Both the position numbers and the translations under genes were made by a program. The notes beneath the pieces were generated by a model. That model saw only the letters and a program-made list of their open reading frames with translations, made no database searches and was not told where the DNA came from. A stretch of DNA of 64,000 bases from assembly GCF_031127815.1 (NCBI RefSeq), contig NZ_JARXHY010000002.1:434001-498000 (forward strand). The letters run 5' to 3'. Source of the stretch: Pelagicoccus sp. SDUM812003 (GTDB taxonomy: Bacteria > Verrucomicrobiota > Verrucomicrobiia > Opitutales > Opitutaceae). This document shows positions 1-64,000 of the stretch, in pieces. Positions within the stretch are counted from its first letter, which is position 1, and the number at the start of each line of letters is the position of its first letter.

Positions 1-1569
1 TTCGCCACCACTCAGGCCGAAGAGCTAGACCTACCTGAAATCGCCGACGGCCCCTTCGAACCGACCTGGGAGTCCCTCTCCCAATACCAGGACGCCCCCG
101 AGTGGTACCAAGACGCCAAGTTCGGCATCTGGGCCCACTGGGGACCGCAATGCGAGCCCGAGCACGGCGACTGGTACGCGCGCGGCATGTACGAGGAGGA
201 CGGCGGGCACTACAAGTATCACGTCGAAAAATACGGCCATCCCTACGTGTTCGGCTTCAAGGACGTCATCAACGAATGGAAGGCGGAGCGCTTCGATCCG
301 GACGCCCTAGTGAAGTTCTACAAGGACAACGGGGCCAAGATCTTCATGGCCCTGGCCAACCACCACGACAACCTCGACCTCTACGACTCCAAATACCAGC
401 CGTGGAACTCCGTAGCCGTCGGCCCGAAGAAAGACCTTATCGGCGGATGGTCGAAGGCCGCCAGAAAACACGGCCTGCGCTTCGCCGTCAGCGTCCACGC
501 CTCGCATACCTGGATGTGGTACGAGCCTGCCCAAACTCCCGACAAGTCAGGTCCCTACGCCGGCGTCCCCTACGACGTCACGCTCACCAAAGCCGACGGC
601 AAGGGCAAATGGTGGGAAGGCCTCGATCCTCAAGACCTCTACGCCCAAGACCACACCCCAGGCAGCTACCAGTGGGAGTGGGACGCATCCCAAGGCAGCA
701 GCGTGCCTGACGCCGCCTACATGGAGAAATTCTTCAAGCGCACCAAGCAGCTCTGGGACGACTACCAGCCAGACCAGATCTACTTCGACGACACCGTGCT
801 TCCCTTCCACGGAGCCACCGACGAAATCGGTCTCAAGCTCGCCGCTCACTTCTACAACACCCGCCTCGACGAGAATGGCCGCACACAGACCGTCATGAAC
901 GGCAAGAAGCTCTCCGAAGACCAGCGAACGGCCCTCGTCTACGACATCGAGCGCGGCAAAGCCCACGACATTCTGCCCCAAACCTGGCAGACCGACACCT
1001 GCATCGGCTCCTGGCACTACGACCGGGGCATCTACGAGCGCAACGACTACAAGTCCGCCGCCTCCGTCGTGCGCATGCTGACCGACATCGTCAGCAAAAA
1101 CGGCATCCTCATGCTCAGCGTGCCCCTTCGCGGCGATGGCCAACCCGACGAGCTCGAAATCGAAATCGTCAAAGAGATCGGCGCTTGGCTCAAGGTGAAC
1201 GGCGAAGCCATCTACGCCACCCGTCCCTGGAAGATCTACGGCGAAGGCCCCTCCACTCAGTTCTCGGAAAAAGGTCATTTCGACGGCCAAAAGGACGTTT
1301 CCGACAAACCCTTCACCGCCGAGGACATCCGCTTCACCCGCTCCAAGGACGGCAAGACGCTCTACGCCATCGTCCTGGAAATTCCCGAAGACGGCAAAGT
1401 CACCGTCAAGTCGCTCGCCTCCGGCTCGGAGCAGTATCCCGGCAAGATCCGCAGCGTCCGCCTCGTCGGCGGCGGCAAGCTGAAATTCACCCGCGACGCC
1501 GACGGCCTGCACGTGTCATTGCCCGACAACTACGGCGGCAAGATCGCTCTCGCCCTGAAGATCCGGTAG
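1..1569 (+). CDS. Alpha-L-fucosidase, GH29 (5'-truncated by window edge)
   Basis: The frame is open from base 1, so the start lies outside the window; 522 codons and a TAG stop are visible. The first visible residues include the GH29 hallmark 'KFGIWAHWGPQ' (about residues 41-51) and 'WYARGMY'. The expected nucleophile region follows as 'IYFDDTV', the Asp at 787-789 aligning with the WFD Asp of the family. The His-rich stretch 'NHHDN' near residue 120 also fits the family barrel. A C-terminal beta-sandwich-like region ends the protein. GH29 enzymes release terminal alpha-L-fucose with retention of configuration. With the GH95 enzyme at 8832 this makes two fucosidase families in one locus, which suits fucosylated xyloglucan or algal glycans. 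No signal peptide can be judged because the N-terminus is missing. The family call is firm; the natural substrate is inference. Confidence 0.88.
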   Translation, partial: FATTQAEELDLPEIADGPFEPTWESLSQYQDAPEWYQDAKFGIWAHWGPQCEPEHGDWYARGMYEEDGGHYKYHVEKYGHPYVFGFKDVINEWKAERFDPDALVKFYKDNGAKIFMALANHHDNLDLYDSKYQPWNSVAVGPKKDLIGGWSKAARKHGLRFAVSVHASHTWMWYEPAQTPDKSGPYAGVPYDVTLTKADGKGKWWEGLDPQDLYAQDHTPGSYQWEWDASQGSSVPDAAYMEKFFKRTKQLWDDYQPDQIYFDDTVLPFHGATDEIGLKLAAHFYNTRLDENGRTQTVMNGKKLSEDQRTALVYDIERGKAHDILPQTWQTDTCIGSWHYDRGIYERNDYKSAASVVRMLTDIVSKNGILMLSVPLRGDGQPDELEIEIVKEIGAWLKVNGEAIYATRPWKIYGEGPSTQFSEKGHFDGQKDVSDKPFTAEDIRFTRSKDGKTLYAIVLEIPEDGKVTVKSLASGSEQYPGKIRSVRLVGGGKLKFTRDADGLHVSLPDNYGGKIALALKIR

Positions 1570-1591
1570 CTGAAGCTCCATTGCCTCGACT

Positions 1592-1664
1592 AACCGCAGA
1601 GAACGCTGAGGACGCAGAGTTCAAAACCTGAATTTCCTCCGCGATCTCCGCGCCCTCTGCGGTT
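1592..1664. repeat. Imperfect inverted repeat, REP-like
   Basis: AACCGCAGAG at 1592-1601 is mirrored by CTCTGCGGTT at 1655-1664. The inner arms (1602-1619 and 1637-1654) also pair imperfectly, so most of the 73 bases can fold into one hairpin. It lies directly after the GH29 stop and could act as a transcription terminator, but there is no T-tract. A related half-element (CCTTAGCGGTTAAG) is at 4005-4018, so this looks like a dispersed repeat. Confidence 0.6.
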
Positions 1665-1832
1665 TATCAATCGCCTATTTTAAACCGTCACATTTCCCAC
1701 ATCCTTTTCTCTCCCCACTAAGAAACTTCGGAACGATAGCATGCTCAAATCGCAAAGGTATTGAATCGACCCTGTTTGATCCTTTGGCTCGACCCATGCA
1801 GTATCAGAGACTAGCAGGAACCGCCTGAATTA

Positions 1833-1885
1833 GTGCTTATAAGCACCCAACTTATTCAAAGCTTGCATTAGGTGCTTAAAAGCAC
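1833..1885. promoter_or_regulatory. Paired palindromic operators of the TA-like operon
   Basis: Two near-identical 14-bp palindromes, GTGCTTATAAGCAC (1833-1846) and GTGCTTAAAAGCAC (1872-1885), lie with centres 39 bp apart just upstream of the two-gene toxin-antitoxin-like operon. Paired palindromes are the usual layout for autorepression by the HTH of an MqsA/HigA-type antitoxin. The second copy overlaps the first possible GTG start at 1872, which argues that translation begins further on. Confidence 0.65.
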
Positions 1886-1910
1886 CTTGATAAATCTTGC
1901 GAAAAAAGAA

Positions 1911-2315
1911 ATGTTCGAACGTCCCCGAAAAGCTTCGGAAGGGATCCGCCTTCAAATAATAGACGCTCTCAAGGATCCACGCCGAAGGTTTCTTGATTTG
2001 AATTCGTCTTCTCGACGATTTCTCGATCTCTGGGGGATCACAGCAGATGGCTTTTTCGCAGACCTTGCCAGTGGTCTCTCTGTAGATCGCTTGTTTCTAA
2101 AACCAAAGACGTTTCCAAACCAAGCCCAACGCTACCAATGCGTTCTCTGCTATCCAGAGGAAGCTGACTCTCCAAAGCTAGATGTTCATGTGACGCTTTC
2201 CCCCAGAGGTGCGCCACTGACAGTGAAAGTGGCCATACACGAGAGCAATACGGCACAGACCTTGCCGAGGATCTACCCCTACACGACCGACGATGAAGAC
2301 CGAGAAGAAAAATGA
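1911..2315 (+). CDS. Putative toxin partner of MqsA-type antitoxin (MqsR-like?)
   Basis: A 134-residue soluble protein without signal peptide or membrane segment. I start it at ATG 1911 because the in-frame GTG at 1872 lies inside a palindromic operator. Its last 23 bases overlap the antitoxin-peptidase gene, the tight coupling expected of a toxin-antitoxin pair. The order (small protein first, MqsA-type protein second) is that of mqsRA and higBA. The sequence has a repeated 'RRFLDL' near the N-terminus and a beta-rich second half ('DVHVTLSP', 'LTVKVAIHES') that could match the MqsR/RelE fold. I do not recognise the family directly, so toxin function is inferred from context. Alternatives are another mRNA interferase family or a substrate of the peptidase. 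Confidence 0.5.
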   Translation: MFERPRKASEGIRLQIIDALKDPRRRFLDLNSSSRRFLDLWGITADGFFADLASGLSVDRLFLKPKTFPNQAQRYQCVLCYPEEADSPKLDVHVTLSPRGAPLTVKVAIHESNTAQTLPRIYPYTTDDEDREEK

Positions 2316-3639
2316 AACCAGTTCCGAGGAGCTTGCTTGTTTTGAATGCGAAACAGGGCGGCTCCGCACAGTTTATGAAGATTACCAAACATCTCTGCCC
2401 TCAGGTGCCGAGGTGACGGTGCCCAACGTTCCTATGCTCCGTTGCAATTGCTGCGGAGACACCGTGATCGACGATGACGGCAACCAAAAGATCGACGCTT
2501 GGCTCAACAAGGTAACGAATGCGATCACGCCCAATGAAGTAAAAACCTTTCTCACCAAGTACGGCCTGACACAACGCGAAGCCTCAAGTATCACGGGCCT
2601 CGGAGAGAAGAACATTTCCCGCTGGCTATCGGGGCACTCTCGCCCATCCGATTCGGTGAGCAATTTTCTGAGACTCTTGATTGCGGACGAACCTGCCTTC
2701 GAGCGACTGAGGCAGAAGCGCTTTGACGATGGCGAACCGGCAACGCCCTATCCCACGATTGAGAGACAGCCAAACGCCGAGGAGAAAAAGGTGCTGCAGC
2801 AGGTCGACTTCCCAAAGCTCGCTGAACTCGGCGTCGTGAATCCGACTAGAAGCCCTCAAGAGCGCCGGACCGAAGTTTGCCGCTGGGCAAAGTGTGGAGA
2901 CCTGCTTGAATTTGGCCAACGAATGGCCGAGCGAATGGAGCCGATGGCCGCCTTTAAGGACACGAAGCAGAAGGCCAATCCGATCAGCGGCGGACTGTGG
3001 GCTTGGCTAGGCGAATTGGCTGCTGATCGGGTGGAAACGGGAAACTATGATCGCGAGAAGCTTAGCGAAACGATAAAGCGACTACGCAATCTGACGACAC
3101 AACCGCTGCCAACGGCCGTTCGGAACGTTCAGTCCGAACTGGCGAAAGCAGGTGTAGCGCTCGTTTTCATTCCCATCATGAAGGAGTCGGCATTCCGCGG
3201 CTGCACTCGCTTGGTAACCCGTGACAAGGCGGTGATCATCCATGGATTGAAATACCGAACCCTATCTCAGTTCTGGATCATCCTCTTTCATGAGATTGCC
3301 CATCTGATGATGCATATTGACGAGCCTGGACAAGTTTTCCCCGACTACGACGAGCCTTCATCCGACCCCAAGGAAATGCAGGCGGACGAATGGGCATTCG
3401 AAAAACTCGCACCGCGAGTCAAGGAGTTGGAGTGGATCGCGAAAAGGCCGAGCCCGACCGTATGGGACCTTAAGGAATACGCCGATAGGCTTTCTGTACA
3501 CCCAGCAATTGCCGCGGAAATCTTGAATCGTAGAGCGAACAAAGAAATTCTCCCCTTCGCCTATCTAAGGAAGGAGAAGCTTTTCCCGCATTTGTCGAAT
3601 GATGAAGCAAAAGCCTTGATGGGGACTTCGCAATTTTAG
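2293..3639 (+). CDS. MqsA-like antitoxin fused to ImmA/IrrE-type metallopeptidase
   Basis: A 448-residue cytosolic protein made of two known modules. Residues about 15-130 look like MqsA: a CFEC...CNCC zinc-finger pair, then a HTH with 'GLTQREASSITG' and 'ISRWLSGHSRP', matching the DNA-binding part of MqsA/HigA antitoxins. Residues about 270-400 carry the zincin motif HEIAH (H333, E334, H337) in a hydrophobic context ('ILFHEIAHLMMH') with a downstream acidic 'ADEWAFEKLAP', as in ImmA/IrrE (COG2856) peptidases that cleave repressors. Known parts: zinc-finger HTH for operator binding; ImmA-type peptidase for regulated proteolysis. Inference: a TA antitoxin that represses its own operon through the palindromes at 1833-1885 and may be cleaved, or cleave, in response to a signal. 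Overlaps the preceding gene by 23 bp. Confidence 0.8.
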   Translation: MKTEKKNETSSEELACFECETGRLRTVYEDYQTSLPSGAEVTVPNVPMLRCNCCGDTVIDDDGNQKIDAWLNKVTNAITPNEVKTFLTKYGLTQREASSITGLGEKNISRWLSGHSRPSDSVSNFLRLLIADEPAFERLRQKRFDDGEPATPYPTIERQPNAEEKKVLQQVDFPKLAELGVVNPTRSPQERRTEVCRWAKCGDLLEFGQRMAERMEPMAAFKDTKQKANPISGGLWAWLGELAADRVETGNYDREKLSETIKRLRNLTTQPLPTAVRNVQSELAKAGVALVFIPIMKESAFRGCTRLVTRDKAVIIHGLKYRTLSQFWIILFHEIAHLMMHIDEPGQVFPDYDEPSSDPKEMQADEWAFEKLAPRVKELEWIAKRPSPTVWDLKEYADRLSVHPAIAAEILNRRANKEILPFAYLRKEKLFPHLSNDEAKALMGTSQF

Positions 3640-3642
3640 CTT

Positions 3643-3660
3643 GGCCCTCGATCGAGGGCC
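3643..3660. terminator. Palindromic hairpin after the TA-like operon
   Basis: A perfect 18-bp palindrome, GGCCCTCGATCGAGGGCC, begins four bases after the stop codon at 3639. It lies between this operon and the convergent HigB relic, so it may terminate from both sides. There is no strong T-tract. Confidence 0.5.
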
Positions 3661-3706
3661 TTAAGAGTGGGGTCAAACGTCGGAAGTAAAATTCGCTCGA
3701 CGTCGT

Positions 3707-3952
3707 TTAGGGGTAGTCGACGACTTCGACGTTAGCTGGACCTTCTTTTGTCCAAGAAAAGCAAATACAGTATTGTCGGCTGACGCGTATCGAATGCTGT
3801 CCTCCGCGGTCTCCGCTGAGACCTTCGAGGTGGTTGGCCGGAGGCACGGGAGTAGAATATATATCCTGTCCCTTTACAATTTCCCAGTAGGCCAAACTCG
3901 TCATAAACCGATTCCGAGCAAAGCGACGTGAGGAACGGGAGTGACCAAACAA
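3707..3952 (-). pseudogene. HigB/RelE-type toxin relic
   Basis: The reading frame ends in a stretch typical of HigB-type mRNA-interferase toxins: 'PPANHLEGLSGDRGGQ', then 'SIRVSRQYCICFSW' and 'VEVVDYP'. Only a TTG start is available at 3952, and the region before 'YWEIVKGQ' does not resemble the normal HigB N-terminus. No higA antitoxin follows in the expected place, because the next sequence on this strand is the convergent end of the MqsA-ImmA gene. A REP-like half element lies just upstream (around 4000). I therefore call it a degraded toxin without antitoxin. It could instead be an intact but shortened member. Confidence 0.5.
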
Positions 3953-4238
3953 GTACGCAAAGTCAGGAAAGTTCGCTCAACCTTGATCCCGGCGTCTTCG
4001 GCGTCCTTAGCGGTTAAGAAAAAGCCGGCATTTTCAAGACTCCCGAAGATATCAAACGCGCGAACAGCAGGCGAAAGAAAGGGGTCGGACTGTGCTTATT
4101 GACCTAGGTGTTTCATTGAAGGTGGGATAAGACCCATTCAAAAAACCACCGAAACCGCTGACGATCTCCGCGAACGCAGCACAAAGTCGTCGTCCAATAC
4201 GGGAGGACGCTCTCCGAATTATGCCAGCGAGGCCGACC
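3953..4238. other. Gene-free stretch with REP-like half element
   Basis: No credible gene. The stretch holds a GC-rich half element resembling the 1592-1664 repeat and short minus-strand frames without codon signal or homology that I recognise. It ends at the shared operator upstream of the beta-galactosidase. Confidence 0.5.
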
Positions 4239-4254
4239 TCGCGAGTTTTCGGGA
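4239..4254 (+). promoter_or_regulatory. Shared 16-bp operator, upstream of GH2 at 4414
   Basis: TCGCGAGTTTTCGGGA, 16/16 to the window consensus T[AC][CG]C[GT]AGTT[CT]T[AC]G[CG]GA and identical to the copy upstream of the GH5-CBM13 gene. It ends 159 bp before the beta-galactosidase start. Confidence 0.7.
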
Positions 4255-4329
4255 CAAGCAATACCCTTCACCTGTTTCCAAGCCTCAGCCAAGCTTAACA
4301 CAACCCATGTTATTCCCCCCTCTCCTTAA

Positions 4330-8615
<4,286 letters not shown>

Positions 8616-8655
8616 GCACAGTAGATTCGAGACCATTTTCGCTAGGTAAGTCGCT

Positions 8656-8758
8656 GAGGTAGGGCGGGACCGCCGGGCACGCCGCTCACGTAACCCAACT
8701 ACAAACACGCCTGCGCAAACGAAGTCACGGCCGGGCGTGTCGTAGATCGCATCTACCT
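8656..8758. repeat. REP-like element, second copy
   Basis: Starts with GAGGTAGGG and GACCGCCGGGC as at 7602. The arm CCGGGCACGCC (8674-8684) faces GGCCGGGCGTG (8729-8739), and the element ends in GATCGCATCTACC. It separates the esterase from the GH95 gene and abuts the operator at 8754. Confidence 0.55.
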
Positions 8759-8769
8759 ATTTTTCGGGA
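8754..8769 (+). promoter_or_regulatory. Shared 16-bp operator, upstream of GH95
   Basis: TACCTATTTTTCGGGA, 15/16 to the consensus (T instead of G at position 7), in the same orientation relative to the gene as most other copies. It ends 62 bp before the GH95 start. Confidence 0.5.
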
Positions 8770-8831
8770 CAAACCGACCCTCGTTTTCCTCTGACAAAGG
8801 CGCCGGCTCGCGCGAGTATGTCTGGCTCGCA

Positions 8832-11234
8832 GTGATAACCCCTATTCGATATCAACAAGTGAAGCGCGCAGCTTATCCGGTTTTTAAATCAGCTATCGTG
8901 GCGTCCACCGCCATCATTCTCAGTCAATTCAGCTTCGGCGAAGACAAGGCGCTCCGCTACGACGAACCCGGCCAGTTCGAGCCGCTGACCGAGGGCTTGC
9001 CGATCGGCAATGGCCGGATCGGCGCCTTGATCTTGGGCGATCCGAGTTCGGAGCGGGTGGTGCTGAACGAGGACACCCTCTGGGCCGGAGGCCCCTACGA
9101 TCCGAGCAATCCGGATGCCTTGGCCGCCCTGCCCGAAATCCGAAAGCTGATTTTCGAAAACCGGCATGCGGAAGCGCAGGAGCTCGTGCAACGCTCGTTC
9201 ATGGCCAAGCCGCTTCGCCAGATGAGCTACCAGGCGATGTGCGACCTGCTCCTCGATTTTCCCGGTCACGAACGCTATGACGCCTACAGCCGCAGCCTGG
9301 ACTTGAACGATGCGATCGCCTCCGTGTCGTACGAGGTAGACGGCGTTCGCTTCACCCGCGAGCAGTTCGCTAGCTATCCGGACAATGTCATAGTTCTGCG
9401 CTTTGCCGCGAACCAGCCCGGTATGATCGACCTCACCCTCCGTTTGGCGTCACCGCACGAAGGCGCCCAAGTGAGCATCACGCCGGACAGCTTGCAGATC
9501 GCAGGCAAGAATCGTTCCAGCGAGGGGATCGAGGGGGCCCTGCGCTGGCAGACGGATCTGTCGGTCGTCACCGAGGGCGGCTGGACTCTGACGGGCGACG
9601 AGTTTCTGAAAATACGCGGAGCCGACGCAGTTACACTTCTCATTGCGGCGAGCACCAGCTTCGTCAACTGGCAGGACGTGAGCGGCGACCCACGGGCGAA
9701 AAACCGGGAGACGCTCGAAGCAGCCGCCCAATACCCCTACCTGGAGCTCCGAGAGAGACATGTTGCCGACTACAAATCCCTCTTTGACCGCGTGGAACTG
9801 ACCCTTGACTCCTCGCAGCCCGAGATTGGCCGACGCACGACCGATGAACGCATCGCCTCCTTCTCGCAGGATCACGATCCCCACATGGCGTCATTGTATT
9901 TCAACTACGCCCGTTATTTGCTTATCTCGTGTTCACGCCCCGGAGGGCAACCGGCGAATCTGCAGGGACTTTGGAACGACAAGCTCTTCGCTCCATGGGG
10001 AAGCAAATACACGATCAACATCAACACGGAGATGAACTACTGGCCGGCGGAGGTCACGCAGCTCAGCGAATGCGTCGAGCCGCTGGCTGCGATGGTTCAC
10101 GACCTGTCGGAATCCGGCCAGTGCTTCGCGAAAAATTTCTACGACGCGCCCGGCTGGATGGTCCATCACAACACCGATCTGTGGCGGGCGGGCGGCCCGA
10201 TTGACGGCGCCTACTGGGGTATGTGGCAAACCGGCGGCGCCTGGCTAAGCCTGAGCCTGTGGGAACGGTATCAGTTTACTGGCGACAAGCAACAGCTCGC
10301 GGAAGACTATCCTGTTCTGAAAGGAGCGGCGGAGTTCTTCCTCGCGTCATTGGTGAAGGATCCGCGTACCGGATATATGGTTACAACACCGTCGAACTCG
10401 CCGGAACACGAGCACCATCAAGGCGTTTCGATAGCGGCGGGCCCGACCATGGACAACGCGATCCTGCGCGACCTGTTCGACGCTGTCGCTCAAGCCAGCA
10501 GCATTCTCGATCGCGACGCGGCGTTTCGGGCGGAGGTCAAATTGATGTCGCAGCAGCTTCCTCCCTTCAAGATCGGATCCGCCGGGCAGCTGCAGGAATG
10601 GCAGTTCGACTGGGATCTCTCGACTCCAGACCGCTACCACCGACACATTTCCCAGCTCTACGCGCTGCATCCCAGCGCCCAGATTTCGCCGGTCACGACC
10701 CCACAGCTAGCACAGGCGGCTCGCAAGTCGCTTGAACTGCGCGGCGACGCGGGAACGGGCTGGAGCCTCGCATGGAAAGTGAACTTCTGGGCGCGGCTAC
10801 TGGAAGGCGATCGCGCTCATGATCTGCTGACGCAGCTGATCAGCCCCGGCCGCTGCTACACCAACCTGTTCGACGCCCACCCGCCGTTTCAGATCGACGG
10901 CAATTTCGGCGGAGCCAGCGGTGTCATTGAAATGTTGTTACAAAGCCAGCTTCGCGATGAAAACGGCGTCACCATCGCGCATCTTCTGCCCGCATTGCCC
11001 AGCGCTTGGCCGAGCGGCTCGGTTCGCGGATTCCGGACCCGAGGCGGATTCGAGGTATCCATGGAGTGGAGCGCCGGGCAGCTCGTTTCCACGGAGATTC
11101 GGTCGAGCCGTGGAGGTCCCATCACTGTTCGACTCGGGCAGGAGCAACGAACCTTCGAGACAAAGAAAGGCGACGTTATCGAGCTAGGAAGCGATCTCGC
11201 GTCGGCCAAAATCAAACCGTCGTCGGTATTCTAA
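8832..11234 (+). CDS. Alpha-L-fucosidase, GH95, secreted
   Basis: 800 residues. The N-terminal 'EGLPIGNGRIGALI' and 'LNEDTLWAGGP' are signatures of GH95 inverting 1,2-alpha-L-fucosidases. The three catalytic elements of Bifidobacterium AfcA are recognisable: 'NINTEMNYWPAE' (paired Asn), 'SNSPEHEHH' with acid E525, and 'FQIDGNFGGASG' with the Asp that orients the base. The start is GTG 8832; an in-frame GTG at 8859 directly before 'KRAAYPVF' is a plausible alternative that gives a shorter signal peptide. The hydrophobic stretch 'AIVASTAIILSQFSFG' indicates export. Some GH95 members act on galactose, so the fucose call is the likelier of two. It is followed 43 bp later by a GH5 gene, probably the same transcript, with a shared operator 62 bp upstream. 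Confidence 0.9.
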   Translation: MITPIRYQQVKRAAYPVFKSAIVASTAIILSQFSFGEDKALRYDEPGQFEPLTEGLPIGNGRIGALILGDPSSERVVLNEDTLWAGGPYDPSNPDALAALPEIRKLIFENRHAEAQELVQRSFMAKPLRQMSYQAMCDLLLDFPGHERYDAYSRSLDLNDAIASVSYEVDGVRFTREQFASYPDNVIVLRFAANQPGMIDLTLRLASPHEGAQVSITPDSLQIAGKNRSSEGIEGALRWQTDLSVVTEGGWTLTGDEFLKIRGADAVTLLIAASTSFVNWQDVSGDPRAKNRETLEAAAQYPYLELRERHVADYKSLFDRVELTLDSSQPEIGRRTTDERIASFSQDHDPHMASLYFNYARYLLISCSRPGGQPANLQGLWNDKLFAPWGSKYTININTEMNYWPAEVTQLSECVEPLAAMVHDLSESGQCFAKNFYDAPGWMVHHNTDLWRAGGPIDGAYWGMWQTGGAWLSLSLWERYQFTGDKQQLAEDYPVLKGAAEFFLASLVKDPRTGYMVTTPSNSPEHEHHQGVSIAAGPTMDNAILRDLFDAVAQASSILDRDAAFRAEVKLMSQQLPPFKIGSAGQLQEWQFDWDLSTPDRYHRHISQLYALHPSAQISPVTTPQLAQAARKSLELRGDAGTGWSLAWKVNFWARLLEGDRAHDLLTQLISPGRCYTNLFDAHPPFQIDGNFGGASGVIEMLLQSQLRDENGVTIAHLLPALPSAWPSGSVRGFRTRGGFEVSMEWSAGQLVSTEIRSSRGGPITVRLGQEQRTFETKKGDVIELGSDLASAKIKPSSVF

Positions 11235-11277
11235 TGCCCGGATACCTTCGATCTGATGACTACCCCTCTACAACATA

Positions 11278-13740
11278 ATGAATACGCTTAAACTCCTCCG
11301 AATCGGCACCCTTTCCCTCTTGGCCGCCCACGTAGCTATGGCAGACCCAGTACCCGAGGACCAGCCACTGCCGGTTCCGACCTACGGTATCAATCTCGGC
11401 AATACACTGGAGCCTCCCTGTGGCGAAGGCTGTTGGGGGCCTGCGGCCACTCAGGCCGTTATCGACAGCATCGCAGCCCAAGGCTTCAACGCCATCCGCA
11501 TCCCCTGCGCCTGGGACAGCAACGCCGACCAGACCACCTTCGAGATCGATCCTACCTACATGGCCCGGGTCAAGCAGGTGGTGGACTGGAGCCTCGACGC
11601 GGGCATGTACGTCTTGATCAATTGCCACTGGGACGGCGGCTGGATGGAGAACAACCTCGAGGCGGAGGTTAACCCGCTCATCGACGAGAAGATGGACGCC
11701 TACTGGACGCAGATCGCCACCACCTTTGCCGACTACGACAACCGCCTGCTCTTCGCCGGAGGAAACGAGCCCCACATCGAAACTCCAGACATAATGGAGA
11801 CCCTACTGGCGTACTATCAGACCTTCGTCGACGCTGTGCGGAGAGTTGGCGGAAACAACACCAACCGCTGGCTGGTCATGCCAAGCGTTTCGCCACCTTC
11901 CTGGATGGACCACCTCCCCACGGACCCGACCCCCAATCGCATCATGGTCGAATACCACAGCTACATGCCGTCCCTTTTCACCATCATCCACGACGATCCG
12001 GAATGGGGCCGATCCATCTACTACTGGGGCGAGGCCTACTTCAACGACGCCGACCCAACCCGCAACGCCACCTTCTACGCCGAAGACGCCATCGACTGGG
12101 AGCTGCAGGCTCTGGCCGACCAGTACGTCGACAAAGGCATTCCGGTCCTTATCGGCGAATTCGGAGCCTACCTGACCAAGACCCTTTCCGGGACGGAAGC
12201 CGAATACAACCGGGCCTCCACGCTCTATTGGAACAACTACCTCGCCGAAGGGGCCCGCGCCCGAGGGATCAGCCCCTTCCTCTGGACCATCCAAAGCGAC
12301 ATTTTCGATTGGAGCACCGGCGCCGTCCTAGATCCCGAAATGGTCGACATGGTGACCGGCGGAATCGCGCCCCCGCCGCCAAACGGAGCTCCCTTCGCAG
12401 TGACTGGCCTGACCGCGACCAACACCGGAGAAAGCCAGATCGACCTCGCATGGAACGCGGTCGACGGAGCCACTAGCTACAACCTCCACCGAGGCGCGGG
12501 ATCCGGACTCCCGGCTGCCGCCGAGCCCTTCGCTACCGGCGTCACCGACACCACCTACACCGATACTGGCCTCAACGACGGCACGACCTACTACTATCAG
12601 GTAGTCGCCGTGAACGACGCCGGCCCCTCCGGCTTCACCACCGAAGCCCATGCCACCACCCCCGGCACCAAGCCCGACCCAACCCAATTCCACTTCGAAG
12701 CCGACACCCAACGCTGGAAGGCAGACGGAGGACAAATCTCGAATGTCGCAATCTCCGCCGAGCGGAGCTTCGCGGGCAACCGCTCCCTAGCCGTAAATTT
12801 CGACGGCACCTCGGGCGGCACTTCCTCCATCTCTCTCGATCGAGCGGTCGTACCCGGCGGAGAGACCGTTACCTTTCACGTCTGGATTCCCGAAGGCAGC
12901 GCCATCACCAGCATCGAGGCTTGGCTGCAGGACAAGAAATGGAACGCGAGCCAGACCACGTTTAACAACCTGACCGCCGACTCCTGGAACACGCTCGAAT
13001 TCACTGTTCCAGAAAACGCCATCGTACCCTTTGTGAACTTCGGACTGCGCTTCACCACCAGCGGCGCCTGGACCGGCACCTGCTACGTCGACTCCATCAG
13101 CTGGAGGGCCCATGAGAATCCATTCCGTCCCGTAGGCCTGGCCACCACCTCAGGCTCTACCAAGGTCACCCTTGACTGGGACGAAACCGATCTGGCCACC
13201 AGCTACAAGATCCAGCGCTCGACCACCGAAGCGACCGGCTATGAAACCATCGCGTCCGCCGATACCACCACCTTTACGGACAACGCCCTCGATCCAAACA
13301 CCACCTACTACTACGTGGTCGTCGCAGTGAACGAATTCGGAGAAAGCGTGGCCTCCACCATCGTATCCGCCATTCCCTCACAAACCATCGAGGAATGGCG
13401 TATGGAAAATTTCGGTACGACCGAGAACACCGGCGAAGCCGCCGACGGCGCCGATCCCGACGGCGACCGAGCGACCAATTGGCAGGAGTACATCAGCGGC
13501 ACCGATCCGAAGGATCCAAAAAGCGTCCTCGTCATCGAACGTCTCACCTTCGACGAAAACGACATCGTCGTTCGCTTTCCCACCGTCGAAGGCAAAACCT
13601 ACCGTCTCGAAAAATCCTATACACTGCTCGCCGACTCGTGGAGCATCGTGCAGGACAACATCGCAGGCACCGGCAACACAATAGAGATCACCGATTCCGG
13701 CGCCGATAGCCGCTTCTATCGGCTCGCCGTCACACCATAG
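11278..13740 (+). CDS. Endo-beta-glucanase GH5 with two FN3 domains and a CBM-like domain
   Basis: 820 residues. Signal peptide 1-22, GH5 barrel about 35-370 starting 'YGINLGNTLEPP'. The acid/base is E164 in 'GGNEPH' and the nucleophile is E294 in 'IGEFGAY'. Then a fibronectin type III domain (about 375-460), a carbohydrate-binding-like jelly-roll ('FHFEADTQRW' to 'CYVDSISW', about 462-612), a second FN3 (about 615-702), and a C-terminal module beginning 'ADPDGDRATNWQEYISGTDP'. That last module recurs on verrucomicrobial exported proteins and may serve surface retention. It is a paralogue of the GH5-CBM13 protein at 54518 ('NLGNTLEPP.GEG.WGPAA'). It lies 43 bp after GH95. The likely reaction is internal cleavage of beta-1,4-glucan (cellulose or xyloglucan). 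Confidence 0.9.
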   Translation: MNTLKLLRIGTLSLLAAHVAMADPVPEDQPLPVPTYGINLGNTLEPPCGEGCWGPAATQAVIDSIAAQGFNAIRIPCAWDSNADQTTFEIDPTYMARVKQVVDWSLDAGMYVLINCHWDGGWMENNLEAEVNPLIDEKMDAYWTQIATTFADYDNRLLFAGGNEPHIETPDIMETLLAYYQTFVDAVRRVGGNNTNRWLVMPSVSPPSWMDHLPTDPTPNRIMVEYHSYMPSLFTIIHDDPEWGRSIYYWGEAYFNDADPTRNATFYAEDAIDWELQALADQYVDKGIPVLIGEFGAYLTKTLSGTEAEYNRASTLYWNNYLAEGARARGISPFLWTIQSDIFDWSTGAVLDPEMVDMVTGGIAPPPPNGAPFAVTGLTATNTGESQIDLAWNAVDGATSYNLHRGAGSGLPAAAEPFATGVTDTTYTDTGLNDGTTYYYQVVAVNDAGPSGFTTEAHATTPGTKPDPTQFHFEADTQRWKADGGQISNVAISAERSFAGNRSLAVNFDGTSGGTSSISLDRAVVPGGETVTFHVWIPEGSAITSIEAWLQDKKWNASQTTFNNLTADSWNTLEFTVPENAIVPFVNFGLRFTTSGAWTGTCYVDSISWRAHENPFRPVGLATTSGSTKVTLDWDETDLATSYKIQRSTTEATGYETIASADTTTFTDNALDPNTTYYYVVVAVNEFGESVASTIVSAIPSQTIEEWRMENFGTTENTGEAADGADPDGDRATNWQEYISGTDPKDPKSVLVIERLTFDENDIVVRFPTVEGKTYRLEKSYTLLADSWSIVQDNIAGTGNTIEITDSGADSRFYRLAVTP

Positions 13741-13770
13741 GCATTCAGAGCATCAATGTTTCAATCACCT

Positions 13771-14742
13771 CTACTTTCGACCGGCTCCAAAATCAACCGA
13801 TTCGACCAGATGTCCAAAGCGAAGCGAAACGCCGATTCCAGAGGTGAAGATTCCGCACTCAGCAGCGTCAATGCCTCTCTCGTGAAAAAGCTCCAGCACC
13901 AGTCGCACCCTTTCCTCAGATACAGCTAATACGTATCCATAGCTTGGAAACGAGATTAGCCATTTCATCCAATTCGCTGCAGTCGGTCGCGGCAGGGTTT
14001 CCAGATCGACAATCACACCGACGCTCGAACAGGCGCAGAGCATGGCTAAGGTGCCGACAACTCCTCCATTGGAGATATCCTTTGCGGCGCGACAGAGCTG
14101 ACGCTCCGCCAGCTGAGGCAGAAGCTCGAGATTGCGCCGCAATCGCTCGGGAGCCGTCGTGGTGCTGGCATTCCAGAACGGCTTGTCACGTCGGTAGGCT
14201 CCATTCAAATCGATTGCTATGACGAGGCGATCACCCGGCCGGGCGTCGAAGCTGGTAAGCAAATGTTTCCCCGCCCGTCCCAATACCGAAGCGCCGAGAT
14301 AAGCAGGAGCATCCGTCGAAATTCGAGTCGTGTGACCGCCCACGATCGGGACCCCGTACGCCTCTGATGCCGCACGCATACCTTGCCAGATGGCGTCGCA
14401 TGCCGGACCCTCAGACGCCCAGAGCGTATTCGTGATCGCTATGGGCCGTCCACCCATGGCCGCTACGTCGCTGAGATTCACCATCACCGCCGAATAGCCG
14501 GCGAACCATGGATCTTCGGCCACGAACGATTCGAGCATGCCCTCCGAGGCGAAAAGCAAATAACCACCGCTCGCGGTATCCTCTATCGCCGCGCAGTCGT
14601 CGCCTAGGCGAGAGCTCCCGCAAACGCTTTCCGCTTGAGTATAAGCGTTATGAATACAGGCCTTTTCCAATACAGACGCATGCCGAGCAAGCCTTGTGGC
14701 AAGCTCGCATAAGTCGATGGGCGCCGTGGGCATCTGTGTCAT
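13771..14742 (-). CDS. Nit1-cluster AIR-synthase-like protein (sll0787 family)
   Basis: Last gene of the Nit1 operon. 323 residues from ATG 14742, which overlaps the acetyltransferase stop in an ATGA; an in-frame start at 14835 would run deep into that gene and was not used. PurM/AIR-synthase fold marks are 'LGDDCAAI' near residue 46 and 'MVNLSDVAAMGG' near residue 86, with 'DISNGG' further on. Homologues in Synechocystis (sll0787) and mycobacteria always sit with a Nit1 nitrilase. Members of this superfamily activate substrates with ATP as phosphate donor; the substrate here is unknown. Family assignment comes from sequence marks plus the intact neighbourhood. Confidence 0.85.
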   Translation of the reverse strand: MTQMPTAPIDLCELATRLARHASVLEKACIHNAYTQAESVCGSSRLGDDCAAIEDTASGGYLLFASEGMLESFVAEDPWFAGYSAVMVNLSDVAAMGGRPIAITNTLWASEGPACDAIWQGMRAASEAYGVPIVGGHTTRISTDAPAYLGASVLGRAGKHLLTSFDARPGDRLVIAIDLNGAYRRDKPFWNASTTTAPERLRRNLELLPQLAERQLCRAAKDISNGGVVGTLAMLCACSSVGVIVDLETLPRPTAANWMKWLISFPSYGYVLAVSEERVRLVLELFHERGIDAAECGIFTSGIGVSLRFGHLVESVDFGAGRK

Positions 14743-15305
14743 GCGACACTCGCGGCTGGCTGATAGTAGTCGAGATCCGCCCGCATCTTTACATGGGGCA
14801 GACCAAAGAGTTCTATCTCTTCCAACGGCTGCCAATGCAAGCGTTCGAAGAAACGGGCGTTTTGCTTCTGAACAGTCGCCAAAAACTCATGACATCCGAT
14901 CGCATTGGCAGTGGATACCGCCTTGTAGATCAGCCCTGCCCCGATCGCTCCAAGTCCTGCGTTGCACGGCTGCTGATTGCGAACCACCGCTGCCGTACTG
15001 AATCGGCGAATACGACGATACTCGGGAGCGACTCCGAGTCGACTTCCATACCAGACGCCGGGCTGGCGCTCGTCGATTCGAACCACACCCATGACGTCAT
15101 CCTCCATTCCGGCGATGATCGGCTTGCAGACGATTGGGATCATGTTCTCGTCAATCGCATCGCGATCGTCGTCCTGAAACACGCCCTGTTCATGGCAGAA
15201 GATACGGCGGCGCAAAGCGTGAAAACCGGCGAGGTCTTCCCTGCTCTGGGCAAGCTTGAATACAAAGTCCTGAGGCTGAAATGCTCTGAATCGTTCGATT
15301 AGCAT
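14739..15305 (-). CDS. Nit1-cluster GNAT N-acetyltransferase (MSMEG_0567/sll0786 family)
   Basis: 188 residues. The GNAT core is visible as 'VVRIDERQPGVWYGSRLGVAPEYRR' split over beta4/alpha3 (about residues 72-97), followed by 'LIYKAVSTANAIGCHEFLATVQ' and 'FFERLHWQPL'. N-acetyltransferases of this type are found only in Nit1 clusters and are annotated as nitrogen-starvation associated. The gene lies 25 bp after the flavoprotein and overlaps the AIR-synthase-like gene by four bases, so translation is coupled. Acceptor substrate unknown. Confidence 0.85.
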   Translation of the reverse strand: MLIERFRAFQPQDFVFKLAQSREDLAGFHALRRRIFCHEQGVFQDDDRDAIDENMIPIVCKPIIAGMEDDVMGVVRIDERQPGVWYGSRLGVAPEYRRIRRFSTAAVVRNQQPCNAGLGAIGAGLIYKAVSTANAIGCHEFLATVQKQNARFFERLHWQPLEEIELFGLPHVKMRADLDYYQPAASVA

Positions 15306-15330
15306 GGATGGCGATCTGGGTTCGGATTCT

Positions 15331-16635
15331 TCAAGCAGTTTCAGCGCCGATTGCCTCGGCTTTCATTCGTTGCAGAGCAGGCCAAGGTTCCACCCCATTT
15401 CTTCGCTTCACAATCGCCTGAGCGATGTGCGTAGCGTCCTCCGCGATCCCAGCGAATCGGGACGATCCCCACGTGTGTAGCCACGGCAAGCCTAGGAAAA
15501 ATAGCCCCGGCGCCTCTGTGACGCCACGCTTGTGCTCAGGCAATCCGCGCCGATCGAAAATGTCGATTTCGATAAAGGAAAAGTCGGGCTTGAAGCCGAG
15601 ACACCAAATCACGCAGGAAATATCGGCGGTTTCGAAATCGAGCTCGGTTTCCTCTGGCGACGGCGGGGTCCAACAGGGAACATAGGGTGGCTCCTCGGGA
15701 GCATCGATTCCCTTGGCCGCGATGTAGTCGTCGATGCGCTGACAAATGCCCAAGTAGGAGCGATCCGCTTTGTCCAGCTTCTCCTTCACGTCAGGGCGCG
15801 AGCGGAATCCCTTCTCCGTGACCTCCTCGAGGTAGCCGTAGAGCTTCATGCCATCGAGGGCGAAACGGCGCAGGTCGATCTCGCGCCCGCCGTCTCGTCC
15901 TGTGAGGTAGTGGTTGGTTCCGCCACGGGCCTTTTCCGGATCGGGATGTTCGTCGTAGCAGGTCTCGTAATAGCCCATCTCCTCGAGCCAAGCGACCGCA
16001 TCCTTGCCACGATACTTGCGCGGCGAGCGCGGAGCGTTTCCCAGATAGAGATGAACCTGACGACCGGCGAGCTGCAGGTCCTCCGCTATCTGACAACCGG
16101 ACTGGCCATTGCCCACGATCGCCACCGCTCCTTGGGGAATTTGCTCGGGATTGCGGTACTCGGTGGCGAAAATCTGCTGGATGCGGGACGGGATCCGATC
16201 GAATCCCTCAGGGCGCATAGGGATGTGGAAGGATCCGATGGCGCTGACCACGTTCTGGCAAATCCAAGTCCCGATGCTTGTCTCCACTTCGTAGCCAAGG
16301 TCCGACTCACGGACCGAGAGAACCGTCACGCCTTCATGGATTGGAGCCGTCACCTTCTGCGCGAAGCGTTCGACATAGTCGACGATTTCGTCCTTGAGCA
16401 TGAAGCCGTCCGGGTCGTCGCCATCGTAGGGATGCTCCGGCAAGCGGCATTGAAAATTGGGCGTGACCAGACAAAAGCTGTCCCAACGCTCCTCTCGCCA
16501 GCTATGGGCGACCCGGTTCTTTTCGAAAATAACCTGATCGGTCACGCCGTATTTGCTGAGTTGATACGATACGCTGAGCCCAGCTTGGCCTCCGCCGATG
16601 ATTACGACTTCGACGCGTTTGTATTCGTTTTTCAT
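15331..16635 (-). CDS. Nit1-cluster flavin-dependent oxidoreductase (MSMEG_0569 family)
   Basis: 434 residues with two dinucleotide-binding folds: FAD '[18 protein letters not shown]' at residues 10-27 and NAD(P)H '[17 protein letters not shown]' around 170-186. A late '[14 protein letters not shown]' and '[16 protein letters not shown]' match the flavin-containing monooxygenase/TrkA-like class. In Nit1 clusters it is believed to oxidise a nitrogenous metabolite; no substrate has been established to my knowledge. The gene starts six bases after the small MSMEG_0570-type gene. No signal peptide. Confidence 0.87.
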
Positions 16636-16641
16636 TGGTAT

Positions 16642-16917
16642 CTATATGTTGGTGATCTTTAGAAGCGCGTCGCGTTCGAGAGCCGAGCTCCAGCGTTCGA
16701 TATTTGCGAGCGATGTAGTGGCTCCGCTACACGCGAAACCATACTTAGCCTCCACTCGAGCGGAGGCCTCGTTGAGAGCGATCTTCGCTTTGGATACGAA
16801 TTCTTCGACAGTGAGAGTCTCGTCGCGCCTAAAGTACTCGCGAACGACGGACGAGGGAGAGTAGCAGTCGCGCACGGATCCATCCGGCAGCTTCACGGAA
16901 AAGGGTGTTTCTGGCAT
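16642..16917 (-). CDS. MSMEG_0570 family nitrogen-starvation protein
   Basis: A 91-residue small soluble protein with conserved 'RDCYSPSS', 'TVEEFVSKAKIAL' and 'GFACSGA' marks. The family is named from the mycobacterial Nit1 cluster; molecular function unknown. Lying 17 bp after the radical SAM gene and six bp before the flavoprotein gene, it is clearly within the operon. A close paralogue (about two thirds identical over the last 76 residues by eye) lies at 62109-62393 outside any Nit1 cluster. Confidence 0.87.
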   Translation of the reverse strand: MPETPFSVKLPDGSVRDCYSPSSVVREYFRRDETLTVEEFVSKAKIALNEASARVEAKYGFACSGATTSLANIERWSSALERDALLKITNI

Positions 16918-16934
16918 GGTGCTGGATCTCGTTT

Positions 16935-18092
16935 TTAGGCCGCCGAGCAGCCGCTGGACTGAGGGTTCTCGAAGCTAGAAAGCGAAGAGCAGGCGCCGCA
17001 TTTGGCGCAGCCGGCTTTTTGCTTGTCGGAGGTCATGCTCGCCTGCGCCAGCATTTCGCCGATCGGAGATAGGACCGAGCGCATGAACTCCGAACTTGGA
17101 GCCGATCGATTCTCGAGCTGGGTCCCGGTGACCGGCACGAAGGGCACCACGAAGGGATAGACGCCGATCTCGATCAGTTGCCGCGATGCGTCGATAAGTC
17201 CTTCTCGGGAGTCGCCCAGTCCCGCGAGCAGATAGGTGCTGACCTGACCGCGACCAAACACTGCTACCGCCGCTCGAAAGGCTTTCAAATAAAACTCGAC
17301 TGGCACCTCCGCCTTTCCAGGCATGATCTCAGCCCGCACGTTCTCGTCCCAAGCTTCCAAGTGCATGCCCAGCGTATCCACTCCAGCGTCCTTGAGACGA
17401 TGAAACCAAGCGAAGTCGTCGGGCGGCTCGCACTGCGCTTGAATGGGTAACCCAGTCGCGTCCTTGATAGCCTGGGCAGTTTCGGCTAAAACCGCCGCAC
17501 CCCGATCGCTGGTGACCGGCGTGCCGGTAGTCATGACGACTTGCTTAATCCCATCGAAGCGTTGAGCAGCGGCTGCCACTTCCGCTAGCTGGGCAGGGCT
17601 TTTGCGCGGTATGGTGCGGCCCGCCTTGAGCGATTCGCCAATGGCGCAAAACTGGCACTTGGTACGCTTGTCTCCGTAGCGTATGCAGGTTTGCAATACA
17701 GTGGTGGCCAGCACGTCCTTCGAGTGCAGGGTCGCGATCTTCCAGTACGGCACGCCTTCGTCGGTGGTGAAGCTGTAGAATTTTGGCTGAGGCGGGTAGC
17801 TGACGAAGGCAATTCGCTCGCCTTGATGCAGGAGCTCGACGCGGCCATCGGACAGCGTTCTGCCGACAGCGAAAGGCGACGAAGCGGCGGCATGGGTATG
17901 GACTGGCACCATGATGGTGGTCCCCAGCACAGTCATCGCCTTGTGGTCAGTCGGTCCCGCACCGCCGACTCGCGACGAAGCGCCTTCGTCCGTCGTCAAA
18001 CGAACGCCGTGGGACTGCAATTCCGACAACAGGAAACTCTTCTGCTCGAAGATTCCTTCGCTATACGGGCTGGTATTCGGATACGCTTTCAT
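16935..18092 (-). CDS. Nit1-cluster radical SAM protein (MSMEG_0568/sll0785 family)
   Basis: 385 residues. The iron-sulfur Cys set appears as C136, C146 and C149 ('[15 protein letters not shown]'), a Cx9Cx2C spacing instead of the usual Cx3Cx2C, followed by '[14 protein letters not shown]' (SAM-binding strand region). The C-terminus holds a second Cys group 'CAKCGACSS' and another Cys near the end, possibly a site for an auxiliary cluster or metal. The start overlaps the nitrilase gene by 32 bp. The family is a fixed part of Nit1 clusters; its reaction is unknown. Confidence 0.87.
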
Positions 18093-19038
18093 TGTTTTCG
18101 ATGGGTTCGATGTCGCGTTCGTTCAAGGAAGTGATCGCGGGTTGCGGCGCCTTGTTGACTGAGAGCGAAAACAGGTCCGGACGGGAGTAATGGCCCACCG
18201 AATCAAGCATGCGCTTGCGCTTGGTGATCTGCTCGAAATCGAGATCGGCAATGGCGATGCCCTCTCCTTCGGTGATCGGTTCGCAAAGATGCGAACCGTC
18301 CGGTCCGATGATAGCCGAATAGCAGCCACCGCTGAGGGCCTTCTGCATCTTCGGATCGTCCGTGAGGGCGGCGCGCTGTTCGTCGCTCAGCCAGCCTGTC
18401 GAGTTGACCACGAAACAGCCCGCCTCCAGAGCGTGGTGCCGGATGGTTACCTCGATCTGGTCGGCGAAGATCTGCCCCACCATCGACCCGGGAAACTGCG
18501 AGCAATGGATCTGCTCACCATCGGCCATCAACGTGTAGCGAGCCAGCGGATTGTAGTGCTCCCAGCAAGCCAATGCGCCGATCTTTCCAACGGCGGTATC
18601 CACAACCTTGAGACCGGATCCGTCGCCGCGACCCCAGATCATGCGCTCGTGGAAGGTGGGGGTGATCTTGCGGCGCTTCAATTTGATCGCGCCGTCGGTG
18701 TCGAAGATCAGTTGCGTATTATAAAGCGACCCTCCGTCGCGTTCGTTGACTCCCACACAGAGAACCATGTCAAAATCGATGGCGACGCGCGACAGGGTTT
18801 CCGTCGTTGGCCCCGGAATCAAGACCGCTTCCTCGTAGAGCGAAAGGTGCGCCCGTCCTGTGGATACAGGCGGCTCTACGAATGAGAAGTAAGGATAATA
18901 GGGCACAAAGGTCTCGGGAAAGACAGCGAGCCGCGCGCCTTCCTTCGCCGCGTCGGACACGGCGTCGCACATGCGGCTGACGGTTGCGGCCCCGCTTTTC
19001 AGGTCGGGCGCTAGTTGGATGGCGGCGGCTCGGATCAT
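18061..19038 (-). CDS. Nitrilase, Nit1 type (sll0784 family)
   Basis: 325 residues of the carbon-nitrogen hydrolase superfamily with the complete catalytic triad: E42 in 'FPETFVP', K124 in '[12 protein letters not shown]', and the nucleophile C158 in '[11 protein letters not shown]'. The sequence '[14 protein letters not shown]' is typical of true nitrilases, so conversion of a nitrile to acid plus ammonia is likely. In Nit1 clusters the natural nitrile is not known. It lies 20 bp after the MSMEG_0572-type gene and overlaps the radical SAM gene by 32 bp. Cytosolic. This is the enzyme that gives the operon its name. Confidence 0.93.
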
Positions 19039-19058
19039 ATCGTGTATTCGTTTGAGAG

Positions 19059-19541
19059 TTACACTGTCCAGGAATCCATGATCACCGCGTTCGCCTTCTT
19101 GTGCAGCAGAATGCAGTCGAGCACGTCGAGCGGATTGATCGGGATGATGCCGGGAATGAACGCCTTTTCGGTCTGGCCGTAGAGAGCTTGGGTCGAGAAG
19201 CGGCAGGCGTAGACTTTGCCGCCCTCTTCCATGAACTTGCTCAAACGTTCGTTGACGAAAAGATGCCCCGGAAACGCTTCGTCACCCAAGGTCGGAAAGC
19301 CACGCTGGAAGCCCATGGTGACCCCGGGGCCGTAGAGGAGGATGGACGTCTCGTAGCCCTTACGCAGAAGACGGGTCGCGGAAAGCGTATTGACGATGCT
19401 GATCGAGCCTTCGAAGGCGACAGTGTGAAAGGTCACCAAGGCCTTCTCGCCTGACTCCGCTTTGACGTCCTCGAAAACTTTCTCTTCGTAGTCGACGAGG
19501 AAGTCCCCGTCCTTGTGCATCGGTTTATCTACTTTTGGCAT
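19059..19541 (-). CDS. MSMEG_0572/sll0783 family nitrogen-starvation protein
   Basis: First gene of the Nit1 operon, 160 residues, DsrE/YchN-like in character ('[19 protein letters not shown]', 'SILLYGPGV', '[13 protein letters not shown]'). Homologue of Synechocystis sll0783, reported to be strongly induced by nitrogen starvation. Biochemical role unknown; DsrE-like folds often form oligomers with a reactive Cys, and a Cys is present in 'YACRFS'. Translation starts at ATG 19541 and a sigma-54-like site lies about 75 bp upstream. Confidence 0.87.
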
Positions 19542-19614
19542 GATGTGATGGATTAGTATTGAGTTTCTATTTCAGGATCTCGACCGCCATCGGGCGTCTT
19601 GACGTTTCGGATTT

Positions 19615-19631
19615 CAGCACCGGTGGCGCCA
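19615..19631 (-). promoter_or_regulatory. Possible sigma-54 promoter of the Nit1 operon
   Basis: On the minus strand TGGCGCCACCGGTGCTG has GG and GC exactly ten bases apart and agrees with TGGCACG-N4-TTGCW at 9 of 12 positions. The predicted transcript start would lie about 65 bases before ATG 19541. Nitrogen-stress operons are classic sigma-54 targets and two sigma-54 activators lie at 60-64 kb. Short degenerate site, so only a candidate. Confidence 0.4.
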
Positions 19632-19710
19632 TCAGATAGCGTTCGATCAAAGATGAGCGGGGTTATGCGCGCACATCGTTGCGCACGATTCCTGCTGTCA
19701 CTTTTGAAGC

Positions 19711-20742
19711 ATGAACACGCCAATCACCATGGCCGAGGTCGCCCGAGAGATCGGCGTCTCCACTTCCACTGTATCGCGAGCCCTGCGCAACGATCCGCGC
19801 ATCAGCGTCGAAAGGCGCGAACGCATCAAAGACGTGGCCCAAGCCCTTGGCTACCGCCCAAATCCGCTGGTAAGCGCCTTGATGAGCAGCCGGAAATCCC
19901 ATTTCGACAAAGCCGCAACGAACACCATCGCCCTCGTCACCGACTACGGAGGCTCCACGCACTGGCGGGTCAAAGACGTTTGTCGATGGGAGTTCGAAGG
20001 CATAACGAAACGCTCAGAGGAGTTGGGCTATCGAATCGAGGAATTCGCCCTCCCAGAATACAAAGGCGATGCCGAAAAGCTGTCGGAAGTGATCTTCAAC
20101 CGTGGCATCCGCGGCGTCATTCTTGGTTTCACCCGGGAGCGCCAGAAGAAGAACATGATAGAGACCGAACGTTTCGCGGTGGCCGGCTTGAGCGCCTATT
20201 TCAGAAAGGCAGATGTCGACCGAACGAATTTCCACGGTCTGTACAACGTGCGCCTCGCTCTGGAGGAAATGCGCAAGCTCGGCTACCGAAGAACGGGGCT
20301 GGTGGTACCAGAATTCAACAACCGCATTTCCGGCGGCCAATGGACTGCCGGCGCCTTGGACTGGCAGCGCGCCCTGCCGATATCCGACCGTTGCGCCCCC
20401 TTCGCCCCGACCGTCGAGGATTCCGAAGCAGCGTTCCGCCGTTGGATGGAACAAGAGCAGCCAGACTCTCTGCTCGTCTACAAACTCCCCGTATCCACCT
20501 GGCTTTCGAAGCTCGGACTGAGAGCGCCTATCGATATCGGCATCGCCTACCTTTTTCGCACGCAGGAAGAAATGGATTCCGCAGCGGGGATCGATGGAAA
20601 CCTGCAGCAAGTGGGAGCTGCGGCCGTGGATCTCGTTGTGGGCAGTATGAATACCAACCAAGCAGGCCTTCCCTCCACCCCGAAGGAAGTGTTGATAAAA
20701 GGAACCTGGCGACACGGCAAAACTCTGAAACCCAAAGTCTAG
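19711..20742 (+). CDS. LacI-family transcriptional regulator
   Basis: 343 residues. The N-terminal HTH 'TMAEVAREIGVSTSTVSRALRN' (residues 6-27) and hinge 'IKDVAQALGYRPNPLVSALMSS' are canonical LacI/GalR features, followed by a periplasmic-binding-protein-like effector domain. It is divergent from the Nit1 operon (169 bp between starts) and points toward the GH27 alpha-galactosidase 309 bp away. The usual role would be sugar-responsive repression of carbohydrate genes. The shared 16-bp operator of this window lacks the central CG typical of LacI operators, so a link between the two is unproven. Confidence 0.93.
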   Translation: MNTPITMAEVAREIGVSTSTVSRALRNDPRISVERRERIKDVAQALGYRPNPLVSALMSSRKSHFDKAATNTIALVTDYGGSTHWRVKDVCRWEFEGITKRSEELGYRIEEFALPEYKGDAEKLSEVIFNRGIRGVILGFTRERQKKNMIETERFAVAGLSAYFRKADVDRTNFHGLYNVRLALEEMRKLGYRRTGLVVPEFNNRISGGQWTAGALDWQRALPISDRCAPFAPTVEDSEAAFRRWMEQEQPDSLLVYKLPVSTWLSKLGLRAPIDIGIAYLFRTQEEMDSAAGIDGNLQQVGAAAVDLVVGSMNTNQAGLPSTPKEVLIKGTWRHGKTLKPKV

Positions 20743-20777
20743 GAAGGTTTGTACCCGTCTGGGACGTGACAGCGCTA

Positions 20778-20793
20778 TCCCTAGTTTTAGCGA
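20778..20793 (+). promoter_or_regulatory. Shared 16-bp operator, upstream of GH27
   Basis: TCCCTAGTTTTAGCGA, 16/16 to consensus, extended on both sides to CTATC...GATAG. It ends 258 bp before the GH27 start. The rest of the 309-bp gap (20743-21051) holds no gene; GGATACAGGA at 20890-20899 resembles GGATACGGGA upstream of GH97. Confidence 0.7.
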
Positions 20794-21051
20794 TAGACAG
20801 GCAGCGAGTAAACTTTTATTCTATTGTTCACACCCCAGCGCTGCTCGTTCACTTTAGATTGCTCGCATCCTACCTGTTTCCAATTTTCGGATACAGGAAT
20901 AACCGAGCGCGGCGTTCCGCCTGGCGGCTAATCAAATCCTATTCTTCAAGGTCCTCCCGCCATTTAGCGAACGAGGCGAATTCAGATCCTCGCCAAGAGA
21001 GCTCCAATCGCCTCGAGCAAGGGCTGGCCTATCGACGCCCCTCCTACTCAA

Positions 21052-22245
21052 ATGAAAAAGATAACTTCACTCACAAAAACCGCAGGCGTCGCCTTGGCTC
21101 TGGCAGTTAGCGCCAACACCGCCCACGCCCAAAAGTTCGAAGGACTCGCTCCCACGCCCCCGATGGGCTGGAATAGCTGGAACACCTTCGAGGTCGATAT
21201 CAACGAAGATCTCTTCAAGGAGATGGTGGACCTGATCGTAGACTCGGGCATGAAAGACGCTGGCTACGAGTATGTGGTTGTCGACGACGGATGGGAGGCG
21301 ATGGAGCGCGACGCGCACGGAAACCTGGTTCCCGATCCTGAAAAGTTTCCCAGCGGCATGAAGGCCCTCGCGGACTACGTTCACTCGAAAGGCTTGAAGT
21401 TCGGCATCCACAACTGCGCCGGAACCAAGACCTGCAACGGGCTGCCCGGCGGTCGCGGTCACGAGTTTCAAGACGCACGACTCTACGCGAGCTGGGGGGT
21501 CGATTATTTGAAGTACGATTGGTGCTCCCATGGCACCGCAGACGCCAAGGAAACGTATTCAACAATGCGCGACGCCCTGTATGCCGCAGGAAGACCGGTC
21601 GTCTACAGCCTATGCGAATGGGGCAACAACGAACCTTGGAAATGGGCCGAAGACGTGGGTCACCTCTGGAGAACCACGGGCGACGTCACCGATTGCTACA
21701 CCTGCCAAGGCGAATACGATCTGGGATGGAAATTCATCATGGATCTGCAAGTCGGTCTGGAAAAGTACGCCGGACCGGACCACTGGAACGATCCGGACAT
21801 GCTGGAAGTCGGAAACCCTGGCCTCACCTTCACTGAATCACGCTCACACTTCTCGATCTGGTGCATGCTCGCCGCTCCCCTGATGGCAGGCAACGATCTG
21901 CGGGTAATGTCTCCGGAAATACTCGATATCCTCACGAATCGCGAAGCGATCGCGGTCGACCAGGATCCGCTCGGGAAACAGGGCTATCTTTTCATGGATC
22001 ACCCGACCAAGAACATCTGGGTCAAGGAACTCTCGGATGGCGACTACGCGATTTGCTTTTTGAATACAGGCGACAAGCCCTACACCCAGCGTGTCAACTG
22101 GAAACATTACGCCTTCCTCGATTTGGAAACTGGCTACGACGTCTACGACATCTGGGCCGACGAGGTCATCGGAGCGACCGACGAAAATTACGAGTGGGAG
22201 ATCGCCCCACGCGACGTTCGCTTCCTTCGACTCCGCAAGCGTTAG
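21052..22245 (+). CDS. Alpha-galactosidase, GH27, secreted
   Basis: 397 residues, normal length for bacterial and plant GH27. Signal peptide 1-25 ending 'ANTAHAQ'. The barrel begins with the family mark 'TPPMGWNSWNTF'. Nucleophile D156 lies in 'DYLKYDWC' and acid/base D211 in 'RTTGDV'; 'HWNDPDMLEVGN' is also conserved. The C-terminal beta domain ends 'APRDVRFLRL', as in the plant enzymes. It releases terminal alpha-1,6-galactose, for example from galactomannan or galacto-oligosaccharides. It has the shared operator 258 bp upstream and a terminator just after it, so it forms its own transcription unit. Confidence 0.95.
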   Translation: MKKITSLTKTAGVALALAVSANTAHAQKFEGLAPTPPMGWNSWNTFEVDINEDLFKEMVDLIVDSGMKDAGYEYVVVDDGWEAMERDAHGNLVPDPEKFPSGMKALADYVHSKGLKFGIHNCAGTKTCNGLPGGRGHEFQDARLYASWGVDYLKYDWCSHGTADAKETYSTMRDALYAAGRPVVYSLCEWGNNEPWKWAEDVGHLWRTTGDVTDCYTCQGEYDLGWKFIMDLQVGLEKYAGPDHWNDPDMLEVGNPGLTFTESRSHFSIWCMLAAPLMAGNDLRVMSPEILDILTNREAIAVDQDPLGKQGYLFMDHPTKNIWVKELSDGDYAICFLNTGDKPYTQRVNWKHYAFLDLETGYDVYDIWADEVIGATDENYEWEIAPRDVRFLRLRKR

Positions 22246-22279
22246 CAAGCCACGGCCTCAACGCATTCAGATGACAACA

Positions 22280-22310
22280 AACGCCCTCCTTCGTCCAAAG
22301 TGAGGGCGTT
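22280..22310 (+). terminator. Rho-independent terminator after GH27
   Basis: AACGCCCTC (22280-22288) pairs perfectly with GAGGGCGTT (22302-22310), with a 13-base loop, followed by TTCATTTC. It lies 34 bp after the GH27 stop. Confidence 0.7.
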
Positions 22311-22496
22311 TTCATTTCGGAAGGTCCAACCTAAAATCCTACCCTACAAACAAGACGCCAACGGCGCCAAACGAGCAACGGGGCCGATTTGACATTCCTT
22401 CATTACCAACGATTGTTTCAATGGCTCCGTTGGTTAATTTTCATCGGACACTTTCGCTGGATTCGTTTCTTCCGCCTCCCCCATTTGCACTGCCCC

Positions 22497-25400
22497 ATGA
22501 GCTTTCCGCGTGTAGAAAAAATCTGTCCTGTACGTCAAAGCCTATTGGCAATCGGATCGGCCCTGGCCTGCCTCCTCTTCTCTCAAACGGCATGGGCTAT
22601 CGATCCGGCAAGGGAAATCCACCAGTACAATTGCCAGACCTGGACTCGCCAAAATGGCTTGCCCGCCAACGGCATCAACGCCGTCACCCAGACCATCGAC
22701 GGCTATCTGTGGCTCGGCACCCAAAGCGGACTGGTACGATTCGACGGGGTACGATTCGCGTCGATCGACCTGCCCGACGAGGCCCGGTTTCCGAGCCGAC
22801 TCGTTTCCAGCCTAGACAGCTCTCGGACCGGTGGCCTCTGGTTTGGACTTACCGATGGAGGGTTCGGCTATCGCGACGCGAAAGGCGAGTTTTTCAGGCC
22901 GGACAGTTCCATCTGGCCTAATCCGCACCTCGATGTAGCCTCAATATGTGAATTGAACGACGGATCACTCTGGGTGGGCACGTCTTATGGCCTTATCAAA
23001 CATGCTAGAGAGAATCCCGGCGCCGATATTTTCGACAATCAATTGCACAATGTACGATGGGTTCGCGAAGATGCCCAGAAACGCATCTGGCTAATGACGG
23101 TCAACGAGGGGCTGCACTACTGGCAGGACGGCGAGTTGAACCCATTTCCAGACACTTGGCTAACTGAGCACCTGCATAGTGCGGCTGTAGTGGATCATCA
23201 AGGACGGGTTTGGGTCGGTGGCACACAAGGGCTACGTTGCTACGATGCCGGTTTTCAACGACTGGAAATTCCCCCGTTCACGCACGATCTGCGATTCCTA
23301 TTCGTGGATCGAAACGGTGTGCTTTGGATCGGCACCACGACCCAGGGCTTGGCATGCTACAAGAATGGCGTATTCAGTTTTCTCAGACAGGACGACGGGC
23401 TAGCGAACAATTTCGTCACCAGCATCTTCGAGGATCGCGAAGGCAGCCTTTGGGTCGGCACCCGCGAAGGCCTGAACCAACTCTCCGATGTCAAATTCCC
23501 TATCTACTCCGAGGCCCAAGGGGTGCTCGGCGGATTGTGCCACGGCGTCAGCGCCGCAGCAAACGGAGGGCTTTGGATCAGCACCAGTCGTGGGCTCACC
23601 CATTTTGATGGTCGCAATGCTACGAACTACACCGAAGCGGATGGGCTGTTCAACAACTACACAAAACGAACTTTCGAGGCTAGAAACGGCGATGTGTACT
23701 TGATCAACGGCAGGCAAGGCATCGACATCCTATCGGAAGGCGTGGTAGTCGCGAATCTTCAAAGCGACAGCTGGCCGACAGCCTTTGCGGAGGACAGTCA
23801 GGGCGTAATCGTGTCAGTGGCTGGCACATTGAGAAGGGTCAGCCGCGAGGGGTTCGCTCCCTACGAAATCGACGGCCAAGCTCCCCTGCAAATTCCGTGG
23901 ATACGCGATCTGCTGACCAGCCGAGACGGCGCCCTCTGGGTCGCGTCCGTCGATGGAATCCTACGCATCAAAGACGGAACCGTAAGGAAATGGACCACTG
24001 AAGACGGCTTGGTAAACCACGATGCGTATTCACTATGTGAGGACAACCAGGGTATTATTTGGGCGGGGCTCAGGACTGGCATCGGGCGCATCAAGGACGA
24101 CCGAATAAAAATCATAAGCCGAAGCGACGGTTTGCTCGATGATACCGTCTATGCCATTGTGCCGGACGATCTTGGCAGTCTCTGGTTCAACTCCAGCCAG
24201 GGAATCTTTCGGGTCAGCCTGAAGCAGTTGAATGATTTCGCCGACGGAAAACGCGGGCAGGTGACGTCGGAGGCCTTCAATGCGCAGAACATGATCAAGA
24301 CCATCGACACGGCTGAAGTGGAGTTCATGGGCTGCAAGACCGCCGATGGCAGGATCTGGTTTCCTACCCCGCTAGGCGCCGTGGCCATCGACCCAGCGAA
24401 CATTCCAGTCAACCAAGTCGCGCCGCCGGTTCATATCGAACGCGTTCGAGCCAACTCACGGGAGCTCGCGGTCCGCGAAGCTCAAAAGGTGCCGCCGGGC
24501 CCGGGCGAGTTAGAGTTCCATTTCACCGCCCCCAGTTTCGTCGCACCGGAAAAAACACGCTTCCGTTACCAGCTGGAGGGTTACGACCCGGACTGGGTGG
24601 AAACCGAAAATCGGCGCCAAGCGTTCTATACCAACCTCAAGCCAGGTCGCTATAACTTTCGCGTCACCGCCGCGAACGCTGACGGCGTCTGGAACTCCCA
24701 GGCCACGGTTCTTGGAGTCGTATTGCAACCACACTTCTATCAAGCCACTTGGTTCTTTATTCTGAGCAGTTGTGTAGGGCTGGGCGGACTCGTAGGGGCC
24801 TATCGTTGGCGGGTTAGCGTACTGCATCGCCGGGAGCAGGAACTGCAAGAGAACAGGATATTGCTTGAAAACGAAGTCCGGCATCGAACGGCCGAGCTCG
24901 AAAGCGCCAACCGCGAACTGGAAGCCTTCAGTTATTCCGTCTCACACGACCTTAGGGCTCCATTGCGACATGTCGATGGCTATGTCGACCTTTTGGTTTC
25001 TCGATGCCGCGATGGACTGAGCGAGAAGTGTCAACACTATTTGGATACAATAGCCAGCTCCGTAAACAGGATGGGTATCCTGATCGACGATCTGCTTCAT
25101 TTCTCCCGCACTGGGCGCATCGAAATAAAGCTAAGAAACCTTGATATGAACAAGGCTCTGCAGCTCGCGCTCGACGAGCTCGCAGAGAGCTGCGAGGGCC
25201 GCTCCATCAAATGGGTCATAGGAACGCTCCCTCCCGTCGAAGGAGATCTTTCTTTGATCCGTCAGGTCTGGGTGAATCTTTTGGGCAACGCCATAAAGTA
25301 CACTAGAAATAAACAGAATGCCCGGATAGAAGTGAGTTCCAGAATGGAGGATGGCAAAATCGTATTCACAGTTTCTGACAATGGAGCGGGCTTCGACATG

Positions 25401-25583
25401 CGCTACGCGGATCGACTATTCGGAGTGTTTCAGCGCATGCACTCCGAGGACGAGTTCGAAGGAACCGGCATCGGGTTGGCATTGGTTCACCGCATCGTCA
25501 CCCGCCACGGCGGCCGGGTCTGGGCGGAATCGGAAGTAGGCAAAGGCGCGACTTTCCATTTCACGCTACCTCGAGCCCGATAA
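22497..25583 (+). CDS. Reg_prop/Y_Y_Y sensor histidine kinase with phytochrome-type kinase core
   Basis: 1028 residues from ATG 22497, chosen because it directly precedes a signal peptide ('LLAIGSALACLLFSQTAWA'). A large periplasmic two-component-regulator propeller follows with repeats such as 'GYLWLGTQSGLVRFDG', 'GSLWVGTREGLNQL' and 'GIIWAGLRTGIGRI'. Next come a Y_Y_Y domain ('FRYQLEGYDPDWVE...YTNLKPGRYNFRV', about 690-750), a transmembrane segment near residue 770, a short coiled coil, HisKA with phospho-acceptor H817 in 'SVSHDLRAPLRH', and a HATPase with 'NAIKYTRN', 'DNGAGFDM' and 'GTGIGLALV'. This architecture senses glycan fragments in Bacteroidetes. There is no receiver domain, so a separate regulator is needed; the Rcp1-like protein at 26706 fits this kinase type. 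Confidence 0.9.
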   Translation: MSFPRVEKICPVRQSLLAIGSALACLLFSQTAWAIDPAREIHQYNCQTWTRQNGLPANGINAVTQTIDGYLWLGTQSGLVRFDGVRFASIDLPDEARFPSRLVSSLDSSRTGGLWFGLTDGGFGYRDAKGEFFRPDSSIWPNPHLDVASICELNDGSLWVGTSYGLIKHARENPGADIFDNQLHNVRWVREDAQKRIWLMTVNEGLHYWQDGELNPFPDTWLTEHLHSAAVVDHQGRVWVGGTQGLRCYDAGFQRLEIPPFTHDLRFLFVDRNGVLWIGTTTQGLACYKNGVFSFLRQDDGLANNFVTSIFEDREGSLWVGTREGLNQLSDVKFPIYSEAQGVLGGLCHGVSAAANGGLWISTSRGLTHFDGRNATNYTEADGLFNNYTKRTFEARNGDVYLINGRQGIDILSEGVVVANLQSDSWPTAFAEDSQGVIVSVAGTLRRVSREGFAPYEIDGQAPLQIPWIRDLLTSRDGALWVASVDGILRIKDGTVRKWTTEDGLVNHDAYSLCEDNQGIIWAGLRTGIGRIKDDRIKIISRSDGLLDDTVYAIVPDDLGSLWFNSSQGIFRVSLKQLNDFADGKRGQVTSEAFNAQNMIKTIDTAEVEFMGCKTADGRIWFPTPLGAVAIDPANIPVNQVAPPVHIERVRANSRELAVREAQKVPPGPGELEFHFTAPSFVAPEKTRFRYQLEGYDPDWVETENRRQAFYTNLKPGRYNFRVTAANADGVWNSQATVLGVVLQPHFYQATWFFILSSCVGLGGLVGAYRWRVSVLHRREQELQENRILLENEVRHRTAELESANRELEAFSYSVSHDLRAPLRHVDGYVDLLVSRCRDGLSEKCQHYLDTIASSVNRMGILIDDLLHFSRTGRIEIKLRNLDMNKALQLALDELAESCEGRSIKWVIGTLPPVEGDLSLIRQVWVNLLGNAIKYTRNKQNARIEVSSRMEDGKIVFTVSDNGAGFDMRYADRLFGVFQRMHSEDEFEGTGIGLALVHRIVTRHGGRVWAESEVGKGATFHFTLPRAR

Positions 25584-25595
25584 ACAAGGCCCTCG

Positions 25596-25609
25596 CACCT
25601 CTAGAGGTG
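25596..25609. repeat. 14-bp perfect palindrome in a convergent gap
   Basis: CACCTCTAGAGGTG between the ends of the sensor kinase and the convergent NarL-type regulator. It may form a cruciform or bidirectional stop signal, but there is no loop or T-tract. Confidence 0.35.
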
Positions 25610-25665
25610 TACGGAAACGCCCTATCAGCCGCACCCAGCTACATTCGCAGTTCTGCGTTTGCTTG

Positions 25666-26343
25666 TCACGCCTCCGGCTGTTTCGGCATGGGCGCAAAAA
25701 GCGCTACGGCTTGGCTACGGGAATGAACGTGAAGCTTTTCATAAATCCGCCGAACATGCGTATTCACGGTTTGATAGCTTATGCCTAAGTCTGCCGCAAT
25801 CTCCTTGTAGAGATGTCCTTGAGCAAGAAGCCGAAGCACTTCGGTCTCACGTTTCGAAAGGTCATCGGATGGGTTCCTAACGGGTGCAGTGCGATTGAGA
25901 GACTCGACCACCTTCCGAGCAATGCTACTGGTCATTGGCGAGCCGCCCGCGTACACCTCGCACACCGCTGACAACAGAGCTTTCCGATCGGTGGACTTTA
26001 GCAAGTATCCAGTCGCTCCCGATGACAGCGCATCGAATACATATTCGGAGTCCTCGTAGGCTGTTAACATGACAAACTGAGTCTGCGGCAGGCGCTCCTT
26101 CAGCCTTTTGACAAATTCGATTCCACTCAAGCCGGGCAGGTTAATGTCTACCAACGCGACGTCCGGAACGATCCTATCGATGCGAGACATGGCGCTTTCC
26201 GCGTCCGCGTAGCTTCCCACACAGGCAAATCCTGGAGCCTCATCAATCCATTCAGTTAGCAGCTCGAGAAGCTTCTTGTCGTCATCGATCACGGCAACGG
26301 TGACGATCGAGTTTTTCGATGAAAGAATGTTGTCGTTGGTCAT
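25666..26343 (-). CDS. NarL/LuxR-type response regulator
   Basis: 225 residues from ATG 26343; the longer open frame to 26652 shows no domain and was not used. Receiver domain at about 12-130 with 'VAVIDDD', phospho-acceptor Asp in 'VALVDINLPGLSG', 'MLTAYEDSE' and the conserved Lys in 'GYLLKST'. LuxR HTH at about 158-215: 'LSKRETEVLRLLAQGHLYKEIA' and 'ISYQTVNTHVRRIYEKL'. Regulators of this class pair with HisKA_3 kinases, and the only one in the window is the propeller kinase at 42430. The neighbouring kinase at 22497 is of another type. Partner assignment is inference. Confidence 0.92.
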   Translation of the reverse strand: MTNDNILSSKNSIVTVAVIDDDKKLLELLTEWIDEAPGFACVGSYADAESAMSRIDRIVPDVALVDINLPGLSGIEFVKRLKERLPQTQFVMLTAYEDSEYVFDALSSGATGYLLKSTDRKALLSAVCEVYAGGSPMTSSIARKVVESLNRTAPVRNPSDDLSKRETEVLRLLAQGHLYKEIAADLGISYQTVNTHVRRIYEKLHVHSRSQAVALFAPMPKQPEA

Positions 26344-26705
26344 GCTCGAATGGAGTGCGACGTTGAGACAAAGCGTGCGCCAAGCCGGCGAACCCTCAGC
26401 TGACATTTGCCCGGCGCGCTTTTGCCCCAAAGCGACGCCAACATAGATTGACTCTAAGGGCACGGCAAGCGCCCGAAGACGAGTTTTCGTGGATTCGCAA
26501 CTGCTAAACCGAAATTTTACCACTCGGAAAGGCAGGCCGCAAGCGTCGACCTCAATGCGCCTTCCGCAGGCCCATTCCACGATAAACCTCTTGGCCTTGC
26601 AAATCGACGAATAGAGTGAAAAATTGCGATCGCGTAGGTCGTTTGCGCCCATGGACTTCTCCGAATCTTCCTCGTAACCCCTGACATCCCCAGCCCTATC
26701 GTTTC
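26344..26705. other. Gene-free stretch between divergent regulator genes
   Basis: 362 bp between the NarL-type gene (minus) and the Rcp1-like gene (plus). No credible gene; it must hold both promoters. I see no strong repeat or copy of the shared operator. Confidence 0.4.
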
Positions 26706-27149
26706 ATGAACCAACTTGGAAAAATACTATTGGTCGAGGACGACTCTAGAGATGTCGAGCTCACCTTGATGGCCCTTGAGAAATACAAGCTCTCAAACAA
26801 GATCGTGGTGACTCGAGACGGAGTGGAAGCCTTGGACTACCTATACAAAAGGGGAAAGTTCGAAAACACATCAAACGATCTTCCTGTGGTGATCCTTCTT
26901 GATCTGAAGATGCCCAGAATGAACGGAATAGAGGTCATCCGAACTTTGAAATCAGACGAGCGAATGAGGATCATCCCCATCGTCGTGCTCACTTCTTCGC
27001 AAGAGGATTTGGACCTCAAAGAATGCTATAGACTTGGAGTGAACGCGTATGTCGTAAAGCCCGTCCGCTTCAGTGAATTTGTTGAAGCTGTAGAAAACAT
27101 AGGCGTGTTCTGGGCATTGCTAAACGAGCTACCGAAAGTCGACTCCTGA
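26706..27149 (+). CDS. Rcp1-like single-domain response regulator
   Basis: 147 residues, one CheY-like receiver without output domain. 'ILLVEDDSRDVELTLMALEKYKL' split over the first helix, 'RDGVEALDYLYKRG', phospho-acceptor Asp in 'ILLDLKMPRMNG', 'VVLTSSQEDLD' and Lys in 'AYVVKPV' match the Rcp1 family that works with phytochrome-type kinases. Its likely partner is the kinase at 22497 or the hybrid kinase that starts 10 bp after it. Confidence 0.92.
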   Translation: MNQLGKILLVEDDSRDVELTLMALEKYKLSNKIVVTRDGVEALDYLYKRGKFENTSNDLPVVILLDLKMPRMNGIEVIRTLKSDERMRIIPIVVLTSSQEDLDLKECYRLGVNAYVVKPVRFSEFVEAVENIGVFWALLNELPKVDS

Positions 27150-27159
27150 AGGAAACGCC

Positions 27160-29238
27160 ATGATCCAAGATCAAATCAAAATCCTCCACCTGGAGGACGA
27201 TCATAGAGACGCGGATCTGATTGAAGCGCGCTTGGAGACGGCGGACATCGACCTCCGCATTCAGCATGTGCAAAAACGCCAGGACTACGAGGGAGCCTTG
27301 AAGGCGGGGCACTACGATCTTATCCTAGCCGACTACAAACTTCCCGCCTACGACGGGATCTCAGCCCTGCTCCATAGAAACGAAAACCATCCCGAAATTC
27401 CCTTCATCTTCGTATCGGGAACGATCGGCGAGAAAGCGGCGATCGAAGGACTGACCCAAGGAGCTACCGACTACATTCTCAAGCAGGACATGACCCGGCT
27501 CCCTTCCGCGATTAGTCGCGCCATCAGCGAGGCTAAGATCGAACGCGAACGCAGGGAGGCCGTGGAATCGCTTCGGGAATCCGAGACCAAGAAAACGCTC
27601 TTGAACACGATAGCGTCCATGTACCTATCCGCATCGGAGGGACTTATCACCGCGGACATCCTCAACTTCCTGGTTGGGTTGTTCGATAGCGAATCAGGTT
27701 CCTGTGGTTACTTTCTGGAGGATGGCGAGCTTGTCGTTCCGGATTTGGGCAAAAGCATTTGGAAGCCGTTACGGGCAGAATCCGGCGATACCAAGATCGC
27801 TAAGGAGCATTGGGAGAAAAGCATTTTGCATCCTCCCATCAGCGAGTGCCAGACCACTATTTTTCAGGCTCCTTGCGGGCTCCCGGGAGACGCTGCCGAA
27901 TGCGAACATATGGTGTTCGCTCCCGTAGTAGACAGCGGCAAAACCATTGCCTTCCTGCTGCTGGGAAGAAGCCGCTCCCCTTATTCCAAGGAGGAGATCG
28001 CCCTTCTTGAGGAAATCGTCCGATTCATCTCGCCAGTCCTGAACGCAAGACTGGAGCGAGACAGGTACGACCGGCTTCGTCATCAAACAGAGATGAAGCT
28101 CATTTCCGCCAAAGAGAAGGCGGAGGAAAACGACCGGCTGAAAACCGCCTTCCTCCAAAACATATCCCACGAGATTCGCACACCGATGAATGCGATCTAT
28201 GGATTTTCCACCCTTTTAGAAGATCCAACGCTTACCCTCGAAGAACAGAAAGGATTTATCGAAATAATCCGATCGAGCAGCACCCAACTGCTTTCGATCG
28301 TAACCGATATCTTGACCATTGCATCCATCGAAACCCATCAGCTGGATTCAAGCTTTGACACAGTATCCATAAAATGTATACTAGCTGAACTTTACACGAT
28401 ATTCCAACCGCAAGCGACCGAGCGCGGCATACGTCTTGTCGCTCCGCAAGCGACTACGGACGAAGATATCAATATCGAAAGCGATCGCTCAAAGCTCGTC
28501 CAAATCCTCAGCAATCTACTTTCAAACGCATTGAAATTTACCCATGAGGGATCTGTCGCATTCGGATATTCGATACAAAAGGACAGCGAGCCAAACTATC
28601 TCGAGTTCTTCGTCAGAGACACTGGCATCGGTATCGATCCCGATGCTCAGGAGGTCATTTTCAATCGCTTTCATCAGGCGGCCAAGAGCACGCACGAAGT
28701 CTATGGGGGGATGGGCCTGGGACTCTCAATATCCAAGGGCCTGGTGGAGTTGCTGGGCGGCAGCATTCGTGTCCAATCTCAGCCCGGCAAGGGTTCGACC
28801 TTTTTCGTCACCTTGCCCATTCCTTCGAAAGAACAAGCCGATACTCGAAGCCGATCCGAGGTAGAGACCAAGACTTCTACAAACAGAATTCGTAGAAAGG
28901 CCCTCATCGTCGAGGACGACAAAAATAGCTACGTCTATCTGGAGAGAGTGCTTCGAGATTTGGGCTACCAGACCGTGGGGGCCAAAAACGGGAGCGATGC
29001 CGTCTCTGCATGTCGAAACGACAACGATATAGAGCTTGTTCTGATGGATTTGAAGATTCCTATCCTAGACGGCTACGAAGCGGCAAAAGCGATAAAGAAG
29101 ATCCGCCCAAGTCTTCGCATCATCGCTCAAACCGCCTATGTTCAGGATCGAGACAAACTACGCGATACCGAGGCATTCGACGACTACATCGCCAAGCCGA
29201 TGAACAAAGAGCAGATCGAAGAACGGCTTAAACGATGA
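27160..29238 (+). CDS. Hybrid sensor histidine kinase (REC-GAF-HisKA-HATPase-REC)
   Basis: 692 residues, cytosolic, no membrane segment. N-terminal receiver (about 5-125, 'ILHLEDDHRDADLIEARL', 'LILADYKLPAYDG', 'DYILKQD'), a GAF-like sensor (about 150-295), a coiled coil, HisKA with 'NISHEIRTPMNAIYGF' (about 330), HATPase with 'NLLSNALKFTHEG', 'DTGIGID' and 'GGMGLGLSISKGLV', then a second receiver from about 577 ('ALIVEDDKNSYVY', 'LVLMDLKIPILDGYE', 'YIAKPM'). It starts 10 bp after the Rcp1-like gene and is probably co-transcribed. Two receivers around a kinase suggest phosphorelay input from another kinase plus its own output. Signal unknown. Confidence 0.92.
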   Translation: MIQDQIKILHLEDDHRDADLIEARLETADIDLRIQHVQKRQDYEGALKAGHYDLILADYKLPAYDGISALLHRNENHPEIPFIFVSGTIGEKAAIEGLTQGATDYILKQDMTRLPSAISRAISEAKIERERREAVESLRESETKKTLLNTIASMYLSASEGLITADILNFLVGLFDSESGSCGYFLEDGELVVPDLGKSIWKPLRAESGDTKIAKEHWEKSILHPPISECQTTIFQAPCGLPGDAAECEHMVFAPVVDSGKTIAFLLLGRSRSPYSKEEIALLEEIVRFISPVLNARLERDRYDRLRHQTEMKLISAKEKAEENDRLKTAFLQNISHEIRTPMNAIYGFSTLLEDPTLTLEEQKGFIEIIRSSSTQLLSIVTDILTIASIETHQLDSSFDTVSIKCILAELYTIFQPQATERGIRLVAPQATTDEDINIESDRSKLVQILSNLLSNALKFTHEGSVAFGYSIQKDSEPNYLEFFVRDTGIGIDPDAQEVIFNRFHQAAKSTHEVYGGMGLGLSISKGLVELLGGSIRVQSQPGKGSTFFVTLPIPSKEQADTRSRSEVETKTSTNRIRRKALIVEDDKNSYVYLERVLRDLGYQTVGAKNGSDAVSACRNDNDIELVLMDLKIPILDGYEAAKAIKKIRPSLRIIAQTAYVQDRDKLRDTEAFDDYIAKPMNKEQIEERLKR

Positions 29239-29478
29239 GCCGGTTCCGCTTGAAGTAAACGCCTCCATTCCCTCTGTCTCCCACGGAAGCGGTGAGGTTC
29301 TCGCCCCTGCCACTCGCCGGGGAACCCAGCGCCCCAAACGCATCGTTTGCGTTCATCGAGTCGCGAAACCGGGCCACTCGCGACCTGACAGGGCGGACCT
29401 GCATCGCAGATCGGGCAGCCGAACTGCCCCAACCCCCATGGCAGATCGACCTCAGAGCGATGATCGTCAGGCGGTTTG
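29239..29478. other. Gene-free, GC-rich stretch
   Basis: No gene seen. It contains a possible hairpin, GTCGCG (29360-29365) with CGCGAC (29379-29384), that may end the hybrid kinase transcript, and then the promoter region of the carbonic anhydrase-chemoreceptor gene. Confidence 0.4.
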
Positions 29479-29494
29479 TCGCGAGAATTCGGTA
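29479..29494 (-). promoter_or_regulatory. Shared 16-bp operator, upstream of CA-MCP
   Basis: Minus strand TACCGAATTCTCGCGA, 15/16 to consensus. It ends 65 bp before ATG 29560. The orientation is opposite to most copies, but the site is palindromic. Confidence 0.45.
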
Positions 29495-29559
29495 ATTGTC
29501 ACCCATTTATTCATCACTCGACGAGAATCGACGTTCCTAGCTCACCACCCCACAAAGCT

Positions 29560-31941
29560 ATGAATAAAATCTCGATTCTAAAACTTCTCTTCAGCGTATC
29601 GCTCCTGAGCTGTGCGCTTTCCCAGCAAAACCTCTTCTCGGCTGACTCACCCGACTCCACTGAAGCGAAACGCTCATTGCTGCTGGGCAACGAACGCTTT
29701 GTTTCCGAAGAGTCTATTCATCCCAATTTGCAAATGGATCACCGAGCGAGCCTCGCAGCCGGACAGACTCCATTTGCCACTGTCATCGCTTGTTCGGACT
29801 CGCGCGTTTCCCCGGAACTGATTTTCGACCAAGGGCTTGGCGACCTCTTTGTCATTCGCGTCGCAGGAAACGTGGCAGACGTAGATGAAGTAGGATCGAT
29901 TGAATACGGTATTGGCCATCTGAATACTCCCCTGCTCGTCGTCCTTGGTCACACTCACTGCGGCGCAGTGACAGCCGTCGCCCAGTCGCATGAGGTCCAT
30001 GGTTCCATCCCGCAGCTCGTCGACAACATCAGCCCGGCGGTTGCTCGGGCTAGAGCGAAAGCCACCAAAGCATCGCAAGCGGACTTGGTGGCTCATGCTG
30101 TAGTCGAGAATGTATGGGTCTCGATAGAGGACCTGCTGGACCGTAGCGAAGTCGCACGCTCTTTGCTCCAGGCAGGCTCGCTGCGCGTGGTCGGCGCCGT
30201 CTACGATATCGAAACGGGACAGGTCGACTGGCTTGGCGAGCATCCCAAACAATCGGAATTGGTGGCACGAGCGGTCTCCTCAGAACGCCAGGACATCCAC
30301 GAGCAAGAGTACAGCGACCAACACGAAGCCCTGGATCTGGATTTTCTCGAGATGAAGCCGGTAGAAACGAATACGCTGCACTGGGTCCTCGTCGGTCTCG
30401 GTGGACTCCTACTGGGCGGAGCGAGCATATTCTACGCGTGCAAGGCCCTGCTTCCCAAATGGCGAGTCGGACATCGGCTCGGGGCTGGTTTTTCCGGAAT
30501 GGTCGCTCTGGTACTGCTCGCTGGCGGGATCGGTTTCGAGGGAATGCTGACCGCCTACCGAGATTTTGAAGCATACAGATCCGACAGCCGTCGAACCATT
30601 CTCCTTTCCGAAATCGACATCGCGTTTCTTGAAGCCGAAATCGCAGCCAACGACTTCGCTAGCGACGGCTCCAATAGATCCAGAGACATTCTGGCGGAAG
30701 AGCTGCAATCGCTACGCCAGATCTGCGAAAAAATCCCAGTTCACTTTGACGACAAGCAGCATCTAGCGACCCTGAAAGAAGTGACCGATAGCCTGGCCCT
30801 CTACGATAAGCTGTTTTCGGAGATCGGAGACGAGACCGCCAGCGCGAAAAGAAAGACCGTGCTGGCAAACATGGACGCCTTGGCGGGTCAAGTTGAGGGC
30901 TCTCTCATTGAGCTCACCAACAAAATCGTAAAACGCCAGACGGATGCCGAACCCGTAATTCTGTCCGACCTGCTCGACTCCAAAACGCTCGTGGCAATGG
31001 TATCTGTCGTTTCGGTTCTGATCGGCCTATTTCTCTCCGTATCGATTTCCAGATCCATCATAAAACCGCTGGGATCCATTTCCGAGGATCTTCAAAACGG
31101 GGCCCACCAAACCTCCGTTGTCGCTTCGCAGGTTTCGAGCACCAGCCAAGACTTAGCCCAAGGATCAGCGGAACAGGCCGCTTCGGTCGAAGAGGCTTCG
31201 GCAAGCCTCGAAGAGATCGACAGTATCGTCTCGTCGATCTCCGAAAGCCTTCAACAGACCGACGAACTCATGGGAGACGTTCGGCAAGCCGTTGGCGAAG
31301 GCGTGAAGCGCATGTCCGACATGTCGCAAGCGATGGACGACATTCAGCACGCGAGCAATGCGGTCGGAAACATCGTGAAGACGATCGACGAAATCGCCTT
31401 CCAGACAAACATCCTCGCTCTCAACGCCTCGGTAGAAGCGGCTCGAGCCGGATCAGCGGGGTCTGGATTCGCAGTGGTCGCAGACGAAGTGAGGAATCTC
31501 GCGAAACGCTGCGCCGACGCGACACGCAACACGGCGAGCCAGATAGAGAGCACCATCGCAACGACCGTCGTCGGAGTCGAAATCACGAGTGAACTGGGCA
31601 AAAGCCTTTCCGAGATCATGGAACGCACCGAAAACATAGCCAAGCGGACCCATGAACAAGCGAGGTCCGTGAGCGAACAACGAAGCGGCGTTCGCCAGCT
31701 AAACCTAGCAATGCGACAAATCGACACCGTCGGACAACAAAACGCCTCGATATCGGAGGAATCCGCCGCTGCCGCTGAAGAGCTTAGCAGCCAGTCGGAA
31801 TTGCTGAACGAGACCGTGATCGAACTGCGAAGATTGGTTTCAGGCGTGAGCTCAAGACCGAAAGCTCAAGTCGGCATCGCGAAGAGAGTCAGGACGAATA
31901 GGAGCAGAATCGACCACTCCCAGCCCTTGTCTTTTAACTGA
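29560..31941 (+). CDS. Periplasmic beta-carbonic anhydrase fused to a methyl-accepting chemotaxis protein
   Basis: 793 residues from ATG 29560 (an earlier in-frame start at 29476 lies in the operator and lacks a signal peptide). Signal peptide 1-28. Residues about 33-228 are a full beta-carbonic anhydrase: zinc ligands C78, H131 and C134, the Asp-Arg pair D80/R82 in 'ACSDSR', 'HTHCG', and the end strand '[11 protein letters not shown]'. A linker leads to a first membrane helix (about 274-297). Then '[16 protein letters not shown]' begins what looks like a normal MCP: second helix (312-331), a four-helix-type periplasmic sensor (about 332-475), third helix (477-496), no clear HAMP, and a signalling coiled coil with the hairpin tip '[20 protein letters not shown]'. 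Carbonic anhydrase interconverts CO2 and bicarbonate; the MCP half signals to CheA/CheW. Joint role in CO2, bicarbonate or pH taxis is inference. Confidence 0.92.
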
Positions 31942-31988
31942 TCTTCGCGCTTTGCCTACGCCCGCTTCTCCACGATGCGAAGTCGCCA

Positions 31989-32004
31989 TCCCTAGTTTTA
32001 GCGA
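31989..32004 (+). promoter_or_regulatory. Shared 16-bp operator, upstream of GH97
   Basis: TCCCTAGTTTTAGCGA, identical to the GH27 copy. It ends 164 bp before ATG 32169. GGATACGGGA at 32082-32091 is a second element shared with the GH27 upstream region. Confidence 0.7.
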
Positions 32005-32168
32005 TAGGCGACTGATCGGTATTCGCCTACCCTATCCTGCTCAATCACTTGGACGATCCCTCCTAATTGTCCCCATCATTAGGATACGGGATCGATGGAC
32101 CGTTGAGATCAGTCAGCCGACCAATCGAAACCCTTCCCCCAAGATCCGCTCCCTACTCAGAAGAACCA

Positions 32169-34103
32169 ATGAAACGCATCCTACCCTTTTCAATTCTGCT
32201 CGCCAGCCTCGGCTGCGGCCTATCGGCCCGAGAAATCCAGAGCCCCGACGGCTCTCTCTCCGTCACGCTCGCTCTCGATGAGGGAGCTCCCTACTACGAA
32301 GTCCGTCATCAAGGCTCTGTCGCCATCGAGCGCTCGTCTCTCGGGCTCGAAACTAGCATCGGCAGCTTCGCCTCCGGTCTGCGGGAAACAGTTTCGGAAA
32401 CTCGCCGCATCGACGAACGTTACGAACTGCCCCACGGCAAGATGCGCAGCGTCCACTACAAAGCCAATGAGCTAACGACCCGATTTGCAAACGAGCATGG
32501 CGACACCCTCGAGGTCGTCTTCCGCGTGAGCAATGACGACGTCGCCTTTCGCTACGGTCTTGCTAGCGAGGACAAGCGACGGGTCACCATCGAAAGCGAG
32601 GCGACCGCCTTCGATTTGCCTGAAACGGCCACCGCTTTCATAACGCACCAAGCAGCTCCAGGAACGGGTTGGATGTCCGTGCAGCCGAGCTACGAGGAGG
32701 CGTACATGCTAGATGTGCCCGTGGGGACCCCGTCGCCGACCGGTCTTGGATTCACCTACCCGGCTCTCTTCCGCCTCGGAGACAAGGGCTGGGCTCTGAT
32801 TTCCGAAACCGGTGTCACTAGCCGCTATTGCGGAACGCGACTGGACGAGCCTTCAGTCGACGGCCGCTACCCGATCGCCTTTCCTCAACCGGGCGAAAAC
32901 GGTGGGGTCGGCGCGACCACCGTATCGGCTTCGCTGCCTTTCGAAAGCCCATGGCGCACCATCACCATCGGAAAAACCTTGGCGCCCATCGTGGAATCCA
33001 CCGTAGCCACCGATGTCGTGGAGCCCTTGTACGAAGCGTCGATGGACTACCAGCCCGGCCGCTCCACCTGGAGCTGGCTGCTATGGCAGAACCCTAGCAT
33101 GAACGAAGCCGACCAGCGGGCCTTTATCGAACTGGCCGATACCATGGATTATGAATACATCCTCATCGACTCTATGTGGGACGTGAATCTCGGGGAAGAG
33201 AAGCTGGAAGAGCTGGTTGCTTTCGCCCAGTCCAAGGGCGTCGACGTATTGCTTTGGTATAATTCAAATGGATACTGGAACGACGCCCCGTTTAGCCCGC
33301 ACAACCGCATGGATACGGCGCCCGTCCGCCAAAACGAGATGGCCTGGCTGCAGTCGATCGGCGTCAAGGGCCTGAAGATCGATTTCTTCGGTGGCGACAA
33401 GCAAACCACCATGAAGCTCTACGAAGACCTCTTGACCGACGCCAACCGCTTTGGGCTCTCGCTCAATTTCCACGGCACCACCCTGCCTCGCGGCTGGGAA
33501 CGTATGTATCCAAATTTCATAACAGCGGAAGCGATCACCGCCTCGGAGAACCTCATTTTCACCCAGGACTTCGCCGACAAGGAAGCCCTCAACAGCACCA
33601 TCTTCCCCTTCGTCCGCAATCCAGTAGCAGCCATGGACTACGGCCCAGTACTGCTCAACAAACGGTTCTCCCGCGAACACGATCAGGGCAACATCCGCCG
33701 CACCACCGACGCCTTTCAGTTGGCCACCGCAGTGCTCTACTTCTCGCCCATTCAACACTTCGGACTTACGCCGAACAACCTCGAAGAGCAGCCAGACTTC
33801 GTCATCGACTTCCTGCGTGAAGTCCCAGCCGCTTGGGACGAGGTTCGCTACGTCGATGGCTACCCCGGAGAGTATACCGCTCTCGCTCGCCGTTCCCGCG
33901 ACCGCTGGTACGTCGCTGCGACCAATGGCAGCCCCAAGCCGCGCGCCGTACGCCTCGAGCTTCCCTGGCTGAAAGGCAAGACGCTGACCATGATTCATGA
34001 CAAAACCGATGGCCGGGCGGCCAAGAAGGAAGTCAAAGTCGATGCCAAGGGCATCGTCTACGTCGACCTCGGCGTGGGCGGCGGCGTGGTTCTATTTCAA
34101 TAA
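32169..34103 (+). CDS. GH97 family glycosidase (SusB-like), secreted
   Basis: 644 residues from ATG 32169, which directly precedes a lipoprotein-like or ordinary signal peptide ('RILPFSILLASLGCGLSA'). GH97 marks: N-terminal super-sandwich ('QSPDGSLSVTLAL'), 'NDDVAFRYGL', then the barrel with 'YILIDSMWD', 'LLWYNSNGYWNDAP', 'GVKGLKIDFFGGDKQ', 'LSLNFHGTTLPRGWERMYPNF' and 'TAEAITASEN'. The late 'GYPGEYTALARRSRDRWYV' is the family C-terminal domain. GH97 includes inverting alpha-glucosidases and retaining alpha-galactosidases; the motif 'KIDFFGGDKQ' places an Asp where the retaining group has its nucleophile, so I lean to alpha-galactosidase-like. Independent transcription unit with the shared operator. 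Confidence 0.92.
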   Translation: MKRILPFSILLASLGCGLSAREIQSPDGSLSVTLALDEGAPYYEVRHQGSVAIERSSLGLETSIGSFASGLRETVSETRRIDERYELPHGKMRSVHYKANELTTRFANEHGDTLEVVFRVSNDDVAFRYGLASEDKRRVTIESEATAFDLPETATAFITHQAAPGTGWMSVQPSYEEAYMLDVPVGTPSPTGLGFTYPALFRLGDKGWALISETGVTSRYCGTRLDEPSVDGRYPIAFPQPGENGGVGATTVSASLPFESPWRTITIGKTLAPIVESTVATDVVEPLYEASMDYQPGRSTWSWLLWQNPSMNEADQRAFIELADTMDYEYILIDSMWDVNLGEEKLEELVAFAQSKGVDVLLWYNSNGYWNDAPFSPHNRMDTAPVRQNEMAWLQSIGVKGLKIDFFGGDKQTTMKLYEDLLTDANRFGLSLNFHGTTLPRGWERMYPNFITAEAITASENLIFTQDFADKEALNSTIFPFVRNPVAAMDYGPVLLNKRFSREHDQGNIRRTTDAFQLATAVLYFSPIQHFGLTPNNLEEQPDFVIDFLREVPAAWDEVRYVDGYPGEYTALARRSRDRWYVAATNGSPKPRAVRLELPWLKGKTLTMIHDKTDGRAAKKEVKVDAKGIVYVDLGVGGGVVLFQ

Positions 34104-34140
34104 ACGCTACAACCCGCGATCCTGTACGGGCGCGCCAATG

Positions 34141-34181
34141 GCCTTCGACGCGTAGGCGCTGAATCGATACGCGTTGAAGGC
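34141..34181. terminator. Bidirectional hairpin between GH97 and GH51
   Basis: GCCTTCGACGCGT (34141-34153) pairs with ACGCGTTGAAGGC (34169-34181) with one G-U mismatch and a 15-base loop. It lies in the convergent gap between the two gene ends. Confidence 0.55.
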
Positions 34182-34210
34182 TTCAGTGCGAGAGAACGAT
34201 CTCGGAGCGC

Positions 34211-35758
34211 TTATCGGGCAAGACCGACCTTGAGAATTGTGATGCTGTGGGCGGGCGCGAGATAGCTTGTCGAGCCTTTGGGCAAGGTTCGGACGCTGTA
34301 CTGCACCACTTCCTTATCCTGCTCCTCAAGCGTATTCACATCGTGGATCGATGATGCGTTGAGTTCATGCGCAGTCCACTCTCCGCGGACTTCGGCGCCT
34401 TTCACGCTAAGCTCGATTTCAGCTTGTTCCGTTTCGCTGCGGTTCACGATGGCGATAGAGAGGGTCTCTCCGGCTTCGTCTATCGACGAGGAGACGTCAA
34501 GCATCGGCAGGCCATCCGTATCCGGCAGGCCATGACAATCCACATCCGATTTCACGCTCTGGCTACCGCAGAGTTCCCGATACAGGGCCATAGGATAATA
34601 CACCGTTTGGCAGACCACGTTCGTTTCGTCCGTCATAAGGGGAGCGAGAACGTTGACGGTCTGGGCCCAAGTGGCCATGCCAACCGTGTCGGCGTGCCGC
34701 TGAAATAGGTTTAGAAAACAGGCCGTGCCAAGGGCGTGGTTCCAAGTGTAGGTCTGCTCGAGCCCATACGCCCCCGTACCGTTCGGTTCCCAGAAGCCCC
34801 ATTCATCCAGCGCGATCTTGACCGGACCTTTTCAGCCGGGAAAGCGATACCATTTGCTCAAAGGTTCAGGAGTCGCCGGGGTCAGGGTCTTGATCTGGGC
34901 AGCGGTTGTTTTGACCTTTTCCTCCATGCTCGCGACCGAGGCAAAGAGCGAATAAGGCGAATCCCCCTGAGAGCTAGCGTAGAGATGCAGGGAAAGGTAG
35001 TCGGCGATAGGATCCAAGCCCTCGAGAATCGTTTGATTCCAATGCTCGTCATGGCCGACCATGATAAACTCGATATTCGGATCCTGCAGCTTCATGAGCT
35101 TGGCGTAGTACCACGCTTTTTCCACATAGTCGTTCGGATCTTGCAGCACCCCGGCATCCGGTTCGGCCGCCTCCTCGTTTCCCAAGCCCCAGTACTTCAC
35201 GTTGTAGGGAGCAGCATGCCCATTCGCTCGCCGGAAGTTAGCGTAGTAGCTGTTGCCGTCCGCATTGCAGTATTCGACCCAGTAGGACGCTTCCTCGGCG
35301 GTCCCGGTGGACATGTTCACAGCGAGAAAGGGCTCGGCGCCGATCGAGTCGCTGTAGGCCATGAACTCATCCGTGCCGAAGCGATTGCTGTCCTCCCCAC
35401 CCCAGATCAAGTTGCGCCGAACCGGCCGCTCATCCTTGGGGCCGATGCCATCTTCCCAGTGGTAGATTTTGGTCACGGTACCACCCGGATAACGAAATAG
35501 CGGCGTATTCAGATTTCGGATCTTTTCCAAAACGTCTTTCCGGAAACCATTCCGGTCGCTGAGGGGCGAGTCCTCGTCGTAGATGCCCCCGTAGATAGCC
35601 CGCCCGAGATGCTCGATAAACTGTCCGTAGATCAGCGGCGAGATCTCGGCGGTCGCATCGTCGATAGTTACGGTGATTTGAGCGGGGCTGCTCTCGGTCG
35701 AGCGGCCAAAGTTACTTGCAGCCACGGAAATGGCTAAGGTAGCGAGCGTCTTCTTCAT
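34211..35758 (-). pseudogene. Alpha-L-arabinofuranosidase GH51, interrupted by in-frame TGA
   Basis: From ATG 35758 (signal peptide 'MKKTLATLAISVAASNFGRS') the frame runs 308 codons with strong GH51 marks: 'PLIYGQFIEHLGRAIYGGIYD', 'LRYPGG'-type 'LFRYPGGTVTKIYHWEDGIGP' and the acid/base E195 in 'GLGNEEAAEP'. A TGA at 34834-34832 then stops it. The same frame goes on without any shift for another 206 codons to 34211, beginning 'KGPVKIALDEWGFWEPNG', which holds the nucleophile Glu of 'DEWG' and the C-terminal beta domain. A single base change (for example TGG to TGA) explains it. The truncated product would lack the nucleophile and should be inactive. A sequencing error or read-through is possible. 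The flanking reading frame is otherwise undamaged, so the lesion is recent. Confidence 0.85.
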
Positions 35759-35941
35759 CGTTTGGGGTGCGAGCGGGGTAATGATTACTAGTTTAGCGAA
35801 AATTGACCGCATCTAGCATCTCACTCGAACTATCAAAATCAACTGGTGTTTCGGCACATGCTTGCTCTTAAACGTGGTAAAATTGGAAAGCCGCCTTCGT
35901 GCGTCGCAGTCTTCACCTAGAGTTTTACCAGAGAGTCTTGG

Positions 35942-35957
35942 TAGCAAAAACTCGTGA
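35942..35957 (-). promoter_or_regulatory. Degenerate shared operator between GH51 and GH74-like
   Basis: Minus strand TCACGAGTTTTTGCTA, 13/16 to consensus. It lies 183 bp from the GH51 start, in the orientation usual for the motif, and 101 bp from the divergent GH74-like start. The 300-bp gap holds no gene. Confidence 0.35.
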
Positions 35958-36058
35958 CAGACGGCTTCTGCCGTTTCTGGTAGTCTTCTGAGCTTCGTTG
36001 GCCTACCCTTGCCTCCGATACCTCCGCGAGCGCCCCTTCGCGTCATTCCTCTCAAACA

Positions 36059-38632
36059 ATGTCTGAACGATCGCTTTCACGCCTTCTGGCTGTCTTTTTC
36101 GGCCTATCGCTCTTCCTCTCCTGCACCGTCTACGCGCAGGAGAATTACACCTGGGACACCGTTCGCATGGGCGGAGGCGGTTTCGTTTCCGGCATCATCA
36201 CCAGCAAGAGCGAACAGGGACTCCGCTACGCCCGCACCGACGTCGGCGGCGCCTACCGCTGGGATAGCGACGCGGGCGAGGCCGGAGAATGGATCCCCCT
36301 GAACTTCGGAGTCTCCGCCGAAGAGCTGGGCTTGCTGGGCATCGAGTCACTGGCCATAGACGAGTCGTCGCCCAACAAGCTCTACCTTCTCGCCGGCACC
36401 TCCTATTTCAACAACGGACGCACCGCCATTCTCCGCTCCGACGACTATGGCGCGACCTTCGAGATCGTGGACGTGAGCGCTCAGTTCAAAGTGCATGGCA
36501 ACGGCATGGGACGGCAGTCTGGAGAGCGTTTGCAGGTCGACCCCAACAACGGCGACGTGCTCTACAGCGGCTCGCGCTGGACCGGGCTTTTCAAGAGCCT
36601 TGACGCGGGGAAAACCTGGGCCCGCCTCGACGCCCTCGACGTCACCACCACCCCCAACCAAAACGGCGTCCATCTCGTGGTCATCGACCCGAGCAGTGCC
36701 GCCAACGGGGCCAGCCAAACCCTTTTCGTTGGCGTCTCCCGCTTCGGCGAAAACCTCTACCGCAGCGACGACGCTGGAGCCTCCTTTTCGCCCATCGCAG
36801 GAGCCCCGACCGATCTCATGCCCCACCGCGCCGCGCTCGCCAGCGACGGAAACCTCTACCTCGCCTACGCGGACGGCCCGGGCCCGCACGGACACTCGAA
36901 CGCTTCACTAAACCAACCGATGGAGAGCGGCCAAGTCTGGAAGTACGACACCGCCACCGGCGCGTGGACCAACGTCACTCCGGCCAACATGACCCGCGCC
37001 TTCGGAGGCATCACCGTCGATCCCGCCGATCCTCAGCGACTCCTGCTCTCGACTATCAACGCCTGGATGGCCCAAGGCTCGGGCTGGGGCGACCAGATTT
37101 TCGTCTCCGACGACGGGGGCGCCAGCTGGACCAACGTCATTTCCCGCGGATTCGAAGTCGATCCGGATGGCGTGACCTGGATTCTCGGCAAATCCATTCA
37201 CTGGGCGGGTTCCATCGAGTTCGATCCCTTCGATTCCAAACGAGCCTGGGTCGTATCGGGCAACGGCATCTTCCGCGCCGACGACATCGACGCCACGCCC
37301 ACCGTCTGGCATTTCGACGTGAAGGGCTTGGAGGAAACCGTGGCTTTGGATCTCGTCAGCGTGAAGGACGGACCGCTGATCTCGGTCATCGGCGACTACG
37401 ATGGTTTCGTGCACGACGACCCTTCCCAATACGCGCCACAGCACGCCCCCACTATGGGTACCACTACCGGACTCGCCGTCGCGGCTCTCGATTCCAACTT
37501 CGTCGCGCGAGCGGGCAACGCCCTCTACCTCTCCACCGATGGCGCCGCCACGTGGACCGCAGCCCCGACAAGAAAAGGGACCAAAGGTCTTCTCGCCTAC
37601 TCCGCAGATGGCAGCGTGCTGCTCCACTGCCCCGACGGCTCCTCCACCACCTACCGCACTACCGACGCGGGCCAATCGTGGACCGAGGTGACCGGCCTGC
37701 CCGTCTCCAACGCCCGTCCAGTGGCCGACCCTGTCGATGCCAACACGTTCTATGTCTACGGAGGCAGCAGCCTCTACCGCAGCGACGACGGTGGCGTCAG
37801 CTTCTCTGCGGTCGGCTCCTTGCCAAATGGCGGTTCCAAACGCTTGACGGTCGTTCCAGGCAAGGAAGGTCACCTCTGGGCAGCTCTCAACGGCCAAGGC
37901 CTGCGGCGCTCGACCAATGGAGGATCGACCTTCCAGACCATCTCAGGCGTGACCTACTGCGAAGCAGTCGGCGTCGGCGCCGCGGCTCCGGACGCCAGTT
38001 ACTTGACGATCTACATCTGGGGCACCGTCGACGGCCAGCGCGGCCTCTATCGCTCGACCGACCAAGGAGCCAGCTGGACTCGCGTGAACGACGACGACCA
38101 CGAATTCGGCGGCCCCGCCAACGGTCACTTCGTGGTGGGCGACATGAACGTCTACGGCCGGGTTTTCATGAGCACCGCAGGACTGGGCATCGTCTACGGC
38201 GAAATCACAGACAGAGATAGCGTGCCTTGGGACGAATGGCTGGAAACCCATTTCACCACGGACGAGCTCCTCGATGAAACGATAGTGGGAGCTACTGCCG
38301 ATCCCGAAAACGACAAGATCAGCAACCTGTTGGAGTGGACTCTCGGCGCGAATCCAAGGCAAGCCGATCAGATCAGCAAATGGATTTCCACCGATGCGGA
38401 AACGAATGCCCTTCGATTCACCCTACGAAGGCAGGCCCAGCTCAAATCCGCCACGCTGGCGATCGAAGTTTCGCAGGATCTGCACACCTGGCAGCCAATC
38501 GAAACCGCCTTCGATCTGTCCAAGACTTCGCCTAGCGAGGACAACCTGTATCAGGTCCTCAAATACGATTTGAAAGACTCCCTCTCTTCCCGCCCCCAGT
38601 TTCTGCGACTGAAGACTCAGCCAACGCCCTAG
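36059..38632 (+). CDS. GH74-like xyloglucanase or related beta-propeller glycosidase
   Basis: 857 residues. Signal peptide 1-26. The propeller opens with the GH74 hallmark 'TWDTVRMGGGGFVSGII' and 'RYARTDVGGAYRWD', where D61 aligns with the catalytic base. Repeats with BNR-like 'RSDDYGATF', 'KSLDAGKTW', 'VSDDGGASW' and 'RSTDQGASW' continue to about residue 710. The region that should carry the general acid reads 'IHWAGSIEFDPFDS'; the expected Asp of the 'WMDE' motif is not evident, so activity on xyloglucan is less certain than the fold. The C-terminus is the verrucomicrobial module ('WDEWLETHFT...ADPENDKISNLLEWTLGANP'). Divergent from GH51. Confidence 0.83.
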   Translation: MSERSLSRLLAVFFGLSLFLSCTVYAQENYTWDTVRMGGGGFVSGIITSKSEQGLRYARTDVGGAYRWDSDAGEAGEWIPLNFGVSAEELGLLGIESLAIDESSPNKLYLLAGTSYFNNGRTAILRSDDYGATFEIVDVSAQFKVHGNGMGRQSGERLQVDPNNGDVLYSGSRWTGLFKSLDAGKTWARLDALDVTTTPNQNGVHLVVIDPSSAANGASQTLFVGVSRFGENLYRSDDAGASFSPIAGAPTDLMPHRAALASDGNLYLAYADGPGPHGHSNASLNQPMESGQVWKYDTATGAWTNVTPANMTRAFGGITVDPADPQRLLLSTINAWMAQGSGWGDQIFVSDDGGASWTNVISRGFEVDPDGVTWILGKSIHWAGSIEFDPFDSKRAWVVSGNGIFRADDIDATPTVWHFDVKGLEETVALDLVSVKDGPLISVIGDYDGFVHDDPSQYAPQHAPTMGTTTGLAVAALDSNFVARAGNALYLSTDGAATWTAAPTRKGTKGLLAYSADGSVLLHCPDGSSTTYRTTDAGQSWTEVTGLPVSNARPVADPVDANTFYVYGGSSLYRSDDGGVSFSAVGSLPNGGSKRLTVVPGKEGHLWAALNGQGLRRSTNGGSTFQTISGVTYCEAVGVGAAAPDASYLTIYIWGTVDGQRGLYRSTDQGASWTRVNDDDHEFGGPANGHFVVGDMNVYGRVFMSTAGLGIVYGEITDRDSVPWDEWLETHFTTDELLDETIVGATADPENDKISNLLEWTLGANPRQADQISKWISTDAETNALRFTLRRQAQLKSATLAIEVSQDLHTWQPIETAFDLSKTSPSEDNLYQVLKYDLKDSLSSRPQFLRLKTQPTP

Positions 38633-38647
38633 TCTGCCTGCCGGCAT

Positions 38648-38696
38648 GGCGCCGTGAGGTCGTCGCAGTCGGGACGACTGATAAAGCTGCGGCGCC
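38648..38696. terminator. Nested hairpin after the GH74-like gene
   Basis: Outer stem GGCGCCG (38648-38654) with CGGCGCC (38690-38696); inner AGTC/GACT stem around 38667-38679. It begins 15 bp after the stop codon. No T-tract. The following gap to 38985 holds the operator and no gene. Confidence 0.45.
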
Positions 38697-38801
38697 TCGT
38701 TTCCCCAAAGCCTCCCTTCACGCGCAAGGGCAGGTTTCGTCGTGCAAACAGCTCCAAGCCTCATGGGTTAACCCTCGGGGGACCGTATCGGAGAATCCCC
38801 G

Positions 38802-38817
38802 TCACGAGTTCTAGCGA
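38802..38817 (+). promoter_or_regulatory. Shared 16-bp operator, upstream of GH5-CBM46-like
   Basis: TCACGAGTTCTAGCGA, 15/16 to consensus, ending 168 bp before ATG 38986. It is followed by GATAGG, as at the GH97 copy. Confidence 0.6.
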
Positions 38818-38985
38818 TAGGCCGTTTGGCCGTTTTTAGCTATTATTTCACAACCCAGCCCAAATAGGCGACACGACCCTGCCCCAAAAAAACGATCCTG
38901 TCTCGGAATACTTTCACCGATTTGCCGCTAATCGCGGCACCCCTTTTGCCTACGCATGTTGAACCCAAACTATGAATACACGCAC

Positions 38986-41493
38986 ATGAAAAAACGCTTA
39001 CCCCAACCCCATCACCTGCTTCGCCTAGCAATCGGCATGATCTGCGCCCTCCTCGCGGCGCATTCGAGCTTCGCCGAAAAAACGCCCATGCAGGAATACG
39101 TCGAAGCCATGCAGCCCGGCTGGAACCTGGGCAACTCGCTCGACGCCTCCCCGACGGAAACGTCCTGGGGCAACGCGCCCGCCACGCAAGAGCTCATCGA
39201 GCAGGTCGCCGCCCAAGGATTCAAGAGTATCCGCATTCCCGTGACCTGGAACCAGTACGTCGGCCCCGCTCCGGACTACACGATCGATCCCGCTTGGATG
39301 GACCGCGTGCAGGAGGTCGTCGATTGGTCGATCGAGGCCGATCTCTACGTGATGCTCAACATGCACCACGACTCCATCTGGATGCGTGACATGCCGGCCG
39401 ACCACGATGCCGTGCTCGAGCGTTTCAACGCCATCTGGTCGCAGATAGCGCCCCGCTTCCGCGACTACTCGAACAAGCTCCATTTCGAGAGCATCAACGA
39501 GCCGGAGTTTCACGATGCCGACGACGCCACGCAAATCGCCCTGCTCGACGAACTGAACATCTCGTTCTTCGACATCGTGCGCGGCACCGGCGGCAACAAC
39601 GCCACCCGTCCCCTCGTGTTGCCCACACTGCGCACCAACAACAGCCAGCAGTACCTCGATGCGCTCAAGGACACCATCGAGTACCTGGATGACCCCAACC
39701 TCATCGCGACCGTGCACGAGTACGGCTACTGGCCGTTCGCCGTGAACATCACCGGGGTGACCAAGTTCGATGGCGCCGCCAAGGATTGGACCATGTCCGG
39801 CCTCGAACGCGTAAACGACACCCTAGTGGCCAACGGCATTCCAGTGATCGTAGGCGAAATCGGCCTATTGGACTTCAGCCGCGTCGACGAGGGAGTCCAG
39901 CGCGGCCAGGCCCTTCAGTACTTCGAGCACGTGCTCTCCTATCTTCAGTCGACCGGCATGACCTACCAATGGTGGGACGCCGGAGGGTTCTTCAATCGTT
40001 CCACTTTCGATTGGATCACTCCCGAGCTCTACGACTACATGCTGGCATGCGCGCAAGGCCGCTCATCGACCGGCGCCACCGATCTCGTATTCGTGGATGG
40101 CGAAGCCCCTGCGGATGTCGAAATCCCGCTCAACCTGAACGGCAATAGCTTCGTTTCGATCACCGACAACGGCTCCCCGCTCACCGAGGGCGTCGACTAC
40201 ACGCTCGACGGCGACGTCCTGACGCTCAAGACCAGTTTCCTCGAACAGTATGCATCGGGCGAATACGGAGTGAAGACCGTACTGGAAACAAACTTCAGCT
40301 CTGGCCTCCCTTGGAAGCTCTTCGTTCGTAACTTGGGCAAAATGGTCCTCGCTCCGGCCACGACCACGAAGGGTCTCGACCTCGTCATCCCCACCGACTT
40401 CGGAGGCGACGTTTTGGAAGCGATGGAAGCCAAGTACGTTGGCGTTGCATGGCCCAACCCAGGACCAGCCGACTGGACGTCTTTCCAGCGCTACAAGGAG
40501 AACTACCTCCCCAACTACGCGGGCAAGGCCATGACGATCAAAAACACGTTCTTCCAATCCACCAACAACGACCCGATCGACCTCATCTTCCACATGTGGA
40601 GCGGTCGCGTGGTGAAGTACCGCGTCACCTTCACTGCCGGCACGGTAGATGGAGACGCCGATGAATGGGTCGTCTACGACGACAGCCTCGTAGGCTGGAA
40701 CGACTGGGCAAGCTGGGCGCCTCGCGACCTTGCGAGCACCACGACCGTTCAGTCCGGTACGAACTCGATCGAGGTAAATGCCGGAGCTTGGGGTGGTGTC
40801 GTGCTAGGACACAACCCTTGGGAAACTCCAGTAGATACGTCGACGTTCAAGACCTTGAACTTCTGGATCCATGGCGGCAGCGAAGGCGGCCAAAACATTG
40901 GAGTCAACGTCGGTCACCCCAATCCCGAGGATTCCAACGGCGTCATCTGGGGCAGCGCCACCACGGTCCGCCCGGAAGCCGGCACCTGGACGAAGGTCGA
41001 GATCCCGCTCAGTATCTTCGGAGCCGAAGGCTGGTCCGACATTAACCGCCTCAGCTTCCAGAATTTCAGGGGCGAAACGGCGCCGACCTACTACATCGAC
41101 GACATCAAGTTCACCTCCTCTCTGGCATCGAACGTAACGTTCATCGACGGAGCCCAGCTCTCGCCAAACACGCTCAGCGTAGACCGCGGAGGATTTGCGC
41201 TCAACCGTCGGGCACGTACCTACGCTCAAAGGGTAACCGTCACCAACACCGGCACGGAAGACGTCTTCGGCCCTATCTACCTTGCCCTCGACGAGTTGTC
41301 ATCCAACACCTCGCTCGCAAACGCCGATGGCACGACCCTGGAATCGGCTCCGATCGACAGTCCCTACATCCTGCTTACCGACGGCACCATTGAGCCCGGA
41401 GCATCCATAAACGCTGTCCTCCAGTTCAGCATGCCACGCTCCGGAGGCATCACCTACACCACCCGAACCATCGTCGGAGGAGAAAATCCTTAA
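38986..41493 (+). CDS. GH5 endoglucanase/xyloglucanase with X2 and CBM46-like domains
   Basis: 835 residues from ATG 38986 (an ATG ten codons earlier gives only a longer leader). Signal peptide 1-30. GH5 barrel about 33-365: 'PGWNLGNSLDA', acid/base E172 in 'SINEPEF', nucleophile E291 in 'IVGEIGLLD'. Next come an Ig-like X2 domain ('GVDYTLDGDVLTLKTSFL', about 370-460), a CBM46-like domain ('LDLVIPTDFGGDVLEAME', 'FFQSTNNDPIDLIFHMWSG', about 465-560), a CBM11/30-like sandwich ('VVYDDSLVGWNDWASW' to 'YYIDDIKF', about 565-710) and a C-terminal Ig-like tail. The order GH5_4-X2-CBM46 is that of Bacillus xyloglucan-active Cel5B, supporting endo-xyloglucanase or endoglucanase activity. Confidence 0.9.
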   Translation: MKKRLPQPHHLLRLAIGMICALLAAHSSFAEKTPMQEYVEAMQPGWNLGNSLDASPTETSWGNAPATQELIEQVAAQGFKSIRIPVTWNQYVGPAPDYTIDPAWMDRVQEVVDWSIEADLYVMLNMHHDSIWMRDMPADHDAVLERFNAIWSQIAPRFRDYSNKLHFESINEPEFHDADDATQIALLDELNISFFDIVRGTGGNNATRPLVLPTLRTNNSQQYLDALKDTIEYLDDPNLIATVHEYGYWPFAVNITGVTKFDGAAKDWTMSGLERVNDTLVANGIPVIVGEIGLLDFSRVDEGVQRGQALQYFEHVLSYLQSTGMTYQWWDAGGFFNRSTFDWITPELYDYMLACAQGRSSTGATDLVFVDGEAPADVEIPLNLNGNSFVSITDNGSPLTEGVDYTLDGDVLTLKTSFLEQYASGEYGVKTVLETNFSSGLPWKLFVRNLGKMVLAPATTTKGLDLVIPTDFGGDVLEAMEAKYVGVAWPNPGPADWTSFQRYKENYLPNYAGKAMTIKNTFFQSTNNDPIDLIFHMWSGRVVKYRVTFTAGTVDGDADEWVVYDDSLVGWNDWASWAPRDLASTTTVQSGTNSIEVNAGAWGGVVLGHNPWETPVDTSTFKTLNFWIHGGSEGGQNIGVNVGHPNPEDSNGVIWGSATTVRPEAGTWTKVEIPLSIFGAEGWSDINRLSFQNFRGETAPTYYIDDIKFTSSLASNVTFIDGAQLSPNTLSVDRGGFALNRRARTYAQRVTVTNTGTEDVFGPIYLALDELSSNTSLANADGTTLESAPIDSPYILLTDGTIEPGASINAVLQFSMPRSGGITYTTRTIVGGENP

Positions 41494-41537
41494 TATAAAA
41501 CAACCAGAACGTCCCAAACACAACACACACAACATCC

Positions 41538-42215
41538 ATGAAACGAACGACCATGAAAACCATTCGCCTGTTGGCAGCTGCCGCATCGGCACTCGGTCTT
41601 AGCTGTATCGGAAACGCAATTACAACCTATAGCGTATCGCTTGATACAAGCTCGCTGCAAGGGAGCGCGTCTGCTCCCTTCTATCTGGACTTCCTGTTGC
41701 TCGATGGAACTGCAGCCGATCTTGGAAACAACTCTGCAACCATCAGCAACCTCCAGTTCGGTGGGTCTGGCCATACAGTCGGCTCGCCTACTGTATTCAG
41801 CGGAGCGAGCGCCACGTCCGCTGGGATAGAGCTAGTGGATATCCTCCTGCCCTTCGGTTCCTTTTACCAAGTCTACCAGGAGTTCGTCCCAGGAAGTTCG
41901 CTATCCTTCTTGCTTACTCTCAGCGACAACCTCAATAGCGATGGGTCGACGGACATGTTTAGCTTTTCGATTCTCGATGGCAGTCTCTTCCCGATCTGGA
42001 CCCAAGCTCCGGACTTCTCAGATAACCTGCTGCAGATCACCTTGGACGGCGACCACCCCCAAATCGATACCTTCGCAGGCGATTTTGAATACAGTGACGT
42101 AGGCGCCCCAAGCGTATCGACGGTACCAGACAGTTCAGTATTCTGCATCGGCCTTGCTTCGCTGATCGCGATGTTTGCCACAAGACGGAGACTGGATCAC
42201 CACCTCGTCTCCTAA
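41538..42215 (+). CDS. VPDSG/PEP-CTERM-like exported protein
   Basis: 225 residues. Signal peptide 1-26. The body ('YSVSLDTSSLQGSASAPFYL', 'NNSATISNLQFGGSG') resembles the PEP-CTERM proteins of the NF038129 type. The tail 'VPDSSVFCIGLASLIAMFATRRR' in parts (VPDSS, hydrophobic helix, Arg cluster) is a sorting signal of the VPDSG-CTERM kind handled by exosortases in Verrucomicrobia. It starts 44 bp after the GH5-CBM46-like gene and a strong terminator follows, so the two are probably one operon. A surface or extracellular-matrix protein that may hold enzymes or polysaccharide is plausible; no catalytic motif. Confidence 0.78.
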   Translation: MKRTTMKTIRLLAAAASALGLSCIGNAITTYSVSLDTSSLQGSASAPFYLDFLLLDGTAADLGNNSATISNLQFGGSGHTVGSPTVFSGASATSAGIELVDILLPFGSFYQVYQEFVPGSSLSFLLTLSDNLNSDGSTDMFSFSILDGSLFPIWTQAPDFSDNLLQITLDGDHPQIDTFAGDFEYSDVGAPSVSTVPDSSVFCIGLASLIAMFATRRRLDHHLVS

Positions 42216-42289
42216 GACACGGCAAGCAAAAGGTAAACGAACGAGCGCACCCCCTCACTCACTGCCTCAATCCCCTCTTTAGGTTACAA

Positions 42290-42342
42290 GGACTCATCCG
42301 AAAGCAGGAAACCGTGCAAGCGGTTTCCCTTTGGATGAGTCC
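42290..42342 (+). terminator. Strong rho-independent terminator
   Basis: GGACTCATCC (42290-42299) pairs with GGATGAGTCC (42333-42342); an inner stem GGAAACCG/CGGTTTCC closes around GTGCAAG. TTTTCTATT follows. It ends the GH5/VPDSG operon and lies 75 bp after the stop. Confidence 0.85.
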
Positions 42343-42429
42343 TTTTCTATTCGTCACGACATTCAGGATACGAGGGCAGTCACGGGCGATCTGTAGTGTT
42401 CTACTCTATACCGAACGTCTGGAGTCGTA

Positions 42430-45400
42430 TCACTTTGTACGAACGAAGAGCACTACCTTCGTTCCCGTTCCGGATTCACCGACGATTTCGCAACTGCCAC
42501 CTATGCGCGACATTCGATCACGCATGTTTATCAATCCATTGCCAAAGCCTGCTCCATCGGAGTCCGCTTCGTCCGGAAGTCCTCGCCCGTTGTCCTTGAG
42601 CTCGATCGTGAACCCCGCCTCACTGACTTCGATATGCACCCAAGCTTCCGTAGCATAAGCGTGCTTCACCAAATTATTCAGAGCCTCCTTGAAAGCCAGG
42701 AAGACATTGTGTCGGACTTCGGCTGACAAGTTCCAGGGCGGAACCTCCACCGGTAGATCGAGACGACAGCGCACGTTCGCAGCAGACAAAAAATCGTGAG
42801 CGAACTTGCCCATGTAGTCGACAAGACTGTCGAGCGTATCGTGTTTCGGGTTCACCGCCCAAACGATCTCGTCGAGGGCGCGGGTCACACTACGAGCGGT
42901 GCCATAGATGTGAGAAAGAACAGCAGTCGCGCCCTTAGTATCCGACAACTGGCTACGCGCTGTCTGGCTGAGGATCGCGATTCTCGACAAGCTCGCCCCT
43001 ACGTCGTCGTGTATATCCTGCGCTATGCGAGAACGCTCCCGCTCCACCGCATGCTGCCGTTCCAAATCCTCCAGTTCGCGCAGCATTCGTCGACGCGTCG
43101 CGTAGCGGACGCCCGAAGCGACCATGCCAGACGCCATCAGCACGCACGCCCCCACGAACCACCACGTCTGCCAAAAGAACGGGGCCACCACAAAGGCCAG
43201 CGACGCCCCCTCGGTATTCCACACCCCATCGTTGTTGCAGGCGATGACCCGAAAACGATAGTCACCGGCAGGCAAGCGACTGTATTGGGCGAATCGCATG
43301 TTGCCCGCATCGCGCCAATCGTTATCGGATCCCTCCAGCTTGTATTTAAACCTCACCTTGTCCGGAGCCACGAAACTCAAAGCGCTGAAAGTGAACTCCA
43401 ACCGCTCGTGATCGGGCGCGAATTCGAACGGGACCACCCCATCTTCTAAGGGCACGGTTTGTCCATCCACTTCGAGCGACTCGATCGCCATGGGCGGAGC
43501 CAAAGGATTTGGCTGAATCGAATCCGGATCCACCGAAATCGGTCCCGCGCTGCTGGCGAACCAGATCCGACCATCCTCCGTACGGCAACCCGCGCCCTGA
43601 CGCCCGCCTTGAAATTCTGATACCGGCAAGCCATCGCTGCGATCATAAGACAGGCTGGTGAATCTCGGGATATCGCCGTCGGCGCAACGATTCAGCTCCA
43701 CTTTGGATACACGCTGGATTCCACGCCGCGTGCTCATCCACAAGTAGCCGCGATCATCCTCGAGCATGTAGCAGATCGTCTTATCCGTCAGACCGTGACT
43801 CGTGCCAAGATTGACGAAACGGCCATCCTTGAATCGCGTCAGGCCGTTGTCCGCGGTCCCTATCCAAAGCGATCCATCTTCATCGTCGGCAAAAAGGCTC
43901 TGCACCGAGTTGCTGCCTACTCCGTCTTCGCGCTGGAAAAACATGATTTGCCCATCGGCCAAACGCGCCAGCCCGCCTTGGGAAAACCCGCACCAGAGAG
44001 CGCCCTCTCGGTCCCATGTCATGGCGCCTACATCGTCCCCGACACCACCAGGAGACTTGATCAGCCAGTTCAGCCCTGCATCCGTAACCTCCGCCACGCC
44101 ATCCCGAGTCCCGACCAAGAGTACGCCTGTTGCAGGATTCGACAGCAACCCGAGAACGGGACTGGTGGTCTCCGGTACGCCTGCTGGCCTTACGAACTTG
44201 TCTCCATCCAGCCGATACGGTCCGCCCCACCAGTAGTTCCCAGCCCAAACCTCGCCAGCTTGCGTCTCCGTCACCGCCGATATGTACGGATTGTCCAAGC
44301 CTTCTTCACCCGCGTAGGTTGCCCACTCCCCTGCGTTATGGTGGTACAATCCAGCCCCATCGGTTCCAATCCAGAGCGAATTTTCGCTTCCCGCGGCGAG
44401 CGTCAGCGTACTGGTGCCGCGCCACTGGTCAGGTGACTTCAGTCTACTCAAGGCGCTTGGATGAATTGACACTAGCCCCGAGCTGCCTGCACCTGCCCAC
44501 AAGGTTCCCTCCCGGTCTTCGTAGAGAAAACGTATCCAATTTTGTGGCAGTCCATTGTCGCGGTTGAATCTCACCGGCTGGCGATCGTCACCAAAAATCA
44601 GATACAACCCAGCGTGAACTGTTCCGACCGCCAGCGTGCCGTCGCTCAGTTCCACGATATCGGAGATGGTTGCTTGCGGCCAAGGAAAGCTCCCTCGGTC
44701 CTCCGTCCAACGATCGCCCTCCGCTTTGCGAATCTTTCGGTCGTGGAGCACCCACGCTCCGCCTCCTGCGGCGGGAATGATGCCTTCGATGTAGTCGTAA
44801 TAGGAAGGCTGCGGCAGCTCGATCGGCACGAGTTCGCCATCCACCAAACGCGCTCCGTAGTTGTTTTCCATGACAAAGATTCGACCATCCTCAGCCCGGC
44901 TCCAGGACAAAAGCCCCGGGTGCTCGTCGCCGATCATGGAGGGGATGACAGCATCACCTCCCACGCGGCTCACCGAACCGTTTTCGTGCATCGCCCAAAG
45001 CCGCCCCTCAGCATCGCTGCCAAGCCCTATGATCTTTTCCCCAATATCGCCCGACGGAGTAGCGACAGCGAAAAACTGGCCATCTCGCAGGCACGCGATC
45101 CCACCCGACTCCTGGCCAATCCACAGCGTTCCTTGCGCATCTTCATAAAGCCGAGTGATGCGGCGATCCTGTATCTGCGGGGTGTTGGCAGAGTCGAAGA
45201 CCCGAAAGCTATCCCCATTGAAACGGGCCAAGCCGCTGTTGGTTCCAAACCAAAGGTATCCGTCGCTGGTTTGCACCGCGGAAGTCACCATGTTCTGCGG
45301 CAGCCCGTCTTCCGTCCGCCATATCCGTAGCGTATAGCCATCGGCCAACAGGGTCGCTGCGCTTCCGTCAACCGCCGCAATCGCGCAGACGACCCAAAAG

Positions 45401-45468
45401 ACGACTGTGAACAGGAGAAAACGCAGGTTCAAAATGGAGCGCTGGAGTAAAAAACCGACGGACAACAT
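42430..45468 (-). CDS. Reg_prop/Y_Y_Y sensor kinase, NarX (HisKA_3) type
   Basis: 1012 residues from ATG 45468, which precedes a signal-anchor ('LRFLLFTVVFWVVCAIAA'); the longer frame to 45609 has no features. A periplasmic propeller with many Reg_prop repeats follows ('GYLWFGTNSGLARFNG', 'GTLWIGQESGG', 'GSLWIGTADNGLTRFKDG', 'GYLWMSTRRGIQRV'). Then Y_Y_Y ('VRFKYKLEGSDNDWRD', 'YSRLPAGDYRFRV'), a membrane helix ('WWFVGACVLMASGMVASG'), HisKA_3 with phospho-acceptor His in 'RIAQDIHDDVGASLSRIA', and a HATPase ending 'GFGNGLINMRDRMSRIGG'. Such kinases signal to NarL/LuxR regulators; the one at 25666 is the only candidate here. It lies downstream of the TonB receptor on the same strand, consistent with sensing the imported glycan. 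Confidence 0.92.
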   Translation of the reverse strand: MLSVGFLLQRSILNLRFLLFTVVFWVVCAIAAVDGSAATLLADGYTLRIWRTEDGLPQNMVTSAVQTSDGYLWFGTNSGLARFNGDSFRVFDSANTPQIQDRRITRLYEDAQGTLWIGQESGGIACLRDGQFFAVATPSGDIGEKIIGLGSDAEGRLWAMHENGSVSRVGGDAVIPSMIGDEHPGLLSWSRAEDGRIFVMENNYGARLVDGELVPIELPQPSYYDYIEGIIPAAGGGAWVLHDRKIRKAEGDRWTEDRGSFPWPQATISDIVELSDGTLAVGTVHAGLYLIFGDDRQPVRFNRDNGLPQNWIRFLYEDREGTLWAGAGSSGLVSIHPSALSRLKSPDQWRGTSTLTLAAGSENSLWIGTDGAGLYHHNAGEWATYAGEEGLDNPYISAVTETQAGEVWAGNYWWGGPYRLDGDKFVRPAGVPETTSPVLGLLSNPATGVLLVGTRDGVAEVTDAGLNWLIKSPGGVGDDVGAMTWDREGALWCGFSQGGLARLADGQIMFFQREDGVGSNSVQSLFADDEDGSLWIGTADNGLTRFKDGRFVNLGTSHGLTDKTICYMLEDDRGYLWMSTRRGIQRVSKVELNRCADGDIPRFTSLSYDRSDGLPVSEFQGGRQGAGCRTEDGRIWFASSAGPISVDPDSIQPNPLAPPMAIESLEVDGQTVPLEDGVVPFEFAPDHERLEFTFSALSFVAPDKVRFKYKLEGSDNDWRDAGNMRFAQYSRLPAGDYRFRVIACNNDGVWNTEGASLAFVVAPFFWQTWWFVGACVLMASGMVASGVRYATRRRMLRELEDLERQHAVERERSRIAQDIHDDVGASLSRIAILSQTARSQLSDTKGATAVLSHIYGTARSVTRALDEIVWAVNPKHDTLDSLVDYMGKFAHDFLSAANVRCRLDLPVEVPPWNLSAEVRHNVFLAFKEALNNLVKHAYATEAWVHIEVSEAGFTIELKDNGRGLPDEADSDGAGFGNGLINMRDRMSRIGGSCEIVGESGTGTKVVLFVRTK

Positions 45469-45491
45469 CGAAAGATAAAGGGTTACTAAAC

Positions 45492-45507
45492 TATCTAAAA
45501 CTCGCAA
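45492..45507 (-). promoter_or_regulatory. Degenerate shared operator before the sensor kinase
   Basis: Minus strand TTGCGAGTTTTAGATA, 13/16 to consensus, 23 bp before ATG 45468. It keeps the core GCGAGTTTTAG and the usual orientation. Confidence 0.35.
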
Positions 45508-45663
45508 GCAGCATAGGAAACGCTCCCGTGGACGCGAAAGAATTTCGCGAGCGAATGAAGCCGAGAGAACGAAAGATATCCGTTGCGTGATCGGTATCTT
45601 TCGGCGCAAAGGCGATCACCTCGCCCAGCAGCTGACGCGAGTCTGCTGACCGGTCCAACAGAA

Positions 45664-45692
45664 ATGGCGCCGGTTGATGTGACCGGCGCCAT
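45664..45692 (-). terminator. Terminator after TonB receptor 1
   Basis: ATGGCGCCGGT and ACCGGCGCCAT form a perfect 11-bp stem with a 7-base loop; on the minus strand TTTCTGTTGG follows. It lies 42 bp after the receptor stop codon. Confidence 0.75.
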
Positions 45693-45734
45693 CGAAGCTC
45701 TCAAAGCAGGCGCTAGCTACGAATGAACCGCAGG

Positions 45735-48700
45735 CTAGAACATGAACTTCAACCGCAGGTTGTACTCGGCTCCCGTTTGGATGCGGAACTGCGCCGGCTC
45801 GCCTGTCGGCTGGTAGGCAATGGGCACCAGCTTGGTGTTTTCGCCCAGGTTTCTGACATTGAGCTGCACATTCCAATCGATCTTTTCGGTCATCGTGCCG
45901 CTGTAGCCGATCCAAGCATCCACGTGCTCATTCGTCGGACCATAGATGGGGTCGTCGACGTTCGGCAACCATCCTACTGTCTCGTCGTTATAGATGCCGT
46001 AGGTGTGGATCGCTTTGTCTTCCCAACGATAGGCTCCGCCGACGTTGAAGCCCTTTGCCACTCCCTCTTCGAAACGGTAGTTCGTGACGAAGTTGAACCG
46101 ATAGCGTCGTTGCTCCGGCTGCGGACTACCTTCCAAGGCTGTCTGGATGAGGTACTTGGACCAAACGTCGCCGTTGAACATGTTCTTCGATGTTTCGAAT
46201 CCACCCCAAACGTTGCCGTAGCCAACTGGACTATCCACATACACCGCTTTCATGTCTTGAATGAAGGCATCCGCTCTCTCGCCGAAGCCAGTCTGCGTGG
46301 CATCGACCTTGGAGGCGTTGAAGGTGATGTCCCAGTTGTCTCGCGGGCGGATGGTGGTTTCCAACTCCCATCCCTTGGACTCGACATTCTGCTCGAGCGT
46401 TGGGAATTGGCCATCGATGGTTTCGTTGCCGCCGAACTTCGAGATGTCCCAAGGGTTATCCGTACCGTTGACGATGTTGAACCAATCGCCATTCTTGATG
46501 GCTTCTGCATTGATGTTGTAGCCCCAAGCATCCCAATACTCCTGTGGGTAAAACTCGGTGAAGGTGGTCTTCATCGCCTCTTCGAAGGCAAGCCAGTCTT
46601 CCGGACGATCATCCATCCATCCATGAGGACGCCAATGATTCGCCGTCGTTCTCCAAGTATCCCAACTAGCAGGAGCGTTAGTAAGGGCCGTGGAGCTGCG
46701 ATCTTCAGGCGCGACTCCGAGCTCGTCATACAGCTGACGCTCGGCGGCTCCCCAGGCGAAGTACTGCAGCGTGATATCAGGCAGGCCTCTAACGAGCCAA
46801 GTAGCAAGAGGGACTCCAACATAGGCGCTGGAATTCTCATTCACTGTCTTGAAGTAGGTGAGACGCGCGGTGAGGCGGCCATTGAATCCATCGAACTGGA
46901 GCGAATAATCGTCCGTCACGCCCGCTTCGTTGGGAAGCTTCTGACCATCCATGCCGTAGCGAATCTTCGGAGTTTCGTTTTCGCCATGGAAATAATAGAG
47001 GGATATGTCAGTCCCGCTAGGGAGCTTTTCCTTGAGCGCCTTCGGAAGATGAAGGGCTAGCCCATAGCTGGTGGATTTAGTATCCGCCGTGCTACCAGGC
47101 TCTGTGATTCCGAAATCAAGATTCAAGGGGTCGTTACTTGCGTCCGCGTTGGCTCCCCTTTGCTTGGTGGTGTCTTCGCGATAGCCAAAGGATGGCACGA
47201 TCGTGTTGTCCAACAAATGCCCTTGATACATGAACGCCTTGGACTCGATGGTCTCTTCCGACTTTCTAGCGCTATTCGCAAGCACCCACGGATTCGATTC
47301 GCCGTTGATGATAGCGAACGGAGAGGAGACGAATCCTCGGTAGTTGCTAGGATTGTTAGCATTGGTGCCCGTCACGACCTCACCATTCCAATTCGTGTAT
47401 TCCCACTCCGCGTCGGGATCTACTGAATCGTCCTTCCATTCGTCGGAATAGTAGGTGAAGTTGAGCATATCTGGCAGGCTGAGGGTGTGCTGGAGGTTGG
47501 GCAGGTTCGCGTTTCTACCCGTTGTTCCGAGCAACGATGGGCCCATGTACTGAAGCCAATTGAAGCCAGTTTCTGACTCCAGGGCGTTCAAGTTGTGGCC
47601 AGAGACTCGAAGGTATTCGGAATCCACACCGTTCAGCTTGAAGCTTTGATTGCCACTGGAGCGTTCGAACTGCGACCACAGACCTGTCAGGTTGTGACGC
47701 CCCAGGATCTTGCCCAAGAGTCCGTCCGAATCAAGGTCGTCCTGGAAGTCCAAATGGTAGGAGGCAGTGACTTGGTAATTATCACGGACGGACTGATTCA
47801 TTTCAGTCTTACCCTGGTCTGAGAACACCATAGGTCGGCCAACGTTCGGGTTTGGCGTGGGAGGATTATCATCGCCCAACCAGCTCGGATTTCCGGCTAG
47901 CAGATAGCGATCCAGATCCAACATAAGGATTGGAGATCCGGTCGAGTTCCAACCTCCGAAGCCGTTGTTGTATTCTTGGTGATCCACGACGCCCTGAATA
48001 TTGAGCCGGTCGTCGAAGAGGCTTTGATTAACCTTGAAGCTATAAGCTTCCCAGTCTTGCCATTCCCTTTTGTTTTCGCCGTCGATCAACTTGTTATAGA
48101 AGTCGAAGACGCTCGTATCGCTGAGGGTCTGGTCGATATAAGTAACCGTTTGAGCCCAAGCGCCCGGATACGGAGCGTCTGCTTCGCTAACGCCTGCCTG
48201 CAACGCAATGCGGTTCGACGCTCTAGCGAATGCTTGGAAGCCTACGCTGTGGACGGGCCAAGTATTCTGGCCATCCGGGTTGCCACCCGTTTTGATTCCA
48301 TATCTCTCGTCGCCCGCCCTGAGCAGTGTGCCGGTATCATCCCAAACGAACTGCGGCGTGCCGTCCCACTTGTACTTGTTTCCTCCAACGGAACCTGCGC
48401 CCGCCCAATGGCTGAACCGAGCGTCGGCCCCAGCTTCGGTCGAATCCTGATTAAACACCCAAGGATCGATGCCCATATCACTAGCGCGGGGATCGTTCAG
48501 GTAGCCGGTCATGTAATCGATCGGGGGAAGCGTGCGAGGATTGTTAGACTTCCCCTCGCCTTGCTCGAAGTTCGCCTGAAACTTCGTGCTGGCGGACTCC
48601 GATTTTAAAAACTCGGGTTCGTAGCGAAGCGCTAGGTAGCCACGTTTCGTATCACGGAAAGCCGGCTCCTGCTGGAACTTCTTATTCTCGTTGACCAGCG

Positions 48701-49496
48701 CCAAACGAACCGCGAACTCTTCGCCGAACTGCTTGTTGTAGTCGAACGTTTCGCGAGTGCTTCCGTAGCTTCCGACATTCAGTTCAAGCGAACCAAAATC
48801 GTCAAAGACCGCTTCATTCGTTGAAACATTGGAAATCCCCGAAGGACTGCCGGTTCCAAACAGGAACGAATTAGGACCGCGAGAGACGTCGACGCGACTG
48901 ATATTGTAGCCATCCCATGGAATTTCGCTCGGAAAGTAATTTCGAGTATTGTCCATTCGAGTGAGGCCACGAGCGCGATTCACGCGACCGGGAGAAACCA
49001 GGTTCTCGTTTTCAACCGCTCCGCCGTAATCGACCCCGCCGCTCCGATTGCCGAAACCGGAAAAGTTTCCATTCAATCCGGAAACTTCGGTATTCATCGT
49101 ATAGACGAGCAGGTCTTCGGCGCTGGTGACGTTCGTATCTTCCAAGAACTGCGAAGTCACCACGGATAAGGACGAAGGCGTATCTTTTAGGGAGGTGCGA
49201 ATACGGGCTCCCGCTAGAGTGTCTTTCACTCCATAGCCAGTGTTCGAGTCCGAGCTCACTTCGAAGGGGGAAAGCTCGAAGATCTCCTCTTCGTCCTCCG
49301 CCAAGTCGCTTTGGGCCCAAACGGAACCCACGCATAGTGACAAAGCGGATACAATCGCCACCGTGGAGCGATTGAACGACTTGAAGTATTTATTTTCTGG
49401 ATACAACTTTCCAGATAAAAGGCTGCCGGTAGCTTCGACAGCGTAGGGAGGCGACCACGAGGTCGCCGATTGAGACAACAAGCGTTTTTCTCTCAT
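45735..49496 (-). CDS. TonB-dependent receptor 1
   Basis: 1253 residues from ATG 49496 (MREKRLL...). The signal peptide is not at the very N-terminus: about 41 polar residues precede its hydrophobic core ('TVAIVSALSLCVGSVWAQ', about 44-62), as in extended signal peptides. The verrucomicrobial TonB box region 'EEEIFELSPFEV' follows, then the plug ('LAGARIRTSLKDTPSSLSVV', 'VDVSRGPNSFLFG' with the conserved RGP) and a large 22-strand barrel ending 'YNLRLKFMF' with C-terminal Phe. No SusD neighbour. It takes up bulky ligands across the outer membrane with TonB-ExbBD energy; the neighbouring glycosidases suggest oligosaccharides. Paralogue of the receptor at 50012, with which it shares leader and operator block. 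Confidence 0.92.
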   Translation of the reverse strand: MREKRLLSQSATSWSPPYAVEATGSLLSGKLYPENKYFKSFNRSTVAIVSALSLCVGSVWAQSDLAEDEEEIFELSPFEVSSDSNTGYGVKDTLAGARIRTSLKDTPSSLSVVTSQFLEDTNVTSAEDLLVYTMNTEVSGLNGNFSGFGNRSGGVDYGGAVENENLVSPGRVNRARGLTRMDNTRNYFPSEIPWDGYNISRVDVSRGPNSFLFGTGSPSGISNVSTNEAVFDDFGSLELNVGSYGSTRETFDYNKQFGEEFAVRLALVNENKKFQQEPAFRDTKRGYLALRYEPEFLKSESASTKFQANFEQGEGKSNNPRTLPPIDYMTGYLNDPRASDMGIDPWVFNQDSTEAGADARFSHWAGAGSVGGNKYKWDGTPQFVWDDTGTLLRAGDERYGIKTGGNPDGQNTWPVHSVGFQAFARASNRIALQAGVSEADAPYPGAWAQTVTYIDQTLSDTSVFDFYNKLIDGENKREWQDWEAYSFKVNQSLFDDRLNIQGVVDHQEYNNGFGGWNSTGSPILMLDLDRYLLAGNPSWLGDDNPPTPNPNVGRPMVFSDQGKTEMNQSVRDNYQVTASYHLDFQDDLDSDGLLGKILGRHNLTGLWSQFERSSGNQSFKLNGVDSEYLRVSGHNLNALESETGFNWLQYMGPSLLGTTGRNANLPNLQHTLSLPDMLNFTYYSDEWKDDSVDPDAEWEYTNWNGEVVTGTNANNPSNYRGFVSSPFAIINGESNPWVLANSARKSEETIESKAFMYQGHLLDNTIVPSFGYREDTTKQRGANADASNDPLNLDFGITEPGSTADTKSTSYGLALHLPKALKEKLPSGTDISLYYFHGENETPKIRYGMDGQKLPNEAGVTDDYSLQFDGFNGRLTARLTYFKTVNENSSAYVGVPLATWLVRGLPDITLQYFAWGAAERQLYDELGVAPEDRSSTALTNAPASWDTWRTTANHWRPHGWMDDRPEDWLAFEEAMKTTFTEFYPQEYWDAWGYNINAEAIKNGDWFNIVNGTDNPWDISKFGGNETIDGQFPTLEQNVESKGWELETTIRPRDNWDITFNASKVDATQTGFGERADAFIQDMKAVYVDSPVGYGNVWGGFETSKNMFNGDVWSKYLIQTALEGSPQPEQRRYRFNFVTNYRFEEGVAKGFNVGGAYRWEDKAIHTYGIYNDETVGWLPNVDDPIYGPTNEHVDAWIGYSGTMTEKIDWNVQLNVRNLGENTKLVPIAYQPTGEPAQFRIQTGAEYNLRLKFMF

Positions 49497-49500
49497 TGGT

Positions 49501-49529
49501 GTAGTTTGTTTGTTTTCGTGGGGGTACGG
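49501..49529 (-). promoter_or_regulatory. Conserved 5' leader of TonB receptor 1
   Basis: This stretch just before ATG 49496 is identical, apart from one extra base, to 53872-53899 before receptor 2. The AAAACAAACAAAC core lacks a clear Shine-Dalgarno sequence. It is probably a translation-control or ribosome-loading element. Confidence 0.55.
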
Positions 49530-49698
49530 TACGATCGAATCCTCCACGTATATCGCTGTCGTAGGGTAATAATCAGCGGTATCGAAAAGGGTATCGAGCT
49601 AACCGTTGGGGGAATATATAAGGGGCAAACAAGGCTCGGCTCAATGGGGAGCGGTCCGGTGGACCGGGGTCATAAAAGTTCAAGCCTTGGAGCTGCGA

Positions 49699-49743
49699 GC
49701 TTACTCGATTTGTCGATAAACGGACATCGCGAGAACTCGGTAC
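49699..49743 (-). promoter_or_regulatory. Shared operator block, TonB receptor 1
   Basis: Contains minus-strand TACCGAGTTCTCGCGA at 49727-49742 (16/16). The full 45-bp block is largely conserved at 54080-54124 before receptor 2, including GTAAGCT at its gene-proximal end, which could be part of a promoter. It lies 230 bp upstream of ATG 49496. No gene lies in 49530-50011. Confidence 0.7.
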
Positions 49744-49864
49744 AAGAGAAATACCGATAGGCGCATGGACACAGACGAAGTTCGTTCCAGAAGCGCTGGA
49801 GCGTACCCGTCCACGATCTCTAGGTTCACGAAACGAGCACGAGGGAGCTGCGCAAACAACGGAA

Positions 49865-49889
49865 AGGCGCGGATCTACGATCCGCGCCT
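49865..49889. repeat. Perfect palindrome, REP-like or terminator
   Basis: AGGCGCGGATC and GATCCGCGCCT around TAC. It is downstream of TonB receptor 2 (stop at 50012), so it may end that transcript. A second small palindrome, CATCCCAAGTGGGATG, lies at 49915-49930. Confidence 0.5.
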
Positions 49890-50011
49890 ACCCATTGAAC
49901 AAATCGACCTAACATCCCAAGTGGGATGCTAAACCGAAATAAGTAAGTTGTGTACGTCGCTGCGCCCCGCCCATAGCGACGGAGCGCATTGTTTGAAAAA
50001 GCCTATGCTTT

Positions 50012-53000
50012 CTAAAAGCTGAAGCTGTTGCTGACGGTCCATTCGGTTGAACCTGGGATACGCGACACTCCCGGAGTTCCATCGGGTTGCACCGTGAGCG
50101 GGATCAGATCGCCATCCTGGAACAGGTCGCGAACATTCACCTGGATGCGCCAGTCGACCTTGTCGTTCAGCTTCATCGAACGGCCAAACCAGACGTCTAC
50201 CGCATCTTCAGCATCGGCGTAGTAGGGGTTGTCCAGATCCGTAACAGCAGTCTGCTGTCCATCGACATCGACGTAGTTCAGGGAATAACCGATCACCTTC
50301 TCGTCCGTCCAACGATAGCCGCCGCCGACATACCAGCCGCCAAGGAATCCATCCTTGAAGCTGTAGGTCGCGACCGCGTTGAAGTTCCATTTCGCGAATT
50401 CAGGATTGGACTGCCCCTCGAGGAGCTTCGTCAAGCCATAGTCGTAACGGAAGCTTAGGTAATCGTTCCGCATGGAGTCGCCATCCGCTAACCAATAGCG
50501 ACGGACATCGCCTGCATTGTAGATCCTATTTCCGTCGGCATCATAATCCTCAAGAATCCACGAGTCCAAGAAAGCGACGAAGTCATTCAAGGCATCGCCG
50601 CCAACGTTCGATCGAGAGGCCTCGCTCTTGCGAGCGTTGAAGGTGAGGCGAAGCTGATCGCTCGGCTGGGCTACGAATTCAAACTCAGTTCCCTTGGAGA
50701 CCGAGTTTTCCGTGAAGGCCAACCCAGCTGGTTGAACAGAAGACGGCTTTGTCAGCGCCAACTCGTAGTTTTCCAGGCTCCACGCTTCCGCGTAGCCTTC
50801 CGGCAAGTTATCCAGCATGTCAAACCATGACGCAATGGCGGCTTCTTCGATCATTGGACCTTGGTCCACGTTGTCGACGTAAGGGCCATAGTAGTTCCAG
50901 CCCCCCTCTTGCCAAGCGTTCCACGGCTCCAAATCAGGAATGTCCTCCTTGGTGTACTCTTCATCCCAAATGCTGCCACTCAGGTTATAGTAGGCTCGCT
51001 TGGCCCATTCCGTCCCTAGGTTAGTGAAGTAGGTAATCTTCCAAGTCGCGATTCCGGCCGTGAGATTTGAATCCTGGAGCTCGGTTTTGTACTCCGTAAC
51101 CTTCAACGAATACTTGTTGTCCTTCGTAGCGATCAACACGCTGTAGTCTTCCGTGTTTCCGCTCGGCGACGGTATAGCATTTCCATACAGGTCCACCCGT
51201 CCCGCAAGCGGCTGGAAGTTTTCAGATGTGTTGTAGTACAGCGAGACGTTGAATGGCAGACGGTCACCGATCAACGGATTGAGGTGAACAGCCAAGCTTG
51301 CAGTCTGAGTCTGGCCCGGGGTCTCTATTCCATTGGAAGGGAGAACGTAGCCCCTAGAGACCTGAGGGTACTCACCCTCAGAGTTTGGTTCGCCATAATA
51401 TATGGTGTCCGGACTGAGGTTTCGGAACCCATCTTCAGAGAAAGAGCCTGGCGCTTTTTCGCGGTAGGTACGGGCTGCGTCCACGGTCCACTTGGTGGGA
51501 GTGTCTTTTCTCCAGCCGTAAGTTCCCACGACGGAGCCATCCCAGAAGTGACCTTGCCATATGAGGGCTTCGGATTTGACCTCGGAACGGGAGCGCGATG
51601 CAGACGTTGTCCAGTCATCCACGGTGCCGCTGCTCATCACATCCATGACGTCCATGGGCATATTGACCCACCCCACATAGTTATCGGGATTAAAGGCCTG
51701 CGAGCTGTCATCCCCAGTCCAAGGATTCGTCCAAGCCGCCGCTGGATCTACCCCCGGGGCGTTCCAGTGCGAATCGAAGGTGTAAACACTTGTCTGGCTC
51801 GGCGGCATTTGAACCGCTTTCAGGGCAGGAATGTTCGCTCCCGCCGCCGAATCGCGCATATCGATGCGATCTCCCAAGTAGTGCACGGTGCGCAGACTTG
51901 GGTTGTTGCGTTCCACATCCTCAGGATTCTGGTAGGCGCGGTAAGCTCCGCCTAGCACGTACGGGACATAGCTACGTGAGTCGGTCTCTGCGTTTTCTTC
52001 AGACAAAAGTCCGGTGACCGTATGACGCCCCAGCAGCCGTGGAAGCCAACCATCTTGACCGTCGGATTGGAAATCGTGACGAGCGAAGGCAGTCAGACGC
52101 GCGGCATCACGCTTTTGCTCTTGGAAACTAGTTCCCCAATCGTAGACGCTTTCCACATACGGGCGCCCCGCATTCGGGTTCACGCTCAGATCCTGCAGAT
52201 GTGAGTTTACGTCGAGGCGAATTGCGTTGCCAACGGAAGACGTTTGGAACTGATGGCGATTCTGATTGAAGTACGATAGATCGTACCCGAAGCGTCCGTC
52301 CATAAAGGTGTGCGAAAGCGATAGATACAGGGTATCGAAGTCAGACTCTTCCGACTTGTTCGGCCCATCGATCAGGTGATTCTTGAAATCGAAGACGGAA
52401 GTATCCGCGAGTGACTTCGACTTATAGGCTCCCGTCTCAAAGAACGGCAACTCCACATCTCTCGCGTACCCGTCGTAGGAATTAACACCGTGCAATGTAT
52501 TGTACGGATACGATACGCCTGTACTTGTGTCGACCACACCGTCTTCATTGATGGAATACCGAGTGTTCACATTCATTTGGAAGACGCGGTTAACACTCGG
52601 CGAGTTGCCATCGCCAAAAACCATCACCGGGTGGCCAAACACGTTGCCGAAGTTTGCGATCATCGGCGTCCAATACGGATTAGGTTCGAGGACGGTGTTT
52701 CCATTTGAGTCTTCAATGGGGTTTCCATCCGCGTCTCTAGCGGTACGAGTCTCGGAGTTTCTTCCTAAGTGAGGGATACCGAAATCATATTCGCCCTCGA
52801 CGTCGCCAACGAGCCACGGGTGAATCAAGGCGCGGTCCATGCCCCCGAGAGGGTTGAGATTTCCTTCCTCATCCCTGCTAGGGTTGAAGAACGGAGTGAC
52901 CAGATCCGTAGGTGGCAACCAACGAGGGCGATTGCTGCGGATCTCTCCCGACTCGAAGTGACCTTGCAGAGTGAAGCTCGAAGACTCGCCTTGCAAAAAG

Positions 53001-53866
53001 CTAGGCGCGTATTTGGCGGCGACGAAGAGGCGCTCGTCGTTATCGTAGGCTGGGTCCTGACGGAACTTCTCATTGTCACGCAACATCGCGACCTTTACGG
53101 CGAGCTCGTCCTCGATGAGCACCCGGTTAATCTTCGCGCTCAAACGAGTGCTGCCCCAGCTTCCGAAGTTCAATTCGACGTTACCGGAATTGTTGAAGTT
53201 CGCCTCCGCTATACCTGCGTTAACCACGCCTGCAGGGCTACCAAGGCCGAACAAAACGGCGTTCGGACCGCGAACCATGTCCACGCGATCCACGATATAG
53301 CCATCCCAAGGAATGTCAGTGATGAAGTAGTTACGAGTATTGTCGGCAGAGGTCAGACCGCGTACGCGCGTATTGGAATTCGGATTGGCAAACGTACCGC
53401 TCTCATCGAGGTAGGCGCCATTTCCGTAACCGCCATAAGTCCCACGGCCACCACCGACCTCGGTGTTGAGCGTGTAGGAAAGCAGGGTTTCGTTGTCAGT
53501 AGCCCCGATATCCTGCATGAACTGTTCCGTCACAACGGAAATCGCCGCACCAACGTCCTTCAGTTCGGTTTTGATACGTGTGCCAGCGAGCGTGTGCGTC
53601 GCACGGTACCCATCCTGCCCCGAGCCTTCTACCGTAAAGGGCGAAAGCTCGAAGATAGCCTCCTCTTCATCCTCCGAATCCATCTGCGCCATGACTGGCC
53701 CAAGGCAGATCGAAAGAGCGGACACCATTGCGATAAGGGGGCGATTCGCAATCCTTGCTGAACGAGGCTCTGTATAGAACTCAGAGCCGGGCTTGCCGAC
53801 TGAGTCGGAAGCGCTTTCGGGAGACGACGATGCCTCAGGTTGAGGCAACAAGCGTTTTTTTGTCAT
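50012..53866 (-). CDS. TonB-dependent receptor 2
   Basis: 1284 residues from ATG 53866 (MTKKRLL...); the longer frame to 54169 runs through the operator block and was rejected. As in receptor 1, about 40 polar residues precede the signal-peptide core ('PLIAMVSALSICLGPVMAQ'). 'EEEAIFELSPFTV' is the TonB-box region, followed by the plug ('LAGTRIKTELKDVGAAISVV', 'VDMVRGPNAVLFGLGSPAGVV') and a barrel ending 'TEWTVSNSFSF'. It is clearly a paralogue of receptor 1, and the two genes lie in tandem, each with its own copy of leader and operator, which points to an old tandem duplication. Ligand presumed to be an oligosaccharide. No SusD partner. Confidence 0.92.
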   Translation of the reverse strand: MTKKRLLPQPEASSSPESASDSVGKPGSEFYTEPRSARIANRPLIAMVSALSICLGPVMAQMDSEDEEEAIFELSPFTVEGSGQDGYRATHTLAGTRIKTELKDVGAAISVVTEQFMQDIGATDNETLLSYTLNTEVGGGRGTYGGYGNGAYLDESGTFANPNSNTRVRGLTSADNTRNYFITDIPWDGYIVDRVDMVRGPNAVLFGLGSPAGVVNAGIAEANFNNSGNVELNFGSWGSTRLSAKINRVLIEDELAVKVAMLRDNEKFRQDPAYDNDERLFVAAKYAPSFLQGESSSFTLQGHFESGEIRSNRPRWLPPTDLVTPFFNPSRDEEGNLNPLGGMDRALIHPWLVGDVEGEYDFGIPHLGRNSETRTARDADGNPIEDSNGNTVLEPNPYWTPMIANFGNVFGHPVMVFGDGNSPSVNRVFQMNVNTRYSINEDGVVDTSTGVSYPYNTLHGVNSYDGYARDVELPFFETGAYKSKSLADTSVFDFKNHLIDGPNKSEESDFDTLYLSLSHTFMDGRFGYDLSYFNQNRHQFQTSSVGNAIRLDVNSHLQDLSVNPNAGRPYVESVYDWGTSFQEQKRDAARLTAFARHDFQSDGQDGWLPRLLGRHTVTGLLSEENAETDSRSYVPYVLGGAYRAYQNPEDVERNNPSLRTVHYLGDRIDMRDSAAGANIPALKAVQMPPSQTSVYTFDSHWNAPGVDPAAAWTNPWTGDDSSQAFNPDNYVGWVNMPMDVMDVMSSGTVDDWTTSASRSRSEVKSEALIWQGHFWDGSVVGTYGWRKDTPTKWTVDAARTYREKAPGSFSEDGFRNLSPDTIYYGEPNSEGEYPQVSRGYVLPSNGIETPGQTQTASLAVHLNPLIGDRLPFNVSLYYNTSENFQPLAGRVDLYGNAIPSPSGNTEDYSVLIATKDNKYSLKVTEYKTELQDSNLTAGIATWKITYFTNLGTEWAKRAYYNLSGSIWDEEYTKEDIPDLEPWNAWQEGGWNYYGPYVDNVDQGPMIEEAAIASWFDMLDNLPEGYAEAWSLENYELALTKPSSVQPAGLAFTENSVSKGTEFEFVAQPSDQLRLTFNARKSEASRSNVGGDALNDFVAFLDSWILEDYDADGNRIYNAGDVRRYWLADGDSMRNDYLSFRYDYGLTKLLEGQSNPEFAKWNFNAVATYSFKDGFLGGWYVGGGYRWTDEKVIGYSLNYVDVDGQQTAVTDLDNPYYADAEDAVDVWFGRSMKLNDKVDWRIQVNVRDLFQDGDLIPLTVQPDGTPGVSRIPGSTEWTVSNSFSF

Positions 53867-53871
53867 ACTTT

Positions 53872-53899
53872 GTAGTTTGTTTGTTTTCGTGGGGTACGG
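53872..53899 (-). promoter_or_regulatory. Conserved 5' leader of TonB receptor 2
   Basis: Same element as 49501-49529 with one base fewer in the G run. It begins five bases from the ATG. Sequence before and after it differs between the two genes, so conservation is local. Confidence 0.55.
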
Positions 53900-54079
53900 G
53901 CCGCGCAAACCACAATCAGTCAGCGAGAGACACTCGATGGTGACTGACTTCGCAACTGGGGCACGAGGTTCGAACGAACCGACTGGGGGAAATAAAGGGC
54001 GCTGAAAGGGTGGAATTAGCTCAGCACGTTCCGAAGGCTGCCGTGCTCGGTGCGCATCCCGATCGATTTGGTGACCGAA

Positions 54080-54124
54080 GCTTACACGATTTATCGCTAC
54101 ACCGACATCCCGAGAACTCGGTAC
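54080..54124 (-). promoter_or_regulatory. Shared operator block, TonB receptor 2
   Basis: Contains minus-strand TACCGAGTTCTCGGGA at 54108-54123 (16/16), 241 bp upstream of ATG 53866. Conserved with the receptor 1 block over 45 bp. Confidence 0.7.
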
Positions 54125-54177
54125 TTGGAACAGAATGCCGGACCTGAACATCGCCTTTCGACCTGGCAAACAGAAGA

Positions 54178-54204
54178 CCCCGCCACCGCAAAGCGGTGAC
54201 GGGG
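54178..54204 (-). terminator. Orphan terminator-like hairpin
   Basis: CCCC plus CACCGC pairs with GCGGTG plus GGGG around an AAA loop; on the minus strand TCTTCTG follows. No gene ends here on either strand. It resembles the terminator at 54448 in loop and inner stem and may end a short transcript starting near 54351. Confidence 0.55.
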
Positions 54205-54350
54205 CGTCATTCTACACACAAACACTTAGGGTAGCTAATACTAAGTGAGATCTAGACTTCCTATTCGCGCAGGGGCCCCACAGCCCCTTGCGTCAAATCG
54301 AAATCCATACCGATCCAGACGCAATCTACCAAATTCGACGAGCGCGCGCA

Positions 54351-54366
54351 TCGCGAAAACTCGGTA
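54351..54366 (-). promoter_or_regulatory. Shared 16-bp operator without a gene
   Basis: Minus strand TACCGAGTTTTCGCGA, 16/16 to consensus, between two terminators. No reading frame follows on the minus strand before 54204. A CGC...GCG hairpin with AGGGGC/GCCCCT stem lies at 54270-54290. Confidence 0.6.
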
Positions 54367-54447
54367 TAAAAACGAGAAACCATCACCCTTTCCATCAATA
54401 CGCGTATCCTAACGATAAATACGTCACCTCCACACCTACGAAAAAAA

Positions 54448-54474
54448 CTCCGCTACCGCAAAGCGGCAGCGGAG
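54448..54474 (-). terminator. Rho-independent terminator after GH5-CBM13
   Basis: On the minus strand CTCCGCT-CCGC pairs with GCGG-AGCGGAG around TTT (one C/A mismatch) and is followed by a run of seven T residues. It lies 44 bp after the GH5 stop. Confidence 0.85.
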
Positions 54475-54517
54475 CTGCTGTACTACTCTTGTATTAGAAA
54501 CTGAATACGTTCTCCCT

Positions 54518-56089
54518 CTAGGGTGCCTCGAACTTCCACTGCTGGTTCGCGCCCCAGCCGAAAGCCCAGATATGCGCGTTCGCGCCATCTTGCGATGAAA
54601 CGCCATTCACGTCGAGGCACTTGTCGGACGCGTGCGAGGGTGAAAGACGATAGTATCCGTCGCTGGTTTCAGAGATGATCCACCTCTGATTGGCTCCCCC
54701 CCCATAAGTCCAAGCGTGCACATTGGTTCCATTGTCGGTACCCCAACCGGATACATCGAGAGCCTTGCCGCTTTGCGCTCCAATGATGCTGTACTCGTTG
54801 TTTCCAAGGTGCCTGACGACCCAGCGCTGGCTCTCGCCCCACCAGTAGCCCCATTGTTGAACGTTGCTCCCGTTCTCCTTGCCCAATCCGGCGACCTCAA
54901 GAGCTTTTCCGCTATGGCGGGCGGTGATCTTGTAAACGCCGTTGGGGATTATGCCACCGCCACCGGGAGGCGGCAGAGCAGCGCCGCCGGTCAGCGCCCG
55001 CGCATTGTCCTGGTCAACGAGGGCGCCCGTTTCCCAATCGAACATCAGGCCATGTATGTCCCAGTAGATGGGCTTGAGGCCATGGCTGTTGGCCGAGTCG
55101 ACGACGTACTTGTGAAAGTAGGTGCGAGAGGCGAGATGCAGCTTGAGGTCGTCTCCCGTCAGGTCCGCCTGATCAGTACGTTTTCTGGCGGCGAACTCCC
55201 CTACGATAACCGGATACCCCTGACTGATGAATCGGTCCGCCATCAGTTGAAACATAGCGTCGACGTCATCCTCCTCGTCGAAGGTCGCATTGCGATCGGT
55301 CCGCGTAGGATGATGGTAGTCCTGCCCCCAGAAGTAGGACATGTTGCCCCATTCCGCGTCCTCCTCCATCAACGCGAAGGGAAACGGCGTGTAGTGATGG
55401 ATCTCAAGCGCCAGTCGGCCAGGCGTCGAATCCTCCGGCATCGAGGTGATCAGCTGATCGGAGTACTCCCAGTTGGTGTTCGGGCCCTGCACCACAAGCC
55501 AGCGATTCGTGTTGTTGCCCCCAGTGGCGCGGACGGCGCTGATGAAGGTGTTGTAGTAGGTGCGCAGGGTCGCCCACTCCTCTGGCGTATGGCATTCCGG
55601 CTCGTTGGCCCCCGCGAAGAGCAGGTGGTTGTCGTAGCCGGCGAAGGCGGTCGCGATCTGCGTCCAGTAGGACTGCATCTTCGCGTTGATCGTCGGATCC
55701 ACCGTGTCAGTGATATTTCTTTCAAACCAGCCGTCGTCCCAGTGGATATTCAAGAGGACGTAGAAGTCCCTGGCATAGCACCAATCGACCACTTCCTTGA
55801 CGCGAGCCATCCAGGCGGGATCGATCTGAAAGGTGGATTGATCCGCATGGCTGTCCCACGCCACCGGGAGGCGGATCGTGTTGAATCCAGAGTCGGCTAC
55901 GGCGTCGATGATGGCTTCAGAAGCAGCGGGCCCCCAGTAGCCTTCGCCATTCGGTGGCTCCAGGGTGTTTCCGAGATTCCACCCGTAAGTGGGTGTAGGC
56001 AACTGCGCGAACGCAGCTAAAGGGAAAAACAATAAGGCAGCGATGCCGATCGCCGTCATATGAATCCTACGAAGTGTTACGTTATTCAT
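54518..56089 (-). CDS. GH5 endoglucanase with ricin-type CBM13 domain
   Basis: 523 residues. Signal peptide 1-29 ('MTAIGIAALLFFPLAAFAQ'). GH5 barrel about 33-370: 'YGWNLGNTLEPP', acid/base E163 in 'GANEPE', nucleophile E298 in 'IVGEFAAR'. A Gly/Pro-rich linker leads to a beta-trefoil (about 385-523) with three QxW repeats ('ESQRWVV', 'ANQRWII', 'ANQQWKF'), the mark of CBM13 lectin-like domains. Paralogous to the catalytic domain of the enzyme at 11278, with a different accessory module. It likely cleaves internal beta-1,4-glucosidic bonds; the trefoil probably binds galactose or xylose. Own operator 240 bp upstream and own terminator. Confidence 0.92.
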   Translation of the reverse strand: MNNVTLRRIHMTAIGIAALLFFPLAAFAQLPTPTYGWNLGNTLEPPNGEGYWGPAASEAIIDAVADSGFNTIRLPVAWDSHADQSTFQIDPAWMARVKEVVDWCYARDFYVLLNIHWDDGWFERNITDTVDPTINAKMQSYWTQIATAFAGYDNHLLFAGANEPECHTPEEWATLRTYYNTFISAVRATGGNNTNRWLVVQGPNTNWEYSDQLITSMPEDSTPGRLALEIHHYTPFPFALMEEDAEWGNMSYFWGQDYHHPTRTDRNATFDEEDDVDAMFQLMADRFISQGYPVIVGEFAARKRTDQADLTGDDLKLHLASRTYFHKYVVDSANSHGLKPIYWDIHGLMFDWETGALVDQDNARALTGGAALPPPGGGGIIPNGVYKITARHSGKALEVAGLGKENGSNVQQWGYWWGESQRWVVRHLGNNEYSIIGAQSGKALDVSGWGTDNGTNVHAWTYGGGANQRWIISETSDGYYRLSPSHASDKCLDVNGVSSQDGANAHIWAFGWGANQQWKFEAP

Positions 56090-56329
56090 TCTGAGCTACG
56101 ACGCGGAGTATTCGCGCATCCGACAGGATGCCTGTTCATCCGCGTATTCTTGGGGTTGTCTTGTTGAGGTATGTATCCACGTCACTCCTACAGAACCATG
56201 CTGTACGGCCAAGGAACCATCATTCGAAGTGAGGGGGCAAACGGGGACAGTTTTGAGTGACCTTTTCGGAATATTGAAATTGCCAATACGGTCTCCTCAT
56301 AAGTTACGAAAACGGTCGCCGCTCGCATA

Positions 56330-56345
56330 TCCCGAAAACTCGCGA
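56330..56345 (-). promoter_or_regulatory. Shared 16-bp operator, upstream of GH5-CBM13
   Basis: Minus strand TCGCGAGTTTTCGGGA, identical to the copy before the GH2 at 4414, 240 bp from ATG 56089. A partial look-alike (GTCCCGAAACAAC) is at 56497-56509. The gap 56090-56598 holds no other gene. Confidence 0.7.
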
Positions 56346-56598
56346 CAAAATTCGCCAGCGAGACGACGACTCCCCGAAAGCTGGGGAAGCCGGACAAATC
56401 TTTTCGTACGCAAAGCCTCCCCCTAGAAACTGCCAAGAAACGACACGGAAACTACGATCACATGAACTAGCGACAAACCACATCTTGCATAAATCGTCCC
56501 GAAACAACACGATTTGAAAGACCGCGAACGTCTGGCCTTACGTTCATCAACCAACGGTGCCGAGAACAACGTATTGAGAGTGCCGATACTCAACATAT

Positions 56599-57111
56599 AT
56601 GAACCCGCCAACGAGCTCAAAATCAACCTCAGAGGTTGCAAAAAGATCGCACATCAAGGTGTCGATTCAAACTCCAAACATGACAGCAGCGAGCTATTTT
56701 TCACTCGACCTAAACCTAGTGCTCGAATTCGTCGAAGGGCCGTCGTCGGTTGATGATATTCTCACTCTGAAAAGCATTCCGGCGCGCACGGGATATGTGA
56801 ACTCCCAAACCAGGGTCCTCGCTTTCGTCGAATCCGATCACCCTATCGACTCAACTCAACTCAGCTGCTTCGGCGCTCGACTCATGAGCGAGTTGCCCGA
56901 GTATGCAGGCACACGTACTGCAGTCGTCACTCGATACGTCGGCCCAACCACTCGCGTGACTAAACTTGCCTACGACGTTGCCAACCACCAATCGATCAGG
57001 GCTTTCACCACTCTGCCCATGGCGTTGAATTTCCTCTCTCTTTCGCGCAAGGAGCTTCTCGAAGCGTTTCCCGACGCGCAAAGATTGCTCCTCTCGCAAT
57101 GCGCTCAGTGA
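56599..57111 (+). CDS. Small STAS/SpoIIAA-like protein, function unknown
   Basis: 170 residues, soluble. A second start at ATG 56680 would remove 27 low-complexity residues and may be the true one. From there the layout ('YFSLDLNLVLEFVEGPSSVDD', 'TRVLAFVESDHPID', 'TRTAVVTRYVGPTTRVTKLAYDVA', 'AFTTLPMALNFL') follows the SpoIIAA-like/STAS fold found in stress and signalling proteins of many bacteria: a first strand pair, an acidic middle, and a final 'R.F.....AL.FL' helix. I do not recognise a named family, so this is a fold guess from sequence pattern. It is divergent from the GH5-CBM13 gene and 132 bp before the GH2 gene. Confidence 0.6.
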   Translation: MNPPTSSKSTSEVAKRSHIKVSIQTPNMTAASYFSLDLNLVLEFVEGPSSVDDILTLKSIPARTGYVNSQTRVLAFVESDHPIDSTQLSCFGARLMSELPEYAGTRTAVVTRYVGPTTRVTKLAYDVANHQSIRAFTTLPMALNFLSLSRKELLEAFPDAQRLLLSQCAQ

Positions 57112-57147
57112 GGATTTCCGGAGCGGCGAACACGACCATAGGCGTCG

Positions 57148-57163
57148 TCCCGATAACTAGGGA
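57148..57163 (-). promoter_or_regulatory. Shared 16-bp operator, upstream of GH2 at 57244
   Basis: Minus strand TCCCTAGTTATCGGGA, 15/16 to consensus, 80 bp before ATG 57244. Inverted relative to the gene, unlike most copies. Confidence 0.55.
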
Positions 57164-57243
57164 CTCTTGACAACTTGCCATGTAGCGAACGATCGCGAAG
57201 CTACCACCGGTTACTCTCTCAAACCGCTCTCATTCATCGTAAA

Positions 57244-60036
57244 ATGCCCCTCTTTACTTTCGTTCGCCACACTCTGCTCAGCCTCGCAATCGGAGCTTGT
57301 CTCCACGCCTCCCCGACCGAGACGCTCTACCTCTCTGGGACTGGAAGCGACGATACCGTCGATTGGGATTTCAAGGTCAATGGCGGGCGAAACAGCGGCG
57401 CTTGGAGCTCCATCCCCGTTCCTTCGAATTGGGAAATGCAAGGCTTCGGCACTTACCACTACTACAAGGACTGGGGCGATTCCGCCGCCCCCGACTCGCT
57501 CGGCCAATATCGCCACCGTTTCACCGTTCCTGCTGAATGGGCAGGCAAGCATGTCGAAATCGTCTTCGGGGCCTCAATGACCGACACCGCTGTCCGCATC
57601 AACGGCGTACCCGCTGGCCCGGTACACCAAGGCGGTTTTTATCAATTCTCCTACGACATCACAGATCTGCTGAACTACGGAGACTCGAACCTGATCGAAG
57701 TCGATGTATCCAAATTTTCAGACGACGAATCGGTGAACCGGGCTGAACGTGCCGCCGACTATTGGCTCTTCGGCGGCATCTACCGCCCCGTTTGGCTCGA
57801 AGCGAAACCATCTAACCACATCGAGCGAATGGCCGTCGACGCCAAGGCGGATGGCAGCTTCACCGTCGACGCCTACCTCGAGAACGACTCGAACGCTGCT
57901 ACCCTGCAAGCAGAGGTCTTCACCCTTGACGGCACCCGTATAGCGAAAACGCAAAGACTCCCAATCGAGCCCGGTCAGCCGCAGGCTCGCCTCGCCGGTC
58001 TCGCTAAAAACATCGAACCCTGGTCCGCCGAATACCCAAACCTCTACTCCCTACGCCTCACTCTTCGCGCGAAAAACGCAGTCATCCACCAGACCGAATC
58101 AACCATCGGATTCCGCACCATCGAACTTCGTCCTCAAGATGGCTTCTACCTCAACGGTGAAAAGATTATCCTGAAAGGCTCCAACCGCCACAGCATCTGG
58201 CCCGACACCGGTCGCGCCACCAACGCCACTCTCAGCGAAAAGGACGTCCTACTGATGAAGGAAATGAACATGAATGCTGTCCGCATGAGCCATTATCCGC
58301 CGGATACTCACTTCCTCGAAGCGTGCGATCGCCTGGGCCTCTACGTCATCGACGAACTCGGAGGTTGGCAGAAATCCTACGACGCGGAGGTAGGAAGCAA
58401 GCTTGTAAGGGAAACTGTGATACGAGACGTCAATCATCCTTCCATACTCCTCTGGGCTAACGGAAACGAAGGCGGATGGAATATCGAGCTCGACGACGAC
58501 TTCGACCTTTACGATCCGCAAAACCGCCCCGTCATCCATCCTTGGGCCAACTTCGGCGGCATCAATACCAGCCACTACGAATCCTACAACTCGGGCACCG
58601 ACTGGTTTTTCCAGGGCGACGATCTCTTCATGCCCACCGAATTCCTCCACGGACTCTACGATGGCGGACACGGCGCCGGACTCGACGACTGGTGGAAGGC
58701 TATCCTCGCCCACCCTATGGGCCTCGGAGGCTTTCTCTGGTCCTTCGCCGATGAAGGCATTGTCCGCGATGATCAAGGCGGTCGCATCGATGTCGCTGGC
58801 AACGCGGCACCTGATGGCATCGTCGGACCCTATCGCGAAAAAGAAGGCAGCTTCTACACCATCAAAGAAATCTGGGCCCCGATCTACCTGCCACAAAGCG
58901 AAGTCGACTTTCTCCCCTCCAGCTTCGGAGGAAGTCTCGAAATCGAAAACCGATACGACTTCACCAACCTCGATCAAATCGTATTCAAATGGAACCTACA
59001 GGTCCTTGAAGGCGATTCACTCGAAAAAGCTAAACTTCATACCATCGCAAACGGACAATCCAAAGGTCCGGACGTCCAACCGAATCGCCGTGGCGAACTG
59101 CAGCTACACTTGCCAAACGACTGGTCGCATGCCGATTTCTTCGCCCTCACCGCAATCGATCCCCACGGTCGCGAAATCTACACCTGGACCTGGTCGCTCC
59201 GACATCCTGATACGATCGTCAGTCGCTACATTTCCAGCAACGCAACGGCGCAAGCCAGTTCCCAATCCACCACGGACTCGATCGTCATAAGCGCAGACGA
59301 TATCGAAGTCAGACTGGACCCAAATACCGGAACTCTCCAATCTCTACGCTCAGGCGCCATCGTTTCACCAATGAGCAACGGTCCCATTCTCTTGACCGGA
59401 AATAGCGAACTGAAAAGCGTCGAGACAGAAGACGGTGCCGCTACCTTCCACTACGAAGGTGACCTTCGATTTGTTCGCTGGGAATTGCTCGATTCGGGCT
59501 GGTTGCAATTGGATTATCACTACGCCTACGAACGCGAAAAACCGCTTACCTACTTAGGCGTGACCTTCGACTACGACGAAAGCCAGATCGAGGGGATGCG
59601 CTGGCTGGGCAAAGGCCCCTACAGGGTGTGGAAAAATCGCCGCAAAGGCGTCGAGTTCGGACTCTGGCATAAGGACTACAACGACACCGTCACCGGCATG
59701 AGCTGGACCTATCCAGAATTCAAAGGCTTCCACGAAGATGTCTACTGGGCCCAGCTCCAGAACGACGTAGCGCCGCTCGACATCCTGATCGCCTCGCCGG
59801 ACCTCTACTTCCGTCTCTTCACCCCTAGCGAAGCTCCCGATCCTCGATCTACCCACGTCGACTTTCCCCACGGCGACATCTCATTTCTTCACTCGATCGC
59901 CCCGATCGGCACCAAGTTCAAGACAGCCGACCAGCACGGTCCAGCCGGCGCTCCCACTTGGGTGAGCCGAGGTCGCTACCATGGCTTCTCCGGCCGCGTC
60001 TACCTGCGAATCGGTGACAGACTCGAAGACAATTGA
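57244..60036 (+). CDS. GH2 beta-galactosidase-like enzyme, secreted
   Basis: 930 residues from ATG 57244, which precedes the signal peptide ('FVRHTLLSLAIGACLHASP'); an earlier in-frame start at 57175 only adds a polar leader. N-terminal sandwich with 'PVPSNWEMQGFGTYHYYKDW', Ig-like domain, then the barrel with 'KGSNRHSIWPDTGRA' and 'NMNAVRMSHYPPD'. The acid/base is E409 in 'ANGNEGGWN' and the nucleophile is probably E466 in 'MPTEFLHGLYDGGHGAG'. The C-terminal part has 'GMRWLGKGPYRVWKNRRKG', the LacZ-like small-chain domain. It is not a close copy of the GH2 at 4414. Substrate could be beta-galactoside or another beta-linked sugar. Own operator 80 bp upstream. Confidence 0.9.
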   Translation: MPLFTFVRHTLLSLAIGACLHASPTETLYLSGTGSDDTVDWDFKVNGGRNSGAWSSIPVPSNWEMQGFGTYHYYKDWGDSAAPDSLGQYRHRFTVPAEWAGKHVEIVFGASMTDTAVRINGVPAGPVHQGGFYQFSYDITDLLNYGDSNLIEVDVSKFSDDESVNRAERAADYWLFGGIYRPVWLEAKPSNHIERMAVDAKADGSFTVDAYLENDSNAATLQAEVFTLDGTRIAKTQRLPIEPGQPQARLAGLAKNIEPWSAEYPNLYSLRLTLRAKNAVIHQTESTIGFRTIELRPQDGFYLNGEKIILKGSNRHSIWPDTGRATNATLSEKDVLLMKEMNMNAVRMSHYPPDTHFLEACDRLGLYVIDELGGWQKSYDAEVGSKLVRETVIRDVNHPSILLWANGNEGGWNIELDDDFDLYDPQNRPVIHPWANFGGINTSHYESYNSGTDWFFQGDDLFMPTEFLHGLYDGGHGAGLDDWWKAILAHPMGLGGFLWSFADEGIVRDDQGGRIDVAGNAAPDGIVGPYREKEGSFYTIKEIWAPIYLPQSEVDFLPSSFGGSLEIENRYDFTNLDQIVFKWNLQVLEGDSLEKAKLHTIANGQSKGPDVQPNRRGELQLHLPNDWSHADFFALTAIDPHGREIYTWTWSLRHPDTIVSRYISSNATAQASSQSTTDSIVISADDIEVRLDPNTGTLQSLRSGAIVSPMSNGPILLTGNSELKSVETEDGAATFHYEGDLRFVRWELLDSGWLQLDYHYAYEREKPLTYLGVTFDYDESQIEGMRWLGKGPYRVWKNRRKGVEFGLWHKDYNDTVTGMSWTYPEFKGFHEDVYWAQLQNDVAPLDILIASPDLYFRLFTPSEAPDPRSTHVDFPHGDISFLHSIAPIGTKFKTADQHGPAGAPTWVSRGRYHGFSGRVYLRIGDRLEDN

Positions 60037-60196
60037 TCGGTTCAGTTCAGAATTGAGTAAAACGAGTCTCGGAACGGAGAAGGACACGATTCACAGTACT
60101 CGCTCGCAGACTTGATTCGGAGCCCCCTTCCCTGGATCGAGATACCAAAGTAGCCACCTCTTAAACCTCATGGCGCTAGGCGCAGCGTTTTAAGCG

Positions 60197-60274
60197 AAGC
60201 CCCGAAGGCAAAGGCAGAGTCAATCTCGGATCTCCCACCATTTAGGAAACAAACGACAAAGCACCTTCGGGCTT
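60197..60274. terminator. Possible terminator in the convergent gap
   Basis: AAGCCCCGAAGG (60197-60208) can pair with CCTTCGGGCTT (60264-60274), followed by TTT on the plus strand. The loop is long (about 55 bases), so confidence is low. The gap 60037-60354 shows no gene. Confidence 0.4.
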
Positions 60275-60354
60275 TTTGCGCTCCGTTAAGGATGAACGCC
60301 TCCTGATTCGAGAAGAAGAAAGAGCCATGCTTGCCTCCACAATGCGCGAGCGAC

Positions 60355-61980
60355 CTAATCCTCCCAAGGTCGCTGCTTCGACCTGAGCTCGATGCCCAGC
60401 TTCTTCATACGCGAGGCCAAGGTACTCGGCTTCAAGCCTAATAAGGCGGACGCTCCTTCCGCTCCATAGACTTGTCCTTCGGTCTGTTTCAAGGCCTTCA
60501 GGATATTGCGGCGTTGCAATGCCACCATCTGAGACTCGTTCAGAATCCGGTCGTCCGAATCCTGTTTTCCTTTGGAGTCAACGGGCTCGGAACTCTGTTC
60601 GAACACCTCGAAATGCAAACGCTTGCCCCGACTCGTAATCAAGGCGCGCTCGACCTGATTCTGCAGCTCACGAACGTTTCCAGGCCAATTGTAGTTCGAG
60701 AGCGCTTGTAGTTGCGCTTTGCTGACAGTGGGAAGTTTCATCCCGTGGCGCTTGGAAAGATGCTTCAGGAAGTGCGCCACCAAGGACGGGATGTCCTCAG
60801 ACCGCTCGCGTAGCGGCGGCGCTTCAATGGGGAACACGTTCAAACGATAGAAAAGATCCTCGCGGAAGCGCTTTTCCGCAACTTCCACTCTGAGGTCGCG
60901 ATTGGTCGCAGCGATGATTCGCACATCCACGTGCCGGGTCCGGTCCTCACCCACTCGCTCGTATTGCCCTTCTTGCAAGACACGAAGCAGCTTCGCCTGG
61001 AGATCGATTGGCATCTCACCGATTTCATCTAAAAAGAGCGTGCCGCCCGCTGCAGCCTCGAAGCGACCTGGCCGATCGCGAAGGGCCCCGGTAAACGCCC
61101 CTTTAGCGTGTCCAAAGAGTTCGCTTTCAAACAAGCTCGCGGGAATTCCGGCGCAATTCACCCGAATCAATGGCTTCTCCTTGCGTTGACTGCGACGATG
61201 GATCTCGCGGGCGATCAATTCCTTGCCAGTACCCGATTCGCCAGTCACCAGCACGCTGGCGTCCGTACCGGAAACGAGCTCTATTTTGGAAATGATGTGC
61301 TGAACGGGCTCGCTTCGACCTACGATCTCCCCGAACGATCGAGTCTCCTCGACCTCATCGCGAAGGTATTGGTTTTCCAACTCCAAACGCTCATGCAGTT
61401 CCCGGATCTTTTCGAACGCCTCCGCATTCGCAATCGCCATCGCCAAATGATCCGCCACCATCCTTTGGAAGCGGGCCAGATCCCGGTCGATTTCTCGACG
61501 GACGAAAATGCCAAGCACCCCGAGAATCTTTCCACGAAACAACAAGGGCTGAGCGTTGATCCCCTTCACCCCCTCGTCGATAGCCCACTTCGGGTCAGCG
61601 ACCCAGCTGCGATCCTCGCTGAGATTGATCATGACCGATTGCCCGGTTTGCGCCACATGGCCAACCTTTCGAACTCCGATCGGGAACCGCGAGAAACGTC
61701 CATCCAGACGACTCCACACTTCGCCCGGATTGGCGATCGAGCGTCCGCTACTCGCCACCAAATGCATGCACTCCACTTTCTGCGGGCATTCCTCCGACAA
61801 CGCGCAGCTCTCGCAAATGTCAGCTTTCCCAAGTTGCCAAATGCGGACCAATGCCACGTCGTCCCAAGCGGAAATCTCGCGCACAGCCAAGGACAGCAAG
61901 CGTTGACAACTATGCTCCAGCGGGAGCTTCAACAACAAGTCCGCCAGAGACTCGACCTCCTTCGCTAACGCGGCAACCAT
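60355..61980 (-). CDS. Sigma-54 activator with GAF sensor and four-Cys cluster
   Basis: 541 residues from ATG 61980; the frame open to 62160 overlaps the gene upstream and has no domain. GAF sensor about 20-190 with C56, C59, C65 and C71 ('[16 protein letters not shown]'), a possible metal or redox site. A coiled coil follows, then the AAA+ domain about 215-445: Walker A 'GESGTGKE', 'GAFTGA' loop for sigma-54 contact, Walker B '[11 protein letters not shown]', 'ATNRDL', arginine finger region '[14 protein letters not shown]', 'WPGNVREL'. The Fis-type HTH is at the C-terminus ('[25 protein letters not shown]'). Last gene of a minus-strand cluster with STAS and MSMEG_0570-type genes. Two palindromes in its promoter suggest autoregulation. 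Confidence 0.93.
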
Positions 61981-61992
61981 GGTACTCTGAAA

Positions 61993-62060
61993 CACGAGAT
62001 CTCGTGACCGGGCAACACAATACTTCGTGATTTTCAAAGCTGCTCTCGTTTTGAAACGAG
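61993..62060. promoter_or_regulatory. Two palindromes upstream of the sigma-54 activator
   Basis: CACGAGATCTCGTG (61993-62006) and CTCGTTTTGAAACGAG (62045-62060) are perfect inverted repeats built from the half-site ACGAG/CTCGT. The first ends 13 bp before ATG 61980. They may be operators, possibly for the activator itself. Confidence 0.45.
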
Positions 62061-62108
62061 CCCGAAAACGTTTGCTATCTATATAAACGAACTCGAAAAC
62101 GCGGACGG

Positions 62109-62393
62109 CTAGATCTTGACGATTCTCAGTTTCGCGGACGGTTCCAGCGACGAGCTCCAACCTTCGATGTTCGCGATCGATGCGGCCGCTCCACTACAGA
62201 CAAATCCGAACGTTGCCTCTACCCGCGAGGAGGCTTCGTCCAAAGCGATCCGTGATTTGGATACAAATTCCTCCACGGTCAGAACCTCCCCGCTTTTGAA
62301 ATACTGACGTGCGATAGAGCTTGGCGAATAGCAGTCGCGAATCGATTGATCCGGTAGTTCAACGGTGAAAGCCCTGTAGCGTTCGGTTTGCAT
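62109..62393 (-). CDS. MSMEG_0570-type protein, second copy
   Basis: 94 residues from ATG 62393; the frame is open to 62489 but that part overlaps the STAS gene. It is a clear paralogue of the Nit1-operon protein at 16642: 'RDCYSPSS', 'LTVEEFVSKSRIAL', 'SRVEATFGFVCSGA', 'SIANIEGWSS' are shared, roughly 51 of the last 76 positions identical by eye. No other Nit1 gene is near. It lies 29 bp after a STAS gene and 128 bp before a sigma-54 activator gene on the same strand. Its position suggests that the small protein has a regulatory or signalling role of its own. Function unknown. Confidence 0.82.
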   Translation of the reverse strand: MQTERYRAFTVELPDQSIRDCYSPSSIARQYFKSGEVLTVEEFVSKSRIALDEASSRVEATFGFVCSGAAASIANIEGWSSSLEPSAKLRIVKI

Positions 62394-62422
62394 AGGAATA
62401 CTGCTTTTTTCGTAGTTCAAGT

Positions 62423-62704
62423 TCAGTGGCGCTCCGGTCCTGGGCGAGTTTGATAGCGAAGGAGCGATTCCGAGAGGTACGGTTGGCACTTTAGAAGAAC
62501 TACTCCCTTAGCTCTCAGCGAACAAAGAAACGCAACGGCATGGCGGTCGAAACGATCCACCGCCTCAAGCTCCACTTGAACAGGCTGGCCGCCGCCGATT
62601 TGAGCTAGCTCCCTTTCCAATGTTTCAAGAGTCCCCTCAGTGAGATCCCCCTCGACAGCGAGAGTTGTGGCGTTTGCCGTGTTAGTTGTAGTCACTCTGA
62701 TCAT
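62423..62704 (-). CDS. Small STAS-domain protein
   Basis: 93 residues from ATG 62704 (an in-frame start 17 codons earlier overlaps the predicted promoter). Pattern 'TTLAVEGDLTEGTLETLEREL', 'VQVELEAVDRFDRHAVAFLCSL' and a last 'KGVVLLKCQPYLSESLL' follow the STAS/anti-anti-sigma fold. The usual phospho-acceptor loop (D-S-S/T-G) reads 'FDRHAV', so phosphorylation as in SpoIIAA is unlikely. Probable partner-switch or ligand-binding adaptor. Transcribed with the MSMEG_0570-type gene 29 bp downstream. Confidence 0.75.
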   Translation of the reverse strand: MIRVTTTNTANATTLAVEGDLTEGTLETLERELAQIGGGQPVQVELEAVDRFDRHAVAFLCSLRAKGVVLLKCQPYLSESLLRYQTRPGPERH

Positions 62705-62754
62705 ACTCGCGATTACCAAATGCGGATCGGTGGATTGCCGCTGGTCGGAATACA

Positions 62755-62770
62755 AACAGGTCCCGTGCCA
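62755..62770 (-). promoter_or_regulatory. Possible sigma-54 promoter of STAS/MSMEG_0570 operon
   Basis: Minus strand TGGCACGGGACCTGTT agrees with TGGCACG-N4-TTGCW at 10 of 12 positions; the -24 part is perfect, the -12 part has GT instead of GC. It would start transcription about 45 bases before ATG 62704. The gene lies between two sigma-54 activators. Confidence 0.45.
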
Positions 62771-62935
62771 AGAAACCCCGACGTGACCTAAGCAACTGTA
62801 GTTCAGAAGTATAAATAAAACGCCACCCGCCGCGGCCCTTTCAGAGACTGCTCCAGCCCGCTAAGTTTCGTGGCCCCCGCGAAATATCGAAGTCCAGTTC
62901 TCGAGGGCGCCCGAAAGCTTATTCAGGCACACGCC

Positions 62936-64000
62936 CTAGCTTCGCCTTATCCCTAGCTTCGACATGCGACTCCTCAGGGTGCTGGGGTTCATTCCCAGCG
63001 CTTTGGCGGCCCCGCTCTCTCCTTCGATCTGCCCGCCGGTTCTTTCGAGAGTCGATTCGATATGCCTTCGCTCCATGGTTTTCAGCGTCACGGGCTCTTC
63101 CCCTTCCGAATAGCTCGCGGGTCGGGCATCGCTTCGCCCCTGCACCGAGTCGCCAAGAAACCCGGTGCCGATTTCTATATCAGAACCCCGCGACAGAATC
63201 ACGGCCCGCTCGAGCACGTTTTGCAACTCGCGAACGTTTCCAGGCCAGCTGTATTCCTCCAGGCGGCGTAGTGTTTCTTTGGATATAGTCTTAACCGGCT
63301 GATTGAGCCGCTTCGCAAGCTTCTCCAAGAAGAAGCGGGCAAGCAAAGGAATATCCCCATAGCGCTCCCTGAGTGGAGGTATCCGCAAGGGTACTACATT
63401 TAGTCGATAGAAGAGATCGCGTCGAAACGTTCCCTTCTGCACCTCTTCGGCGAGATCTCGATTGGTGGCGGCAATGACGCGAACATCCACCTTTATCGTT
63501 TTGCTTGAGCCGATTGGCTCGAACTCCTGCTCTTGCAGCACTCGAAGGAGCTTTACCTGGGTTTCCTGAGGCAACTCTCCCACTTCGTCCAGGAAGAGTG
63601 TGCCTTTGTCTGCGACCTTGAATCGGCCCTCACGATTGCTCACTGCTCCAGTGAAAGCGCCTTTCACATGGCCGAAGAGTTCGCTCTCTACCAAACCCGA
63701 GCTAATCGCTCCGCAATTGACCTTCACCAAAGCTTGGCTCGAGCGCTCGCTGTGCTGATGAATCGCTCGGGCGACAAGCTCCTTGCCAGTGCCGGTCTCC
63801 CCTTGAATCAGCACCGTAGAGTCGGTAGAGGCAACCTGTTCCGCTTGATTGAGCGCTGCGCAGAGAGTAAGGCTGCTGCCGACAACTTCCCCGAAGTTGT
63901 GCTCTCGTTGAATCTCCTCCTGCAGATAGGAATTCTCCGATTCCAACCGTTCCTTGGCTTGCTGCATTCTCACTCGCTCAGTCACGTCTAGGAACATGGA
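62936..64000 (-). CDS. Sigma-54 activator, PAS-type N-terminus (truncated by window edge)
   Basis: The frame is open to the window end. The first visible residues 'FLDVTERVRMQQ' are the tail of a PAS domain followed by a coiled coil, so the sensor lies outside. AAA+ domain: Walker A 'GETGTGKE', 'GAFTGA', Walker B 'GTLFLDEVGEL', 'ATNRDL', '[14 protein letters not shown]', 'WPGNVREL'. Fis-type HTH at the end ('ESGAAKALGMNPSTLRSRMSKLGI'). The GAFTGA loop is intact, so it should activate sigma-54 RNA polymerase. It is the second such activator within 4 kb and is upstream of the STAS/MSMEG_0570 genes on the same strand. The 231-bp gap behind it (62705-62935) holds only the possible promoter. Confidence 0.93.
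   Translation of the reverse strand, partial: SMFLDVTERVRMQQAKERLESENSYLQEEIQREHNFGEVVGSSLTLCAALNQAEQVASTDSTVLIQGETGTGKELVARAIHQHSERSSQALVKVNCGAISSGLVESELFGHVKGAFTGAVSNREGRFKVADKGTLFLDEVGELPQETQVKLLRVLQEQEFEPIGSSKTIKVDVRVIAATNRDLAEEVQKGTFRRDLFYRLNVVPLRIPPLRERYGDIPLLARFFLEKLAKRLNQPVKTISKETLRRLEEYSWPGNVRELQNVLERAVILSRGSDIEIGTGFLGDSVQGRSDARPASYSEGEEPVTLKTMERRHIESTLERTGGQIEGESGAAKALGMNPSTLRSRMSKLGIRRS

Follow-up and report, generated by a model that had tools for sequence, protein, structure and literature searches.

A beta-carbonic anhydrase joined to a complete chemoreceptor in Pelagicoccus: a candidate receptor for CO2, bicarbonate, or acidity found in several bacterial groups

The window analyzed here, a 64,000-nucleotide stretch of a Pelagicoccus sp. 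SDUM812003 contig (NZ_JARXHY010000002.1, positions 434,001 to 498,000), carries on its forward strand a gene that encodes a beta-carbonic anhydrase (CA) and a chemoreceptor (MCP) in one protein of 793 residues. The reading frame runs uninterrupted from an ATG at 29560 to a stop codon at 31939-31941, including codons 260-300, where an earlier reading of the sequence (the original prediction) had asked whether a frameshift or a boundary between separate genes might lie; an in-frame TTG at 29476, upstream of the ATG, is a possible alternative start. Pfam placed Pro_CA (PF00484) at residues 73-222 (E 8e-41, profile positions 1-156 in full) and MCPsignal (PF00015) at residues 578-724 (E 2e-37), and thus both the coordinates and the joining of the two domains had been predicted correctly. 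The features of the gene are given below, with the evidence for each.

29560..31941, + strand: CA-MCP fusion gene, 793 aa; a single ORF, stop included, with Pro_CA and MCPsignal in one protein
29560..29643, + strand: signal peptide, approximately residues 1-28; hydrophobic segment 4-22, found also ahead of the CA in four same-family fusions
29656..30291, + strand: beta-carbonic anhydrase, residues 33-244, predicted periplasmic; PF00484, active-site residues invariant in five fusions, Foldseek 2a5v_D
30292..30366, + strand: flexible linker, residues 245-269; pLDDT < 50 at 244-270
30376..30432, + strand: TM1, residues 273-291, which anchors the CA; hydropathy, model helix 270-300
30433..30477, + strand: short positive loop, 15 residues, presumably cytoplasmic; hydropathy scan, side from the positive-inside rule
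30478..30534, + strand: TM2, residues 307-325, where the MCP proper begins; hydropathy
30541..30990, + strand: four-helix sensor, residues 328-477, predicted periplasmic; model helices 303-369, 372-395, 399-424, and 428 onward
30991..31047, + strand: TM3, residues 478-496; hydropathy
31087..31842, + strand: cytoplasmic MCP signalling hairpin, residues 510-761; MCPsignal 578-724, Foldseek 8c5v chain I and 3zx6

Genes for a receiver-domain protein and a hybrid histidine kinase lie upstream of the CA-MCP gene, and a GH97 glycosidase gene lies downstream. The genome yielded two beta-CA matches, the fused one and another at C7 without an evident signal peptide (judged by eye), together with 6 flagellin-domain matches, 19 CheW-domain matches, and many MCP matches. 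The original prediction had also grouped the gene with polysaccharide genes, on the strength of an operator said to be shared and to lie upstream, and our guess is that the motif meant was TTTTAGCGATAGGC. This motif sits at 31996-32009, 54 bp past the CA-MCP stop and ahead of the GH97 gene; its copies with at most one mismatch (20785-20798, 31996-32009, and 38809-38822, all +) precede Melibiase, GH97, and GH5/CBM ORFs, respectively. The best match within 29239-29559, upstream of the CA-MCP gene, had mismatches at 5 of 14 positions, and among 200 random pieces of equal length 103 gave the same best match and 44 a better one; a shared operator upstream of the fusion was therefore ruled out. The motif is itself a candidate operator of a hemicellulose regulon. 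Elsewhere in the window, an alpha-L-arabinofuranosidase at 34211-35812 (-) is divided between two ORFs (ASD1_dom at 34832-35812, the C-terminal domain at 34211-34678) in what looks like a broken frame, and Reg_prop/Y_Y_Y histidine kinases, which often accompany polysaccharide genes, are encoded at 22389-25583 (+) and 42430-45609 (-).

Hydropathy analysis of the window protein called segments at residues 4-22 (signal-peptide-like), 273-291, 307-325, and 478-496, with a second call at 315-333 that overlaps 307-325. The first two are the predicted counterparts of the signal peptide and membrane helix described originally, and hydropathy and AlphaFold2 likewise bear out the description of an MCP complete from its own N-terminus, with TM2, a four-helix sensor, TM3, and the MCP hairpin in succession. 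The positive-inside rule puts the loop between TM1 and TM2 in the cytoplasm, which predicts a periplasmic location for the CA as well as for the helical sensor and makes the receptor behind the CA complete from its own first TM; export is presumed, and the topology is a prediction.

The AlphaFold2 model, built from a 22-row alignment across which the residues of the MCP tip were invariant, had a mean pLDDT of 75.5 and a pTM of 0.37, so the relative placement of its domains is unreliable. Within it, a confident CA (~33-244) was followed by a disordered stretch (244-270) and by helices at 270-300, 303-369, 372-395, 399-424, and 428-761, which agree with hydropathy in putting a predicted periplasmic sensor between two TMs. 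The CA part of the model matched Rv3588c in Foldseek (2a5v_D; 40% identity, TMt 0.82, E 4e-13), and a beta-CA fold is accordingly predicted; the remainder matched the chemoreceptor structures 8c5v (chain I) and 3zx6. On the sensor, TarH (4HB_MCP) scored 14.3 bits (E 0.038), below its Pfam cut-off of 25.2, and the Pfam scan of the window protein returned no HAMP domain. HAMP domains are common in MCPs and are not universal among them.

End-to-end fusions were found in at least four of the 119 other genomes of the family (G074, G116, G040, and G041), where at most eight candidates were scored per genome in nearly all 119, so that further cases may have been missed. Their proteins are 40-41% identical to the window protein over the full length. 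The genus has one carrier among its eight genomes, the other seven having yielded no fusion. Since the fusion occurs end to end in four other family genomes, it is not a sequencing frameshift, and the unbroken frame together with these full-length relatives rules out both a frameshift and separate genes.

More widely, the best 80 of 573 relatives were used from a CA-alignment scan of named genomes. Fourteen of them had the CA in one frame with MCP motifs and 66 did not, the latter including L082, which ends at a contig end, and L058 and L093, which resemble broken fusions; L060 and L010 are one contig. Carriers of CA-MCP proteins are recorded as Zixibacteria, Opitutia, Phycisphaerae/Phycisphaerales, Desulfobacterales/Desulfobulbaceae, and Sumerlaeota (five phylum-level groups). 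In the class of G133 (241 genomes), five CA ORFs of at least 700 aa came from four genomes and all were CA-MCP, as were the five high-scoring ones of that size in the class of G131 (248 genomes) (in G131, G124, G619, G582, and G427), where four low-scoring CA ORFs of at least 700 aa were left outside the count. Among the matches listed for the 387 genomes of the window's phylum, CA-MCP proteins were present in G000, G041, G074, and G040. The homologous fusions that the original prediction had proposed to look for therefore recur, with 25 distinct one-frame CA and MCP proteins in total (27 CA domains), three of which (L073, L077, and L218) stop at contig ends. Also outside the count are large CA ORFs in G537, G526, G837, G895, G846, G792, G804, G673, and G915; L224 (G795), which is a SulP-CA fusion; and L222 (G473) and L223 (G601), whose ORFs of at least 300 aa contained no SDSR, CADSR, or MCP motif.

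The succession of signal peptide, TM1, TM2, and TM3 was recovered in 20 of the 25 fused proteins by a hydropathy threshold, with overlapping calls merged by eye. The exceptions were L061 and L077, without a called signal peptide, L218, without a separate TM2, L221, with two segments, and L081, with two TMs. L221 (576-3035), whose CA is without its first part and in which just two hydrophobic segments were called, looks damaged, as if stretches were missing. HAMP was present in 5 of the 12 fused relatives scanned by Pfam (L059, L065, L078, L088, and L214), and HBM matches, weak and below the cut-off, were obtained in L078, L081, and L216. The fused CAs are carried on differing sensors, the window model showing four helices and these three proteins a weak HBM match.

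The zinc ligands C78, D80, H131, and C134 and the dyad partner R82 are present as had been claimed, and all are invariant in the five same-family fusions. Across the 25 fused proteins, the Cys, Asp, Arg, His, and Cys residues are intact in 26 of 27 CA domains; the exception, L061 (3914-6892), has Ser for the first Cys and Asn for the His ligand and has thus lost two zinc ligands. With its C to S and H to N changes in a fused CA, L061 may be regarded as a natural pseudo-enzyme receptor. The position that we take to be Trp39 of the allosteric site of HICA is V, I, or A in 27/27 fused domains, and at the four positions changed in the HICA variant W39V/G41A/P48S/A49P the active-site motif of the window CA has, by the same presumed numbering, the residues of that variant. 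On these grounds the window CA is probably non-allosteric and not of the bicarbonate-switched type II; it is probably a zinc-binding, type-I-like, active enzyme. Several CA domains, fused or unfused (L070, L063, L071, and others), are followed by His-rich or Lys/Pro-rich stretches with a possible role in metal or proton handling.

Quick trees were built for the CA domains; 17 of the 94 gathered proteins (L058, L093, and 15 unfused) gave no CA domain by the motif cut and are also outside the zinc-ligand table. A single origin of all fusions was rejected (p 0.001 with the 27 fused CA rows constrained to a single clade), and therefore the fusion has, on these trees, been repeatedly gained and/or lost; the fused label takes 11 changes, two of which are forced by strongly supported branches. 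The quick CA tree alone did not place the window CA among the same-family fusions, and the grouping of these five as one clade was not rejected (p 0.82), being a better tree that the free search had missed. When the sensor stretch 328-490 was compared with the 25 fused proteins and the MCP ORFs from L002-L037, four same-family fused proteins were among the five best matches, as was the unfused L014; for the MCP stretch 510-765, unfused MCPs scored equal or higher, and the fused relatives were not singled out. The CA had a dN/dS of ~0.09-0.16 in the 8 of 9 fused pairs with finite dS, many of the dS values being near saturation, and these ratios indicate purifying selection on the CA domains. 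In 9/9 pairs its pN was below that of the linker plus sensor, so the helical part diverges faster than the CA, which may be ordinary for MCP sensors, fused pairs alone having been compared.

Three arrangements of the CA were found with one MCP family, to which L216, L081, and G378 belong (L216 and G378 are 46 and 50% identical to L081, respectively). In L216 the CA is N-terminal with its own TM. In L081 a full-length CA (250-399, profile 1-156) splits the helical sensor in two, helices being predicted at 7-74, 77-103, and 108-170 before the CA and at 430-467, 471-493, and 497-595 after it. The inserted CA was unfolded in the model of L081 (pLDDT < 50 at 176-428), probably for want of CA rows aligned over that stretch, and all 15 Foldseek matches at an E of 0.001 or less were to chemoreceptors, none to a carbonic anhydrase. 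A search of 150 genomes, with at most five candidates scored per genome, gave a full-length match to L081 in its own genome only, and the inserted arrangement is therefore known from a single 5034-base contig. In G378 (L257, strand -) the MCP gene (3050-5152) is followed 70 bp behind, on the same strand, by a gene (1069-2979) for a protein with two CA domains, a signal-peptide-like segment, and three further hydrophobic segments, and ~700 bp upstream of the MCP lies the end of a CheA-like ORF that has HATPase and CheW domains; by gene order and domain content this is a split form of the fusion and the sole clear split pair. Tandem CAs within fused proteins occur in L059 and L088. An MCP-like ORF was found in the flanks of only L058 and L093 among the 66 loci without a one-frame fusion, and gene neighbourhood thus lends weak support to the CA-MCP pairing. 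L058 itself looks like a broken fusion, with a CA ORF at 3923-4618, an MCP ORF at 5225-6460, and a broken frame between them; its CA, which is outside the 27-domain count, has His for the Arg and Trp for one zinc Cys, and the recorded name of its source, Akkermansia muciniphila, may be a misnomer.

Since the pairing turns up repeatedly, in several bacterial groups that are far apart, it probably is a genuine means by which swimming cells detect CO2, bicarbonate, or acidity. We give roughly even chances to a specific form of this, in which the window protein is a CO2, bicarbonate, or pH chemoreceptor whose tethered, type-I-like CA speeds the exchange between CO2 and HCO3-/H+ beside the sensor. 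Export would put the CA in the periplasm, held by a flexible linker to a membrane anchor of its own and next to the helical sensor of the same chain, where catalysis would let periplasmic HCO3- and H+ track CO2 as quickly as a swimming cell makes its decisions. This product, as bicarbonate or protonation, would be read by the helical sensor or by the membrane segments, and the state of the sensor would be passed to CheA activity through the ordinary MCP hairpin, in a presumed direction of response. Without an enzyme, CO2 at near-neutral pH needs tens of seconds to become hydrated, which is slower than the seconds-long memory of chemotaxis, so an enzyme at the receptor would allow bicarbonate or protons to report CO2 in time. 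By hand arithmetic with an assumed turnover of 1e5 per s and D of 1e-9 m2/s, the extra product would amount to ~3 micromolar at 5 nm from one enzyme and, with the same constants, to ~0.1 mM where 1000 enzymes share a patch of 100 nm; a bicarbonate signal would therefore need arrays and protons could matter sooner, which suggests that a strictly local-ligand model is better suited to protons or arrays than to bicarbonate.

An enzyme that conditions its surroundings is favoured over one that supplies a mechanical input because the disordered linker and separate TM lie outside the line of TM2, sensor, and TM3, and conditioning of the sensor's space is favoured by the tether and anchor, by active sites that remain intact, by the range of sensors, and by the G378 pair. 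The low dN/dS of the CA, its pN below that of linker plus sensor, the missing Trp39 equivalent, and the flagellin, CheW, and MCP matches of the genome, which point to CheA/CheW partners, also speak for the combination of enzyme and sensor. A fast-evolving sensor would nonetheless be odd for one fixed product, although such change may be ordinary, and L061 without two zinc ligands, L058 without one ligand and the Arg, and the single carrier among eight genus genomes also weigh against the combination of enzyme and sensor. Its main rival is that the CA fold is itself the sensor: CO2, bicarbonate, or pH would alter the active site or the oligomeric state, and the change would reach the MCP via TM1 and the cytoplasmic loop or directly through the sensor helices, with catalysis incidental. 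Both mechanisms, an enzyme that makes the ligand and an enzyme fold that senses, had been put forward in the original prediction, and both are compatible with the present results. Such a role would fit the retention of a fused CA in L061 despite the C to S and H to N changes, the slow evolution of the CA beside a fast helical part, and the tandem CAs; the insertion of the CA between the sensor halves of L081 would also fit, but that arrangement is known from one genome only. The retained zinc ligands of 26/27 domains, the disordered linker of the window model, the loss in 27/27 domains of the Trp39 of bicarbonate-switched enzymes, and the separate CA protein of G378 all count against sensing by the fold, which we consider rather unlikely.

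The MCP might instead be a mere anchor or address that keeps the CA at the receptor array for metabolism (CO2 recapture or pH buffering), the CA giving no sensory input. That most close CA relatives (66 of 80, these being the best of 573) lack a one-frame fusion and that CAs also occur joined to different membrane proteins, among them the SulP of L224, could be so explained, but repeated gain or loss with complete MCPs (clade test p 0.001) and three arrangements with one MCP family suggest that receptor function matters, and we judge the anchor explanation improbable. A non-functional or unexpressed accident in the window genome would agree with the one carrier in eight genus genomes, yet it is at odds with the full-length relatives in at least four of 119 other family genomes, the purifying selection on the CA domains of fused pairs, and the key residues, all intact, and we hold it to be very improbable indeed. 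More broadly, the CA receptors may be a separate and repeatedly evolved class of CO2/bicarbonate chemoreceptors, spread over several phyla and with a live enzyme as input, in which at least one line, that of L061, would be a zinc-less, purely binding form; we advance this broader proposal tentatively, at somewhat less than even chances.

Chemoreceptor inputs are usually seen as ligand-binding domains, and here a CO2-hydration enzyme is built in, in several lineages and arrangements. If the interpretation is true, the protein would be a direct bacterial receptor for taxis to CO2 or inorganic carbon, accessible to zinc-ligand mutants and known CA inhibitors, and carbon chemistry would be joined to navigation in such groups as Desulfobacterales, Phycisphaerae, and Opitutia. 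The natural set of live, zinc-less, tandem, inserted, and split CAs allows catalysis to be separated from binding.

MCPs and beta-CAs are known separately, and what appears from the domain content to be new here is an MCP with an enzyme as its periplasmic input. The original prediction knew of no described receptor with such a domain, and we likewise found none in the open-access literature, including the excerpts of PMC7691447, PMC3543383, and PMC8406319 consulted for a CA-MCP receptor. Helicobacter pylori TlpA, described in PMC8406319 as a chemoreceptor with arginine, bicarbonate, and acid as signals and a dCache sensor, resembles the proposed receptor in that bicarbonate and acid are among its signals; it differs in its dCache sensor, and carbonic anhydrase goes unmentioned in the main text of that paper. 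The nearest solved CA, the beta-carbonic anhydrase Rv3588c (2a5v, 1ym3), shares with the window CA its fold, zinc ligands, and Asp-Arg dyad, whereas the window CA is predicted to be exported and TM-tethered to a chemoreceptor. With Tar/Tsr-like 4HB and HBM MCPs the window protein has in common the order of TM, helical periplasmic sensor, TM, and MCP hairpin; it differs from them in the extra enzyme domain and extra TM ahead of the ordinary N-terminus, and HAMP was not found in it. In SulP-carbonic anhydrase fusions, of which L224 is an example, Pro_CA is borne on an integral membrane protein as it is here, but the partner there is a transporter and in the window protein it is a receptor.
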